Origin: Deltaproteobacteria bacterium
Lineage (GTDB): Bacteria > Desulfobacterota > DSM-4660 > Desulfatiglandales > HGW-15
Reading direction: 5' to 3'
DNA length: 49,351 nucleotides
NCBI GenBank assembly: GCA_016930835.1
Contig: JAFGGA010000142.1
Coordinates: forward strand, 1 to 49,351
The notes under the pieces were generated by a model. That model saw only the letters and a program-made list of their open reading frames with translations. It had not been told where the DNA came from and did not search any database. How positions within the stretch are numbered: the first letter of the stretch is position 1; every line of letters begins with the position of its first letter. Below are positions 1-49,351 of this stretch, one piece after another. The translations under genes were made by a program, and so were the position numbers.

Positions 1-151
1 AAGATGCTAACTTGTCAATAACAATTTGATCTTTTTACCCAACAGAATTACTGGATTCCGTTGTTTGGATTTTACTATATCCATTCATTGAATCGATCCA
101 ATATCAAAAAAATGCCGAATTCCAACCGGACGCAATTGGATAAAAACAAAA

Positions 152-871
152 ATGATACGATACTTACTCATAAATCTCTTTATTGGTATTCATTCCATTA
201 TTTTCAGTCTTTGGGCCATAATTTTCATCTTACCTTTCGACAGAACCGGAAAATATATTCACCGGTTTGCGGCCAGACCATGGGCGAAGATCATTCTTTG
301 GGTAAGCGGCGTCAAGCTCCAGGTAAACGGAAAAGACTATATCCATAAAACCTCAGCGTATATCTTCATGGTCAACCATCAAAACTATTTTGATATCTTC
401 GCCGTTTTGGCCGGGATCCCCGCTGATTTTAAATTCATCCTGAAACAGGAATTGATGAAGATTCCCCTTTTTGGTCAGGCCGTAAGACGGGCAGGATACA
501 TCGGCATCGAAAGGTCAGATCCTAAAAAGGCTATTACCAGTATAAACGGCGCGGCAGATAAGATTCGCAAAGGGGCCTCCGTGCTGATTTATCCAGAGGG
601 TACGCGAAATGCCGACGGTCAGGTGCAACCATTTAAAAAAGGGGGTTTTCATTTGGCCCTCAAAGCGGGTTGCGATATCATTCCGGTCACCATTGTCTAT
701 AGCAATAAAATCGTTCCCAAAGGAAAGCGAAGGATTTACCATGGTACAATCATCATAAACATCGGTAAGGCCGTTTCAATCGAGGAATATAAAAAAAACA
801 ATATGGATCTTTTGATCAAACGTGTTAGAGACACCATCATCAGCCAGATGGGGGATAAACGAGGAAAATAG
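152..871 (+). CDS. plsC: 1-acyl-sn-glycerol-3-phosphate acyltransferase (PlsC family)
   Basis: Transfers an acyl chain to lysophosphatidic acid to make phosphatidic acid, at the inner membrane. The 239-residue length is normal for PlsC. Residues 1-30 form a hydrophobic membrane anchor. The catalytic H-X4-D box is N75-H76 to D81 (NHQNYFD), and the substrate-binding PEGTR motif is at 148-152, followed by FKKGG at 161-165. The stop codon lies one base before the ATG of the next gene, so plsC, the LolA-like gene and priA probably form one transcript. The ribosome-binding site in front of the ATG is weak. The family is clear; the exact acyl donor (acyl-ACP or acyl-CoA) cannot be read. Confidence 0.93.
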   Translation: MIRYLLINLFIGIHSIIFSLWAIIFILPFDRTGKYIHRFAARPWAKIILWVSGVKLQVNGKDYIHKTSAYIFMVNHQNYFDIFAVLAGIPADFKFILKQELMKIPLFGQAVRRAGYIGIERSDPKKAITSINGAADKIRKGASVLIYPEGTRNADGQVQPFKKGGFHLALKAGCDIIPVTIVYSNKIVPKGKRRIYHGTIIINIGKAVSIEEYKKNNMDLLIKRVRDTIISQMGDKRGK

Positions 872-872
872 A

Positions 873-1679
873 ATGATTAGACGAAATATGAAACACAGGT
901 TTTCTGTTTTTGGTGTGGGATTGTTCTCTTTGATGACCATCCTGCTAACGTCAATAGAAGAGGGTCATGGCTATATCATGCCGGCCGAACAACTCATTGA
1001 ATTCATGGCCAAACAGTTTATCTCCTTCAAAACATTAATCATAATACAGACAACGCAACAGACCTCAAACTGGAGTGATGGAGAAGAGGACGTATATGAG
1101 GAGCAGATTTGGCTCAAGGCCCCTGATCTTTTTTATTCAAAGCCCCTTACGGGGTTGACGAACCCCAGAAAACGGCCGGACATGACCTTTCAGAGGATCC
1201 TTATGGCCAATGAAGATACCAAAATTCTTCAGCAACTATTCATGGAACGTGGGATTGACATGAGCCTTGTGGCCCTGACCCGGATCGATGGGGTTATTGC
1301 CTATCATATTGGAGATAAAATCCCGGAAAGTCCGAAGATACTCATCGAAAAAGAGCGTTTTCTTCCTCTTCTTTTGATATACAGACCCCATAACCCCTCA
1401 ATAGAGGACGTTATTACGGTTCGATTTAAGAACTATCAACAGACGGATCAAGGATGGTATCCTTTTGAAATAACGGTTTCTTACGGCAGTGAATTAAAAG
1501 AAACTTATATCATCAGATCCGTTCAGGTCAATAAACCCATCAAGGTTGAAGCACTTTATCCCCTTAGATTCGGTACCCCGCCCGATCAGATCCAGACGCA
1601 ACCCGAAGGCGTAAACGACGTGGATGAAGAGAGAATAAAAAAAATCATCAAGCAATTTGAGGAAAAATATAAAGAATAA
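873..1679 (+). CDS. exported protein, possibly LolA/LolB-like fold
   Basis: Protein of 268 residues starting at the ATG at 873, preceded by GAGG eight bases upstream. Residues 1-28 form a signal peptide (Arg/Lys-rich, then a hydrophobic stretch). The mature part alternates short strands (ALTRIDG, VITVRFKNYQQTDQGWYPF, ELKETYIIRSV), the pattern of the half-barrel of LolA/LolB-type lipoprotein carriers. It ends in a charged helix. I do not recognise a specific family motif, so periplasmic lipoprotein or lipid handling is only an inference, helped by the neighbouring phospholipid gene plsC. It sits between plsC (1 bp gap) and priA. Confidence 0.6.
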   Translation: MIRRNMKHRFSVFGVGLFSLMTILLTSIEEGHGYIMPAEQLIEFMAKQFISFKTLIIIQTTQQTSNWSDGEEDVYEEQIWLKAPDLFYSKPLTGLTNPRKRPDMTFQRILMANEDTKILQQLFMERGIDMSLVALTRIDGVIAYHIGDKIPESPKILIEKERFLPLLLIYRPHNPSIEDVITVRFKNYQQTDQGWYPFEITVSYGSELKETYIIRSVQVNKPIKVEALYPLRFGTPPDQIQTQPEGVNDVDEERIKKIIKQFEEKYKE

Positions 1680-1709
1680 CCTTGCAACCAGATCGATAGG
1701 CCCATTCCA

Positions 1710-4163
1710 TTGACCGGTAAAAACAAATATATACTTAATGTGGCCCTTGCCCTCCCCGTTAAAAAGACATTTTCCTATCTTATCCCGGATCACCTTGAAT
1801 CCAAGGCAAAGGTCGGGTGTCGGGTAAAGATCCCTTTCTCACACCAAAAAAAAACCGGATATATCCTTGAAAAATTTCCTTGTAATGATTGTCGGGAGGA
1901 CCTTAAAGAAATCCTGGATGTTCTAGATCCGGAACCTCTCTTTCATGATCATCTCATTCCTTTCTTTCGATGGATGGCGGATTACTATCTTTTTCCGATC
2001 GGCAGGCTCATAGAATCCGTCTTGCCGGGCGGCCTTAACGCTGATCTCTTTAGAACCGCTAGACTTACGGAAAAAGGCCTCTTCGCCCTTCAGCAATTTA
2101 AGGATTCCTCGGAAGAGAAAAAAATTCTCACTTGGATAAAGGACCATCCGGGAAAGCGACTCCCCTATTCCACCTATACCCTATACCCTTTTCAAAAGAG
2201 GGGATGGATCATCACCGAACAAAAGAGCCGTAAACGATATTCCGGGCCTTTAATGCAAAAATGCATTCGTATTAAGGAAGGGGTTGACCTTCATCAGTTC
2301 CTCATTGAGAAAAGTGATTCATTTAAGGCAAAAGATGAATCGATATTTTTTGAATGCCTGCTTCAAAAAGGGGCCATGCCTCAAAGAGAGATCTCATCAA
2401 GGTTTTCAAACGGGATCTATCTCGTTCAAAAATGGATTCGAGCTGGCGTGATCGAGCGTTATGACGCACCCGTCGTAAGGCACCCTGAAGGAAAAATCCT
2501 GGTGACGACGCCCATCCCCGACAGGCTTTATGATCACCAGGAAAAGGCACTTCATAAAATTAAAGAGCTTCTAAGCAGACAAGCATTTTCTGCCTGCCTC
2601 GTGCACGGTGTGACGGGCAGCGGTAAAACGGAGGTCTATTACGAGGCCGTTCAATATGCCATAAAACTCGGCAAACAAGCCATCCTCATTGTCCCGGAGA
2701 TTGCCCTGGCCATTTATATAGAAGGCCTTTTTCGGTCGCGTCTCGGCTCAAAAGTAACTGTATTCCATAGCGCCCTCTCTCCAGGGGAGCGGTATGATCA
2801 ATGGATGCGCATGGTAGCGGGAGATGTGGACTTGGTCATTGGCGCCCGTTCCGCCCTTTTCGCGCCCTTACCGAGGCTTGGACTGATTATCGTGGATGAA
2901 GAATATGATTCCTCTTACAAGCAAGATGAAAATCCCCGCTACCAGGCTAGGGATGCCGCGATCATGAGAGGAAAATTTGAAAAATGCCTGGTTCTCCTTG
3001 GCGCAGGAACACCTTCCATTCAATCCTATTATCATGCCCAGTCAGGTCGATACCACTTTATCTCCATGCCGGATCGCATCGAGAACCGCGCATTACCTGA
3101 AATAACCGTCGTCGATACTAAGTCTCTCTGCAGAACCCCTACTGACGATGGTTTGCTCAGCCCTATTCTGAAAGAGGCAATCCAGAAGAATCTCCTTGAT
3201 CAAAAACAAACCATCCTGTTTCTAAACAGACGCGGGTTCAGCCCCGTTTATTTATGTCGTAACTGCGGGGAATCCGTTAAATGCCGGAACTGTGATATCA
3301 CTCTGACCTACCATCTAAAGGAAAACCGCCTTGCTTGCCATTATTGCGATTTCCACTCCCAACCCCCGACCCGGTGCCCCATCTGTGGCAAAAAAGGGAT
3401 GCGGGCCTATGGTTTTGGGACCGAGAAACTAGAGCAAATGCTCTCCCAGGAATTTCCAGATGCCCGAATCCACCGGATGGATAGGGACAGCACTCGTCGG
3501 AAGGGGCAGGTCTATTCGATTTTAAAAAGATTCAATGATCATCAGATCGATATTCTCGTGGGCACCCAGATGCTCACCAAGGGGTATGATTTCCCTGATG
3601 TGACATTAGTGGGCGTTATCTCCGCCGATCTTTCATTGGGATTTCCTGATTTCAGGGCAGGAGAGAGGACATTTCAACTTCTTTCCCAGGTGGCGGGCCG
3701 GGCCGGACGTGGTGATCAAAAAGGGAGGGTCATCATCCAAACCTTGAACCCTGCTCACTATGCCGTGGTTGCAGCCAAAAACCATGACTATCAGTATTTT
3801 TATGAAAAAGAATTAAGCCTCAGAAAGCAGTTGGGGTACCCACCTTTTACGTATCTGGCTCACCTTCGATTTCAGGGGAACCTAAAAAAGGCGACCCTGT
3901 CCATGGCCAAGCAGATTGGTTTCAAAATGGGATTGATTTTAGCGCAATGGCCGAAACAAGGGAGAAATCTTCAGATCCTAGGGCCGGCCGAGGCCCCGTT
4001 GGCAAAGCTAAAAGGAAAATATCGATGCCAAATCCTGGTAAAAAGCAAGGGAGCGGAACTTCTCCATTATTATCTGAGAGAGGTGGAAAAAATATCACAA
4101 AAAATTTTACGTAAAAGCGGTGTAAACCTGGTTATTGATGTGGACCCTTATCAAATGTTGTGA
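1710..4163 (+). CDS. priA: Primosomal protein N' (replication restart helicase PriA)
   Basis: 3'-to-5' DNA helicase that reloads the replisome at stalled forks. The 817 residues match full-length PriA. An N-terminal 3'-DNA-binding domain (about 1-110) precedes the helicase core. Walker A is GVTGSGKT at 300-307, and the DEAH-type box reads DEEY at 396-399 (usually DEEH). The Zn-binding insert starts at C516 and follows the pattern CxxC...CxxC...CxxC...CxxC. Motif VI is QVAGRAGRG. The start is a TTG at 1710; no better ATG lies nearby and the N-terminal family sequence begins here. It ends 6 bp from the convergent MEMO gene. Confidence 0.95.
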   Translation: MTGKNKYILNVALALPVKKTFSYLIPDHLESKAKVGCRVKIPFSHQKKTGYILEKFPCNDCREDLKEILDVLDPEPLFHDHLIPFFRWMADYYLFPIGRLIESVLPGGLNADLFRTARLTEKGLFALQQFKDSSEEKKILTWIKDHPGKRLPYSTYTLYPFQKRGWIITEQKSRKRYSGPLMQKCIRIKEGVDLHQFLIEKSDSFKAKDESIFFECLLQKGAMPQREISSRFSNGIYLVQKWIRAGVIERYDAPVVRHPEGKILVTTPIPDRLYDHQEKALHKIKELLSRQAFSACLVHGVTGSGKTEVYYEAVQYAIKLGKQAILIVPEIALAIYIEGLFRSRLGSKVTVFHSALSPGERYDQWMRMVAGDVDLVIGARSALFAPLPRLGLIIVDEEYDSSYKQDENPRYQARDAAIMRGKFEKCLVLLGAGTPSIQSYYHAQSGRYHFISMPDRIENRALPEITVVDTKSLCRTPTDDGLLSPILKEAIQKNLLDQKQTILFLNRRGFSPVYLCRNCGESVKCRNCDITLTYHLKENRLACHYCDFHSQPPTRCPICGKKGMRAYGFGTEKLEQMLSQEFPDARIHRMDRDSTRRKGQVYSILKRFNDHQIDILVGTQMLTKGYDFPDVTLVGVISADLSLGFPDFRAGERTFQLLSQVAGRAGRGDQKGRVIIQTLNPAHYAVVAAKNHDYQYFYEKELSLRKQLGYPPFTYLAHLRFQGNLKKATLSMAKQIGFKMGLILAQWPKQGRNLQILGPAEAPLAKLKGKYRCQILVKSKGAELLHYYLREVEKISQKILRKSGVNLVIDVDPYQML

Positions 4164-4169
4164 CGGGAG

Positions 4170-5090
4170 CTAATGATAGCCTTGAGATTGAAAAAAAGCC
4201 GCTGAAAGATATCCCACCACTCTCCTATTGTCGCCTGTAATCTCACCTGAATGCCCATAGCAAAGGATATTGGCCTGATCCGCGCCCAGTTTCTTGGCTG
4301 CTAATAGAGCGGTAATGACCGGTCCACCACCGCAGGCCTCACAGGTTCCGGATGAGAGGCATTCCCGCAAGCCTTTTGGATCCATTGCCCGGACATGGCG
4401 TGCGAACTCCATATCCAATTCTCGAGCCTCTTTATCCGAGTGAAAATGAGAGAGATCACTGCTTGCCAGGATTAATGTCTTTTGCAAAGGGTCAATGATT
4501 GTTGCCAAAACTTCCGCAAGGGCCTTGCAGGTGTTGAAATCCTGTTCCCCCATGATTATGGGAACCATTTTAAAATCGGACAGCACCACCTGCAGAAAGG
4601 GGAGCTGTATTTCCAACGAATGCTCCTGGCTATGGGCCTCCGGAATATTCCTGAATATCTTATGGGTTTTCATCAATTGTCTTACGAGTGTGAGGTCCAC
4701 GGGGACCATCCCGATGGGAGTCTCATAACCGGCTTGCATATTCACGGAAACACCTCTGAAACCCATCCGATGGCTTGGCCCGATCATGATCACGTGCTGA
4801 ATATCCATGCCCTGAAGCATCCTGTAGGCGTGCGCCGCTATCTGCCCTGAATATTGATATCCTGCATGGGGAACAACAATCGCCTTCAGACGGCCATTGA
4901 TTCCCTTTATATCGGTCTTTGATAAAAAATCCTGAATAGATTTTATCAGTGTCGTTTTATCCCTGGGATACCAAGTCCCAGCCAAGATGGGCTTGCGGAC
5001 ATCAGAGCTGTATGCGGGATTAAAACAAACGATGAAAATCAGGGTTGCCAAGCAGATAAAGAATATCCTTTTGATCAAAAGCCTATCCAT
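4170..5090 (-). CDS. MEMO-family protein (AmmeMemoRadiSam protein B), exported form
   Basis: Member of the MEMO1/DUF52 family, structurally related to class III dioxygenases and protocatechuate-type enzymes; bacterial function unproven. I start it at the ATG at 5090 because AGAGGG lies about 7 bases upstream; an in-frame ATG at 5111 has no such site. Family motifs are present: PHAGYxYSG, GPSH, SSDLSH and CGGGP, which include the histidines and cysteine forming the putative metal site. Residues 1-30 are a Lys-rich then strongly hydrophobic stretch ending in small residues, so a signal peptide or membrane anchor is likely. The AMMECR1 and radical-SAM partners are not adjacent. Confidence 0.88.
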   Translation of the reverse strand: MDRLLIKRIFFICLATLIFIVCFNPAYSSDVRKPILAGTWYPRDKTTLIKSIQDFLSKTDIKGINGRLKAIVVPHAGYQYSGQIAAHAYRMLQGMDIQHVIMIGPSHRMGFRGVSVNMQAGYETPIGMVPVDLTLVRQLMKTHKIFRNIPEAHSQEHSLEIQLPFLQVVLSDFKMVPIIMGEQDFNTCKALAEVLATIIDPLQKTLILASSDLSHFHSDKEARELDMEFARHVRAMDPKGLRECLSSGTCEACGGGPVITALLAAKKLGADQANILCYGHSGEITGDNRRVVGYLSAAFFQSQGYH

Positions 5091-5158
5091 TTTGATCCCT
5101 CTATACCCCATTAATAGTCTTTTAGTATACGATCAACGATCAGAGAAAAAATATTTGA

Positions 5159-5187
5159 TTGACATTCAAGCCTATTTAGCATATATT
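5159..5187 (+). promoter_or_regulatory. putative sigma70 promoter upstream of the usp gene
   Basis: TTGACA at 5159-5164, a 17-base spacer and TATATT at 5182-5187, in an A+T-rich 250 bp gap between the divergent MEMO and usp genes. It would give a leader of about 150 nt before the usp ATG at 5347. Based on consensus match only. Confidence 0.4.
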
Positions 5188-5346
5188 GCTATAATTAAAT
5201 GTATTTTAGATTATATTATAACGCTAATACATAATTTTATGTAATAAATATGGTTTTTTGTCAATATTTTTGAAAATCCGATATCCTACCCATTTGAAAA
5301 AAAGATCAAATACCAGTATAACGGTTTTCAAAGGGGGCTACAAGCC

Positions 5347-6195
5347 ATGGAAAACATCAAAAATATCCTGGTTCCTTTAGACTTATCCGATTACTCAGCA
5401 CACATCGTCAACACCTGTAAATGGCTTTCAGAACGCCTGGATGCCCACTTTTATTTTCTCCATATTGTGGATGAAAGGACGCTCTTTTCTTTTAAACAGC
5501 TGGAAGTCCATCTCCGGGATAATCTGGTTGATATCTCAAAGAAGGCATTGGATGCCATTATTCATAAAACCGAATTTAACATGGAAAGAGGCACAACCGA
5601 AGTAATTTTAGGAGAACCCTTCATTGAAATTATTTCAAAATCCACCACCAGGCCGCCTGCCGATCTCGTCATCGTCGGGGGTGTTTCATCACAAGGAGTC
5701 CATAAAATCGGAGATAACGCATTTAAGATTATTCAGATGTCGCCGACCCATACTTTGGTGTTAAAGGAAAAAAAGGGTGTACCGGCTGACGAGGATATCC
5801 GATTTAAAAAAATCCTGGTGGCCTTGGATTTTTCAGAGCACTCCCTCATGGCACTGGATTATGTGCTTTCATTAAAGTCCGAATTCCATGCAAGTGTTCA
5901 TATCTTTCATGTTGCTCCCGATGAAGAAACGTGCAATGAAGAGAAGGTTAGAAAACAACTACAGTCCCATTTATCGGAGCAACAATTAAAAAATATTGAT
6001 GTTATTGAGGTCCGGGCGTCAAATGATACTGCCCGGGAAATTCTCGACGAATTAGACAAGGCCGAAATTGATCTCCTGGCCATCGGTAGTCATAGCCGAA
6101 GACGTTTCTTAAGGAACCTATTCCTTGGGAAGGTCGCCTATGATGTGGTCCGGAAAGCCAATTCTTCCATACTGATCTTTAAGGCCCATGCGTAA
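5347..6195 (+). CDS. Tandem-domain universal stress protein
   Basis: Cytoplasmic UspA-superfamily protein with two repeated domains, residues 1-140 and about 152-282. Each opens with the strand-then-Asp pattern (NILVPLDLSDYS and KILVALDFSEHS). The C-terminal domain keeps a loop resembling the ATP-binding G-x2-G-x9-G signature (GSHSRRR...LGKVAYDVV). The N-terminal loop (VGGVSSQGVHKIGDNAFKI) is more divergent, so probably only the second half could bind nucleotide. AAAGGGGG precedes the ATG. The stop overlaps the first possible ATG of the thioesterase gene by 8 bp, suggesting co-transcription. The stress or ligand it responds to cannot be inferred. Confidence 0.9.
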   Translation: MENIKNILVPLDLSDYSAHIVNTCKWLSERLDAHFYFLHIVDERTLFSFKQLEVHLRDNLVDISKKALDAIIHKTEFNMERGTTEVILGEPFIEIISKSTTRPPADLVIVGGVSSQGVHKIGDNAFKIIQMSPTHTLVLKEKKGVPADEDIRFKKILVALDFSEHSLMALDYVLSLKSEFHASVHIFHVAPDEETCNEEKVRKQLQSHLSEQQLKNIDVIEVRASNDTAREILDELDKAEIDLLAIGSHSRRRFLRNLFLGKVAYDVVRKANSSILIFKAHA

Positions 6196-6721
6196 ACCCT
6201 GGATTTATGCGATTGCCATGACGTCAAAACAGGACATCAATCCCTCACGAACCCGCACCATTACCTGGGTTGATCCAAGTATCAGCGCCAGGAATCCGCA
6301 GGCCATCAGCGGGCTGGAATATCTACGTTCAATAAGGGACGGAATCATCACACCTCCCCCTGTCGCCAAATTAATCGGGTATAAGATCCGTGATGTTGAA
6401 GAAGGCCGTGCCGTGTTCGAACTCAAGCCTGAGGAATACCACTATAATCCATTTGCTACGGTCCATGGTGGTATCGTGAGCACCCTATTGGATAGCACAA
6501 TAACAGCATCGATCCTCTCAACACTACCGATAGGTCAAAGTTGTTCAACGGTTGAATTCAAAACCAATTTTATCCGGCCTATCACTGCCCAAACCGGAAC
6601 GGTGCGTTGTGTGGCCAGAAAAATACATATCGGGAAGCGTTTAGCCACCGCGGAGGGTCAAGTTGTTGATGTAAAAGGGATTTTATATGCTCATGCCGTG
6701 AGTACCTTAATGATTTTTTAA
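6188..6721 (+). CDS. PaaI-type hotdog-fold thioesterase
   Basis: Likely hydrolyses an aromatic or medium-chain acyl-CoA. The hotdog domain spans roughly residues 50-177, with the signature NPFATVHGG followed by a long helix (IVSTLLDSTITASIL). The strand VEFKTNFIRPI is typical of the PaaI/YbgC-like DUF4442 group. The N-terminal 45 residues are an extension of unclear role. The ATG at 6188 lies inside the end of the usp gene; an alternative ATG at 6218 would remove the overlap. Substrate unknown. Confidence 0.82.
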   Translation: MRKPWIYAIAMTSKQDINPSRTRTITWVDPSISARNPQAISGLEYLRSIRDGIITPPPVAKLIGYKIRDVEEGRAVFELKPEEYHYNPFATVHGGIVSTLLDSTITASILSTLPIGQSCSTVEFKTNFIRPITAQTGTVRCVARKIHIGKRLATAEGQVVDVKGILYAHAVSTLMIF

Positions 6722-6906
6722 CAAACCTTCTTCGTGGAATAACATTTCAATCCAGATGGAGTGATGCATAATGGGTCGAACCACCGGTATAACGACTTTT
6801 CATTCTTGACATTCCGTTGTCGTACCTTAACTTCCTTTAGGTTGACAAAGCCCGGGGGCCATGTTAATGCATTTGTAAAATAATCCATGAGAGGAGAGTA
6901 GTACAT

Positions 6907-7230
6907 ATGGCGGATATTCTTGAAGTCTCTGATAAAAATTTTGATTCCGAGATCATGAAAGCCGATAAACCGGCTATGGTGGATTTTTGGGCTGAGTGGT
7001 GCGGACCCTGTAAGATGGTAGGACCTATTGTCGAAGAATTGGCGAAAGAATACCAGGATAAAGTAAAGGTTGCCAAGATGGATGTGGATCAAAACCGAGA
7101 AACCCCGGCGCGATTCGGCATTCGAAACATTCCCACATTGATCTTGTTTAAAAACGGTGAAGTGGCTAAAACCATTATCGGCGCCCAACCTAAGAGATCC
7201 ATTGAAGATGAACTGAAAAAACTCTTATAA
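6907..7230 (+). CDS. trxA: Thioredoxin
   Basis: Small cytoplasmic dithiol-disulfide oxidoreductase; 107 residues, the normal thioredoxin length. The active site is W31-C32-G-P-C35 and the cis-proline loop is NIPT with P76. D26 (VDFWAEWC) is the usual buried acid. A GAGAGGAGAG ribosome-binding site precedes the ATG. The upstream 185 bp hold no gene; a TTGACA at 6806 lacks a good -10 partner. It lies 60 bp before bamD, and no thioredoxin reductase gene is in the window. Confidence 0.97.
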   Translation: MADILEVSDKNFDSEIMKADKPAMVDFWAEWCGPCKMVGPIVEELAKEYQDKVKVAKMDVDQNRETPARFGIRNIPTLILFKNGEVAKTIIGAQPKRSIEDELKKLL

Positions 7231-7290
7231 GCATCACCCATCGGATTATTCCATGGCCGTCCCCTGATGGTGAATGGAGAGTCTTCAACC

Positions 7291-7989
7291 ATGTATAAAA
7301 CATGTATTCGTCTTCAAATATTCTCCATCTGCCTGTTGTATCTGTTTTTCCTCAGCGCATGCGCCTCTATTGAGGAAGATAAAAGCCCTGAAGAATATAT
7401 GGAACAAGGCACAAGGCAGATGGATAGAGGATCGTATGAAGCAGCCTCCGAGTCGTTTCAAAATCTCAAGGATCGATATCCATACAGTAAATACGCCTTG
7501 ATAGCGGAGTTGAGAATGGCGGATGCCTTGTATCTGAGTTCGGAATATGATCTGGCCTTTGATGCCTATGATGAATTTGAAAAACTCCACCCAAAAGACA
7601 AAAATATTCCCTACGTGATATACCAAAAAGGCATGTGCAATTTTGAGCAGATGACGACCATTGACAGGGAACAACGCCATACCCATAAGGCCAAGGCGGA
7701 ATTTGAGCGGTTGGTTAAACGGTTTCCGGATAGTAGGTACGCCGAAAGAGCCATCCCTCATATTCGAAAATGTTTCATCTTCCTGGCGGAACATGAATTC
7801 TATGTAGGTCATTATTATTATAAAACAGCAAAATACCAGGCGGCGCTCGCACGATTCACGTATTTAATCACGAATTATCCCGACATGGGCCAGCATTATG
7901 AAGCCCTGGAATATATCCGTTTATGCAGGGAAAAATTGGTTATGGACGGAGATATCCCCCCGGATGAGACTATGGAAGATCCTGAATAA
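7291..7989 (+). CDS. bamD: Outer membrane assembly lipoprotein BamD
   Basis: Lipoprotein of the BAM complex that folds outer-membrane beta-barrels. I start at the ATG at 7291 (GGAGAG 10 bases upstream), which gives a clean signal: positive start, hydrophobic core and the lipobox L21-S-A-C24. The mature protein has TPR-like helical repeats (EYMEQGTRQMDRGSYEAA, SKYALIAELRMADALY, RYAERAIPHIRKCF). About 232 residues, typical of BamD. Residue 2 of the mature protein is Ala, so outer-membrane sorting fits. Its 3' end overlaps the convergent alaS gene by 20 bp. Confidence 0.92.
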   Translation: MYKTCIRLQIFSICLLYLFFLSACASIEEDKSPEEYMEQGTRQMDRGSYEAASESFQNLKDRYPYSKYALIAELRMADALYLSSEYDLAFDAYDEFEKLHPKDKNIPYVIYQKGMCNFEQMTTIDREQRHTHKAKAEFERLVKRFPDSRYAERAIPHIRKCFIFLAEHEFYVGHYYYKTAKYQAALARFTYLITNYPDMGQHYEALEYIRLCREKLVMDGDIPPDETMEDPE

Positions 7990-10612
7990 TTTGATGAACA
8001 GTCTTTATGGCCTCTTCCAATTTATCAGGCCTGTTGCCGCCACCCTGGGCCATATCCGGCCTACCCCCACCTTTACCTCCCACCAGATTTGACAACCGAC
8101 CAATGATGTCGCCTGCCTTATAACGGTCGATCAGGTCTTTGCTGACCGTGCAGATCAGCATCACTTTATCTTCATTCTTTGCACCCAGGACGATAATGCC
8201 GGAACCGAGTTTATCTTTGATGCGGTCCGAAAACTCGCGGAGTTCCTTCGGTGAAGGGGCGGTAACGATCCTTGCAAGAAGTGGGGTACCGTTGACCTCC
8301 TGAAGCCCGGCGAGTAGATCACCTGATTGTTTGGATAACAATTGACTCTTGAGAGACTCAATCTCCTTTTCTCTTTGTTTAAGATCCATGATGGCCTTTT
8401 CAACCCGATCCTGAATATGATCAGGGCTTGTCTTCAAGAGCGAGGCGATCTTCCTTCGCTCCGCATCCATGTTTTGGACGAATTCGAGGGCCGCTTTACC
8501 AGTGAGGGCCTCTATTCTCCTCAAATTGGCCCCCACGGCGCTCTCACTTACGATCTTGAAAAAGCCGATATCGCCGGTCCTGGCTGTATGGGTTCCTCCG
8601 CAAAGCTCCATGCTGACACCCGGGCCGACGTTCACCAACCTGACCCTTTCCCCATATCGTTCTTCAAAGATCGCCATGGCCCCAGTCTCCATGGCTTCTT
8701 CCCGCGACATCTCTTGCGTGCAGATGGGAACATTATCCCGAATATGTTGATTAATCAGGGCCTCTACCTGTAATAGCTTTTCAGGATCTGTTTGGGTGAA
8801 ATGGCTAAAATCAAATCGCAGTCTATCCGGGGAAACAAATGAACCGGCCTGCTTGACATGTTCACCCAGCAATTCCCGGAGTGCGGCATGAAGAAGATGG
8901 GTGGCTGAGTGATTCAGGGCCGTGGCCCTTCTTTTTTCTTCATCAACCTCGGCTTTCACATTCTCACCCTTCGAAAGGATACCTTCTTGGATGATTCCTT
9001 TGTGTACGATAATATCCCCGCCGAATTTTATCGTGTCTAAAACAGTCACGACAAATCCCTTGCCCGTCAACTGGCCGGAATCGCCAACTTGTCCGCCGGA
9101 TTGTCCGTAAAAAGGGGTCTCATCCAATACAATCTCCACGGGATCCCCTGTCTTGGCTGATAGGACCTCCCGATCTCCCGATACAACGGCAATCACCTTG
9201 GATTTGGATAAATAGGAATCATATCCCACGAACCTGCTCACCACCCCGTCGGCCCTCAGTTTACGGTATGCCTCGGGGATCTCATCCTCTCCGCTCCCCT
9301 TCCAGGATTCTTGAGATTGACTTTTTTGCCCGGCCATGGCTTGTTGATACCCGGCCATGTCGACCTTTAAGCCTTCATCCCTGGCCACATCCCCCACAAT
9401 ATCCACGGACAGCCCATACGTATCGTAAAGTCTAAAGGCCACTTCACCCGGAATCGTGTCTTCCCGCCGCTCCTTAAGTTTCTCCACTTCTTCTCCAAGG
9501 ATCTTGAGGCTGTAGTGAAGGGTGTCGGCGAATCGCTTCTCTTCATTGATAATCACGCCCTCGATAAAGGACCGTGATTGAATAAGTTCATTATAATCAA
9601 CCCCCATGATGTCAACGACGGCGTCGGCGATACGGTGAAAAAAGAGATCTTTCATATTCAGGGCCTGTCCGTATCGAATGGCTCGCCGAATAATTCTCCT
9701 TAAAACATATCCTCGCCCTTCATTGGAGGGCATGATCCCATCGCCGATCAGAAAAGCGGCAGCCCGGGAATGATCCGCTATCACACGAAAAGCCAGATCC
9801 TGTTTGGGATCGTCTCCATATTTTCGCTCAGCCAAATCTTCGATATGGCCAATAATGGATCGAAAAAGATCCGTATCATAATTAGAGGTCACATGCTGAA
9901 CCACAGCCGCGAGTCTCTCCAGGCCCATGCCCGTATCAATATTGGGTCTGGGAAGTGGGGTCAGGGTTCCCCGGGCGTCTCGATCGAACTGCGTGAACAC
10001 GAGATTCCAGATCTCCAGGTATCGGTCGCAATCGCATCCTGGAGCGCATTCCGGCCTGCCGCACCCGATTGACTCCCCCTGATCAATCAGGATCTCGGAG
10101 CAGGGGCCGCAGGGGCCGGTATCACCCATGGCCCAAAAATTATCCTTTTCCCCCAATCGAACGATCTTTTCCGCGGGCATGCCGATCTCTTTTTGCCAGA
10201 TATGATAGGCTTCATCGTCATTCTTATACACCGACACATAGAGACGATCCGCATCCAGCTTATATCCGTTCAACAAAAGTTCCCAGGCCCAGGATATGGC
10301 CTCCACCTTAAAATAATCCCCAAAAGAAAAATTCCCCAGCATTTCAAAGAATGTGTGATGTCTAGCTGTATGCCCGACATTTTCCAGATCATTGTGTTTT
10401 CCTCCGGCTCGCACACATTTTTGGGACGTAGCGGCCCGGGTATACCGTCGCTGTTCGTTGCCTAAAAAAAGACCCTTGAACTGAACCATCCCGGCATTGG
10501 TAAAAAGCAACGTGGGATCATTGTGCGGGACCAGTGACGAACTCGCCACAATTTCATGATCGTGATTCTTAAAAAAATTCAAAAAAGTTTCTCGAATAAC
10601 CCTGTAATCCAT
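7970..10612 (-). CDS. alaS: Alanyl-tRNA synthetase
   Basis: Charges tRNA-Ala and edits mischarged Ser and Gly. The 880 residues are full length. The class II catalytic domain begins at residue 1, followed by a short Cys-rich insert (CGRPEC..GCDCD). The editing domain carries the zinc site H568-S-A-T-H572 and C671-G-G-T-H675. The C-terminal C-Ala domain ends with the Gly-rich GGKGGGRPDMAQGGG. The ATG is only 3 bp past the recA stop, so the two are translated from one mRNA. Its end overlaps bamD on the other strand. Confidence 0.98.
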   Translation of the reverse strand: MDYRVIRETFLNFFKNHDHEIVASSSLVPHNDPTLLFTNAGMVQFKGLFLGNEQRRYTRAATSQKCVRAGGKHNDLENVGHTARHHTFFEMLGNFSFGDYFKVEAISWAWELLLNGYKLDADRLYVSVYKNDDEAYHIWQKEIGMPAEKIVRLGEKDNFWAMGDTGPCGPCSEILIDQGESIGCGRPECAPGCDCDRYLEIWNLVFTQFDRDARGTLTPLPRPNIDTGMGLERLAAVVQHVTSNYDTDLFRSIIGHIEDLAERKYGDDPKQDLAFRVIADHSRAAAFLIGDGIMPSNEGRGYVLRRIIRRAIRYGQALNMKDLFFHRIADAVVDIMGVDYNELIQSRSFIEGVIINEEKRFADTLHYSLKILGEEVEKLKERREDTIPGEVAFRLYDTYGLSVDIVGDVARDEGLKVDMAGYQQAMAGQKSQSQESWKGSGEDEIPEAYRKLRADGVVSRFVGYDSYLSKSKVIAVVSGDREVLSAKTGDPVEIVLDETPFYGQSGGQVGDSGQLTGKGFVVTVLDTIKFGGDIIVHKGIIQEGILSKGENVKAEVDEEKRRATALNHSATHLLHAALRELLGEHVKQAGSFVSPDRLRFDFSHFTQTDPEKLLQVEALINQHIRDNVPICTQEMSREEAMETGAMAIFEERYGERVRLVNVGPGVSMELCGGTHTARTGDIGFFKIVSESAVGANLRRIEALTGKAALEFVQNMDAERRKIASLLKTSPDHIQDRVEKAIMDLKQREKEIESLKSQLLSKQSGDLLAGLQEVNGTPLLARIVTAPSPKELREFSDRIKDKLGSGIIVLGAKNEDKVMLICTVSKDLIDRYKAGDIIGRLSNLVGGKGGGRPDMAQGGGNRPDKLEEAIKTVHQIIQDLP

Positions 10613-10615
10613 CCA

Positions 10616-11659
10616 TCAACCTTTCGCTTCTGTTTTTTCCATCTCCTCGGCCGCTTTAACGATCTTCTTCAGCCCGGTCTTTTCCCTTACCAAATCAGCA
10701 ATACGATCCCGAATATCGATGTTCTCGGCCAGGAATTTTTTCACATTTTCGCGCCCCTGACCGATCCGTTCACCGTCAAAGGAATACCATGCACCACTCT
10801 TTTCCACCACATCCAGGGTCGCGGCCAGATCAAGGATATCCCCTTCTTTTGAAATCCCTAGTCCATAAATAATATCAAACTCGGCCTCCTTAAAAGGCGG
10901 GGCGATCTTATTTTTCACGACTTTGACCTTTGTTCTGTTGCCCACCACATCGGCACCGTCTTTAATAGCCCCGATACGGCGGATATCCAAACGCTGGGAG
11001 GCATAAAACTTCAATGCGTTGCCGCCCGTGGTGGTTTCAGGACTCCCGAACATAACGCCGATCTTCATCCGGATTTGATTGATAAACACGACGCAGGTCA
11101 TGGATTTGCTGATGGTGGCGGTCAGCTTTCGCAGTGCCTGTGACATAAGTCTTGCCTGAAGACCCATATGCTGGTCACCCATATCCCCTTCAATCTCCGC
11201 GCGCGGGACGAGAGCGGCAACCGAATCAATGATCAATAAATCGATCGCCCCACTACGAACCAGGATCTCAGCTATATCCAGGCCCTGTTCTCCCGTATCG
11301 GGCTGGGACACAAGTAGATTGTCCACATCCACACCCAACTTCCTGGCATATCCGATGTCAAGGGCGTGCTCGGCATCGATAAAGGCGACCATACCCCCTT
11401 TGGCTTGGGCCTCCGCGGCTACATGCAGGGCCAATGTGGTCTTACCCGAAGATTCAGGCCCATATATCTCCACCACCCGCCCACGGGGTACGCCTCCTAC
11501 GCCGAGGGCTATATCCAGGGCCAATGAGCCCGTCGAGATGGCCGGGATATCCATGATTTTATCATCGCCCATCTTCATAATGGAGCCCCGGCCGAATTGT
11601 TTTTCTATCTGTGAAATAGCCTGCTCGATTACCCTGCCTTTTTCGGATTTTTCCAGCAT
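10616..11659 (-). CDS. recA: Recombinase RecA
   Basis: DNA-strand exchange and SOS coprotease; 347 residues, standard. Walker A is GPESSGKT at 67-74. Loop L1 ([24 protein letters not shown]) and the [22 protein letters not shown] segment are intact. AGGGGG stands 7 bases before the ATG. Lies between thpR (67 bp upstream) and alaS (3 bp downstream). I see no obvious LexA box in the 67 bp before it, which suggests it is read from the upstream operon promoter or from an unrecognised operator. No recX is present. Confidence 0.98.
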
Positions 11660-11726
11660 CGCATTCCCCCTATCTAATTTTTCTGTTAATATTCAATCAT
11701 TACCGAGTGCCCATCTATGAATCCCT

Positions 11727-12338
11727 TCAATCCCCTCCCGCATGAGGTGGGGGAATAAATGGATAGGTACCACCACCTAACAAAGGCCACGACCCCAATT
11801 TGGTATAAACAGCCCCACCAGGCTTGATATCGCTCTTAAAAAAAATAAGTTCCCGAAAGGAATATTCCGAGCTGGACAGATCCTTATACGTCCCAATCAA
11901 ATTGTCAAGCAGTGAATCCGCGGGCCCGGGATTTTTAAACCGCCCTAATGTTAGATGGGGTTTAAATGGCCTTTTCTCCTCTTTAATACCAACGGGTCTT
12001 AGGTGTTTTTGTAAGGCCTTTTGAAAAAAAGGCATCTTGCTCGTATCTCCGTCAAGACCCGCCCATATCACCCTGGGTCTCCTGGTGTTGGGGAACGCCC
12101 CCAGACCTTTTAAAAACACATGAAAAGGCGCATAGCGAAGACACACTTTTTCAATGGTCTGACTCATAAAAGGGATCTCTTTTTCATGGATATTCCCCAT
12201 GAAGACAATCGTCAGGTGGATATTTTCCACATTCACCCACCGGACATTCAGATCCGATTGTCGGAGATCTTTCGAGACCCTGTTGATAATATTCTTAATC
12301 TCTGGTGGCAATTCAAAGGCCAGGAAGGAACGGATCAT
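11727..12338 (-). CDS. thpR: RNA 2',3'-cyclic phosphodiesterase (2H family)
   Basis: Opens 2',3'-cyclic phosphate ends of RNA (formerly LigT). Both catalytic HxT motifs are present: H41-L-T43 and H128-L-T130. The N-terminus (MIRSFLAFELP) is the family start, and AGAAGG lies upstream. It begins inside the end of cinA (26 bp overlap). The last 15 or so residues (GTYPFIPPPHAGGD) are encoded by a dispersed CCCTCCC/GTGGGGG hairpin repeat at 11731-11755, so the true ancestral C-terminus was probably shorter or different. Confidence 0.9.
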   Translation of the reverse strand: MIRSFLAFELPPEIKNIINRVSKDLRQSDLNVRWVNVENIHLTIVFMGNIHEKEIPFMSQTIEKVCLRYAPFHVFLKGLGAFPNTRRPRVIWAGLDGDTSKMPFFQKALQKHLRPVGIKEEKRPFKPHLTLGRFKNPGPADSLLDNLIGTYKDLSSSEYSFRELIFFKSDIKPGGAVYTKLGSWPLLGGGTYPFIPPPHAGGD

Positions 12339-13062
12339 TATTTAGATACCTTCTAACCCAATCTAAGGCCATCTCCGAGCTTTCCACCTTGATCTGCTCT
12401 CGGGAACCTTGAAAATGATATTTACGCGCATAGATGAAATCCTCCGTAACCATACCGACACACACGGTACCAACGGGCTTTTCATCACTCCCTCCGTCCG
12501 GTCCCGCAATGCCGGTGACGGACAGGGCCATCCGCGATTGAAATTGTCTTTGAACACCTTGAGCCATTTCCCGGGCGGTTTGGTCACTGACGGCCCCATA
12601 TTGTTGTAAGGTCTTTTCGGATACGCCAAGGAGATTTTTTTTGACCTCGTTACTATAGGCAATCACACCACCGAGAAAATAACCTGAACTGCCGGGGATA
12701 TTCGTAAGCCGATTGCCGATAAGCCCGCCGGTACACGATTCTGCTACAGCCAGGGTCAACCCTTTATGATTCAGCATTTCGCCAACAGTACTCTCAAGGG
12801 TCTCTTGATCAACGGCAATAATATAAGCGCCGATCTCATCCCAAATCGCTCTTTCGGCCTTTTCCAGCGCATCTGCCCTTACCCGTTCATCAATCGGAGA
12901 AACGTTTACGGCAATGTGCTGTTCTGGATGACTGGAATAAACCTTCCATTGAATATCAACATGTCGTCCGAAAAGGGCTTGAAAGGCACGGGTAATATTC
13001 CGCTCCGATAACCCGTAACATTTATATATGCGTGACATTCTTTTATGATCTGGAAATTTCAT
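12313..13062 (-). CDS. CinA-family protein lacking the N-terminal MoCF domain (NMN amidohydrolase-type)
   Basis: The C-terminal PncC/CinA domain (about 88-249) has AESCTGG at 107-113, then NIPGSSGYFLGGVIAYSNEVK and GIAGPDGG. This is the domain that deamidates nicotinamide mononucleotide in studied CinA/PncC proteins. Residues 8-85 match the CinA middle (KH-like) domain, including YGLSERNI. The usual N-terminal 170-residue molybdopterin-like domain is missing. The ATG overlaps the pgpA stop (ATGA), so there is no room for it. The start therefore looks genuine rather than a sequencing truncation. Confidence 0.85.
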   Translation of the reverse strand: MKFPDHKRMSRIYKCYGLSERNITRAFQALFGRHVDIQWKVYSSHPEQHIAVNVSPIDERVRADALEKAERAIWDEIGAYIIAVDQETLESTVGEMLNHKGLTLAVAESCTGGLIGNRLTNIPGSSGYFLGGVIAYSNEVKKNLLGVSEKTLQQYGAVSDQTAREMAQGVQRQFQSRMALSVTGIAGPDGGSDEKPVGTVCVGMVTEDFIYARKYHFQGSREQIKVESSEMALDWVRRYLNNDPFLPGL

Positions 13063-13574
13063 AAAATAAATGCATTAATCAAACGGATGACCACATTGGC
13101 ATATACACCCGCCAGGACATCATCCAATACGATTCCCCATCCGCCATGTATCTTTTGGTCGATTAGCCGGATGGGATAGGGTTTAAATATGTCAAAAAAA
13201 CGAAACAGAAAAAATGCCAAAGTAATATTCAACCATGAAAGCGGCAAGAGAAAGAGGGTTACCAAAAGACCGGCAGCCTCGTCAATAACCACCGCTCCCG
13301 GGTCATCCTGCCCCAGCAACCTGCTGCAGACATCGGCCGTCCAGATTGCCAGCAGTATGAATGCGATGATAAAAATGCCCTCATAGGGTGATTCCAGTAC
13401 ATGTAATACCAACAAAAGGGGTAAGGCCGTTAATGTGCCGATCGTACCCGGGAATTTTGGTACCATACCCGAACCGAACCACGATGCTAAGAGAAGGGCT
13501 ATTTTATGGGGGATCACTGCCTTTATAAAGGTCTCCGAAAACGTCCACTGCTGGGATTTCGAGTTGTTATTCAC
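13059..13574 (-). CDS. pgpA: Phosphatidylglycerophosphatase A
   Basis: Integral-membrane enzyme that dephosphorylates phosphatidylglycerol-phosphate. 171 residues, normal size. Conserved acidic motifs are present: DDPGAVVIDEAAG (D91-G102), RFFDIFKPYP (125-134) and GGWGIVLDDVLAG (144-156). Three or four hydrophobic segments alternate with them. The start overlaps larC by 8 bp and the end overlaps cinA by 4 bp, so translation is coupled along the operon. Confidence 0.93.
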   Translation of the reverse strand: MNNNSKSQQWTFSETFIKAVIPHKIALLLASWFGSGMVPKFPGTIGTLTALPLLLVLHVLESPYEGIFIIAFILLAIWTADVCSRLLGQDDPGAVVIDEAAGLLVTLFLLPLSWLNITLAFFLFRFFDIFKPYPIRLIDQKIHGGWGIVLDDVLAGVYANVVIRLINAFIL

Positions 13575-14760
13575 TTGATGATTCCTTTATGGCTTCGCCC
13601 TTTTTATTGGATAAGACCCAATCGTATATGCGTTTGAGAGGCATATCGTTCATTTGAGCGATTTCCCGGCATGCCTCATACTCCGGCATGAGCAAGGTCG
13701 TCCCATCCTGGTGAATGATTTGCTTCGCACCGATTTTCCCCCATGGACTGTCGATCTGTGTGATGGAACGTTGCAGTATGGCCCTCTGAACATAATCAAA
13801 GCGAATCCCCAGTGTAGTGCTTTCTCTGAAGAAAATTTTCATCAAAGCATCCTTGTCCTTGGGGTTCCCTATAACCTCGACATGGACACCCGGTCTGTTT
13901 TTTTTCATCTGGATCGGATAAAAAACAACGTCCAATGCACCGGCCTCAAACAATTGTTCCATCATGAAACCCAACCATTCCGGGTTCATATCATCCAGAT
14001 TGGCCTCCAGCACGACAATGGCCTCTACCTGGTCTTTGGCATGTTCCCTTCCTACAAGGATCCTGAAAAGGTTGGGCCGGTCTGATAACTCTCGACTTCC
14101 AACGCCATAACCCACCGTGTCCACCATCATTGGAGGCATGACCCCGAACGCGCTTGCGAGCTTTCGAATAAGGGCCGCCCCTGTGGGGGTCACCAATTCA
14201 TGGGAAAGCCCGGATTGGTAAATGGGAATACCTTTTAACAGGGCGATGGTGGCCGGCGCGGGAACGGGGATCCGTCCATGTTGGGTCTCTACAAATCCGG
14301 ACCCGACAGGCAATGGAGAAGCCATGAGTGAAGTGATCTGCAAGAATTCAATCCCGAAAACCACCCCCACTATATCAATAATGGAGTCCACCGCACCCAC
14401 TTCGTGAAAATGGATTTCATTAACAGGCCTGCCGTGGATCTTTGCCTCTTCAATGGCAATGGATTCAAAAATCTGGATACTCGTTTCTTTCACCTGTGTA
14501 CTTAAAGCACCCTTTTGGATGATGGCTTTGATATCATCCAGGCCACGATGCGGATGTGTGGTTCCCGTTGAATAAACCAGAAACCGAGTGCCCATAAGCC
14601 CATTTCTTTTTTCCTTATTAGCGTTTAAGGTATAGCCGGTCAAAGGAAGGGTTCCAATAGCTTGGCTCAAGTCCTTAAATGGAAGGCCGGCATCCAACAA
14701 TGCCCCCAGAAACATGTCACCGCTAATGCCTGAGAAACAATCAAGATATGCTGTTTTCAT
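13567..14760 (-). CDS. larC: Nickel pincer cofactor biosynthesis protein LarC
   Basis: Inserts nickel into the pyridinium dithiocarboxylate mononucleotide precursor to give the nickel-pincer cofactor of lactate racemase and related LarA-type enzymes. Unfused LarC N-terminus (AYLDCFSGISGDMFLGALLD) plus the His-rich HGRPVNEIHFHEVGAVDSI segment, and a C-terminal domain (LEANLDDMNPEW). The two halves form one 397-residue frame, with no programmed frameshift as seen in Lactobacillus. It heads the operon larC-pgpA-cinA-thpR-recA-alaS. No larA, larB or larE is in the window. Confidence 0.93.
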   Translation of the reverse strand: MKTAYLDCFSGISGDMFLGALLDAGLPFKDLSQAIGTLPLTGYTLNANKEKRNGLMGTRFLVYSTGTTHPHRGLDDIKAIIQKGALSTQVKETSIQIFESIAIEEAKIHGRPVNEIHFHEVGAVDSIIDIVGVVFGIEFLQITSLMASPLPVGSGFVETQHGRIPVPAPATIALLKGIPIYQSGLSHELVTPTGAALIRKLASAFGVMPPMMVDTVGYGVGSRELSDRPNLFRILVGREHAKDQVEAIVVLEANLDDMNPEWLGFMMEQLFEAGALDVVFYPIQMKKNRPGVHVEVIGNPKDKDALMKIFFRESTTLGIRFDYVQRAILQRSITQIDSPWGKIGAKQIIHQDGTTLLMPEYEACREIAQMNDMPLKRIYDWVLSNKKGEAIKESSSE

Positions 14761-14794
14761 GTGATCAATGACCTGAAAAAGATAGGATGAGTCC

Positions 14795-14823
14795 TATTTA
14801 TCAGCACCCGATGGAGATGTCAA
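14795..14823 (-). promoter_or_regulatory. putative promoter of the larC-recA-alaS operon
   Basis: On the minus strand a perfect TTGACA (14818-14823) is followed after 17 bases by TAAATA (14795-14800), with TG just before it (TGATAAAT). The predicted start lies about 30 bases before the larC ATG. The -10 match is only partial. Confidence 0.4.
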
Positions 14824-15079
14824 TAATATGTCCTAATAAAATATTAAAAGAATAATAAAAATGTAATGATAATACCTTAAAAAATACTCTTGGTGTTTCC
14901 ATACGATGAAGCTCCCCACCGCGATCAGTGGGAAGATGGTATGATGCTATCCTTCACCTTACCATCCTGTTAAGCCGTATATAGTCGCGCGCAAAGGTTG
15001 CTCATCCCTGCGGGAAGACGCAGGGTGCTCAAGCCAAGGCGAATAAACAGGTTGTTTTTGAAAGGGCAAAAGAAGTGAA
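14824..15079. other. intergenic region with two hairpins, no gene seen
   Basis: A+T-rich on the left. It contains a CCCAC...GTGGG hairpin near 14917-14932 and a perfect 7-bp stem CCCTGCG/CGCAGGG at 15006-15025 around a 6-base loop. No open frame resembles a protein. The hairpins may be structured leader, terminator or repeat debris. Confidence 0.4.
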
Positions 15080-15346
15080 TTATGATGATCCTGAAACTAA
15101 ACCCTTAATACCGCTGTGAGCGGGCTTAAGATCAAGTCTTTTGGCAATATTATAGATTTTGGTTGCCATTTTTATGACTTGACGTTTCTCCCAACAACTC
15201 TGACAGATACCGCCTGTAATCTGGGAATGGGCGGGGTCATCTTGAATGCGACAATTAAAACGAAACTCACAATTAGAACATTCATGCTTTTTTCCTCCTT
15301 CGGTGCACCCAAACATCTTTTCGCAGACAATACAATAGCGTTTCAT
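15080..15346 (-). CDS. Small Cys-rich (zinc-ribbon-like) protein
   Basis: About 88 residues from the ATG at 15346; an in-frame TTG at 15385 would add 13. The sequence has three paired-cysteine knuckles, CIVCEKMFGC, CSNCEFRFNC and GICQSCWE, pointing to zinc or iron-sulfur binding. The C-terminal third is basic and helical (EKRQVIKMATKIYNIAKRL). No enzyme motif. It is transcribed away from the FNR-type site at 15467. Role unknown; redox sensing or nucleic acid binding are both possible. Confidence 0.6.
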   Translation of the reverse strand: MKRYCIVCEKMFGCTEGGKKHECSNCEFRFNCRIQDDPAHSQITGGICQSCWEKRQVIKMATKIYNIAKRLDLKPAHSGIKGLVSGSS

Positions 15347-15466
15347 TGGGAGTTGTGACCTTATCAATGAATTTGCTTGATCCAACCTTTATATCGGCAT
15401 CATTGAAAAATAACTTAAAGGATAAGAGGCGCCAGATCACAGGGTGTTGCATACAAAACACCCCAA

Positions 15467-15508
15467 TTGACTTAGATCAAAGACATTTACAAATCCATTG
15501 GCTATACT
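15467..15508 (+). promoter_or_regulatory. FNR/CRP-family class II promoter
   Basis: TTGACTTAGATCAA at 15467-15480 matches the FNR half-sites TTGAT-N4-ATCAA with one mismatch. TATACT at 15503-15508 places transcription start near 15515, which puts the box centre at -41.5, the classic class II activator position. Reading direction is toward the HD-domain/ferredoxin genes at 15725. The regulator itself is not in the window. Confidence 0.5.
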
Positions 15509-15545
15509 TAATTTATAAAGAGTATCGAAATAGAACAAACATAAA

Positions 15546-15631
15546 ATCCCTGGATTCCGGATCAAGTCCGGAATGACGAAGCGCTTTTTCCCGTGTCCGT
15601 CACCCCGGCTAAAGCCGGGGTCCAGAGAATA
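15546..15631. repeat. partial dispersed palindromic repeats in the leader of the HD gene
   Basis: Two neighbouring palindromes, CTGGATTCCGG...CCGGAATGACG (about 15549-15580) and CACCCCGGC...GCCGGGGTCCAG (about 15600-15624). Both halves occur in the larger composite element at 17425, 28783 and 42355, so this is a relative or a rearranged piece of that family. Confidence 0.7.
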
Positions 15632-15724
15632 TGAATTCACAGGCAAACATGATATCTATTCAATAATAAGATTGTTAATAATATCATAAGATCCTGTGTT
15701 ATAAAAACCAAATGGAGGAACGCC

Positions 15725-16459
15725 ATGAAATGCCCCGGACAAGATAGTAGATACTGGAAGGCCGATGCCGTAATGGATGTAAAATGTCCAAAATGCGGAC
15801 ATGAGGTGGAATTTTTTAAGGACGATACCACCCGGCGATGCAAACACTGCGGGCATAAATTTCTTAATCCGGGCATGGATTTCGGGTGTGCATCTTATTG
15901 TAAGTTTGCTGGCCAGTGTATCGGCAACTTGCCGCCCGAACTCATAGCCCAAAAAGAAAACCTATTGAAGGATCGAGTGGCCATTGAGATGAAACGTTAC
16001 TTCAAAACCGATTTCAAACGAATCGGGCATGCCTCGCGCGTCGCGCGTTACGCCGAACAGATCGGCCGAGAAGAACAGGGCAACCTGGCCATTATCCTTA
16101 TTGCCGCCTATTTGCATGATATCGGTATTAAGGAGGCGGAACGAAAACACCAAAGTACGGCCGCGAGGTTTCAGGAACAAGAAGGACCCCCAATAGCCAG
16201 GGAGATCTTGACCCAGCTTGGGGCAAAGGAGGAGATCATAACGGAGGTGATGGATATTATCGGTCACCATCATCATCCCGGGCCGTCGGAAAGTATCGAC
16301 TTTAAATGCGTCTATGACGCGGATCTGCTCGTGAACCTGGAGGAAAAAAAACGCGAAGAACCTATGGACTTGACGAAATGGGCGGAGGTGGCAAGGAAAT
16401 CATTTTTGACAAAAAGCGGTAAGGCCCTGGCGGAAAAAAAATTATTGGCATCTGAATAA
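15725..16459 (+). CDS. HD-domain phosphohydrolase with N-terminal zinc ribbon
   Basis: Residues 21-42 form a CxxC...CxxC zinc ribbon, followed by a second Cys set (C55, C59, C65). The HD domain has H102 (GHASRVARYA), H131-D132 (AAYLHDIG), a histidine run H181-H184 (IIGHHHHP) and D198/D200 (YDADLL), a complete metal site. GGAGG lies 6 bases before the ATG. It forms a pair with the ferredoxin-like gene at 16651, 190 bp away across a repeat. A metal-dependent phosphohydrolase is clear; the nucleotide substrate is not. Confidence 0.82.
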   Translation: MKCPGQDSRYWKADAVMDVKCPKCGHEVEFFKDDTTRRCKHCGHKFLNPGMDFGCASYCKFAGQCIGNLPPELIAQKENLLKDRVAIEMKRYFKTDFKRIGHASRVARYAEQIGREEQGNLAIILIAAYLHDIGIKEAERKHQSTAARFQEQEGPPIAREILTQLGAKEEIITEVMDIIGHHHHPGPSESIDFKCVYDADLLVNLEEKKREEPMDLTKWAEVARKSFLTKSGKALAEKKLLASE

Positions 16460-16496
16460 TCCTGATAAATCCAGATAAACCGAAAATCATCCAAAA

Positions 16497-16632
16497 CTCT
16501 CCCCTACCTTCGTGGGAGAGGACCGTATGATGGAAGATTCTATTCAACTTGGAAATATCCCCCCTCCCCTCATGGGAACGGATCGTACCCCTTTTCCCCT
16601 CCCCTCGCGGGATGGGACTAAGGGGAGGGGGA
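16497..16632. repeat. short hairpin repeats (CCCTCCC/GGGAGGG family)
   Basis: Three back-to-back hairpins: CTCTCCC...GGGAGAG at about 16498-16519, CCCTCCCC...ATGGGAA at 16561-16578, and CCCCTCCCCTCGCGGGA...GGGGAGGGG near 16598-16630. The same kind of hairpin recurs at 11731, 27531 and 38440-38632. It opens a spurious reading frame in front of the ferredoxin gene. Confidence 0.65.
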
Positions 16633-16650
16633 ATGAAAAAGGAGTTACCC

Positions 16651-17427
16651 ATGAAAGTAAATAGAAAAATCATCAAGATAGACGAAGAACTCTGCGATGG
16701 CTGTGGAAACTGTGTTCCATCTTGTGCCGAAGGGGCCATTCAAATCGTGGATGGAAAGGCCCGATTGGTGTCCGATAAATATTGTGATGGCCTGGGGGCC
16801 TGCCTGGGCGAATGTCCACAGGGTGCGCTCACCATTGAGGAACGCGCGGCCGATGAGTTTGACGAAGATGCCGTAGAGGCTTATCTTCATTCAAAAGAAA
16901 GTTACGAGGATCATCATGCCGAAACCATGGCGTGTGGCTGTCCCTCTACCCAGATTCAATCCTTCATACCGACCCAGTCCTGTCAACAGGCAAATGAACC
17001 GAAAAACCAAGCAAGTGCAGGCTCTCAGCTATCCCATTGGCCTATTCAGATTCGACTGATCCCGGCCAAGGCCCCCTTCTTGAAAAATGCGAATCTCCTG
17101 GTGACAGCCGATTGCACGGTAGCGGCTTATCCCCGTTTTCACGGTGACTTTCTCAATGGTAGGGTGATGCTCATGGGATGCCCGAAGTTTGATGATGCTG
17201 AGGGCTATATCCAAAAATTTGCGGATATCTTCCGGACCGCCGACATCAAAGGCATCACGGTGCTCTCTATGGATGTCCCATGTTGCCAGGGTATGCCATA
17301 CATCGTGGAAAAAGGTCTGGAGAGGGCCGGCAAGAAGATTCCAGTTGAAAAAGTGATCATCAGCACCCAAGGGGCAAAGTCCTTGAAAGAGAAAGTTTGG
17401 CAGCCTAATTTGGTCAATAAATTTTGA
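16651..17427 (+). CDS. 4Fe-4S ferredoxin-domain protein
   Basis: 258 residues from the ATG at 16651, chosen because GGAG stands 6 bases upstream; longer frames run into repeat DNA. Residues 10-62 are a ferredoxin-type double cluster region. The first motif is complete (C15, C18, C21, C25). The second keeps C45, C51 and C55 but has Leu where the second Cys should be, so one cluster may be 3Fe-4S or use another ligand. The rest holds more cysteines (C95, C97, MLMGCPKFDD, VPCCQG), typical of anaerobe electron-transfer or sensor proteins. The stop codon TGA is the first base triplet of the MITE-like repeat. Confidence 0.82.
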   Translation: MKVNRKIIKIDEELCDGCGNCVPSCAEGAIQIVDGKARLVSDKYCDGLGACLGECPQGALTIEERAADEFDEDAVEAYLHSKESYEDHHAETMACGCPSTQIQSFIPTQSCQQANEPKNQASAGSQLSHWPIQIRLIPAKAPFLKNANLLVTADCTVAAYPRFHGDFLNGRVMLMGCPKFDDAEGYIQKFADIFRTADIKGITVLSMDVPCCQGMPYIVEKGLERAGKKIPVEKVIISTQGAKSLKEKVWQPNLVNKF

Positions 17428-17587
17428 TGATCTCGTAAAAACCCGGGAAATGTTATTTTTCGTCATTCCGGCGAAGGCCGGAATCCAGTATTTTCAAATA
17501 GTTGCAAGGACGCTGGACCCCCGGACGCAGTCTATCCCGTACTTGATACGGGACCTGGGTGATGACTTTAAGAGATTGTCAATTTTA
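17425..17587 (-). repeat. MITE-like composite repeat, copy 1
   Basis: About 160 bp with related inverted ends: TGATGATCTCGTAAAAA at 17425-17441 and, read on the other strand, TTGACAATCTCTTAAAG ending near 17585. Inside are palindromes (CATTCCGG...CCGGAATCC; ATCCCGTACTTGATACGGGA). Read on the minus strand it aligns with the copies at 28783 and 42355. No coding capacity. Confidence 0.75.
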
Positions 17588-17642
17588 GAGAATCACATCT
17601 ATTTGTGGGTTTTCTGAGGGGACTAGACCCGACCTAATCAAA

Positions 17643-20600
17643 CTATATCCGAATGACCCATGCCCAGGGGACAATGACCTCGAAGGGCGAATCCTTTCCA
17701 TGTGTATACCGGGGGGCATCGTATTTATCATCGGGCCGGAAAGCGGGATTTCCCATGAATCCGTGGTCCGAGAAAAGGAGCAACAGGGTGCGGGAAGGCA
17801 GATCCCGAAACCGAAAAAAAAGGTCCATCTCCAGGGATCGGAGCACAGTGGCAAAGAGATGGGGTAAGGGGCCTTTTTCAGAATGGACCTTTTCATCAAT
17901 CATGCCGATCTTCCAGAAAAGGTCCTCATCCGTATCGGGATAGACGGCTTTAAGTGCCTCTTCAAAACGGACCAGTTGAGGCGCGGTGCTGGTGGGCTGA
18001 TTGGCCCATAGGGCACCTTCTCTGATGAATCGGAAGAGATTCGGATTTTTTTCAAAAAAATCGGCCTTGATGCATTCCCAAAGGTCCCATCGCATGCCGT
18101 CCATCAGAACAAAACAGACCCTTTGATGATCAGGCACGTTGCGTTTCCGGGAAAGGATGCCGGGAATATCTTGAATCATCACAGGCCTGGGCGTTTTGCC
18201 TGCCTCCCATTCTCGCAGTGCGGACTCGTAAAACGCGGAGAATGCCTGAACCTTCTCCAGGACCCGGGTATGGGCTTCTTGTCCCTCCTCTTTAATGTAA
18301 TGAGGCATATTGACCCCAAGCCTTTTAAACCCGGCTTCTAGCGCCTCTTTTTGGTAGGGAAGGGTCGCAAGGGTTTGGATATAGAAAGTTTCCCATTTTT
18401 CAAATGTCTCCGGCGCCTCCCTTTTCGGGACATTAAGCGCGGAAAGCCCATGACGGAAACGGCCATATGTCTTGAGAACCTCCATCATCTCACGGTGATG
18501 CGCCAGGCAACGTAGGCCCTCCCCCGGGTCGCTGGTCCCGAATGATTCCGGCAGGGTCTCGAGAATGTCCTCTTTCGGTTTCTCGATAAAAAGGCGTTCA
18601 AAGGCCTCTTTGAGAATACCCGGGAATAGGGTCTCTTTCTCAAAAATGCTTATGGGAGACAGGTCCGCCAAAAGAGTCCAAAGGGTCTTGATAAAAGCTG
18701 AGTCCTGTTCGATTTCGGTGATGCAGGTCTCAAACAAGGATCTTTTCTCTTTATACAGGACTCGGGCCGATTCCCTTAAATACCCCATCCATTTCACGGT
18801 TTTTTTTGGGGACCGCCGTTCAGGTAAAGCGAACGCATCCGTTATTTCTTGTTCTGAGACGTTATATTCTTCAGCCCACAAAACAGCAATCATCAGTCGG
18901 ACAAACGGTTGATGTCCGATCTCCTGATAAAGAGGTAATAGATGCCTGAATTCAGCTTCCAAAAAACGGCTCAGATCATCTTGCGAACTGACACCAGACG
19001 GTCCTTCCCCGCGGCCGACAAAATGGAGAAAGGTATCATCGGCTATGGTCTCTTCCTTGAGCCAGTCTCGGAGGATCTTACGAAGTTGTGCCAGGGTGTA
19101 TTTACGGTGAACCAGACTGTGGTACAATTGATCCAGATCCCTTCTAACCACCACGACCTTTCCTCGGAAGGCCTCGTTGATACTCCGGATCACCCGGGGA
19201 GTTAGGGCCTTGTCCAGTTGATCCAAAAGATCTTTCCCCCCTTGTTTTACGGCAAGTAGCTGCCGAACCGTATCGGCCTCCGGTTTCCGGTCGACCATAT
19301 CCAGGCTCTCCAGATATGGAAGGATCTTTTCCTGAATGGCCGGGGCGTGCAGGGACGCCAATGTCTCGGAGATCCCGAGTTCGATCGCCGCTTCAATTTC
19401 CTTGAAAGGGGTGAACGGTTTGCTTTCACCAATACGAAATCCACACGCGCAGACCGGTCCTCTTTGAAGGTGATCCCGGGGAGAGAGGGAGCACTGCTCG
19501 GCCGTAACCGATAAAAGCGCTTGATTCACGGATCGATAGTTATGTTCCACGGAGATCATTTCCAGTTGATCCAAACGTTTAAGGACATCATAAGGCTTGG
19601 ACTTCGCAAGCTTTTCATAGGGCTCAAACCGAGCGCCGCCACGGGCCTGGTTATGGGCCTGAGTATAGATCCTGATGTAGGATTCCTGGAAATCCTGAAA
19701 CTTATCGAACACGGCGTCCAGCATATCGGAAGAAAGGGCATCCTGTTTTTCCGTGAAAAAAGCAAGGATGCCCGACTGATCACTCCGCAGCCGATCATAG
19801 CCTTCCACGATATTCCCTTCCCGGACACCATACGCCGCATCCTCCTGCTCCCATGCATAAGGATTCTGTTCGGGTATGTGGAGCCGCTGGTCCGTGAGGT
19901 ACTGATATATAAATAAGCCACGCTCAACCTGGTCCAAAAAACGATGACATGCCTGGAGGGATTGATGCTTTTCCTCCAGAAAAGGCTCCCTTTGTCCTGC
20001 CCTTATAAACCGTTCCAGTCCGTCCTTGGAAGAAAGGCTGGTCTTGACTTCATCCCACTGAGCAGTCAGGTCCTCAATATCCCGAAGCACACGCTCCCAA
20101 GGCATATTTTTAAACGCATCAAAATGCGAGGCCCATTTGATTCGAGATCCCAAGGAGGCCAGGTCCTCCATGGCTGAAGATTTCTGAGACTTGAGCTGGG
20201 CCCATAGCTCCTCTTGGGAAACCAAGGTCATTGGAATATTTCGGAACGGCTTGGGGATTAATGGATGAGTGGGCAGGGCCTGCCGGAATGTCTCGGCGAT
20301 GATCTCGCCCTTGCCTAGGGCCGTGACGCCTTTGAGCCCGGTCCGGGCAAGCTCATCCGGGGACTTACGGTTCATCATCTTGTAGGCCACCAGGTGTCCT
20401 GAAAAAAGAAGCGAAAGGATCAGGATCTCAAAATAGGGCATCAACAGGCCGTATTCCCCTTTTCGCAGGTCCCAATACATCTCATCCAGGGGGACGCTTT
20501 GTCTTTCCCCCATGACCGTAAAAAAATAACGGGCCAATTCATTTTGTTTGGGATTCACATGGAGTTCGTATTGATTGCCCTTGCTTCGTACAAGCCCCAT

Positions 20601-22874
20601 GGGCTTTAATATATTATCCAGAACATCCCGCAGCCCGAACTGTTGCCGCTGTTCAACAACCATGATGCCGCTGAGAAGGAAATTCCAGAGCATGTCGCGT
20701 AAAATGCCCGCTGTGGGGGCGCTCATGAAAGGCTGAACGCGGCTGTGCCGGGGGAACCGACGTTCCAGAAGGGGTGGCACGAACTCCGCTAGGAATTTTT
20801 CCTGACTCAGGACGCCAATCTTGGAAAGATCGGTCTCATTTTCATCCCAAAGAAGCAGCCCCTGATAATAATAATGGGTATAGTGCTCGGTGACACGCTT
20901 TCGCTCCCCGTCGATAAAGGCCTCGAGGATCTCCTTTTCCTCCTGTTGGCCGGTGTCGCTTCCCCGGTGCGTCTCATCATTCATGAGGATGGCAGCCAGG
21001 ATCTCTTTTAGCCAATCCACATCGCCCTTTACCGGGGCAGGCACCCAAAACAAAAACCGGCCCTGATGACGGTCTCGGATAAGTGGGAGAAGCGTATCCT
21101 TGACATGTCGGTATTGGCCTTCCCGATTGTAAGTGGTTCCCGCCAGGATAAAAAAGTCTTCTTCACTCCGCGCCTCCTGTCCGGCAAGACCTTCTATTTC
21201 ATCCACTGTCAGTTCATCCAGTTGACGGAGCAAAAGAATGCCGGTCCGGGGGGTTTGCTGCCAGCGGGTGGTAACCTGTTGCCGTCCTTTTTCCGTCCAC
21301 TCCTTGAGCGGCACATAGGGCGAATCGGATAATGCCGCCGTCTTCCAGAAGAGACGCCGGTCATCCGGGAAAAGCTGGGAGGCCTGGTGCCGGATGCGCC
21401 GGCGAACGATCCCGGCCATATCCGCCTTGAGGTCGATATAAAAGTGGTCATCCAGGGGGTCGTCATGATTTTCAAAACGGATGTACAATCCTTCCTTAGA
21501 CAGTCGCAGCAGGATATCGTGTAAAAATTCATAATTGATCCCGGAGTCCAGGGAAGTGATCCGGAAAAGGATCATCTCGGCCATATGGCGAACGGTGAAT
21601 TTATATTGAACCGGCGAGACGGCGAACAGGATTAGGAGTTTGACGGCCGCCAGCGCGACGGTTTTTTGGTCGCGATCCGGAAACAAACGATGAATCTCCT
21701 GCTCGGAACTCTCAAATACCCGCTGCACATAGACCTGGGTTTCGGCCCGTTCACGGATACGGTCCAGAAAATGGTCAAAGATGGTCTCCGGGGTCAGGAG
21801 ATGGTTGGCTGTCAGGGCCATCATGGATGGGATATGCCGCTCGGGGTCACCCTTGAGACGGAAATGAATGAAGTCCACCACGCCACGGTGCTCCGAGAAA
21901 AGCGGCTTGAGCCGGTCCAACAGGGAGGAGGTTGCCGGATGGACTGGATACAGCCGGATAAAACGATCGCGGGTGACCGGGAAGGTGGGGAAAAAGGTCT
22001 TGAGCTTATCAAAAATTCGACCGATCTCCGAATCCGCCCCTGGCTTATGGCGGATTAACCTCTCGGAAACCAGCTCCTCGATATGGGCGCGTCCCAGGTT
22101 CAGACGAATCCGATACCGGTCTTTGATCTTATTAAACGTATCCTGGTGGATCTCGCCGGTCTCTTCGATCCATTCCTGCAATGAGGCGACAATCCACATG
22201 GGAAATGACACGGCCTCTTCCCCCAGGTACTGCAAAAACCGTATGTCCTCATGATAGGCCCGGGCGTCGGTCTTGGACCGGAGAAACTCGGACAGCTCAT
22301 CCACCAATATCACAAGACCGGAAAAGCCTTTTTCCTTTAAAAAATCCTTGAGTTTCAGGAAGGTCTCATGCCGCGTCTCCGCGTCATCCCATGCCTCCAC
22401 CGTGTCTTCCCCCAAGGTCTCCCATACGGCCCGAAGGATGATATCCTCCAGAAACTCCGATCCCCTGTGCTGGACCAGAGAACGTTCCACCACCAAAAAA
22501 CGACGGTCTGTGAGTCTTTGTCTGTAATCCTTTAGAGAGGGAGATTGGGAAAGGACGGTCTCCCATGCCTGGGGGGCCTTTAAAAGCACGCTGAGCATGC
22601 TTAAAAAATGGGATTTCCCCGATCCGAAGTGACCCTTAAGGAATATCCCCCGGCCTTCAGGGCCGGTTAGGCTTGCCAGGATCGCCTGGAGATTGCTCAG
22701 GACCTCGGAGGTGATGACGAATGTCTCGACGATCATTCCCCGAAGGCCAGGGTCCTTGAGGTCTTCGAGCTGGATCACCGTCCGGATCTCCGGCACTTCC
22801 ACCAGGTCTTGAATTTTCAGGTTGTCATTCTCAGTGGCCATATCAGGGTTCAGGGTTGATGATTCATGCTTCAA
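17643..22874 (-). CDS. BrxC/PglY-like (DUF6079-type) ATPase fused to a PglZ phosphatase domain
   Basis: A single 1743-residue polypeptide. N-terminal P-loop ATPase: Walker A GHFGSGKSH at 81-89 and Walker B ILVDELSEF with D192-E193, the form seen in BrxC/PglY/DUF6079 ATPases. The long middle is helical and charged, with CACG near the centre. The C-terminal 170 residues match the PglZ alkaline-phosphatase-like domain: FVLMDGMRWD with D1592, a QPTSTAP loop, SDHG with D1703-H1704, and THG near 1729. In BREX these are separate proteins. No methylase, Lon, BrxA/B or nuclease gene is beside it. The start is a TTG; the ATG at 22841 is an alternative, and neither has a good ribosome-binding site. Confidence 0.8.
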   Translation of the reverse strand: MKHESSTLNPDMATENDNLKIQDLVEVPEIRTVIQLEDLKDPGLRGMIVETFVITSEVLSNLQAILASLTGPEGRGIFLKGHFGSGKSHFLSMLSVLLKAPQAWETVLSQSPSLKDYRQRLTDRRFLVVERSLVQHRGSEFLEDIILRAVWETLGEDTVEAWDDAETRHETFLKLKDFLKEKGFSGLVILVDELSEFLRSKTDARAYHEDIRFLQYLGEEAVSFPMWIVASLQEWIEETGEIHQDTFNKIKDRYRIRLNLGRAHIEELVSERLIRHKPGADSEIGRIFDKLKTFFPTFPVTRDRFIRLYPVHPATSSLLDRLKPLFSEHRGVVDFIHFRLKGDPERHIPSMMALTANHLLTPETIFDHFLDRIRERAETQVYVQRVFESSEQEIHRLFPDRDQKTVALAAVKLLILFAVSPVQYKFTVRHMAEMILFRITSLDSGINYEFLHDILLRLSKEGLYIRFENHDDPLDDHFYIDLKADMAGIVRRRIRHQASQLFPDDRRLFWKTAALSDSPYVPLKEWTEKGRQQVTTRWQQTPRTGILLLRQLDELTVDEIEGLAGQEARSEEDFFILAGTTYNREGQYRHVKDTLLPLIRDRHQGRFLFWVPAPVKGDVDWLKEILAAILMNDETHRGSDTGQQEEKEILEAFIDGERKRVTEHYTHYYYQGLLLWDENETDLSKIGVLSQEKFLAEFVPPLLERRFPRHSRVQPFMSAPTAGILRDMLWNFLLSGIMVVEQRQQFGLRDVLDNILKPMGLVRSKGNQYELHVNPKQNELARYFFTVMGERQSVPLDEMYWDLRKGEYGLLMPYFEILILSLLFSGHLVAYKMMNRKSPDELARTGLKGVTALGKGEIIAETFRQALPTHPLIPKPFRNIPMTLVSQEELWAQLKSQKSSAMEDLASLGSRIKWASHFDAFKNMPWERVLRDIEDLTAQWDEVKTSLSSKDGLERFIRAGQREPFLEEKHQSLQACHRFLDQVERGLFIYQYLTDQRLHIPEQNPYAWEQEDAAYGVREGNIVEGYDRLRSDQSGILAFFTEKQDALSSDMLDAVFDKFQDFQESYIRIYTQAHNQARGGARFEPYEKLAKSKPYDVLKRLDQLEMISVEHNYRSVNQALLSVTAEQCSLSPRDHLQRGPVCACGFRIGESKPFTPFKEIEAAIELGISETLASLHAPAIQEKILPYLESLDMVDRKPEADTVRQLLAVKQGGKDLLDQLDKALTPRVIRSINEAFRGKVVVVRRDLDQLYHSLVHRKYTLAQLRKILRDWLKEETIADDTFLHFVGRGEGPSGVSSQDDLSRFLEAEFRHLLPLYQEIGHQPFVRLMIAVLWAEEYNVSEQEITDAFALPERRSPKKTVKWMGYLRESARVLYKEKRSLFETCITEIEQDSAFIKTLWTLLADLSPISIFEKETLFPGILKEAFERLFIEKPKEDILETLPESFGTSDPGEGLRCLAHHREMMEVLKTYGRFRHGLSALNVPKREAPETFEKWETFYIQTLATLPYQKEALEAGFKRLGVNMPHYIKEEGQEAHTRVLEKVQAFSAFYESALREWEAGKTPRPVMIQDIPGILSRKRNVPDHQRVCFVLMDGMRWDLWECIKADFFEKNPNLFRFIREGALWANQPTSTAPQLVRFEEALKAVYPDTDEDLFWKIGMIDEKVHSEKGPLPHLFATVLRSLEMDLFFRFRDLPSRTLLLLFSDHGFMGNPAFRPDDKYDAPRYTHGKDSPFEVIVPWAWVIRI

Positions 22875-23124
22875 GGGTTAAAGTATACTTTATAGGACAA
22901 GAAATCAAGGGGTTCGTATATCATAGGATACGATGTCTAGATGGACTGATTCCGATGAGGGTGAGCGAAAATTGATCGTGTTTCACAAATGTTATTTTTA
23001 GAAAAAATTCAACAGGTGTGATTTTTCGGAGAGATGTCGAAAATTTTATCCTGCAATAGACATAATCTTCATTATGATATAATAATATAATATTATCCCG
23101 ATCCAATAAAAAGAGGAAAATGAA
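22875..23124. promoter_or_regulatory. divergent intergenic region between the ATPase-PglZ gene and trmO
   Basis: About 250 bp with no gene. The right half is very A+T-rich, with overlapping TATAAT-like boxes (TATAATAATATAATATTAT at about 23076-23096), a plausible promoter for trmO. A TATAC/ACTTTATAGG stretch at 22883-22895 could serve the minus-strand gene. Confidence 0.35.
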
Positions 23125-23673
23125 ATGATGACATTAACAGATGAACATGCAAGATGCTGGCATAACAAAGAGATCGTTTTCCGCCCGATTGGTGTCATCC
23201 ACTCTGAACATCATGAACAGGAAAATACCCCCATCCAAGGGGTGTTTAACCCATCCGTGGGACATGTTGAGGTCTTTCCCGAATTCTCAGAGGGGTTGCG
23301 TGATATCGAATCGTTCACATACCTGTATCTGCTTTATTATTTTGATCGTTCAACGGGTGTGAGCCTTCTCCAGAAGCCTTTTCTGGATGGAGAAAAAGAA
23401 CGGGGCATCTTTGCCATACGCCACTTCAACCGGCCGAACCCATTGGGGATCTCGATCGTTAAACTCATGGAAGTGACGGGGAATATCTTGGAAGTGGAAG
23501 GGGTTGATGTTCTGGACGGCACTCCCTTAATCGATATCAAACCCTATGTTCGGCAGTTTGACCACAGGGATGATGTAAAAAGCGGGTGGGTGGATGATAA
23601 ACATCTGGGTGATGTTGCTGAATGGAACAGCACACCCAAAGAACTCAGAAACCGTGAAAGGACGAATACGTAA
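23125..23673 (+). CDS. trmO: tRNA (t6A37) N6-methyltransferase TrmO (TsaA-like)
   Basis: SAM-dependent enzyme that methylates threonylcarbamoyladenosine at position 37 of tRNA. One beta-barrel TsaA domain, 182 residues. The family signature is present: GIFAIRHFNRPNPLGIS (94-111), then the long VDVLDGTPLIDIKPY strand and FDHRDDVKSGW. Length and motifs fit the short archaeal/anaerobe branch lacking the E. coli C-terminal extension. AGAGGA is 7-8 bases before the ATG. It stands alone between divergent and convergent genes. Confidence 0.85.
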   Translation: MMTLTDEHARCWHNKEIVFRPIGVIHSEHHEQENTPIQGVFNPSVGHVEVFPEFSEGLRDIESFTYLYLLYYFDRSTGVSLLQKPFLDGEKERGIFAIRHFNRPNPLGISIVKLMEVTGNILEVEGVDVLDGTPLIDIKPYVRQFDHRDDVKSGWVDDKHLGDVAEWNSTPKELRNRERTNT

Positions 23674-23816
23674 AGATTCATTATCCCGGTCCTGAAAACC
23701 CGGCTTTATATCACCCTAGAGAGGTTTATACACTATGAGGTACAAGATCTAAGAGGTACGGTGGAAGGGATTAGTCTTTTAATCTTTTTCCGTAAACCAT
23801 AAACCTTTCGCCTGGA

Positions 23817-26213
23817 TCACCCCTGTGTATTTGAAAATAAGGGCGATGAACCTTTTTCATTCTCACCCCTGACCTCTTTTAAAAGCTCTAGAAAGGGTAG
23901 GCCGTATTTTCTCAGGGTCACCTCCCCGACACCAGTGAGGCACAGAAGTTGATCGGGGGTCGCGGGGAGGATACGAGCCATTTCCCGGAGGGTTCGATCC
24001 TGAAAAATACAATAAGAAGGAAGTCGTTCCTCCTTTGCCAGACGGGTGCGCAGGTTGCGGAGTCTTTCAAAGATCTCCTTTTCAGAACCTTTAAGGGGTT
24101 GATGGATCTTTAAGGAGGGCGCGGTTTCTCTTACGGGTAAAGTCAAGAGGATAGCTTCTTGACCCGACATCACCTTACGGCCTCGATCCGTAAGGATAGC
24201 GACCGGGTATCGCTTTTCCCCCATGTTGATCCGTTTTGTCACAATACACCCTTTTGCCGTGAGTTCCTTGATCCATTCCAATATCTGCGATTGGGTATAT
24301 TCCGACAGCAATCCATAGGTGGACAGGCGCTGAAGGCCGAATTGGCGCAATATCCGGTCATCGGACCCGGTAAGGACCTTGGCGGCCATCCCCATACCAA
24401 AGCGCTCCTTAAGACGGGCCACACCACTGAGAATCTTGACCGCGAGGATGGGATCGGCATGATCCTTTTCCGGTGATATATCTTCTTCTTTCGCGTCGCA
24501 GAGATCACAGGCCCCGCAACGCCTATCATGGAGGGATTCCCCAAAATAACCCAATAAATAATGACGCCTGCACGTATCATTGGATGCATAGGCCATGACC
24601 TGGTCCAATTTCTCCAACTCATTGGCCTTACGAATTTGAAGGGCCTGATAATCAATAACCAATCTTTCCGGCTCCACACGGTTCAGGATGCGTAGCCCCC
24701 GGCCCCGAAAAGGGGCAATAAATGTCACTTCACGGGCCTTTTCCATTCGGCCGAGACAACGTCTTAATGCATCCGGGGTGAGGCCGGTCATCTCGGCCAG
24801 CTCATCCGTAAGAAACTGAATGCCGGCCGTAAGCTGTTCGTCATCATAAAGTCTTTGAAGTCCTTGGATGAATTTTTCACGATTTCCGATCCTCTTGGAT
24901 GAGGTTTTCAAAAGTTGTTCCGGATTTTGATGCAAATAGAGTTCCGCTTGATTATCATAACGTTGAAGCCGCGAAAGCACACCCGCGTCCTCCAGTATCT
25001 TGACGCAGGACCCTACGGTCAGATCGGCTATTTTCTCCTCTCCCAATAATCCGATCTCTCGATAAGTGAGCCAGATCACGTCCTCCGGTCTTTTTCTAAG
25101 GCGATTCCAAACCTCAAAGATCATTCCTTGCGGAGGGTAGCGGGACTCGATAAAAAATTCCTGCAACCTTCGATCAAGGGCATTATAAAGAAGCAGGCAG
25201 GTGGCTGGCTCGCCATCCCGGCCTGCCCGGCCGCTCTCCTGATAATAGGCCTCGATACTGCCGGGAAATGTGTGGTGAACCACCATGCGGATGTCCGACC
25301 GGTCGATGCCCATGCCAAAGGCATTGGTGGCCACCACCAGATCGGTCCGGCCTTCCATGAAATCGTCTTGAACGCGGGTACGCTCATCCTTATCCAGACC
25401 CGCGTGATAGGCCTCAGCCTTCAAACCGCTATTTCGAAGCGATTCGGCGATACTCTCCACCTTTTTCCGGGTTCCCGTATAAATGATGGCGGCGCCCGAA
25501 AGACCTTCCAAACGCCCTTTGAGCAAGGCCGTCTTTTGTTCCTCATCATGGACCGGAGCTACCTCCCAGTAAAGATTGCGACGGTCGAACCCGGTGATAA
25601 ACACGTTCGGGGCCTTGAGTTGCAATTGAGTGATGATATCCGTCCGCACCTTTTCCGTGGCCGTGGCCGTCAAGGCAATGGTCTGGGGCCTGCCCAAAGC
25701 CTGGAGTGCATGGGCGATGCGTAGGTAATCGGGCCGAAAATCATGCCCCCACTGGGAGATGCAGTGGGCCTCATCCACGGCCACCATGGTGATGGGGTTT
25801 TGTTTTAGGGCCTGGATAAACCGCTGGTTTCGTAACCGTTCCGGTGAGGCATACACCAGTTTAACCTCTCCTGTTATGATCCGGGTTAAGGCCTCTTCCT
25901 GTTCCTTGAGAGTCATCAGGCTATGGATGGCCGTAACCTGCATATCCCTTACCCGCAAGGCATCCATCTGGTCCTTCATCAGGGCGATAAGCGGGGATAT
26001 AACCAGCGTCACGCCCTCCCGTATAAACGCTGGGATCTGGTAGCAAAGGGATTTGCCGCCGCCCGTGGGCATGATGACCAGTGTGTCCCTGCCGTCCAGT
26101 ACCGAGGTCACGATCTCTTCCTGACCGGGCCGAAAACGGTGATATCCGAATACCCGCTGCATAAAAGCAAGGGCGGCGTCAATGGATTCGATCTGAATGG
26201 GTTGTCTAAGCAT
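23817..26213 (-). CDS. recQ: ATP-dependent DNA helicase RecQ, extended form
   Basis: 3'-to-5' helicase for recombination and fork repair. From the ATG at 26213 it is 798 residues, clearly longer than the 600-700 usual for RecQ (an in-frame TTG at 26249 is possible). Core motifs: TGGGKS at 50-55, DEAHCISQWGHDFRPDY, and QESGRAGRDG. The zinc site (CRRHYLLGYFGE...CGACDLCD) comes late because about 120 residues of helical/winged-helix-like sequence are inserted after the helicase core. A winged-helix domain and a C-terminal HRDC domain (LPSYCIFQDRTLREMA, LTGVGEVTLRKYG) follow. Confidence 0.93.
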   Translation of the reverse strand: MLRQPIQIESIDAALAFMQRVFGYHRFRPGQEEIVTSVLDGRDTLVIMPTGGGKSLCYQIPAFIREGVTLVISPLIALMKDQMDALRVRDMQVTAIHSLMTLKEQEEALTRIITGEVKLVYASPERLRNQRFIQALKQNPITMVAVDEAHCISQWGHDFRPDYLRIAHALQALGRPQTIALTATATEKVRTDIITQLQLKAPNVFITGFDRRNLYWEVAPVHDEEQKTALLKGRLEGLSGAAIIYTGTRKKVESIAESLRNSGLKAEAYHAGLDKDERTRVQDDFMEGRTDLVVATNAFGMGIDRSDIRMVVHHTFPGSIEAYYQESGRAGRDGEPATCLLLYNALDRRLQEFFIESRYPPQGMIFEVWNRLRKRPEDVIWLTYREIGLLGEEKIADLTVGSCVKILEDAGVLSRLQRYDNQAELYLHQNPEQLLKTSSKRIGNREKFIQGLQRLYDDEQLTAGIQFLTDELAEMTGLTPDALRRCLGRMEKAREVTFIAPFRGRGLRILNRVEPERLVIDYQALQIRKANELEKLDQVMAYASNDTCRRHYLLGYFGESLHDRRCGACDLCDAKEEDISPEKDHADPILAVKILSGVARLKERFGMGMAAKVLTGSDDRILRQFGLQRLSTYGLLSEYTQSQILEWIKELTAKGCIVTKRINMGEKRYPVAILTDRGRKVMSGQEAILLTLPVRETAPSLKIHQPLKGSEKEIFERLRNLRTRLAKEERLPSYCIFQDRTLREMARILPATPDQLLCLTGVGEVTLRKYGLPFLELLKEVRGENEKGSSPLFSNTQG

Positions 26214-26275
26214 GTTTTTTGAGTCCGGACGCAACGCTTCCGAGTGCAATGTTCAAGGGTTACATGTTGACCCTT

Positions 26276-27268
26276 TTATTCTATTGAAAAATTTTTCTTA
26301 AGCCTCTTTAATGTTCCCATGAGTTTCACATTATGGGGATGTTCCTTTAGGGTGTCTTCTATTAATTGAATAAGGCCCTTGTCATCTCCCGTTCGGGAAT
26401 AAAGCTTTTTGATTGTTTTTTTAACGATAAAATCCGTTGGGTCCCTGCGAAAGGCCTCCCCCAGCAGACGAATCGCTTCGGGGTATTCTTTCAGCCTATT
26501 CCGGCAAAAGCCTTCCTGTTTGATAAAAAACACATTGTCCGGGGCCAATTCGTAGGCCTTTTTATATTCATCCGCCGCCTCTTTGAACCTGCCAGCCTCT
26601 CTGAGTTTCTCGCCCAATAGCCCGTGCAGCTGGGCATCATCCTTATGGGAAGAGAGGTTTAAAACCTTTTGCAATTCCTGAATAACTTCATGAGCGGGGC
26701 GCTTCAGACTCCTTAACTTATACACGGCCTTGGCCGCAAAAGAATCATCGGGGTCCAAATCCTTGACGCGTTCATATATCCGCAAGGCTTCGTCTGAGGA
26801 CTTCATACGATCCAATATGATGGCCTTTTCTTTGAGCAAGCCGATATGATTCCGATTGTTAAGCAAGGCCCCATCAATCATTTCAAGGGCCTCTTGGTTT
26901 CGGTCCTTCTTCTTCAGTGCCTTGACCACCCCGAGTGTTACATAGGGACTGGGGTCGTGTTCATGGGCCTGTTGAAAACACTGAAGGGCGTCATCTATAT
27001 GATCCTCTTGAAGATAGACCTCACCAAGCACATAGAGGGCTTGAGGATATTGAGGTGCTTGAGTCAGAACGGATTCAGCCAGGATACGCGCTTCTTTTAC
27101 CCGGCCCTGCTTCAAATAAAGTTGAGCAAGGCTGGCGTTCAACAGGGGATGATGCGGCTGTTCTTCCAGGGCCTCTTTGAGTTCCTTTTCAGCCTCTTGA
27201 AACTGATTGTTTTTGCGAAGCTTTAAGGCGTTTTGCCATTTTTGTTTGGAATATTTATTCAGGTTCAT
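26276..27268 (-). CDS. Tetratricopeptide-repeat protein
   Basis: 330 residues, almost entirely TPR units of 34 residues (for example LNASLAQLYLKQGRVKEARIL and ALYVLGEVYLQEDHIDDALQCF). There is no signal peptide and no catalytic domain, so it is a cytoplasmic scaffold or adaptor. The N-terminus is Lys-rich. It lies 62 bp upstream of recQ on the same strand and may share its transcript. Partner unknown. Confidence 0.85.
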   Translation of the reverse strand: MNLNKYSKQKWQNALKLRKNNQFQEAEKELKEALEEQPHHPLLNASLAQLYLKQGRVKEARILAESVLTQAPQYPQALYVLGEVYLQEDHIDDALQCFQQAHEHDPSPYVTLGVVKALKKKDRNQEALEMIDGALLNNRNHIGLLKEKAIILDRMKSSDEALRIYERVKDLDPDDSFAAKAVYKLRSLKRPAHEVIQELQKVLNLSSHKDDAQLHGLLGEKLREAGRFKEAADEYKKAYELAPDNVFFIKQEGFCRNRLKEYPEAIRLLGEAFRRDPTDFIVKKTIKKLYSRTGDDKGLIQLIEDTLKEHPHNVKLMGTLKRLKKNFSIE

Positions 27269-27529
27269 TTGATTTTCTATACACCCAGAAACAAATATAA
27301 TAGATGCATTCCAATGTGTCCAGTCTTCTTTATGCTGGCAGGATCATATCCATTGGCTTATGTCACTTATCCAGTATGCAACATCCGATATCTTCATCTA
27401 TTTTCAGATTGCCTCAGGAAAGAATCAATCTGTACATGCTTTTGAATTGACAGGATAGAACCTTTTACCTATTATTCGGCGGCAAAGTGAAGACGCGTAA
27501 AAACGGCTCAGACTGGATTGAAAAGCTTT

Positions 27530-27571
27530 TTCACCCTCCCCTAACCACTCCCTGTCAAGGGAGGGGAAGAA
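27530..27571. repeat. short hairpin repeat (CCCTCCC/GGGAGGG family)
   Basis: ACCCTCCCC...CCCTGTCAAGGGAGGGG at about 27532-27569, the same hairpin type as at 11731, 16497 and 38440. It lies in the gap between the divergent TPR and leuB-type genes. Confidence 0.6.
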
Positions 27572-27636
27572 AAGACAGGCATGGTCTTGGGATGATGAAG
27601 AAGGGGTGGCATTCATAAAAGAAAGGAAATCGAACC

Positions 27637-28719
27637 TTGTATAAAATAGCAGTGATTCCAGGTGACGGCACAGGCCCGGAGGTAACCCGTGAGGCATTGA
27701 AGGTCCTTAATGTGGCCGCGGATAAATTCGGATTCCAATATGAACAGATAGAATTTGATTTTGGCGGGGAGCGCTATCTAAGGACCGGCGAAACCCTGCC
27801 GGACGGCGCTATCGATGAGCTGAGGGGGTTCAACGCCATCCTCCTGGGAGCCATAGGTCATCCGGATGTCGCTCCGGGGATCTTGGAAAAAGGTATCCTC
27901 CTCAAGGCCCGCTTTGAATTGGACCAGTATGTCAACCTGCGTCCCGTCCGACTCTATCCCGGCGTGGAAACGCCTTTAAAGAACAAAGGACCAAAGGATA
28001 TCGATTATTGCGTGATACGGGAAAACACCGGGGACCAATATTCCGGGGTGGGTGGGGTGTCGCTTAAGGGGACACCGCATGAAGTAGCGGTTCAATCCGC
28101 CGTATATAATCGCTTTCAGGTGGACCGTTGTCTTCGATACGCGTTTGAATATGCCCGCAAATATGGCAAAAAGGCCCAGGGCAAAGGAGATCACAATACA
28201 CTGGCATTGGTGGGAAAGACCAATGTCCTGACCTATGTCTATGATCTTTGGGATCGGGCCTTTCATGAAATGGGGGATATGGAATTCCCGGATATCCGCC
28301 GCGAATATTACCATGTGGATGCTACGTGCATGTGGATGGTGAAAAACCCGGAATGGTTTGATGTATTGGTAACAGGAAATATGTTCGGCGATATTATCAC
28401 GGACCTGGGCGCCATCACCCAAGGGGGTATGGGTCTTGCAGCCGGTGGGAACATCAACCCGGAAGGCGTCAGCATGTTTGAACCTATTGGAGGCTCGACA
28501 CCGAAGTATACGGGTAAGGGCGTAATCAATCCGTTAGCCGCCATATGCGCTGCGGCCATGATGCTCGAAACCCTGGGTGAACAAGAGGCTGCCACGTCTG
28601 TTGAAACAGCGGTCAAGTTCGTAACCGCTAATCAATTAAAAAGCATGGATGCGGGACGAATGGGGTATAGCACCAGTGAGGTGGGTGATTTGGTGGCGCA
28701 GTATGTGAACGACCATTAA
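27637..28719 (+). CDS. leuB: NAD-dependent decarboxylating dehydrogenase, LeuB (3-isopropylmalate dehydrogenase) family
   Basis: Oxidatively decarboxylates a 2-hydroxy acid, by similarity 3-isopropylmalate in leucine synthesis. The 360 residues show the family blocks: IPGDGTGPEV (N-terminus), LRPVRLYPGVETPL, ENTGDQYSG, the catalytic Lys/Tyr region, and the metal-binding GNMFGDIITDLGA. The start is a TTG at 27637 with GAAAGG upstream. No leuA, leuC or leuD is beside it. A fused aconitase lies opposite, so an isocitrate-type substrate cannot be excluded; sequence shape favours the actinobacterial-like LeuB branch. Confidence 0.75.
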   Translation: MYKIAVIPGDGTGPEVTREALKVLNVAADKFGFQYEQIEFDFGGERYLRTGETLPDGAIDELRGFNAILLGAIGHPDVAPGILEKGILLKARFELDQYVNLRPVRLYPGVETPLKNKGPKDIDYCVIRENTGDQYSGVGGVSLKGTPHEVAVQSAVYNRFQVDRCLRYAFEYARKYGKKAQGKGDHNTLALVGKTNVLTYVYDLWDRAFHEMGDMEFPDIRREYYHVDATCMWMVKNPEWFDVLVTGNMFGDIITDLGAITQGGMGLAAGGNINPEGVSMFEPIGGSTPKYTGKGVINPLAAICAAAMMLETLGEQEAATSVETAVKFVTANQLKSMDAGRMGYSTSEVGDLVAQYVNDH

Positions 28720-28782
28720 AGGCGCAAGGCTCAAAAAAGGATGAATCTGATAAAGATGAACATTGAACACCAAACGCTCAAT

Positions 28783-28953
28783 CTTGACAATCTCGCAAAA
28801 AGTCCTCAACCCGGTCCTGTATCAAGGGCGGGATAGCCTGCGGCCGGGGTCCGGAGTCCATATAACTACTTAAAAAGACTGGATTCCTGTCTTCACCTGT
28901 CTGCGTGTTGACACGCACAGGCAGGCCGGAATGACAAAAACCTTTTCATTGAT
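28783..28953 (+). repeat. MITE-like composite repeat, copy 2
   Basis: Starts TTGACAATCTCGCAAAAAG (28784), runs through CCGGTCCTGTATCAAGG, GGGGTCCGGAGTCC and AAAAAGACTGGATTCC, and ends CCGGAATGACAAAAACC. It carries an extra nested hairpin (CTGTCTGCGTG/CACGCACAGGCAG, 28899-28926) absent from the other copies. It separates the convergent leuB-type and aconitase genes and may act as a terminator. Confidence 0.75.
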
Positions 28954-28984
28954 CATTCGATATTTATCTTTTTCCGCGGGCCTT

Positions 28985-30925
28985 CTATTCTTTACTCAAA
29001 CCGGCCTTTATATAATTCAACGCGCTCCCTGCCAAAATAAATTGTCTCTGCCGTTCCGACACATTCAATATCGTCATGATTTTCTTCCCATCAACCTCTA
29101 CGGGGATCTCCGTATCTCCTCTTTCCACATGCTCTCGAATGGATGGGAAAATCACGTTTGATCCTTCCCTAAAAAGCTCATAATCCGAAGCATCTTTAAA
29201 AATGAGCGGCAAGATGCCGAAGTTGCAGAGGTTGGCTTTGTGAATACGGGCAAAGCTCTTGGCTATTTTTACCCGGACACCCAGATAACGGGGGGCCAAG
29301 GCTGCATGCTCACGGCTGGAGCCTTGGCCGTAATTCTCGCCTCCAATCACCACCATGTCTTCCTTAGCCTCTGCTTTTTGATAAAAACCCGGATTGATGG
29401 AACCAAACACATATCGGCTAATGGCCTCGATATCGGAACGGAGTGGAAGGATTTTACTCCCCGCAGGCATGATGGTATCCGTGGATATATTGTCACCGAC
29501 CTTGATCCCGACCTTTGCGTCCAAAACATCGGGAAGAGCTTCCATCCGTGGGAGCGGTTTAATATTGGGACCCCGTATGATGCGTTTTTCCCGTAATGTG
29601 TCAGACGGATAGATAATGGAAGCACGGTTAATAAGATAGGCCTTGGGATCTTGGATACGAGGGTAGGCCGTCTCTGCGCCCAAATCCCTTGGATCAGTAA
29701 TCACTCCTTTGATGGCCGATGCAATGGCCGTTTCAGGTGAGCACAGATAAACCTTGTCATCTCTGGTTCCGGAACGACCGGAAAAATTTCTGGGGAAGGT
29801 CCTCAAGCTGACATGGCCCGTGCCGGGCGCCTGCCCCATGCCGATACACCCCAGACAACCACATTGATGAATCCGTGCCCCGCCTCTGAGAAAGGCCAGA
29901 ATCCCGTTATTTGCTACCACATTTTCGAGGACCTGCTGACTGCCGGGATTGATGTACAAGGAAAGATCGGGATGGGAATGGCGGTCATTCAGGACATGAG
30001 AGACCACCATCAAATCCCTATATGAAGAATTGACGCAACTGCCCACAATGACCTGATCCACCTTTGTACCGGCCACATCCTTAACAGGGATGACATTATC
30101 GGGTGATGACGGACAGGCAATAAGGGGCTCAAGCGTGGAAAGGTCAATCTCATCCTTTTCATCATACTCGGCCCCTTCATCTGCATGGATTTCAACCCAT
30201 GATCCCCCCCGTCCCTGAGCCTCCAGGTATGTTCGGGTATTTTCATCGGATGGGAACAGGGTACTGGTGGCCCCCAGTTCAGCCCCCATGTTACCGATGG
30301 TTTCCCTATCCGTAGCCGTCAGCCCTGATACGCCCGGACCGTAATACTCCACGATCTTTCCTACGCATCCTTTTACACCATAACGCCGGAGCATCTCCAG
30401 GATGATGTCTTTCGCACTCACCCAATCGGGTAATCGGCCCGTCAGCTTGACCCCCAATACTCTTGGGCAAGGGAGAAAATAGGGATATCCGGCCATGGCC
30501 ATAGCCACATCCATGCCGCCAGCACCGATTCCCAGCATGGTAACCCCGGCGGCACTGGGTGTATGGCTATCAGCCCCCAATAAAATTTTACCCGGAACAC
30601 CAAAACATTCCATGTGCAATTGGTGTGAAATGCCGTTTCCAGGGGGGCTAAAATGGATACCATAACGACCGCACACGGTTTGGAGGTATTTATGGTCATC
30701 ACTATTTTTGTTATCCGTTTGAAGGATATTATGGTCCACATATTGGACGGATATCTCTGCTTGGGTATGATCCATATCAAGGGATTCAAACTCCAGCATG
30801 GCCATGGTACCGGTGGCATCTTGAAGCAGGGTGTGATCAACTCGTATGGCGATCTCTTTCCCTGGAATAAGATCCCCCTCAACCAGATGGGATTCTAATA
30901 TTTTATATGCGAGGGATTTGGGCAT
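28985..30925 (-). CDS. Aconitate hydratase (fused large and small domains)
   Basis: Interconverts citrate and isocitrate with a 4Fe-4S cluster. 646 residues, shorter than AcnA/AcnB, as in the mitochondrial-like or archaeal-like branch common in anaerobes. Cluster ligands fit C297 (GSCVNSSYRD) and C357/C360 (CGCLGC), with the right 60 and 3 spacings. The C-terminal swivel domain has GDNISTDTIMPAG and YGQGSSREHAAL. The same architecture is used by homoaconitase-like enzymes. It is convergent with the LeuB-type gene. Confidence 0.9.
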   Translation of the reverse strand: MPKSLAYKILESHLVEGDLIPGKEIAIRVDHTLLQDATGTMAMLEFESLDMDHTQAEISVQYVDHNILQTDNKNSDDHKYLQTVCGRYGIHFSPPGNGISHQLHMECFGVPGKILLGADSHTPSAAGVTMLGIGAGGMDVAMAMAGYPYFLPCPRVLGVKLTGRLPDWVSAKDIILEMLRRYGVKGCVGKIVEYYGPGVSGLTATDRETIGNMGAELGATSTLFPSDENTRTYLEAQGRGGSWVEIHADEGAEYDEKDEIDLSTLEPLIACPSSPDNVIPVKDVAGTKVDQVIVGSCVNSSYRDLMVVSHVLNDRHSHPDLSLYINPGSQQVLENVVANNGILAFLRGGARIHQCGCLGCIGMGQAPGTGHVSLRTFPRNFSGRSGTRDDKVYLCSPETAIASAIKGVITDPRDLGAETAYPRIQDPKAYLINRASIIYPSDTLREKRIIRGPNIKPLPRMEALPDVLDAKVGIKVGDNISTDTIMPAGSKILPLRSDIEAISRYVFGSINPGFYQKAEAKEDMVVIGGENYGQGSSREHAALAPRYLGVRVKIAKSFARIHKANLCNFGILPLIFKDASDYELFREGSNVIFPSIREHVERGDTEIPVEVDGKKIMTILNVSERQRQFILAGSALNYIKAGLSKE

Positions 30926-31120
30926 TTTTTCTCCTGATCTAAAGGCAATTGAAGGTTGTTAGCTGACATCTGACCACCAACAACCTACAACTGACACTCA
31001 AAAATTGGTCATTGAAAATTGGTAATCGACTCCACCATACCCGCGAAGTAAGTCCTTCATTGAAAAAAATGTCAAGGGGAAAAAATAGTTAGTAGGATAG
31101 GATGTTATCCATAAGGTAGG

Positions 31121-33064
31121 CTAAATGGTGGATTTACCTTCCATCATTTCTTTTAACTTGGCGGATAACGATATCAAGGAAAATGGTTTTTGAATAAAAC
31201 CTTGAGCACCTGCCCGCATGATATCTTTTGCCACACCCTCGCTGGAATAGCCACTGCAGATCATGACCTTTATATCCGGTCTGGCGTCTTTAAGATGTGC
31301 ATAAACCTTATCTCCGCCCATATCAGGGAGCCCGATATCCAAGATCACGGAATCAATCTCTCCTTCAAATCCTTTTGCAATATCCACGGCCTCACGCCCT
31401 GTTTTTGCCGATAGGATACGGTATCCTGCCCGCTCCAGGAGAGTATGGGTGATCTCCATAACGGATTCTTCGTCCTCGATAAGCAAGACCGTTCCTGATC
31501 CTTTAATAGTCTCAGGCAAAGGTTCACATGATTCTGGCGCGGTTTTTTGACATACAGGCAAATATATATGCACCTTTGTTCCCTTACCCAATTGCGATTC
31601 AATACGGATCGTACCGTGATGATGTTTTACGATCCCATAAGCTGCGGCCATGCTGAGCCCTCTGCCATGAAATTTGGTAGAATAAAATGGGTCAAATACC
31701 TTTTTGATAGTTTCACTATCCATTCCCTGTCCACTATCCTCAATCGTCAAGCAGGCATATTGACCCTGTTTGATATCCGGATCGATTTTAATGAAATCTT
31801 CGTTGATTTTTTTATCCTCAACGAAAATTTTTATCTTTCCTTTTCCTCCCAAGGCCTCTACTGCATTGGTTAATATCGAGGAAAGGACCATTTGCATCTG
31901 TGTCAGATCCATTTCTACGTTTGCACCGTTATTGGAAAGGACCATTTCTACTTGAATAAAAGGATCGATGCCATGTTTAAGCAATTGAAAACTTTCCTTT
32001 GTAAAATCACAAAGCCTTATCTTTTCAAAATGGTAGCTTCCGATCTGAGCATAGGCAAGCAATTGTTTTGTGAGTCGGGTCATTCTATTGATAGGATGAT
32101 TCATGGATTGAGAATATTTTGACACCTCTTCATTGTCTTTTAAGTCCATTTGAAGTAATTCCAAATTCCCGGTGATGGCGTATAATGCATTATTGAACTC
32201 ATGGGCAATACCACCCGCCAAGGTGGCGATGGCCTCCATCTTCTGAGAATGTCGGAGTTTATCTTCAAGTAGCTTTTTCTCGCTCACGTCGTTTAAAATG
32301 ACTATAATACAATCAGCCCCCCCATGATGAATGGGTAATACAGTCAGGGCAATCTTTTTTTGATTTAATTCAATGGGAGAATCTTCGGGTATATTTCTTG
32401 GGTTATTGTCTTTAAGGATATCCACAAATAGTTTCTCCATGCGATGATAATGATTCTCCTTAAAAAAACTGAGGAAATCCAAAGACAATAATTCTTCCTC
32501 ATGCATGCCCATTATTTGAACGGCCATTTGATTGGCATAAACGATCTGCCCATTGGGTGTAAGTTCCAATATCCCTTCCGACAGGTTCCCCAGAATGACT
32601 TCGGAATGCATCTTGGATGACAGCAATTCCGTTATCACCTCACGATGGTTCATATCTTCCAGGCCGAAGACCTTACCGGAAACGGCACCCAGGCGGCCCT
32701 GTTCCAATGCCGCCATCACATTGAGGGTATGAGCGGCCATCTGATCAAACGGACCCTTTGCGATGCAGGCATCAACACCCAATTGTTGAAAGTCGACATC
32801 ATTTTCGGCCGCAATCCCTGAAAGGACAACCAACCACACGCCTTTCATTCTCGGTCTTCGACGGATGATTCGACATAACTTTTCCCCGCTGATGTTGGGC
32901 ATAACCATGTCCACAAAGATAATATCAGGGATTTGAATGTCCAATCTGGAAAGGGCGGAAATACCGTCTTCAGCGGTTAATACATGATGCCCCTTTTTCT
33001 CCAACAGGTTGGACATGAATTTCAGCATGCCCGGATGATTGTCAATGACCAAAACATTTTTCAT
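31121..33064 (-). CDS. Hybrid sensor histidine kinase (REC-PAS-HisKA-HATPase-REC)
   Basis: 647 residues from the ATG at 33064 (AAGGA 9 bases upstream). Receiver 1 (residues 1-125) has D52 and an atypical IAKGPF in place of KPF. A PAS domain (about 155-265) reads ILGNLSEGILELTPNGQIVYAN. HisKA carries H288 in AGGIAHEFNN. The HATPase has N, G1 (DSGQGMD) and G2 (GRGLSMAAAYG) boxes. Receiver 2 at the C-terminus has VILDIGLPDMGG. No membrane segment, so a cytoplasmic signal is sensed. No output regulator is next to it. Confidence 0.9.
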   Translation of the reverse strand: MKNVLVIDNHPGMLKFMSNLLEKKGHHVLTAEDGISALSRLDIQIPDIIFVDMVMPNISGEKLCRIIRRRPRMKGVWLVVLSGIAAENDVDFQQLGVDACIAKGPFDQMAAHTLNVMAALEQGRLGAVSGKVFGLEDMNHREVITELLSSKMHSEVILGNLSEGILELTPNGQIVYANQMAVQIMGMHEEELLSLDFLSFFKENHYHRMEKLFVDILKDNNPRNIPEDSPIELNQKKIALTVLPIHHGGADCIIVILNDVSEKKLLEDKLRHSQKMEAIATLAGGIAHEFNNALYAITGNLELLQMDLKDNEEVSKYSQSMNHPINRMTRLTKQLLAYAQIGSYHFEKIRLCDFTKESFQLLKHGIDPFIQVEMVLSNNGANVEMDLTQMQMVLSSILTNAVEALGGKGKIKIFVEDKKINEDFIKIDPDIKQGQYACLTIEDSGQGMDSETIKKVFDPFYSTKFHGRGLSMAAAYGIVKHHHGTIRIESQLGKGTKVHIYLPVCQKTAPESCEPLPETIKGSGTVLLIEDEESVMEITHTLLERAGYRILSAKTGREAVDIAKGFEGEIDSVILDIGLPDMGGDKVYAHLKDARPDIKVMICSGYSSEGVAKDIMRAGAQGFIQKPFSLISLSAKLKEMMEGKSTI

Positions 33065-33615
33065 GATGCCATTCCTTATGTTTGTAAATGAAATGGAATT
33101 TCCCGTAACCTCATTTTTAGCAGGATTTGTACCAGAATCCTTTTGCATTTGATTAGGCATAATTTCAAGAGGTTAAGAAATACGAGGTAAGAGAGACAAG
33201 GATTATGAGAAAAAAAAATGACGGATTTTGTTCTTTGTGTCATACATTTGACACTAATATTGGGTGCTGAAAATGACCCCTGGACCATAATCCACGGTAT
33301 AGCACTTACAAAACCGCAGACCTTAAACCGTACCTCTTTGATCGATCCAAAAATGCCAAGTTATTGATTTAAATTATGATCCATCCAACCACGAATTCAT
33401 TTCATGGCCATTTAATCATTGTGTAATCTTTTTCCAACACGTGGAAACCCAATTCCCAGAAGTATCCATTAATTTTCTTATCTTCTTGAACCCTGCATTT
33501 TGATTAATCTACACAACCAACTGTAATTATTGAAAAAATTTTTAGTTTTACGCTGTGGCACGATTTTTTCATTAAACAATAACCAACAATGAAAGGGTAA
33601 GGGAATAAACATTAT
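33065..33615. other. intergenic, no gene recognised
   Basis: About 550 bp between the divergent hybrid-kinase gene and the small zinc-ribbon gene. A+T-rich, no repeat of the two window families, no open frame resembling a protein on either strand. Presumably holds promoters for both genes. Confidence 0.4.
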
Positions 33616-33915
33616 ATGATAAAAGACAAGCAAGACATCAAGACGAAAAATATAAACCATTTAAGCCATTGCCCTTTGTGTGGCTCCCAAAGGATTAAGG
33701 CGTCTATTTGTATGCGTTGCGGCCTTGTCTTCAACAAATACGATGACATCCGGCAGCAGCAAAAAGAAACACGGCGTAGTCAAAAAGGACAAAATTTGAT
33801 TGATTTTCGAAACAAAAAACATAAAGGTTTTGTCAATTTTTTGTCGATAGCAAGTATTATTATAATATTTATTACTGGATTTGTGGCCCAATCAAATTTT
33901 TATCCCCTATTGTAG
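33616..33915 (+). CDS. Small zinc-ribbon membrane protein
   Basis: 99 residues. A CPLC...CMRC zinc ribbon (residues about 19-37) ends in the knuckle ICMRCGLVFNKYDD. A Gln/Arg/Lys-rich cytoplasmic linker follows, then one C-terminal membrane segment (IASIIIIFITGFVA). The layout matches a tail-anchored sensor or adaptor protein. AAGGGTAAGGG lies 10 or more bases upstream of the ATG, so initiation is uncertain. Function unknown. Confidence 0.55.
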   Translation: MIKDKQDIKTKNINHLSHCPLCGSQRIKASICMRCGLVFNKYDDIRQQQKETRRSQKGQNLIDFRNKKHKGFVNFLSIASIIIIFITGFVAQSNFYPLL

Positions 33916-34049
33916 CATAACCTTACGCAAAGTGCCTCAGGATCAATATCCCCATCACGATATATTCCATCCTGACTATCGATACCATCTTCGCCTTCAT
34001 CCCCTCTCACGATTCTATTTATAATTCATCTCTATCTTCTTAAAAAAAT

Positions 34050-34250
34050 CTAAGCGATGTCAACCTCGCACCATCTTGCTTCGTGCGCTTGAAGATCCAT
34101 CAACCATGCACTCTCTCTTGAAATTATGGGTCTTTTTATTATCAGCGGCCCATATAGCCCTATGGACGAGCTTCGTGAAGCGGATATGCTTTTAAGGTTC
34201 AAAAACACCAATAGGATCAACAATGCGACCTTAACGGAACCTTGTTTCAT
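34050..34250 (-). pseudogene. decayed PilX-like minor pilin gene
   Basis: Starts MKQGSVKVALLILLVFLN and continues SISASRSSSI, which matches the N-terminus of PilX proteins (short leader, Gly-Ser, hydrophobic helix, then ISASR). It then goes out of frame; in a neighbouring frame the text AIWAADNKKTHNF resembles the next PilX segment. Only about 66 codons remain. It directly follows the broken pilV-like gene. Confidence 0.5.
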
Positions 34251-34301
34251 ATTTGGGTTATCGAGGATCACTTTTTTGATGTAAAACATAAATCTTGGGG
34301 A

Positions 34302-34741
34302 TGCTATTACGGCTGAAGATGTTTTGTTAATACACCCTTTTCCTCCAAGGCCACCAGAACATCCCAGGTCTTTGTATTTGGAATGAGGCTGTTTTCTGAG
34401 ATATTCCAGTTTAGGCTGCGGCATTCCTGGCTGGTTCCATAATCAGAGGGCAAACCCATGTTGGCCAAACCGGAACCACCATAACCATTTTCATCCTTCA
34501 AATGGTCTCCATCTTGGTACTTTAGGGTGACGATCCTGTTTAAATTCTCCATGTGATCTGCATCAGCAGCCCAGGCCGCTGTGTCTGAAATATTATCTGC
34601 AGAGCCGTTTTCTTGCAGAGAAGCAATCCGCATTGAGGCCACGGCCAAAATCATGAAGGCCATGACACAGAAGGAAATGAGAACTTCCAAGATAGTAAAC
34701 CCATTAATAATATTTATCTTATTTATCGATCCTTTATTCAA
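34302..34741 (-). pseudogene. PilV/GspI-type prepilin gene, frameshifted near the 3' end
   Basis: The N-terminus has a prepilin peptidase site, NG-FTILEVLIS with Glu at +5, and a hydrophobic helix (VMAFMILAVASM), as in minor pilins of the PilV type. The frame stays similar to the family to TWDVLVALEEKG near 34345, then ends early. The family ending (roughly KTSSAVIA) is present in another frame just downstream, implying a single frameshift. The gene is probably dead along with the pilX remnant; no other pilus gene is in the window. Confidence 0.6.
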
Positions 34742-35367
34742 TTGCCTTCATTCCATTCTTTCATCCGTTAAACCCTAAGATTTCGGGGTTAAATCCGGAT
34801 AGACCCGTGATTTCAGCAATAATGATCATTGACCTTATTAACCATATCACCTTGTTGACTGGTAAAAGCGGTGTCGTTCGCATATTTTCAATTTTGCTCC
34901 TTTTGTCGTGTTTTCCCATTTGATAACACAGTGGATATGTCAAAAGAAAGTAAGGTTGAAAACCCTCTCCTTCATTACGGTTCCTGGATAATATACAAAT
35001 GAAGGAGAACTTTATCCTTATGTAATATCGGCGTTTTCCAATGGGTTCTTGAATCATCAAGAGTCTTCAATCTTCCGCGTGGAAAAAGGGGAAATGAGAG
35101 ATACTTTCTTACTCGAGCAATGGATCAAGGAGATATTTCTATGGGATGGATTCCCTATTCTAAAGGTAGTGGATCAATAATCTTCTAAAAAGACATTAGG
35201 GCCATGGCGCGGAGAGCAAGGCCTTTCGCAAAAAGGAATTTGCTTAAAGAGCGACCCAAGCCGAATCGGGAGATCACGTCGAAAATCTCGCATGCGAAGG
35301 ATCTTATGTTGGAGTTGATTGTGACTAAAAAATAGTCACGTAAAAAGATTTTAGAACAAATGATTTG
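34742..35367. other. intergenic, degenerate, no gene recognised
   Basis: About 630 bp between the decayed pilin genes and the kinase fossil. A 99-codon minus-strand frame at 34761-35060 has no family motifs or ribosome-binding site and is probably not a gene. Confidence 0.35.
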
Positions 35368-35580
35368 TCATAATGATCCTGCGTAAGGAAGACGAATCAT
35401 GAATTCAGTTCCGTGCCCCGTACCGACAATCTGTGTGTGGGCCCGAATCCGATACGATTGTAGAGTCGGACAAGGTCCCACTATCATACTTTTATCCAAT
35501 AAACTGCCAAATACATGTTGAAAAGGCCGTAGTTGCATATGATCGGAATTGATCCCTCCTTTATGAATTTTTTCCGGTGC
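35368..35580 (-). pseudogene. fragment resembling a histidine-kinase C-terminus
   Basis: An open minus-strand stretch of about 70 codons without a start ends in RAHTQIVGTGHGTEFMIRLP, very like the last HATPase strand of hybrid kinases (GxGxGTEFxVRLP). The upstream G boxes are missing. Interpreted as a leftover 3' end of a kinase gene. Confidence 0.4.
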
Positions 35581-35834
35581 ATTCTTTTCGAAAATCCGTG
35601 TCCAAATGATCAGCCAAGAAATTAGCCCATAAACTCAACAACTTGCTTACTATCATCATAAGCAATTCCGGACTTCTTTTTGAGAGATTGGAGAAGAATA
35701 GTCCGTTGCTTTCATTATTTGGATGTGCGATTGGGATTACACATATTGATTATCAGCAACCAACGAAAATTTAAAATATTAGTGACACACAATGCAAGAT
35801 CGTTTAAAAATATCAGACAAGGCATAATACCGGC

Positions 35835-36165
35835 GATATCGAGGTTCTTGGCATAATTGAATCATGTGAAACAGGCCTTTCAGTGAAACATGGCGAAATT
35901 GAAGTATTAACCATCTTTTTGAATGAGGCATGTTCACTCGGTGCTGATGTTGTAAATATCTTGGAAGAAAAATCCTGTTTTTTGAAGCATCTGTTATAGA
36001 GCAAAAGCTGATTTCAAAAGAATATATGATAGAGAGGCTGTACTGAATGAACAATCAGGGGAAAGATATTCACTTGAAAAATTGCTTACAAGAGCAAAAT
36101 CAGGAAAGGAACATTATCAAAACGCGGTAGATCACGGAATGATGGCTGGACTGATAGTAGGATGA
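35835..36165 (+). pseudogene. broken gene for a small conserved (lipoprotein-like?) protein
   Basis: Two protein-like segments lie in different frames. The first, 35835-35999, reads DIEVLGIIESCETGLSVKHG and LNEACSLGADVVNILEE before a stop. The second, 36004-36165, reads KADFKRIYDREAVLNE through HYQNAVDHG to a TGA. The composition (LGADVV, then a Cys or Lys-Ala-Asp segment) recalls small lipoproteins that carry an LGADAV motif. A frameshift near 36000 joins them; no start codon remains. Confidence 0.45.
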
Positions 36166-36221
36166 ACTTTAATCAAATAACACAACTATTTCAATATCAA
36201 CTTTTACGGAGATAATTCATT

Positions 36222-36899
36222 ATGTTTAAAGTAAGATGCAAGGTCTACAGGTTTGCAGGAAATGAGAAAGAGTTTCCCTGTCATTTTAATTATAAGATCG
36301 GTGATGAATTCTATTATGATGGAACCTATTTTACAGGCAGGATATGCCCGGGGTTATTTACATGCATGATGCCGGTCATTCATGGCGTTCATCTCATGGG
36401 AAATCGTTATGGTGAAAACATCATGTATAAATACCGCGGCCTGGATGCCAAAGACCCGAGCATGGCAAAGTACGATGGCATGGGATTCCGGCCTGTGGAG
36501 AAGCTGCCGGACGATGCCTCGGATCTCATGAAGCAGACCTTTTCATCCATTCCTCATATTGAAAAAGTCAGGGCGGCGAGGTTTTCCTGCACCGACACCC
36601 GGACCTTACCTCAGTTCACATGTGAGGCGGTGGATTTAAGTGATAGTGATTACTGCCAGCCTTTTTATAGAAGGTCCATAGCCATACTTGAAAAGATTGA
36701 GACGGAACCAGGCATTGATCAAAACGAAATCCTGCACCGGTTTACCGAGTTTGAAAGGGAAAAAATATCACCCGCGTTAACCCCGGTATTGTTGCAAGTG
36801 TTGCTGGAAGCGCTTTTGGATATGGGCTATGTTGAGATCCATGATGGAAAAGTGCATGCCACGGGAAAGGAGCCGCCAAGCCGGCCCAAGATTGGATGA
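36222..36899 (+). CDS. TIGR04076-like protein with a C-terminal winged-helix-like region
   Basis: 225 residues. The first 100 resemble the TIGR04076 family: GDEFYYDGTYFTGRICPGLF, then a hydrophobic MPVIHGVHLMGNRYG. The C-terminal 80 (RSIAILEKIETEPGIDQNEILHRF...LLEALLDMGYVEIHDGKV) look like a winged helix-turn-helix. A ligand-responsive regulator is possible, but no function is established for the family. The stop overlaps the beginning of the membrane-protein gene. Family assignment from memory of the pattern only. Confidence 0.6.
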   Translation: MFKVRCKVYRFAGNEKEFPCHFNYKIGDEFYYDGTYFTGRICPGLFTCMMPVIHGVHLMGNRYGENIMYKYRGLDAKDPSMAKYDGMGFRPVEKLPDDASDLMKQTFSSIPHIEKVRAARFSCTDTRTLPQFTCEAVDLSDSDYCQPFYRRSIAILEKIETEPGIDQNEILHRFTEFEREKISPALTPVLLQVLLEALLDMGYVEIHDGKVHATGKEPPSRPKIG

Positions 36900-37296
36900 A
36901 ATACTAAAAAATGAAGATCATTTTCGATCAATGTGGAAAATCACCCTTATAATGGACGTGGTGGTCATGATCTTATTCTTTATTGCAAGCGAACTGGCCG
37001 TCGCGCTTGCTCACAACCATTTCGTTCAATATGCTGAATCCGATGGGCCGATGGTATTGCCTTTGATAACCGATATGGTTTTATCCTTACGCAAGGCAAT
37101 GATCTTATCACCCTTGCTATGGGGCGGGTTCTCATATCTTGTTTATCGGTTTGTCAGGGAAAAAGGGACTGCTGAGCGTAATGAGGTTTTGCTGGCCTTT
37201 TCACTTATTACAATCGCTGTCGGTTTATTGATGCTCATCTTCTTCGGATTAGGGGGGATATTACCATATTATAGGATTGGAACCCTTGTTCAATAA
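36892..37296 (+). CDS. Small membrane protein with about three transmembrane segments
   Basis: About 134 residues from a TTG at 36892 that overlaps the upstream stop; an ATG at 36931 is an alternative start. Hydrophobic segments occur near ITLIMDVVVMILFFIASELAV, AMILSPLLWGGFSYLVYRF and LITIAVGLLMLIFFGLGGILP. No conserved motif recognised. Coupling to the TIGR04076-like gene suggests the two products act together. Confidence 0.55.
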   Translation: MDEILKNEDHFRSMWKITLIMDVVVMILFFIASELAVALAHNHFVQYAESDGPMVLPLITDMVLSLRKAMILSPLLWGGFSYLVYRFVREKGTAERNEVLLAFSLITIAVGLLMLIFFGLGGILPYYRIGTLVQ

Positions 37297-37414
37297 TGCA
37301 GTCCTTCTCTCATCTATAGGTCAGGCTCTAGCCTCCCATCAAGGGAAGGAAAACAAGTTGAATGAATCTATAAAAGTCAAAAACCGCCCGAAATATAAAG
37401 GGTGCTTTTTAATC

Positions 37415-37660
37415 TTAGATTTCTAAAAACGCTTGAGGTCCACAGGATTCACCTTTACCGGTCTGAAAATCGGCCAAGATGAATCCAGGGATCCCCAATT
37501 CAGCCAATTCTTTAAGGAACAAACATTTAAGTATGGGTGCAAAAAACGGATGCTTCTCACAGTTGATTAAATCTTTTAAAGATTCAACCGTAAACGTGCC
37601 GGTAAATCCACCGGTACCACCGAACGCCATTTTAGGGTTGGGATCGGTATCTAAGATCAT
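37415..37660 (-). CDS. unrecognised 81-residue protein, possibly a gene remnant
   Basis: The start ATG at 37660 has GGGAG four bases upstream. The sequence is compact and looks like a folded-protein segment (FGGTGGFTGTFTVESLKDL, PFFAPILKC, GIPGFILADFQTGKGESCGPQ) with cysteines at about 34, 46 and 73. It ends at a proper stop. I cannot name a family. It lies 157 bp downstream of the mocA-like gene on the same strand, so it may belong to that cluster or be the tail of a deleted enzyme gene. Confidence 0.4.
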   Translation of the reverse strand: MILDTDPNPKMAFGGTGGFTGTFTVESLKDLINCEKHPFFAPILKCLFLKELAELGIPGFILADFQTGKGESCGPQAFLEI

Positions 37661-37817
37661 CTGACTCCCGTGGCCGGGGGTGCTGTCCCATGCCCGCCAT
37701 TCCGGGAGGCTGCTGGTCCGACCTGTTCCGGGGTGTCCCCAACATAGGCAAAGTTGGCCGGTAAGGCATCATGAGAGAAGAAAATTTGGCTATAGTTTAT
37801 AGTGGTGTTAAAAAGAC

Positions 37818-38432
37818 TTATCTATTTTCGCCGGGAGCTTGATGCAGCCTTTCATAATCTTCTAGCGTATCCACATCTGTAAGGATCCCTGCATCATCCA
37901 CCTCTACCAAAGATATCTGATCAGCATACTCACTAAAAAGAACCCTTCCCCCTGAATCGCCGGATAGGGACTCTAACCTTGAAAAAAGTCTGCGATCAAA
38001 GAGCACTGGATTGCCGCGTTCTCCTTCGAAGGTAGGCACTGTGATCAAGCTCTGCTTTTCAATATAGTCGGCGATTAATATGTTAATCGTCGCGGATCTG
38101 ATTAAGGGCTGATCTCCAAGCAGAAACATAACCGCATTGACGGACGGTGCCAAGGCCTTGATGCCATGTCTAATGGAACTACTTTGCCCCTCATGGTATT
38201 GTGGATTACGGATGATAGATATGTTCGAATATTCTATAGTCTTTTGTATGTCACCGGCATTATGGCCGAGCACGATGAATACCTGGGTGAGCGAGGATTG
38301 GATGGCGGCTTCAATCACACGGTTTAGTAAAGTCTTCCCTTTGTAAGTTAGCAATTGTTTAGGCTCTCCCAAGCGGGATGACATACCCGCGGCCAGGATA
38401 ATGCCCGCAACCTTGGTGGAATGATTATCCAC
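37818..38432 (-). CDS. MobA/MocA-type nucleotidyltransferase (molybdopterin cofactor)
   Basis: 204 residues of the NTP-transferase fold. The nucleotide loop is LAAGMSSRLGEPKQLL (14-29). Further motifs are GDQPL, RGNPVLF and a terminal DVDTLEDY. This group (MocA, YgfJ, MobA-like) attaches CTP or a related nucleotide to molybdopterin for hydroxylases. It is the last gene of the yqeB/yqeC cluster on the minus strand, and the gap upstream is filled with hairpin repeats. Nucleotide specificity cannot be read. Confidence 0.85.
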   Translation of the reverse strand: MDNHSTKVAGIILAAGMSSRLGEPKQLLTYKGKTLLNRVIEAAIQSSLTQVFIVLGHNAGDIQKTIEYSNISIIRNPQYHEGQSSSIRHGIKALAPSVNAVMFLLGDQPLIRSATINILIADYIEKQSLITVPTFEGERGNPVLFDRRLFSRLESLSGDSGGRVLFSEYADQISLVEVDDAGILTDVDTLEDYERLHQAPGENR

Positions 38433-38771
38433 GGTCTCTTCCCCTCACCCGCCCTCTCCCCCTCGGGGGCTGAGCTTTACCCTTAAGTTTCCGCTGGACA
38501 CAGTGGGCATGAATATTGGCTTTGAAAATAGTAAGTTACCCCCTCTCTCTCGACGGGGGAGGGTGAGGGTGGAAAAGGGAAATTGGCCACCCTCCCCTTT
38601 ATCCCCTCCCATCAAGGGAGGGGATATGAACTAGCTGAATTAATTTACTTTTTCAATATCGATGCACTATCAAATACCTCGACCCCCTGTGTCCAGCAGT
38701 GACTTATGGGAAATGGTCAGCCCCGGAGAGAGAGTGATATATGGAACAAATGCATATTTTAGGTGCTTTTA
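38433..38771. repeat. repeat-filled gap (hairpin family) between the mocA-like gene and yqeC
   Basis: Contains at least three hairpins of the CCCTCCC/GGGAGGG type at about 38440-38470, 38540-38566 and 38589-38625. No gene seen. Both neighbouring genes are on the minus strand, so an inserted or expanded repeat cluster may split the operon. Confidence 0.55.
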
Positions 38772-39548
38772 TCAAAATGAAAAGTGATCATGGATCATAA
38801 GCCCCTCTTTTGCCTGACCGATGATCACGGCATTCAATTTCCCGGGCCCTGTATGCCGAATATAATCAACAATTTTTCTCCCGGATTCAACCGCCTTTGA
38901 TGTATCCGCCTTATTTAAAAAGATACAACGATAAGCCCTTGGCGGAACCCCTTTAAGATATCCATAAGGATTCATCAGCAAGGACACAACATGATGTTCA
39001 AGGATCGTTTCTCCCAAAGGGAGCCCGATCCTATGAGATATGAGATCGGATCGAAAAGTGTGGGTTTCGGTTAAGGGTTTGCCGACCACATCCAGTCCCA
39101 CCACCCCTATCCAGATAGTTGTGTTTTCCGGTATAACCGGTTCATGATCCGCCGGGGCCTTTAAGGGTTTTTTTGCGGCTCCGTCCGCTTCTACGATTAT
39201 CCAATCAAAGATCCCGGCGTTATGGATATTATGGATCTGTCCGGATGAAAACCCTTTGAGCTTGTCTCTTTCATGGATCGTCGCCGCAACGGCAGTCATA
39301 TGTTTTTGCTCTTGAACAAGCGCCCCGGCCTCTATTAGTAATTTATCGATCGAATCAAAGATAAGAACGGTTTTGGACTGTGAGGGAAAAGGGGGGAAAA
39401 TCTTAGTGGTGGTGGTGGTTAACACCCGCTTTCCCGTCCCGGCCAGGATATGGGCCAGGGAAAACATAAGGCTGGTTTTTCCACCGGCACCGGTCAGGCT
39501 TATAATCCCGCTGGTTTCCAGAGGTAGGATTTCTTGGATTGATGTCAA
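38772..39548 (-). CDS. yqeC: YqeC-like accessory protein for a selenium-dependent molybdenum hydroxylase
   Basis: 258 residues from the TTG at 39548 (AGGGA about 8 bases upstream, 10 nt past the yqeB stop). P-loop-like SLTGAGGKTS (near residue 18) and TTTTTKIFPP follow the YqeC pattern. WIIVEADGAAKKPLKAP and GLDVVGKPL are further family blocks. The protein is found with YqeB in genomes that use a labile selenium cofactor in molybdenum hydroxylases. The role, probably in cofactor insertion, is inferred from that co-occurrence. Confidence 0.8.
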   Translation of the reverse strand: MTSIQEILPLETSGIISLTGAGGKTSLMFSLAHILAGTGKRVLTTTTTKIFPPFPSQSKTVLIFDSIDKLLIEAGALVQEQKHMTAVAATIHERDKLKGFSSGQIHNIHNAGIFDWIIVEADGAAKKPLKAPADHEPVIPENTTIWIGVVGLDVVGKPLTETHTFRSDLISHRIGLPLGETILEHHVVSLLMNPYGYLKGVPPRAYRCIFLNKADTSKAVESGRKIVDYIRHTGPGKLNAVIIGQAKEGLMIHDHFSF

Positions 39549-39558
39549 TCGATTTTCC

Positions 39559-40407
39559 CTATTTTTTCCCCTGTGCCCTGACCCCTTCCTTATTATATTT
39601 CTGGAGAATGGCCTCCAAAACGGCACCTCCCAAGGCCAAGGCCTTTTCAGATACAGTATAACAATATTCCTGGATGCCCCTGGGATCAATATCCCCGATC
39701 TTCAGGGAGTTGGTCACTTTCGTTCCGGAACGGATCAACCCGCGGATGACACCATCAATCTCAGCTCTGATGACATGGTCATCCACATGGCCGACAATCT
39801 CCCCCTTTTTAATCACGTCCCCGATCTCTCGTATACCTTTGAAGATACCGTTCGCGTTGGAACGAAGAACGCGTTCTTTGGTGTAATATTGCACAGCTCC
39901 TGGAATACCGGTATCGGGTTCGGCCTGCCCGGAGTAAAAAAGTCTTCCCAGATTGTGACCCCGGTTGGTCTCCACCACCACGTGTACATCTTTACCGCCC
40001 TCAAAACCCGGACCCAACCCAATGACCAGATCGGCATCCTGAATACTGGTCCCGATATTTCGTTTGGCCATGATGCCGTCCACTACCACATGGGGATGCA
40101 ATGCCTCTATCATGGAGCCTTCCGGATCAACCACAACAGGGATCGAGCCCTTGTCCCATCCCGCATGCATGCCGTCCATATCGGATACCAAAACAGCCTT
40201 TATCCCTTCAACCGTGACGGCCTGATTATGGACGGCCTCACAGAAAGAAACCTTTCTTCGGACCGCCAGTGGATCGGCGATCTCCGACATCACGATCTTG
40301 TGGAAACAGGCGCGATATAGCCTGCAGGCCACACCGGAGGCTATATCACCTGCACCCTTAATGAATATAATAAGATCAGTTAATGAGTTAAGATTTTTAT
40401 CAGCCAA
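39559..40407 (-). CDS. yqeB: YqeB (EF2563-type selenium-dependent molybdenum hydroxylase system protein)
   Basis: 282 residues from a TTG at 40407 with GGGGGG about 8 bases upstream. The N-terminal Rossmann-like loop (IIFIKGAGDIASGVACRL) and the block HPHVVVDGIMAKRNIGTSI are the family marks. A Lys/Gly-rich C-terminal region (EIVGHVDDHVIRAEIDGVIRGL) resembles a biotinyl/barrel-like domain. It is 10 nt upstream of yqeC. An XdhC-like role in loading sulfur or selenium is likely but not shown. Confidence 0.8.
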   Translation of the reverse strand: MADKNLNSLTDLIIFIKGAGDIASGVACRLYRACFHKIVMSEIADPLAVRRKVSFCEAVHNQAVTVEGIKAVLVSDMDGMHAGWDKGSIPVVVDPEGSMIEALHPHVVVDGIMAKRNIGTSIQDADLVIGLGPGFEGGKDVHVVVETNRGHNLGRLFYSGQAEPDTGIPGAVQYYTKERVLRSNANGIFKGIREIGDVIKKGEIVGHVDDHVIRAEIDGVIRGLIRSGTKVTNSLKIGDIDPRGIQEYCYTVSEKALALGGAVLEAILQKYNKEGVRAQGKK

Positions 40408-40553
40408 CTTTATTCCCCCCTTCAGCCTTCTCTCTCCTCCCAAAGGGTAAAGAGGATTGAAGATAATAAAATTTCAGGCCCCGAATCTAAAGCCATTCTT
40501 CTCGGGGTTCTCGGTGGCTCTAGTCACGCCGAGGCGTGATGGGCGGTGACATC

Positions 40554-41579
40554 TCATTTCCCAAATGGACAAATCGGATATCGACACTTCGAACAAAAAA
40601 GGCATAATCCCCCATGGCCCATCTCGGCAATAGTCTCACGGGTAAACCGTTCACCCGCCAGCACCCTTGGCAATACGAGGTCGAACATACTGGTTTGATA
40701 AAAAATCGCCCCGGCTGGGACACCAAGTACCGGTACATCGTGAATATAAGCAACCAAAAACATGGCGCCGGGCAATACGGGGGCGCCGTATACGATATCT
40801 TTCGCCCCGGCCTGCTTTATGGCCAGACGTGTCACATCATCTGGATCAACAGACATGCCGCCGCTGGTGATAATCAGATCCGCCCCAAGGTCAAGTAAAT
40901 CAGCGATCTTTTCTTTAATGACATCCATATGATCCGGGGCAAAACTCACTCCCAATATTTTGGAACCAATGGCATCTATTTTTTCCCTGAAAATGGGCTC
41001 AAATTGATCCTTAACCCGTCCATGAAACACCTCATTCCCCGTAATCACGATCCCCACATTGGCCGATCTCATGGGTCTCACTTGTAATATGCCGTTATAT
41101 TCCCGCGAAATAGCACAGGCCTCTTGAACCAGGGTCTCCTGAATAACCAAAGGGATGGCCCGGGTGGAAGCCACGATATACCCTTTATCGACCACGGTAT
41201 TGGTATGAATGGTGGAACAAATGATCTCACCCATCTGATGGATCTTTCGAAGCCCTTCTATCGAAACCTTTAACACCCCCTTGGTTTCAGCCCGCAGGTG
41301 GATTTTTCCCTCATTGGGTTCACCCTCCCAATACACACCCGGCCCGCAAAAGGCATCGGCCAAAAAGACCGCCGCATCATTCTCATGCAAATAGCCTGGA
41401 GTCGGTTCAAGCACATAGACATGCTCTTTTCCGAGCCTGCGTAGATGATCAACATCTTCCGAACTAATCCTTTGTCCTTTCTTAAAGGCACGGCCTTTAA
41501 ACTCTCCCTTACGGATCTCCGTGATATCATGGGCCAGGATTGTGCCTATGGCATCTTCGATTTTAATGGTTTTGTACAT
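40554..41579 (-). CDS. Molybdopterin-binding protein with a C-terminal Cys cluster
   Basis: 341 residues, similar to MoeA/MogA-type molybdopterin-binding proteins. The MoCF-like core is at residues 170-320: VGIVITGNEVFHGRVKD, then TSGGMSVDPDD and VYGAPVLPGAMFLVAY with GVPAG. The last 15 residues carry CLFCSKCRYPICPF, a four-Cys group that could bind a metal or an iron-sulfur cluster; this is unusual at the end of MoeA-like proteins. It heads the minus-strand yqeB-yqeC-mocA cluster. Probably helps insert molybdenum or sort the cofactor to a hydroxylase. Confidence 0.82.
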   Translation of the reverse strand: MYKTIKIEDAIGTILAHDITEIRKGEFKGRAFKKGQRISSEDVDHLRRLGKEHVYVLEPTPGYLHENDAAVFLADAFCGPGVYWEGEPNEGKIHLRAETKGVLKVSIEGLRKIHQMGEIICSTIHTNTVVDKGYIVASTRAIPLVIQETLVQEACAISREYNGILQVRPMRSANVGIVITGNEVFHGRVKDQFEPIFREKIDAIGSKILGVSFAPDHMDVIKEKIADLLDLGADLIITSGGMSVDPDDVTRLAIKQAGAKDIVYGAPVLPGAMFLVAYIHDVPVLGVPAGAIFYQTSMFDLVLPRVLAGERFTRETIAEMGHGGLCLFCSKCRYPICPFGK

Positions 41580-42522
41580 GTGTTCTTTATTTTTCTCCTA
41601 AATAGAAAACTGGTCAATGATTCAAGGGGTCAAAAGTGTTCTCCGATCCACGAACTCCTAGCGATGGCTTCCCTGGACCCGGATCTGAGATCTTCTGTGA
41701 TATTATTAGAATATGGCAGGTTTGTCAGTCTATTTTTTTATTTTTCGTCTTATCCGATTGATTTAAAAAAGGTGAGATAGCCTGAAGGCGATGTCTATCC
41801 AAATGCATCTGGATATTGCTTTTTATCGAAATTCATGTCCCATATCTGTTTTAGCATCCCGACATTTTTTGGTGAGATCTCTTGGAACCTATCAGCCCGT
41901 TTCTCAACTCTATATCATGCTGCCTCGATTTGACTTGACATAAAAAGCTCATCTTCCTATACGCCCACCGCGAAGAGTGAGAACTAATCACCAACTCTTC
42001 CAATCTTATATACAGGCAAATGAAACCTCGTCTTACCTTTTTTCAACCATTCTTCAACAATTACTTTTTCTTTTCAGTTTCACTTTTAGGAATTTTTATC
42101 CGAACATGCTATATTTTTTTGGGCGGCCGAAACCTTGCATCGTGGAAACAGGAAAAATCCAAGACGTTTTGAAAAATTACATCACTAAATTTTATAGAGT
42201 TATTTATTTCACGCAAACACCCTGTGTCAACGGGCGGCTTTTTGTTCCGCCGGGCACAGATATTCTGCATGATTGGAATATTTATCGTTGTAAGATTAGG
42301 GAACGGAATGCACTATTTGCTGATTTAGAATTTGGGAAGTGGATTCTTAGATCGAAAGCCGGGGTCTGGAGTCCGTGTAACTATTTGAAAAGACTGGATT
42401 CCGGTCTTCATCGGAATGACAAAAATGGGTGTTTTGGCCGTTTTTCGAGAACATCAAATTTCATGCCATTTATTTTACTGAATTGTCTCATTATATCTTC
42501 ACATACCTTATTTTCATCTGTT
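41580..42522. other. long intergenic region, no confident gene, contains repeat copy 3
   Basis: About 940 bp, A+T-rich. A 205-codon plus-strand frame crosses the composite repeat at 42355 and has no ribosome-binding site, no motif and a low-complexity composition, so I do not call it. An inverted repeat GGCGG/CCGCC lies near 42234-42256. Nothing else recognised. Confidence 0.4.
42355..42461 (+). repeat. MITE-like composite repeat, copy 3 (left-truncated)
   Basis: Begins within GGGGTCTGGAGTCC, includes TAACTATTTGAAAAGACTGG and TCGGAATGAC, and ends TTTTTCGAGAACATCAAATT (42441-42460), which matches the inverted end of copy 1. It lies just downstream of the truncated vapC. Confidence 0.75.
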
Positions 42523-42747
42523 TTAAAATGCAGAGGGTCGGATTTCAAATGGGGTAAGAAATTCTTCAAGTCGTTTAGCATTCTGTTTTTCTAAATTACT
42601 TTTTGCAACACCATAAGTTAACTCGGATACAGTAATAGTTGATATGCCGATTTGGCCAATTTCAATATTTTTAAATTTTTGAATTACCTCGAATGGTTTT
42701 TGGTTCATTAAATAAATACAGATATTGGTATCAATCAAATATATCAT
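42523..42747 (-). pseudogene. truncated VapC-type PIN-domain toxin
   Basis: 74 residues of a normal 130-residue PIN domain. The first acidic residues are present: D6 (LIDTN) and E42 (TVSELTYG). The sequence ends after about 70 residues with FEIRPSAF, so the later metal-binding Asp residues are absent. No VapB-like gene precedes it: the DNA upstream changes abruptly to G+C-rich sequence. Almost certainly non-functional. Confidence 0.75.
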
Positions 42748-42780
42748 TAGAATTTGAAAGCTAGATAAAAAATTGAATAC

Positions 42781-43167
42781 TTAAACGCTGAACGACCCCG
42801 GTGATGGGCGCGCGCGCGTGTACCCTAGACCGGCAGCTTCGAACCGTCTCTCGTTTCCCCGCTGCCGGCAGGCAGTTCTTTGAGACAGAATTCACAGGAT
42901 CGACAGGATCGGTGTGGGGGGATTTCCGCTCTCTGAAATCCTGCTCATTTCGACATCTGGCTTCCGGCGTTCGCGCCCGCGTTATTGGTGCAGTACCTTC
43001 CCGGGCATCATGGCGACGTCTGAAGCGGCCTTGCCTCACCCGACCTTGTTCAAGAGAAATCAGACAAGCTTGAACGCGCCGCCCTTAGCCTACCCCTCTT
43101 GTACGCCCAACTGCTTAACAAGTTCCACAATGAGTTCCTGCATCTGCTTCCTCATCATTCCGTCTGC
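42781..43167. other. G+C-rich flank of the HerA-like island with a direct repeat
   Basis: Composition changes sharply near 42785. Contains the 29-base repeat at 42920-42948 (GGATTTCCGCTCTCTGAAAT...) that reappears at 45737. No convincing gene; frames here are shadows of the high-G+C composition. Confidence 0.5.
42920..42948 (+). repeat. left direct repeat of the G+C-rich island
   Basis: Pairs with 45737-45765 in the same orientation, 25 of 29 positions identical (GGATTNCCGNTCTCTNAAAT, then CCTGC). It bounds the block that holds the HerA-like gene. Confidence 0.65.
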
Positions 43168-45561
43168 TCAGGCCAACTCCAGCGTGCCGTCCGCGGCCCG
43201 CCGCCATGGGATCCAGCACAGCCCCACCGTTCCGACCGAGATGTCCGACCTGCGCGGTCGAACCTGGTCCTTCTCGATCTCGATATGGGCCGGGTCCACG
43301 TCCGCCCGCAGAGCGGATGCCTCCTCGTCGAACTGTGCCTGCAGTTCCGCCAGCCTCGCCTGTACCATCTCAACGCTCTCCGTCGCGCGGGCAACGTCGG
43401 CCGCCTCCTTGCCGATCTTACTCGCGCTCTTCATCGCGCTGGTGGCGCGCGTGACATTGCCGACGCTGGTGACCTTGCGCCCGAACAGCGCACTAAGCAC
43501 CGTCGCGCCGAAGGAGAGCGCCGCGGTCAACTTCTGCTGTCCAACTTGCGCCTTCTCGCGCTCGACGCGCTCGGCGGCGCGACGCAGTCTGTCGTTCAGG
43601 TTCTGCAGTTTGGGCGTATACTTCACCTTCAGCCTATCAACCTCCATATCCCGTTTTTCGCGCATCACCTGCGCGCACCGCACGCGGAAGTCGCCTTCGC
43701 TCTCACCCGCCTCCGACGTCATCTTAAGCACGGGGCACTTCATCAGGTCCAGCGTGATGCTCTGGTAGATGAACTGCGCGAGTGACTTGCCCCAGGTCGT
43801 GTAGTTCTTCGGATTGGTCGCCCCTGCGTCCAGCTCCGCAAACCGCGCAGCGGCGATGGGCTCGCGGTCGAGTTCATCCTTGATGTCGCCCCGCTCGGCC
43901 GCCTCCTCCCAGAGGGCCGTGCGGCCGTCGTCCGAAAGGGGCGCTAGGTGCGTGCAGATCGTCCAGGTGTCCAAGCCGGCCTTGGCGTTGACGAAGTGCA
44001 GTTTGCCGACGCCAACGATTTTGGGCTTGTATATGAGTGCCTCGGTCGGGTTCTTCGGGCGGAGGAAGAACTCCTGTATGTCCGGCGGTAGGACCGGTTT
44101 CGACGCCGGCGCGGCCGGAGCAGGGACGGGAGAGGCCGCCTCCGCCGTAAGGCCGACGGGCGAGAGGCGTCTGATCTGCTGTAGGGTCAGTGGCCCGCGC
44201 AGGTAGCTCATGGCCCAGCGAGTCTGAAACACGACGGGCTTGTCCTCGTGGACGTTACGCATGAGGAACACGCGGTTGCCGAGCCCGGCGAGAAGCTGTT
44301 CGGTTTGCGCACGGTCGAAACCACCGCCCGCGCTAGCGGCGACGCCTTCCAGTCCTTCGATTACTCGCATCTTGTCGCGCTCGGTCTGCAGGCGCCCGAT
44401 GAACCATGTGCCGCAGTTGGACAGGCCCTTGTAATCGAGGTCGACCGGGTTCTGTGTGCTCAACACCACTCCCAGGCCGAAGGCGCGGGCCTGTTTTAGC
44501 AGAGTCAGCATGGGCGTTTTCGACGGTGGGTTGGCGCTGGGTGGAAAGTAACCGTAAATCTCGTCCATGTACAGCATTGCCCGCAGGCTGCTCGTTCCTG
44601 ACTGCGCGCGCATCCACGACAGGACCTCGTTGAGCAGGATCGTGACAAAGAACATACGTTCGGCGTCTGACAAGTGCGCGATAAAGAGGACCGTGACGCG
44701 CGGCTTGCCCTCGGGTGTATAAAACATCCTCTGCACGTCGATTGGCTCGCCTTCCATCCAGGCTGAGAAGCCGGGCGAGGCGATCAGGTTGTTGAGGCTC
44801 ATGGCCAAGTTAAAGCGCTCTTTCATGGGGTAGAACAATTCGAGATCGAACACGCCGACCTTGTCGAACGGCGGGTTCTGGACCTCCTGGATGATTCCGG
44901 CGATGTCGAGACCGCGGCCCTCGCGCCAAGCGCAATCAAGGATGTTGGACAGGAGGATGTGCTCGCGGCTCTGGACCGGATCGGCGTTGATGCCCATCAG
45001 CCCGAGCAGACCGGAGACTGCGGACAAGATGCGGTCGCGCAGGGCAGAGGTGTCCTGCGCCACGGCGGCCGGCGGTGCCGAGAACGAACGAAGGATCTGC
45101 AGGGGACGCCCGGACGTGTTGCCCGGTGTGAAGATTGTCATCTCCACGGCGTCCTTCAGGCAGCGGATGCGCGCAGCGTCCTGCCCCCACTGAGCGAGGC
45201 CCTTCTTCCATGTTTCCGCGGTCCTCGCGGCGTAGGCGTCAGGGTCCATGCCCTTGCGCGCGGCCTCGGCCTCGTCCACCCACGGGCGGAAATCGCCAGG
45301 CTGGAGATCAGGGAACTGGAGCAGGATGTTCCCGAGATCGCCCTTCGGGTCAATCAGGATCGCGGGTATGCCGTCGATCGCAGCCTCCTCAATGAGGCTC
45401 AAGGCCAGACCGGTCTTGCCACTGCCGGTCATGCCGACCATCATCGCGTGGGTGGTCAGGTCCTTGGCATCGTAGAGAAGCAGGTTGCCAGTGGCGGTTC
45501 CGGCGGCAAGGTCGAACTCCTTGCCGAGGTAGAAAACGCCGAGTTTCTCGAAGTCGTGCAT
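43168..45561 (-). CDS. HerA/VirB4-like DUF87-type ATPase
   Basis: 797 residues from the ATG at 45561, preceded by GAAGGAGG, one of the best ribosome-binding sites in the window. P-loop: VGMTGSGKT with GMTGSGKT at 43-50; the preceding NLLLYDAKDLTTHA is the typical lead-in. Walker B is MLYMDEIYGYFPP with D333-E334. The C-terminal 200 residues are coiled-coil and Glu/Arg-rich with a Gly/Ala-rich segment. The related group includes conjugation-type and HerA defence ATPases. Codon use is strongly G+C-biased, unlike the rest of the window. No nuclease or methylase partner sits beside it. Confidence 0.82.
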   Translation of the reverse strand: MHDFEKLGVFYLGKEFDLAAGTATGNLLLYDAKDLTTHAMMVGMTGSGKTGLALSLIEEAAIDGIPAILIDPKGDLGNILLQFPDLQPGDFRPWVDEAEAARKGMDPDAYAARTAETWKKGLAQWGQDAARIRCLKDAVEMTIFTPGNTSGRPLQILRSFSAPPAAVAQDTSALRDRILSAVSGLLGLMGINADPVQSREHILLSNILDCAWREGRGLDIAGIIQEVQNPPFDKVGVFDLELFYPMKERFNLAMSLNNLIASPGFSAWMEGEPIDVQRMFYTPEGKPRVTVLFIAHLSDAERMFFVTILLNEVLSWMRAQSGTSSLRAMLYMDEIYGYFPPSANPPSKTPMLTLLKQARAFGLGVVLSTQNPVDLDYKGLSNCGTWFIGRLQTERDKMRVIEGLEGVAASAGGGFDRAQTEQLLAGLGNRVFLMRNVHEDKPVVFQTRWAMSYLRGPLTLQQIRRLSPVGLTAEAASPVPAPAAPASKPVLPPDIQEFFLRPKNPTEALIYKPKIVGVGKLHFVNAKAGLDTWTICTHLAPLSDDGRTALWEEAAERGDIKDELDREPIAAARFAELDAGATNPKNYTTWGKSLAQFIYQSITLDLMKCPVLKMTSEAGESEGDFRVRCAQVMREKRDMEVDRLKVKYTPKLQNLNDRLRRAAERVEREKAQVGQQKLTAALSFGATVLSALFGRKVTSVGNVTRATSAMKSASKIGKEAADVARATESVEMVQARLAELQAQFDEEASALRADVDPAHIEIEKDQVRPRRSDISVGTVGLCWIPWRRAADGTLELA

Positions 45562-45690
45562 GTTTTCCTCCTTCCTGTTCAAGGACACAAATTCCCGGGT
45601 GCCGGGAAGCGTCCCTAGATGTTTAAACGACAGACGCTCGACGGGTTGCACGTAACCCGGAGTGGAAGCACAACATCAGATTATGCACAT

Positions 45691-46200
45691 CTAGAAAAAT
45701 GGCAGCAAGGATACGCAGAAGTCAGGGTCTGGGAGTGGATTGCCGATCTCTAAAATCCTGCGCATCCTGTCTAAACTATCAGATGATCTCTCGTATCTCC
45801 GGTTCGAACGTAGAGCCGGCTTGTCGTTCTGCAAACCAGATGAATAGCGACAATGTCCAGCCTCATGTTGGGCGCTGGATTCATTTAATTTGGCCTTTGG
45901 AGATGAGATTGGTATGATATTCTTTAATTTCTCAGTTTCAGATTCTTTTGCAAAATATAAATTCCACCTTAGCTGTAAATTCATCCAAAAATCGGCAGAA
46001 ACACCAAAAGATGTGGCAAGTCTTAGTGCCGTACTTGGAGTCATTCCTCGTCGAGCATCGATGATTTCGTTTATCCACTGATAAGGCACGTGTATCGCGT
46101 CAGCAAGATCACACTGAGTAAGACCCATGGGCTTTTAAAATTCTTCACTGAGCATCTCACCAGGATGTGTCGGTGCTCTATGAGTTGGTATACGAATTAT
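45691..46200 (-). pseudogene. higA-type antitoxin gene killed by a nonsense codon
   Basis: Read from 46200, it gives IRIPTHRAPTHPGEMLSEEF, then a TAA in place of the usual Leu codon, then KPMGLTQCDLADAIHVP and ITADTAL-like MTPSTALRLATSFGVSADFWMNLQ, a standard HigA helix-turn-helix antitoxin. Similarity stops near KLKNIIPIS (about 45897), after which the frame runs on into unrelated sequence. No HigB toxin gene is found upstream. Inactivated by one point mutation plus loss of the toxin. Confidence 0.8.
45737..45765 (+). repeat. right direct repeat of the G+C-rich island
   Basis: Partner of 42920-42948 (25 of 29 identical). Followed by ATCCTGTCTAAACTATC. Together they bracket about 2.8 kb including the HerA-like gene. 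Confidence 0.65.
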
Positions 46201-46627
46201 TGTTGAACTTCCAAAAATAAAATTTTAATGATCATAGGAAGAATTGAATCAAGTTGGTCGAGTTTCCTTGCAGCTTTTTCCACACCTTTTATGGGACAGG
46301 CGTTCATGGCAGCTTTGGAGGCTTTTCCTTATATATATCCTCGGTGGCCTTATTTTTGAATGCTCTTATCATAGAATCACAATATCACGGATCGCATGCT
46401 ATATTATTCAATTCATTCTTTACAGTGAGCGGCTGACGAAAAGCTAAGCTGGAGCGGCCAAGCGGGCCGAGATCGGCTTGAGCAGCGTTTTCAAGCAAGC
46501 CGCTACGCGGCAGAGTAACTCCCCTTCTACCATAGTTGCTTGATCAAATGACTCATGGTATCTTCTACCGGCTTGCAGGTCGATATTTTCTACCCGACAA
46601 GGTAAAAAACAAAGAAAGGGAGATATC
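46201..46627. other. intergenic, no gene seen; possible left end of an integrase element
   Basis: No coding motif. The part from 46441 (G+C-rich, with GAGCGGCC...) leads into the integrase fragment and may be the end of a lost mobile element. Confidence 0.35.
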
Positions 46628-46738
46628 ATGAGTGATTTAATCAAGCGTTTTAGAGAAGATCTCCAATTAGTCGGTTATGCAAAAAAAAGTACTGAATCCT
46701 ATGTTAGTTCGGTACTACGATTACAGCGTTTTTTTTAA
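46628..46738 (+). pseudogene. N-terminal stub of a tyrosine recombinase/integrase
   Basis: 36 codons from an ATG with AGGGAG six bases upstream: MSDLIKRFREDLQ, then YAKKSTESYVSSVLRLQRFF, the N-terminal SAM-like core-binding domain of phage-type integrases. It ends after an eight-T run in TTTTTTTTAA. No catalytic domain follows. The intact start suggests the gene was cut or frameshifted recently. Confidence 0.7.
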
Positions 46739-47060
46739 TAAAATATAAATGCGAAAAGTTAACATTTTTGGGATCACTAGGATTCCTATTGATACTGTGG
46801 AATATACTCTATTACTACACGTCTGTCCGAATGCCGATTTTTTTTGCCCTTTCAACCCGGATGGTCATTATAATGGATCACATGACCGGCCCGTTGGCAA
46901 TCCTTTTGACTCCTTCGGGAAACTTTTCCCTTGAGCTAAATTTTAAAACCATCCAGAAACAATCAATTTTTTCCCCTATGGCCCGCGGCTTCTTGAACCA
47001 TGGATTAGTCCCGAGCCTTCGTTCCTCGACTCGGAACTAATCCTTTATTTGTTCGGCTAC
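46739..47060. other. intergenic, contains a long hairpin
   Basis: About 320 bp with no recognised gene. A 14-bp stem with one mismatch, GGATTAGT...ACTAATCC (47002-47043), is the main feature; see the separate terminator entry. Confidence 0.4.
47002..47043 (+). terminator. long inverted repeat, possible terminator
   Basis: GGATTAGTCCCGAG and CTCGGAACTAATCC form a 13-of-14 bp stem with a roughly 14-base loop, followed on the plus strand by TTTATTT. It lies just past the higA stop (47061, minus strand). On the plus strand it looks like an intrinsic terminator; on the other strand it lacks a T-run. Confidence 0.45.
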
Positions 47061-47354
47061 TTATTCGGCATGTAATGCATCAAGAACGGCACTTGGATTC
47101 TTTGATGCAATTCGTAACAAGGCCTTAGCTGGACCATCTGGTTTTCTCCTGCCCTGCTCCCAATTTTGTAGCGTACGGACACTGACCCCAATCATAAGTG
47201 CAAATTCATTTTGAGAGACCTTAAGTTTTTCTCGTACATTTCTAATTTCAGGAGGTCTGATTTCAAAGATACGGCTTGGAGCCTTTCGTCCGGCCTTAAT
47301 TTCACCAGCTTCTTTAATACTAGCAATTAATTGATTAAATTTTTCTGTTTTCAT
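47061..47354 (-). CDS. higA: HigA/NadS-type antitoxin, XRE helix-turn-helix
   Basis: 97 residues. A helix-turn-helix occupies about 36-65: VREKLKVSQNEFALMIGVSVRTLQNWEQGRRKP. Short basic N-terminal arm (KAGRKAPSRIFEI). The ATG overlaps the stop of the toxin gene by 4 bp, so it is translated from the same mRNA. It would bind the promoter palindrome at 47675-47691. Toxin first, antitoxin second, the higBA order. Confidence 0.88.
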   Translation of the reverse strand: MKTEKFNQLIASIKEAGEIKAGRKAPSRIFEIRPPEIRNVREKLKVSQNEFALMIGVSVRTLQNWEQGRRKPDGPAKALLRIASKNPSAVLDALHAE

Positions 47355-47665
47355 GATAAAAACTCCTTAATCATTCCTCGGAGCAGCTTAAGCTGATCCG
47401 GCGTTAAATCTTCTTGTTCAGTCTTCCTATATGGAAAGAGCATATAGATATTATTGGGAGGATCCCAGTAATAAATCACCCTCAATGAACCTCTTTTTCC
47501 TTTTCCAGGAAGATTCCAGCGAATTTTTCGCAAACCGCCACTCCCCTTAATCAAATTTCCTGCATCCGTCCGAAGCATTAAGGCTACTTGTAACATCCTA
47601 TAATTATCGTCCGATATCAGTCGCTGGATTTCTTTCGTAAAAATGGAGGTTTCAATAAATATCAT
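47351..47665 (-). CDS. higB: HigB/RelE-family toxin
   Basis: 104 residues from the ATG at 47665 (MIFIETSIFTKEIQRLI, the usual start of this family). RelE/ParE fold: a GSGGLRKIRWNLPGKGKRGSLRVIYY core with Arg and Tyr residues typical of RelE-type ribosome-dependent mRNA interferases. A longer start at 47683 would fall inside the promoter and is unlikely. The family is expected to cleave mRNA on the ribosome; that is inferred, not shown. It is paired with the overlapping antitoxin. Confidence 0.86.
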   Translation of the reverse strand: MIFIETSIFTKEIQRLISDDNYRMLQVALMLRTDAGNLIKGSGGLRKIRWNLPGKGKRGSLRVIYYWDPPNNIYMLFPYRKTEQEDLTPDQLKLLRGMIKEFLS

Positions 47666-47671
47666 TATTAA

Positions 47672-47699
47672 ATTATACGCCATTGGCGTATCTTGTCAA
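47672..47699 (-). promoter_or_regulatory. higBA promoter with an embedded operator palindrome
   Basis: On the minus strand TTGACA (47694-47699), a 16-base spacer and a perfect TATAAT (47672-47677). The spacer and -10 contain the perfect palindrome ATACGCC-ATT-GGCGTAT (47675-47691). Transcription would start about at the ATG of higB, so the message may have no leader. Confidence 0.7.
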
Positions 47700-47878
47700 G
47701 ATTATTTCTCAGGTTTTTAGGCCAACGGGGCCACATCAGCCGCGCCGACTATTACGAGCATCACGTCTGCCTGCAAATCTCCAAATTTCAAAAATCATCG
47801 CGACTGTGCTCGACAAGACGTCGGCTGGATGCGCGCATTGGGCGCTGGTTCAATGACCTTGTTCAGCCTACATTCCCT

Positions 47879-48424
47879 TCAACTTCGTTTGTAGTTGGAC
47901 ACACTATTCCGCTTGCTGCTAAATGTAAATAATCCGGATTGAACAATCGTTTGGTGTACCCAACTCGGTGGCCACACCGCCATTGTCCCACCCGGCTTCA
48001 AGATCCGCTTCATTTCTGTTAATAATTGCTCCATTGGTAACATGGGCGCAGGAATTACGCCAAAGATCAGGACCGCATCCAAGCTTTCGGCAGCTATCTG
48101 AGTGTTGAGGGCATCGCCCTGGACAACCCGAACATTTTTCAGGTTTGCTGTTTGCACCCTCTTGGTCACGGCTTCGACGGATATGGGTAGTATATCCATC
48201 GCCACGAGACTTCCTTGCTCCCCAAGCAACCGCGCCGCAGGTAGGGTAAAGAAACCCGTGCCGCATCCCACTTCTAACACGGTTTGACCGGGTTCGATAT
48301 CGGCGCCTTGTAGAATTCGCGTGGGGCCGAAAAAGCGGTATCGAAAGCGGCTTTCCATGATAGCGGCCATGATTCGAATAAATATCCGTCCGAATTTTGT
48401 ATTGGCAAATGTTTCAGTATTCAT
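47879..48424 (-). CDS. Class I SAM-dependent methyltransferase
   Basis: 181 residues from the ATG at 48424 (AAGGGG 5-6 bases upstream); longer frames run into unlike sequence. Motif I is VLEVGCGTGFFTLPAA (E51-G57), then an acidic VAMDILP strand, VVQGDAL and LKPGG. The fold is clear but the substrate is not; the mixed composition and lack of neighbours give no help. The C-terminal 20 residues (SSKRNSVSNYKRS) are of unlikely family origin and may be read-through. Confidence 0.78.
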   Translation of the reverse strand: MNTETFANTKFGRIFIRIMAAIMESRFRYRFFGPTRILQGADIEPGQTVLEVGCGTGFFTLPAARLLGEQGSLVAMDILPISVEAVTKRVQTANLKNVRVVQGDALNTQIAAESLDAVLIFGVIPAPMLPMEQLLTEMKRILKPGGTMAVWPPSWVHQTIVQSGLFTFSSKRNSVSNYKRS

Positions 48425-48544
48425 AATGCCCCTTGGCGCTATTCTGTGTATGAAGCGCATTATGTTGCTCTCGATTAACGTCCAACAGGGCGGCGGGGGA
48501 AACGAGTCCGCCACCAGCGACAGGTTGGGCCAGCCCATATTAAA

Positions 48545-48758
48545 ATGCAAATAGTCTCTGAAGTACCGAAATAACGTCCAATTGCGCTTTCGTCTATCGT
48601 ACCAAGTTTTTGAATAAGACGCCCCTTATCTACTCTGTTCGCACCTGATCTAGTAAAATTTGTCCCTGTTTTTTACGAATTATGCATGAAACCCTGGTGG
48701 GGTATTCTTTTTGGGCAGAGGCCATCAGAGCTATAACCATCGTGCGAATGTTACGATT
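48545..48758 (-). pseudogene. fossil of a MazF-type mRNA interferase toxin
   Basis: Minus-strand text beginning right after the yoeB stop: NRNIRTMVIALMASAQKEYPTRVS, then KKQGQILLDQVRT, then in another frame NRVDKGRLIQKLGTIDESAI. This is the order of MazF C-terminal segments (NIRTVV..., YPTRV..., QGQIxLDQIRT, VDKxRLxKxLG). A frameshift sits after QVRT, and the N-terminal third of the toxin is absent. Not listed by simple open-frame reading because it has no start and changes frame. Confidence 0.72.
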
Positions 48759-48760
48759 CA

Positions 48761-49024
48761 TTATTCATAATGAGTCCACCCACGAATAACCTTAACTGTC
48801 TTAATATCATCTAAGATTTGGTAAACAAGCCGATGCTGGATATTAATCCTTCTGGAGCATGCCCCGGATAGATCACCAACCAGTCTCTCAAATGGGGGTG
48901 GTGTACGATAGGGGTCCTCTTTAAGAATGGCGAGGAGACGTTCAGCTGGGGGCTTTAAGCCAGAACGGGAGAGTTTGTTTGCATCTTTTTTAGCCTGTTT
49001 TGTATAAACCAAGCGCCAATTCAC
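48761..49024 (-). CDS. yoeB: YoeB/Txe-family toxin
   Basis: 87 residues. The family run is WRLVYTKQAKKDANKL at the start and INIQHRLVYQI...WTHYE at the end (terminal His-Tyr pair used in catalysis by YoeB). Ribosome-dependent mRNA cleavage is the known activity of the family. The ATG overlaps the antitoxin stop by 4 bp. The frame ends two bases before the mazF fossil. Appears complete. Confidence 0.88.
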   Translation of the reverse strand: MNWRLVYTKQAKKDANKLSRSGLKPPAERLLAILKEDPYRTPPPFERLVGDLSGACSRRINIQHRLVYQILDDIKTVKVIRGWTHYE

Positions 49025-49263
49025 CAGTCAAGCTCCTCTTCACACTCTTCAACAGGAGTTTTCAAACCATCCCGAATGGATTTCCTCACTTCTGGTATTG
49101 ATGATAAATACAATGTTTCTTGGATTGCTCTCCAGTCTTCTTCAGAAACAAGAACAGCTGAGTTTCGTTTCCCAACAATCTGGATTGGTACATGGGATTC
49201 CGAAACATCATCAACGAGATTATAAAGCCTTTTTCTTGCTTCGGTGGCTGTAATGGTAGACAT
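49021..49263 (-). CDS. yefM: YefM/Phd-family antitoxin
   Basis: 80 residues; TEARKRLYNLVDDVSESHVPIQI and the VLVSEEDWRAIQETLYL helix are the Phd/YefM fold. AGGAGG lies 5 bases before the ATG. It precedes yoeB with a 4-bp overlap, the standard order for this pair. The region upstream, 49264-49351, contains TTGAT-N7-ATCAA (49308-49324), a possible operator, but no clear -10. Confidence 0.9.
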   Translation of the reverse strand: MSTITATEARKRLYNLVDDVSESHVPIQIVGKRNSAVLVSEEDWRAIQETLYLSSIPEVRKSIRDGLKTPVEECEEELDW

Positions 49264-49351
49264 TTTTTCCTCCTATGATGTTTGTCTACTCCAGAAAAAG
49301 TGTTAATTTGATCTAAGTTATCAATCTTCCAAACAATTCGCCGCAAATTTC

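What the first reader, a model, noticed from the sequence alone, without database searches (positions are those of the whole stretch)
17643..22874. Single-chain fusion of a BREX-type ATPase and PglZ, without BREX neighbours
The 1743-residue product joins a BrxC/PglY/DUF6079-like P-loop ATPase (GHFGSGKSH, DELSE) with a complete PglZ-like phosphatase domain (FVLMDGMRWD, SDHG, THG). In described BREX systems these are separate genes beside a methylase, BrxA/B and Lon or BrxL. Here none lies within at least 5 kb on either side, and the flanks are housekeeping genes (ferredoxin, trmO). This could be a stand-alone one-gene defence or stress system, or a core ATPase-phosphatase module used for something else. 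Motifs are seen in the sequence, family links are established knowledge, and the role is inference.
Basis: partly seen in the sequence, partly recalled or inferred. Interest (0 to 1): 0.87.

Follow-up and report, generated by a model that had tools for sequence, protein, structure and literature searches.

The report
BrxC–PglZ single-chain fusion with TPR partner
A giant bacterial protein joins, in one chain, the DNA-binding ATPase and the DNA-cutting enzyme that phage-defence (BREX) systems make separately, and it always travels with a small TPR repeat protein and often with the helicase RecQ, so it looks like a previously undescribed BREX-derived DNA-handling module whose job has not been tested.

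Summary
The ~1732-aa protein carries a nearly whole BrxC (AAA+ half: DUF6079 E=7e-52; BrxC structure Z 24.7) and a C-terminal PglZ catalytic domain (PorX Z 22.2; BREX PglZ Z 15.1) with the catalytic residues kept. Both halves form one clade in Desulfobacterota and a second phylum (two genomes), under purifying selection (dN/dS about 0.11), so the fusion is old and real.

The reading 'stand-alone one-gene system' is wrong. Two genes just beyond trmO, a TPR protein (26276-27268) and a complete RecQ (23817-26249), are its partners. In relatives the order is TPR-(RecQ)-fusion, often with overlapping genes. The TPR gene is present in 9/9 fusion-carrying genomes of the class and 0/76 others, and also when unlinked. 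RecQ is frequent but optional; a SNF2 helicase is adjacent in three loci. No BREX methyltransferase or BrxL was recognised nearby.

Best explanation: a methylation-independent, ATP-gated DNA nuclease complex derived from BREX, probably acting on foreign or aberrant DNA, with TPR as adaptor. Defence is favoured but unproven; housekeeping surroundings, loose linkage and near-universality in one family leave genome maintenance as a serious rival. I found no published description.

The parts
17643..22841 (-). BrxC-PglZ single-chain fusion gene, 1732 aa from the likely ATG (ORF of 1743 codons if the TTG at 22874 is used)
   Evidence: alignment of 17 full-length homologues starts at codon 12; dN/dS about 0.11 between close homologues
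21432..22820 (-). AAA+ ATPase/wHTH half (residues 19-481), BrxC N-terminal fold; Walker A K87, Walker B D192-E193, arginine fingers K249 and R253
19275..21431 (-). Rest of BrxC (residues 482 to about 1200), including invariant C1128, C1142xC1144
   Evidence: profile of the fusion aligns to BrxC residues about 740-1216 of 1240-1266
17646..18992 (-). PglZ linker and catalytic domain (residues 1295-1743)
   Evidence: Z 15.1 over 416 residues to BREX PglZ 170-750; Z 22.2 to PorX
17985..17987 (-). Codon of T1630, the predicted catalytic/metal-site threonine (PorX T271/T272, BREX PglZ T538)
   Evidence: alignment to PorX LPTATQ; invariant; PMC12205998
23817..26249 (-). RecQ helicase (DEAD, Helicase_C, zinc, RQC, HRDC domains), optional partner
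26276..27268 (-). TPR-repeat protein, 330 aa, constant partner
23125..23673 (+). trmO, on the opposite strand, sits between RecQ and the fusion here only; not part of the system
   Evidence: spacer of the closest relatives holds no recognisable trmO

Best explanation
It is an ancient BREX-derived module in which the BrxC AAA+ ATPase and the PglZ metal-dependent phosphodiesterase/nuclease are one polypeptide, working with a TPR adaptor protein and, in many genomes, a helicase (RecQ, sometimes SNF2). Most likely the AAA+ part assembles on DNA in an ATP-dependent way, the covalently attached PglZ domain cuts it, the TPR protein recruits a target or controls assembly, and the helicase opens or clears the DNA. 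The covalent link takes over the bridging role that BrxB has in BREX. With no methyltransferase beside it, self/non-self choice must rest on DNA structure, topology or a protein signal, most likely against invading DNA. Shown: the fusion, its predicted folds, kept catalytic residues, the co-occurring TPR partner, the frequent RecQ. Inferred: DNA cutting, complex formation, role of TPR and helicase, defence.
For: Domains. Folds: BrxC Z 24.7 over 424 residues, top hits all BrxC; PorX Z 22.2 and BREX PglZ Z 15.1. Residues of both active sites invariant in 17 homologues. Fusion covers nearly all of BrxC plus PglZ from residue ~340 on. Both halves give one fusion clade. TPR in 9/9 fusion genomes, 0/76 others, Fisher p=2e-12; found unlinked in G070, G074, G107, G299 and, more weakly, G616. 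RecQ next to it in 10 genomes, and TPR-RecQ together on another contig in G299. [quoted passage not shown]). Patchy presence (9/85 in the class, about 22/395 in the phylum), broken copies in G019, G175, G423, integrase or transposase beside L003 and L004.
Against: Neighbours are housekeeping genes, not defence islands. Absent from 50,697 phages, from IMG/VR at the sensitivity used and, as a fusion, from 72,556 plasmids. The TPR partner is unlinked in several genomes, unusual for a defence operon. In family f40 it is in 4 of 4 near-complete genomes, as a housekeeping gene would be. GC of fusion and recQ is close to that of recA and alaS. No self-marking enzyme is known. No activity has been measured.
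Confidence: 0.5

Rival explanations
1. A genome-maintenance machine: the ATPase-nuclease with TPR and RecQ processes stalled forks, recombination intermediates or other aberrant DNA of the host, and is not a defence system.
For: RecQ is a complete repair-type helicase and the only RQC-domain protein found in this genome. Housekeeping neighbours, unlinked TPR, near-universal in f40, purifying selection.
Against: Patchy in most of the class (9/85); broken copies in several genomes; RecQ is optional (4/9 in the class) and occurs without the fusion in G435 and G437; both halves are closest to phage-defence proteins.
Confidence: 0.27
2. A signalling enzyme: the PglZ domain hydrolyses cyclic or linear oligonucleotides, as PorX does, and the AAA+ and TPR parts act as switch or sensor.
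For: The closest solved fold is PorX (Z 22.2), whose PglZ domain degrades cyclic oligonucleotides; BREX PglZ does so too (PMC12205998).
Against: No receiver domain or linked cyclase was seen; BrxC half and helicase partners point to DNA.
Confidence: 0.13
3. A decayed BREX locus: the fusion is a leftover of a BREX operon after loss of the other genes.
For: Sequence origin in BrxC and PglZ, nearest to type 3 BREX proteins of related genomes.
Against: About 25 genomes in two phyla have the same architecture without a BREX operon beside it; one clade for both halves; catalytic residues invariant; a co-inherited partner that BREX lacks.
Confidence: 0.03

Closest known systems
BREX (types 1-6; BrxC/PglY and PglZ)
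   Same: Nearly whole BrxC with its AAA+ residues, and the PglZ linker and catalytic domain
   Different: One chain; PglZ N-terminal part missing; no methyltransferase, BrxA, BrxB, BrxL or BREX helicase recognised beside it; TPR and RecQ instead
BREX-Related Capture (BRC) systems, PMC12839542
   Same: DUF6079 ATPase and PglZ outside classical BREX
   Different: BRC has separate PglZ and DUF6079 genes with STAND NTPase, DUF4007 and an always-present HerA/FtsK; not found in the operon here
Type-3 BREX-related (BR) systems, PMC12839542
   Same: BrxC-like ATPase, minimal PglZ, a helicase
   Different: BR uses DUF499, a methyltransferase and an iSTAND gene, PglZ as a separate gene
PorX PglZ domain (PorXY two-component systems)
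   Same: Best fold match to the catalytic domain, same active-site threonine
   Different: PorX is a receiver-domain response regulator with no AAA+ half
SspC of the Ssp phosphorothioate defence systems
   Same: N-terminal AAA+ similarity (PADLOC E=4e-14)
   Different: Weaker than BrxC; no Ssp genes seen

Membership tests
BREX system | BrxC/PglY-type AAA+ ATPase | tested here: met
   DUF6079 E=6.8e-52 over the AAA+ half; BrxC fold Z 24.7; profile also aligns to the BrxC C-terminal half
BREX system | PglZ catalytic domain with metal-site residues | tested here: met
BREX system | BrxC and PglZ encoded as separate proteins, PglZ with its N-terminal domain | tested here: not met
   single ORF in the window and in full-length homologues; BREX PglZ proteins of relatives align only from about residue 340
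BREX system | PglX/BrxX methyltransferase in the locus | tested here: not met
   no methyltransferase of that kind among the Pfam-scanned neighbours of the window and homologues; not searched genome-wide
BREX system | BrxA- and BrxB-like components (reported as universal in BREX, PMC12839542) | tested here: inconclusive
   no such neighbour recognised by Pfam/PADLOC, but these components evolve fast and can be missed by sequence
BRC system | HerA/FtsK translocase in the locus | tested here: not met
   none among the neighbours scanned in the homologue loci; a HerA-like gene lies 20 kb away in the window, with no link seen elsewhere
BREX system | phage restriction and host methylation | not testable with these tools
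   needs experiment
TPR + BrxC-PglZ fusion family (this report) | single-chain fusion co-inherited with the TPR protein | tested here: met
   9/9 versus 0/76 in the class; 18 more genomes with linked or unlinked TPR

The most novel reading that the evidence does not exclude
A new class of methylation-independent anti-invader system: a covalent BrxC-PglZ ATPase-nuclease guided by a TPR protein and fed by RecQ or SNF2 helicases, recognising DNA by structure rather than by modification.
Probability: 0.4. Interest if true: 0.85.

Novelty: new variant of a known kind. Interest (0 to 1): 0.72.

Why it matters
How BREX couples its ATPase to its nuclease, and why it needs so many parts, is an open question. 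A natural single chain with the two core activities, a constant small partner and no methyltransferase beside it is a minimal form on which that coupling can be tested directly. If it defends cells it would be a BREX-derived system that does not mark self DNA; if it does not, it shows the BREX core serving the cell's own DNA, which bears on where BREX came from.

Tried and rejected
Stand-alone one-gene system: rejected by the TPR co-occurrence. Chance motif match: rejected by profiles and folds. Recent deletion of a BREX operon: rejected by the same architecture in about 25 genomes. Assembly artefact: rejected, independent genomes have it. Mobile element: no phage, plasmid or IMG/VR record with the fusion was found; no tRNA or Rfam element in the window. 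RecQ as obligate partner: rejected (4/9 in the class, and present without the fusion in G435 and G437). Pfam PglZ searched in the own genome gave nothing, not even the fusion, so it says nothing about further PglZ genes. A text search for PglZ with RecQ and TPR found no paper; the 2026 BREX survey's main text mentions neither RecQ nor TPR; its supplements were not read. RelA/SpoT or a histidine kinase next to unlinked TPR genes judged coincidental.

Full report
Observation. The ORF at 17643-22874 is real and lies on the minus strand. Homologues begin at codon 12, an ATG at 22841, so the likely protein has 1732 residues; residue numbers here follow the 1743-residue frame. The N-terminal half matches DUF6079 (E=6.8e-52) and PADLOC BrxC (E=1.6e-41); the C-terminus matches PADLOC PglZ (E=1.8e-7) and NCBIfam BREX_PglZ_3 (E=3.9e-7).

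Structure. AlphaFold models built from 17 homologues (mean pLDDT 83-84) match BrxC crystal and cryo-EM structures with Z 24.7 over 424 residues (residues 19-481) and, at the C-terminus, PorX with Z 22.2 (residues 1462-1743) and BREX PglZ with Z 15.1 over 416 residues (residues 1295-1743 against PglZ 170-750). A profile of the fusions aligns to ordinary BrxC proteins of related genomes from residue 3 to about 1216 of some 1250, and to their 671-674-residue PglZ proteins from about residue 340 on. So the protein is a nearly whole BrxC followed by the linker and catalytic part of PglZ; the PglZ N-terminus is missing. In BREX that N-terminus binds BrxB, which bridges PglZ to BrxC (PMC13326643). 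That the fusion replaces this bridge is inference.

Active sites. K87, D192-E193, K249 and R253 (the last two align with the arginine fingers K326 and R330 of Acinetobacter BrxC), and D1592, D1660, H1664, D1703, H1704 and H1725 are invariant in 17 full-length homologues; T1630, which aligns with the active-site threonine of PorX, is invariant in the C-terminal alignment. One homologue (L065) keeps D1592 but not the rest of the DGMRWD motif. Substitution rates between close homologues show purifying selection in both halves (dN/dS about 0.11 and 0.10 for L064 versus L065; the window's own synonymous sites are saturated).

Family. Full-length or partial fusions occur in about 22 of 395 sampled genomes of the phylum, 9 of 85 in the class, and 2 of 296 in the phylum of a record titled Nitrospirae. 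Named relatives are Desulfobacteraceae and Deltaproteobacteria MAGs. Trees of the two halves each give one fusion clade with much the same branching, the outgroup being BREX proteins of the same phylum.

Partners. Directly upstream of the fusion, usually with overlapping or touching genes, stands a TPR protein of about 335-350 residues, or TPR followed by RecQ. The window has all three: TPR 26276-27268, RecQ 23817-26249, fusion; trmO, on the other strand, has come between RecQ and the fusion here only. In the class, the TPR protein is found in the same nine genomes as the fusion and in none of 76 others (Fisher p=2e-12; genomes are related, so the p-value overstates). Where it is not adjacent it is elsewhere in the genome: G070, G074, G107, G299, and a weaker relative in G616. 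In a second phylum it lies directly downstream of the fusion in G754. In all, 27 of 27 genomes that could be checked have it; the alignment used for the search was built partly from linked copies, but G074, G107, G299 and G616 were not in it. RecQ is next to the fusion in ten genomes and with TPR on a separate contig in G299; it is 4/9 versus 2/76 in the class (p=8e-4). A SNF2 helicase is adjacent in L002, L065 and L066.

Surroundings. Other neighbours are housekeeping genes that differ from genome to genome; an integrase stands beside the L003 copy and a transposase beside L004. No BREX methyltransferase, BrxL or other BREX gene was recognised near it. Several copies look broken (G019, G175, G423), though MAG errors may contribute. 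It is in 4 of 4 near-complete genomes of one family and 6 of 8 of another.

Mechanism. BREX PglZ nicks and cuts DNA with metal, losing activity when T538 (our T1630) is changed, and BrxC binds DNA with ATP and forms rings in the presence of DNA (PMC12205998, PMC13326643). The simplest reading is an ATP-gated DNA nuclease with TPR as adaptor and a helicase as feeder. Whether its target is invading DNA (favoured, about 0.5) or the cell's own aberrant DNA (about 0.27) is open; a PorX-like signalling role is possible (0.13).

Novelty. In the papers held, no description of this fusion or of a PglZ-RecQ-TPR set was found; the 2026 survey of BREX diversity describes related systems with separate genes and mentions neither RecQ nor TPR in its main text. 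It shares parts with BREX but fails defining features, so it is filed as a new variant, not a BREX member.

Noticed in passing
window 43168-45651 (-): An 827-residue HerA/DUF87-like ATPase with weak similarity to MADS8 of PADLOC (E=3.7e-13), 20 kb from the fusion; HerA is a part of BRC systems, but no link to the fusion was seen.
   Followed up: partly
window 17457-17521 and 28846-28940: Inverted intergenic repeats (52 nt, 79% complementary, and 16 nt) flank the stretch from the fusion to the isocitrate/isopropylmalate dehydrogenase gene; probably dispersed repeats, but they bracket the module.
   Followed up: no
L077 530-2893 and L078 8769-10523: RecQ of the same subfamily without fusion or TPR in G437 and G435.
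   Followed up: partly
L068 1664-3318, L053 8734-9405, L048 1777-6169: Truncated or interrupted copies of the fusion beside a visible TPR or RecQ gene.
   Followed up: partly
L075 8410-9408 and L076 671-1669: A 5-kb stretch with the TPR gene is about 97% identical between two genomes (G070, G412) otherwise 66% alike in the fusion: recent transfer or MAG contamination.
   Followed up: no
L117 6032-9221: In G074 the unlinked TPR gene follows a RelA/SpoT gene by 14 bases.
   Followed up: no
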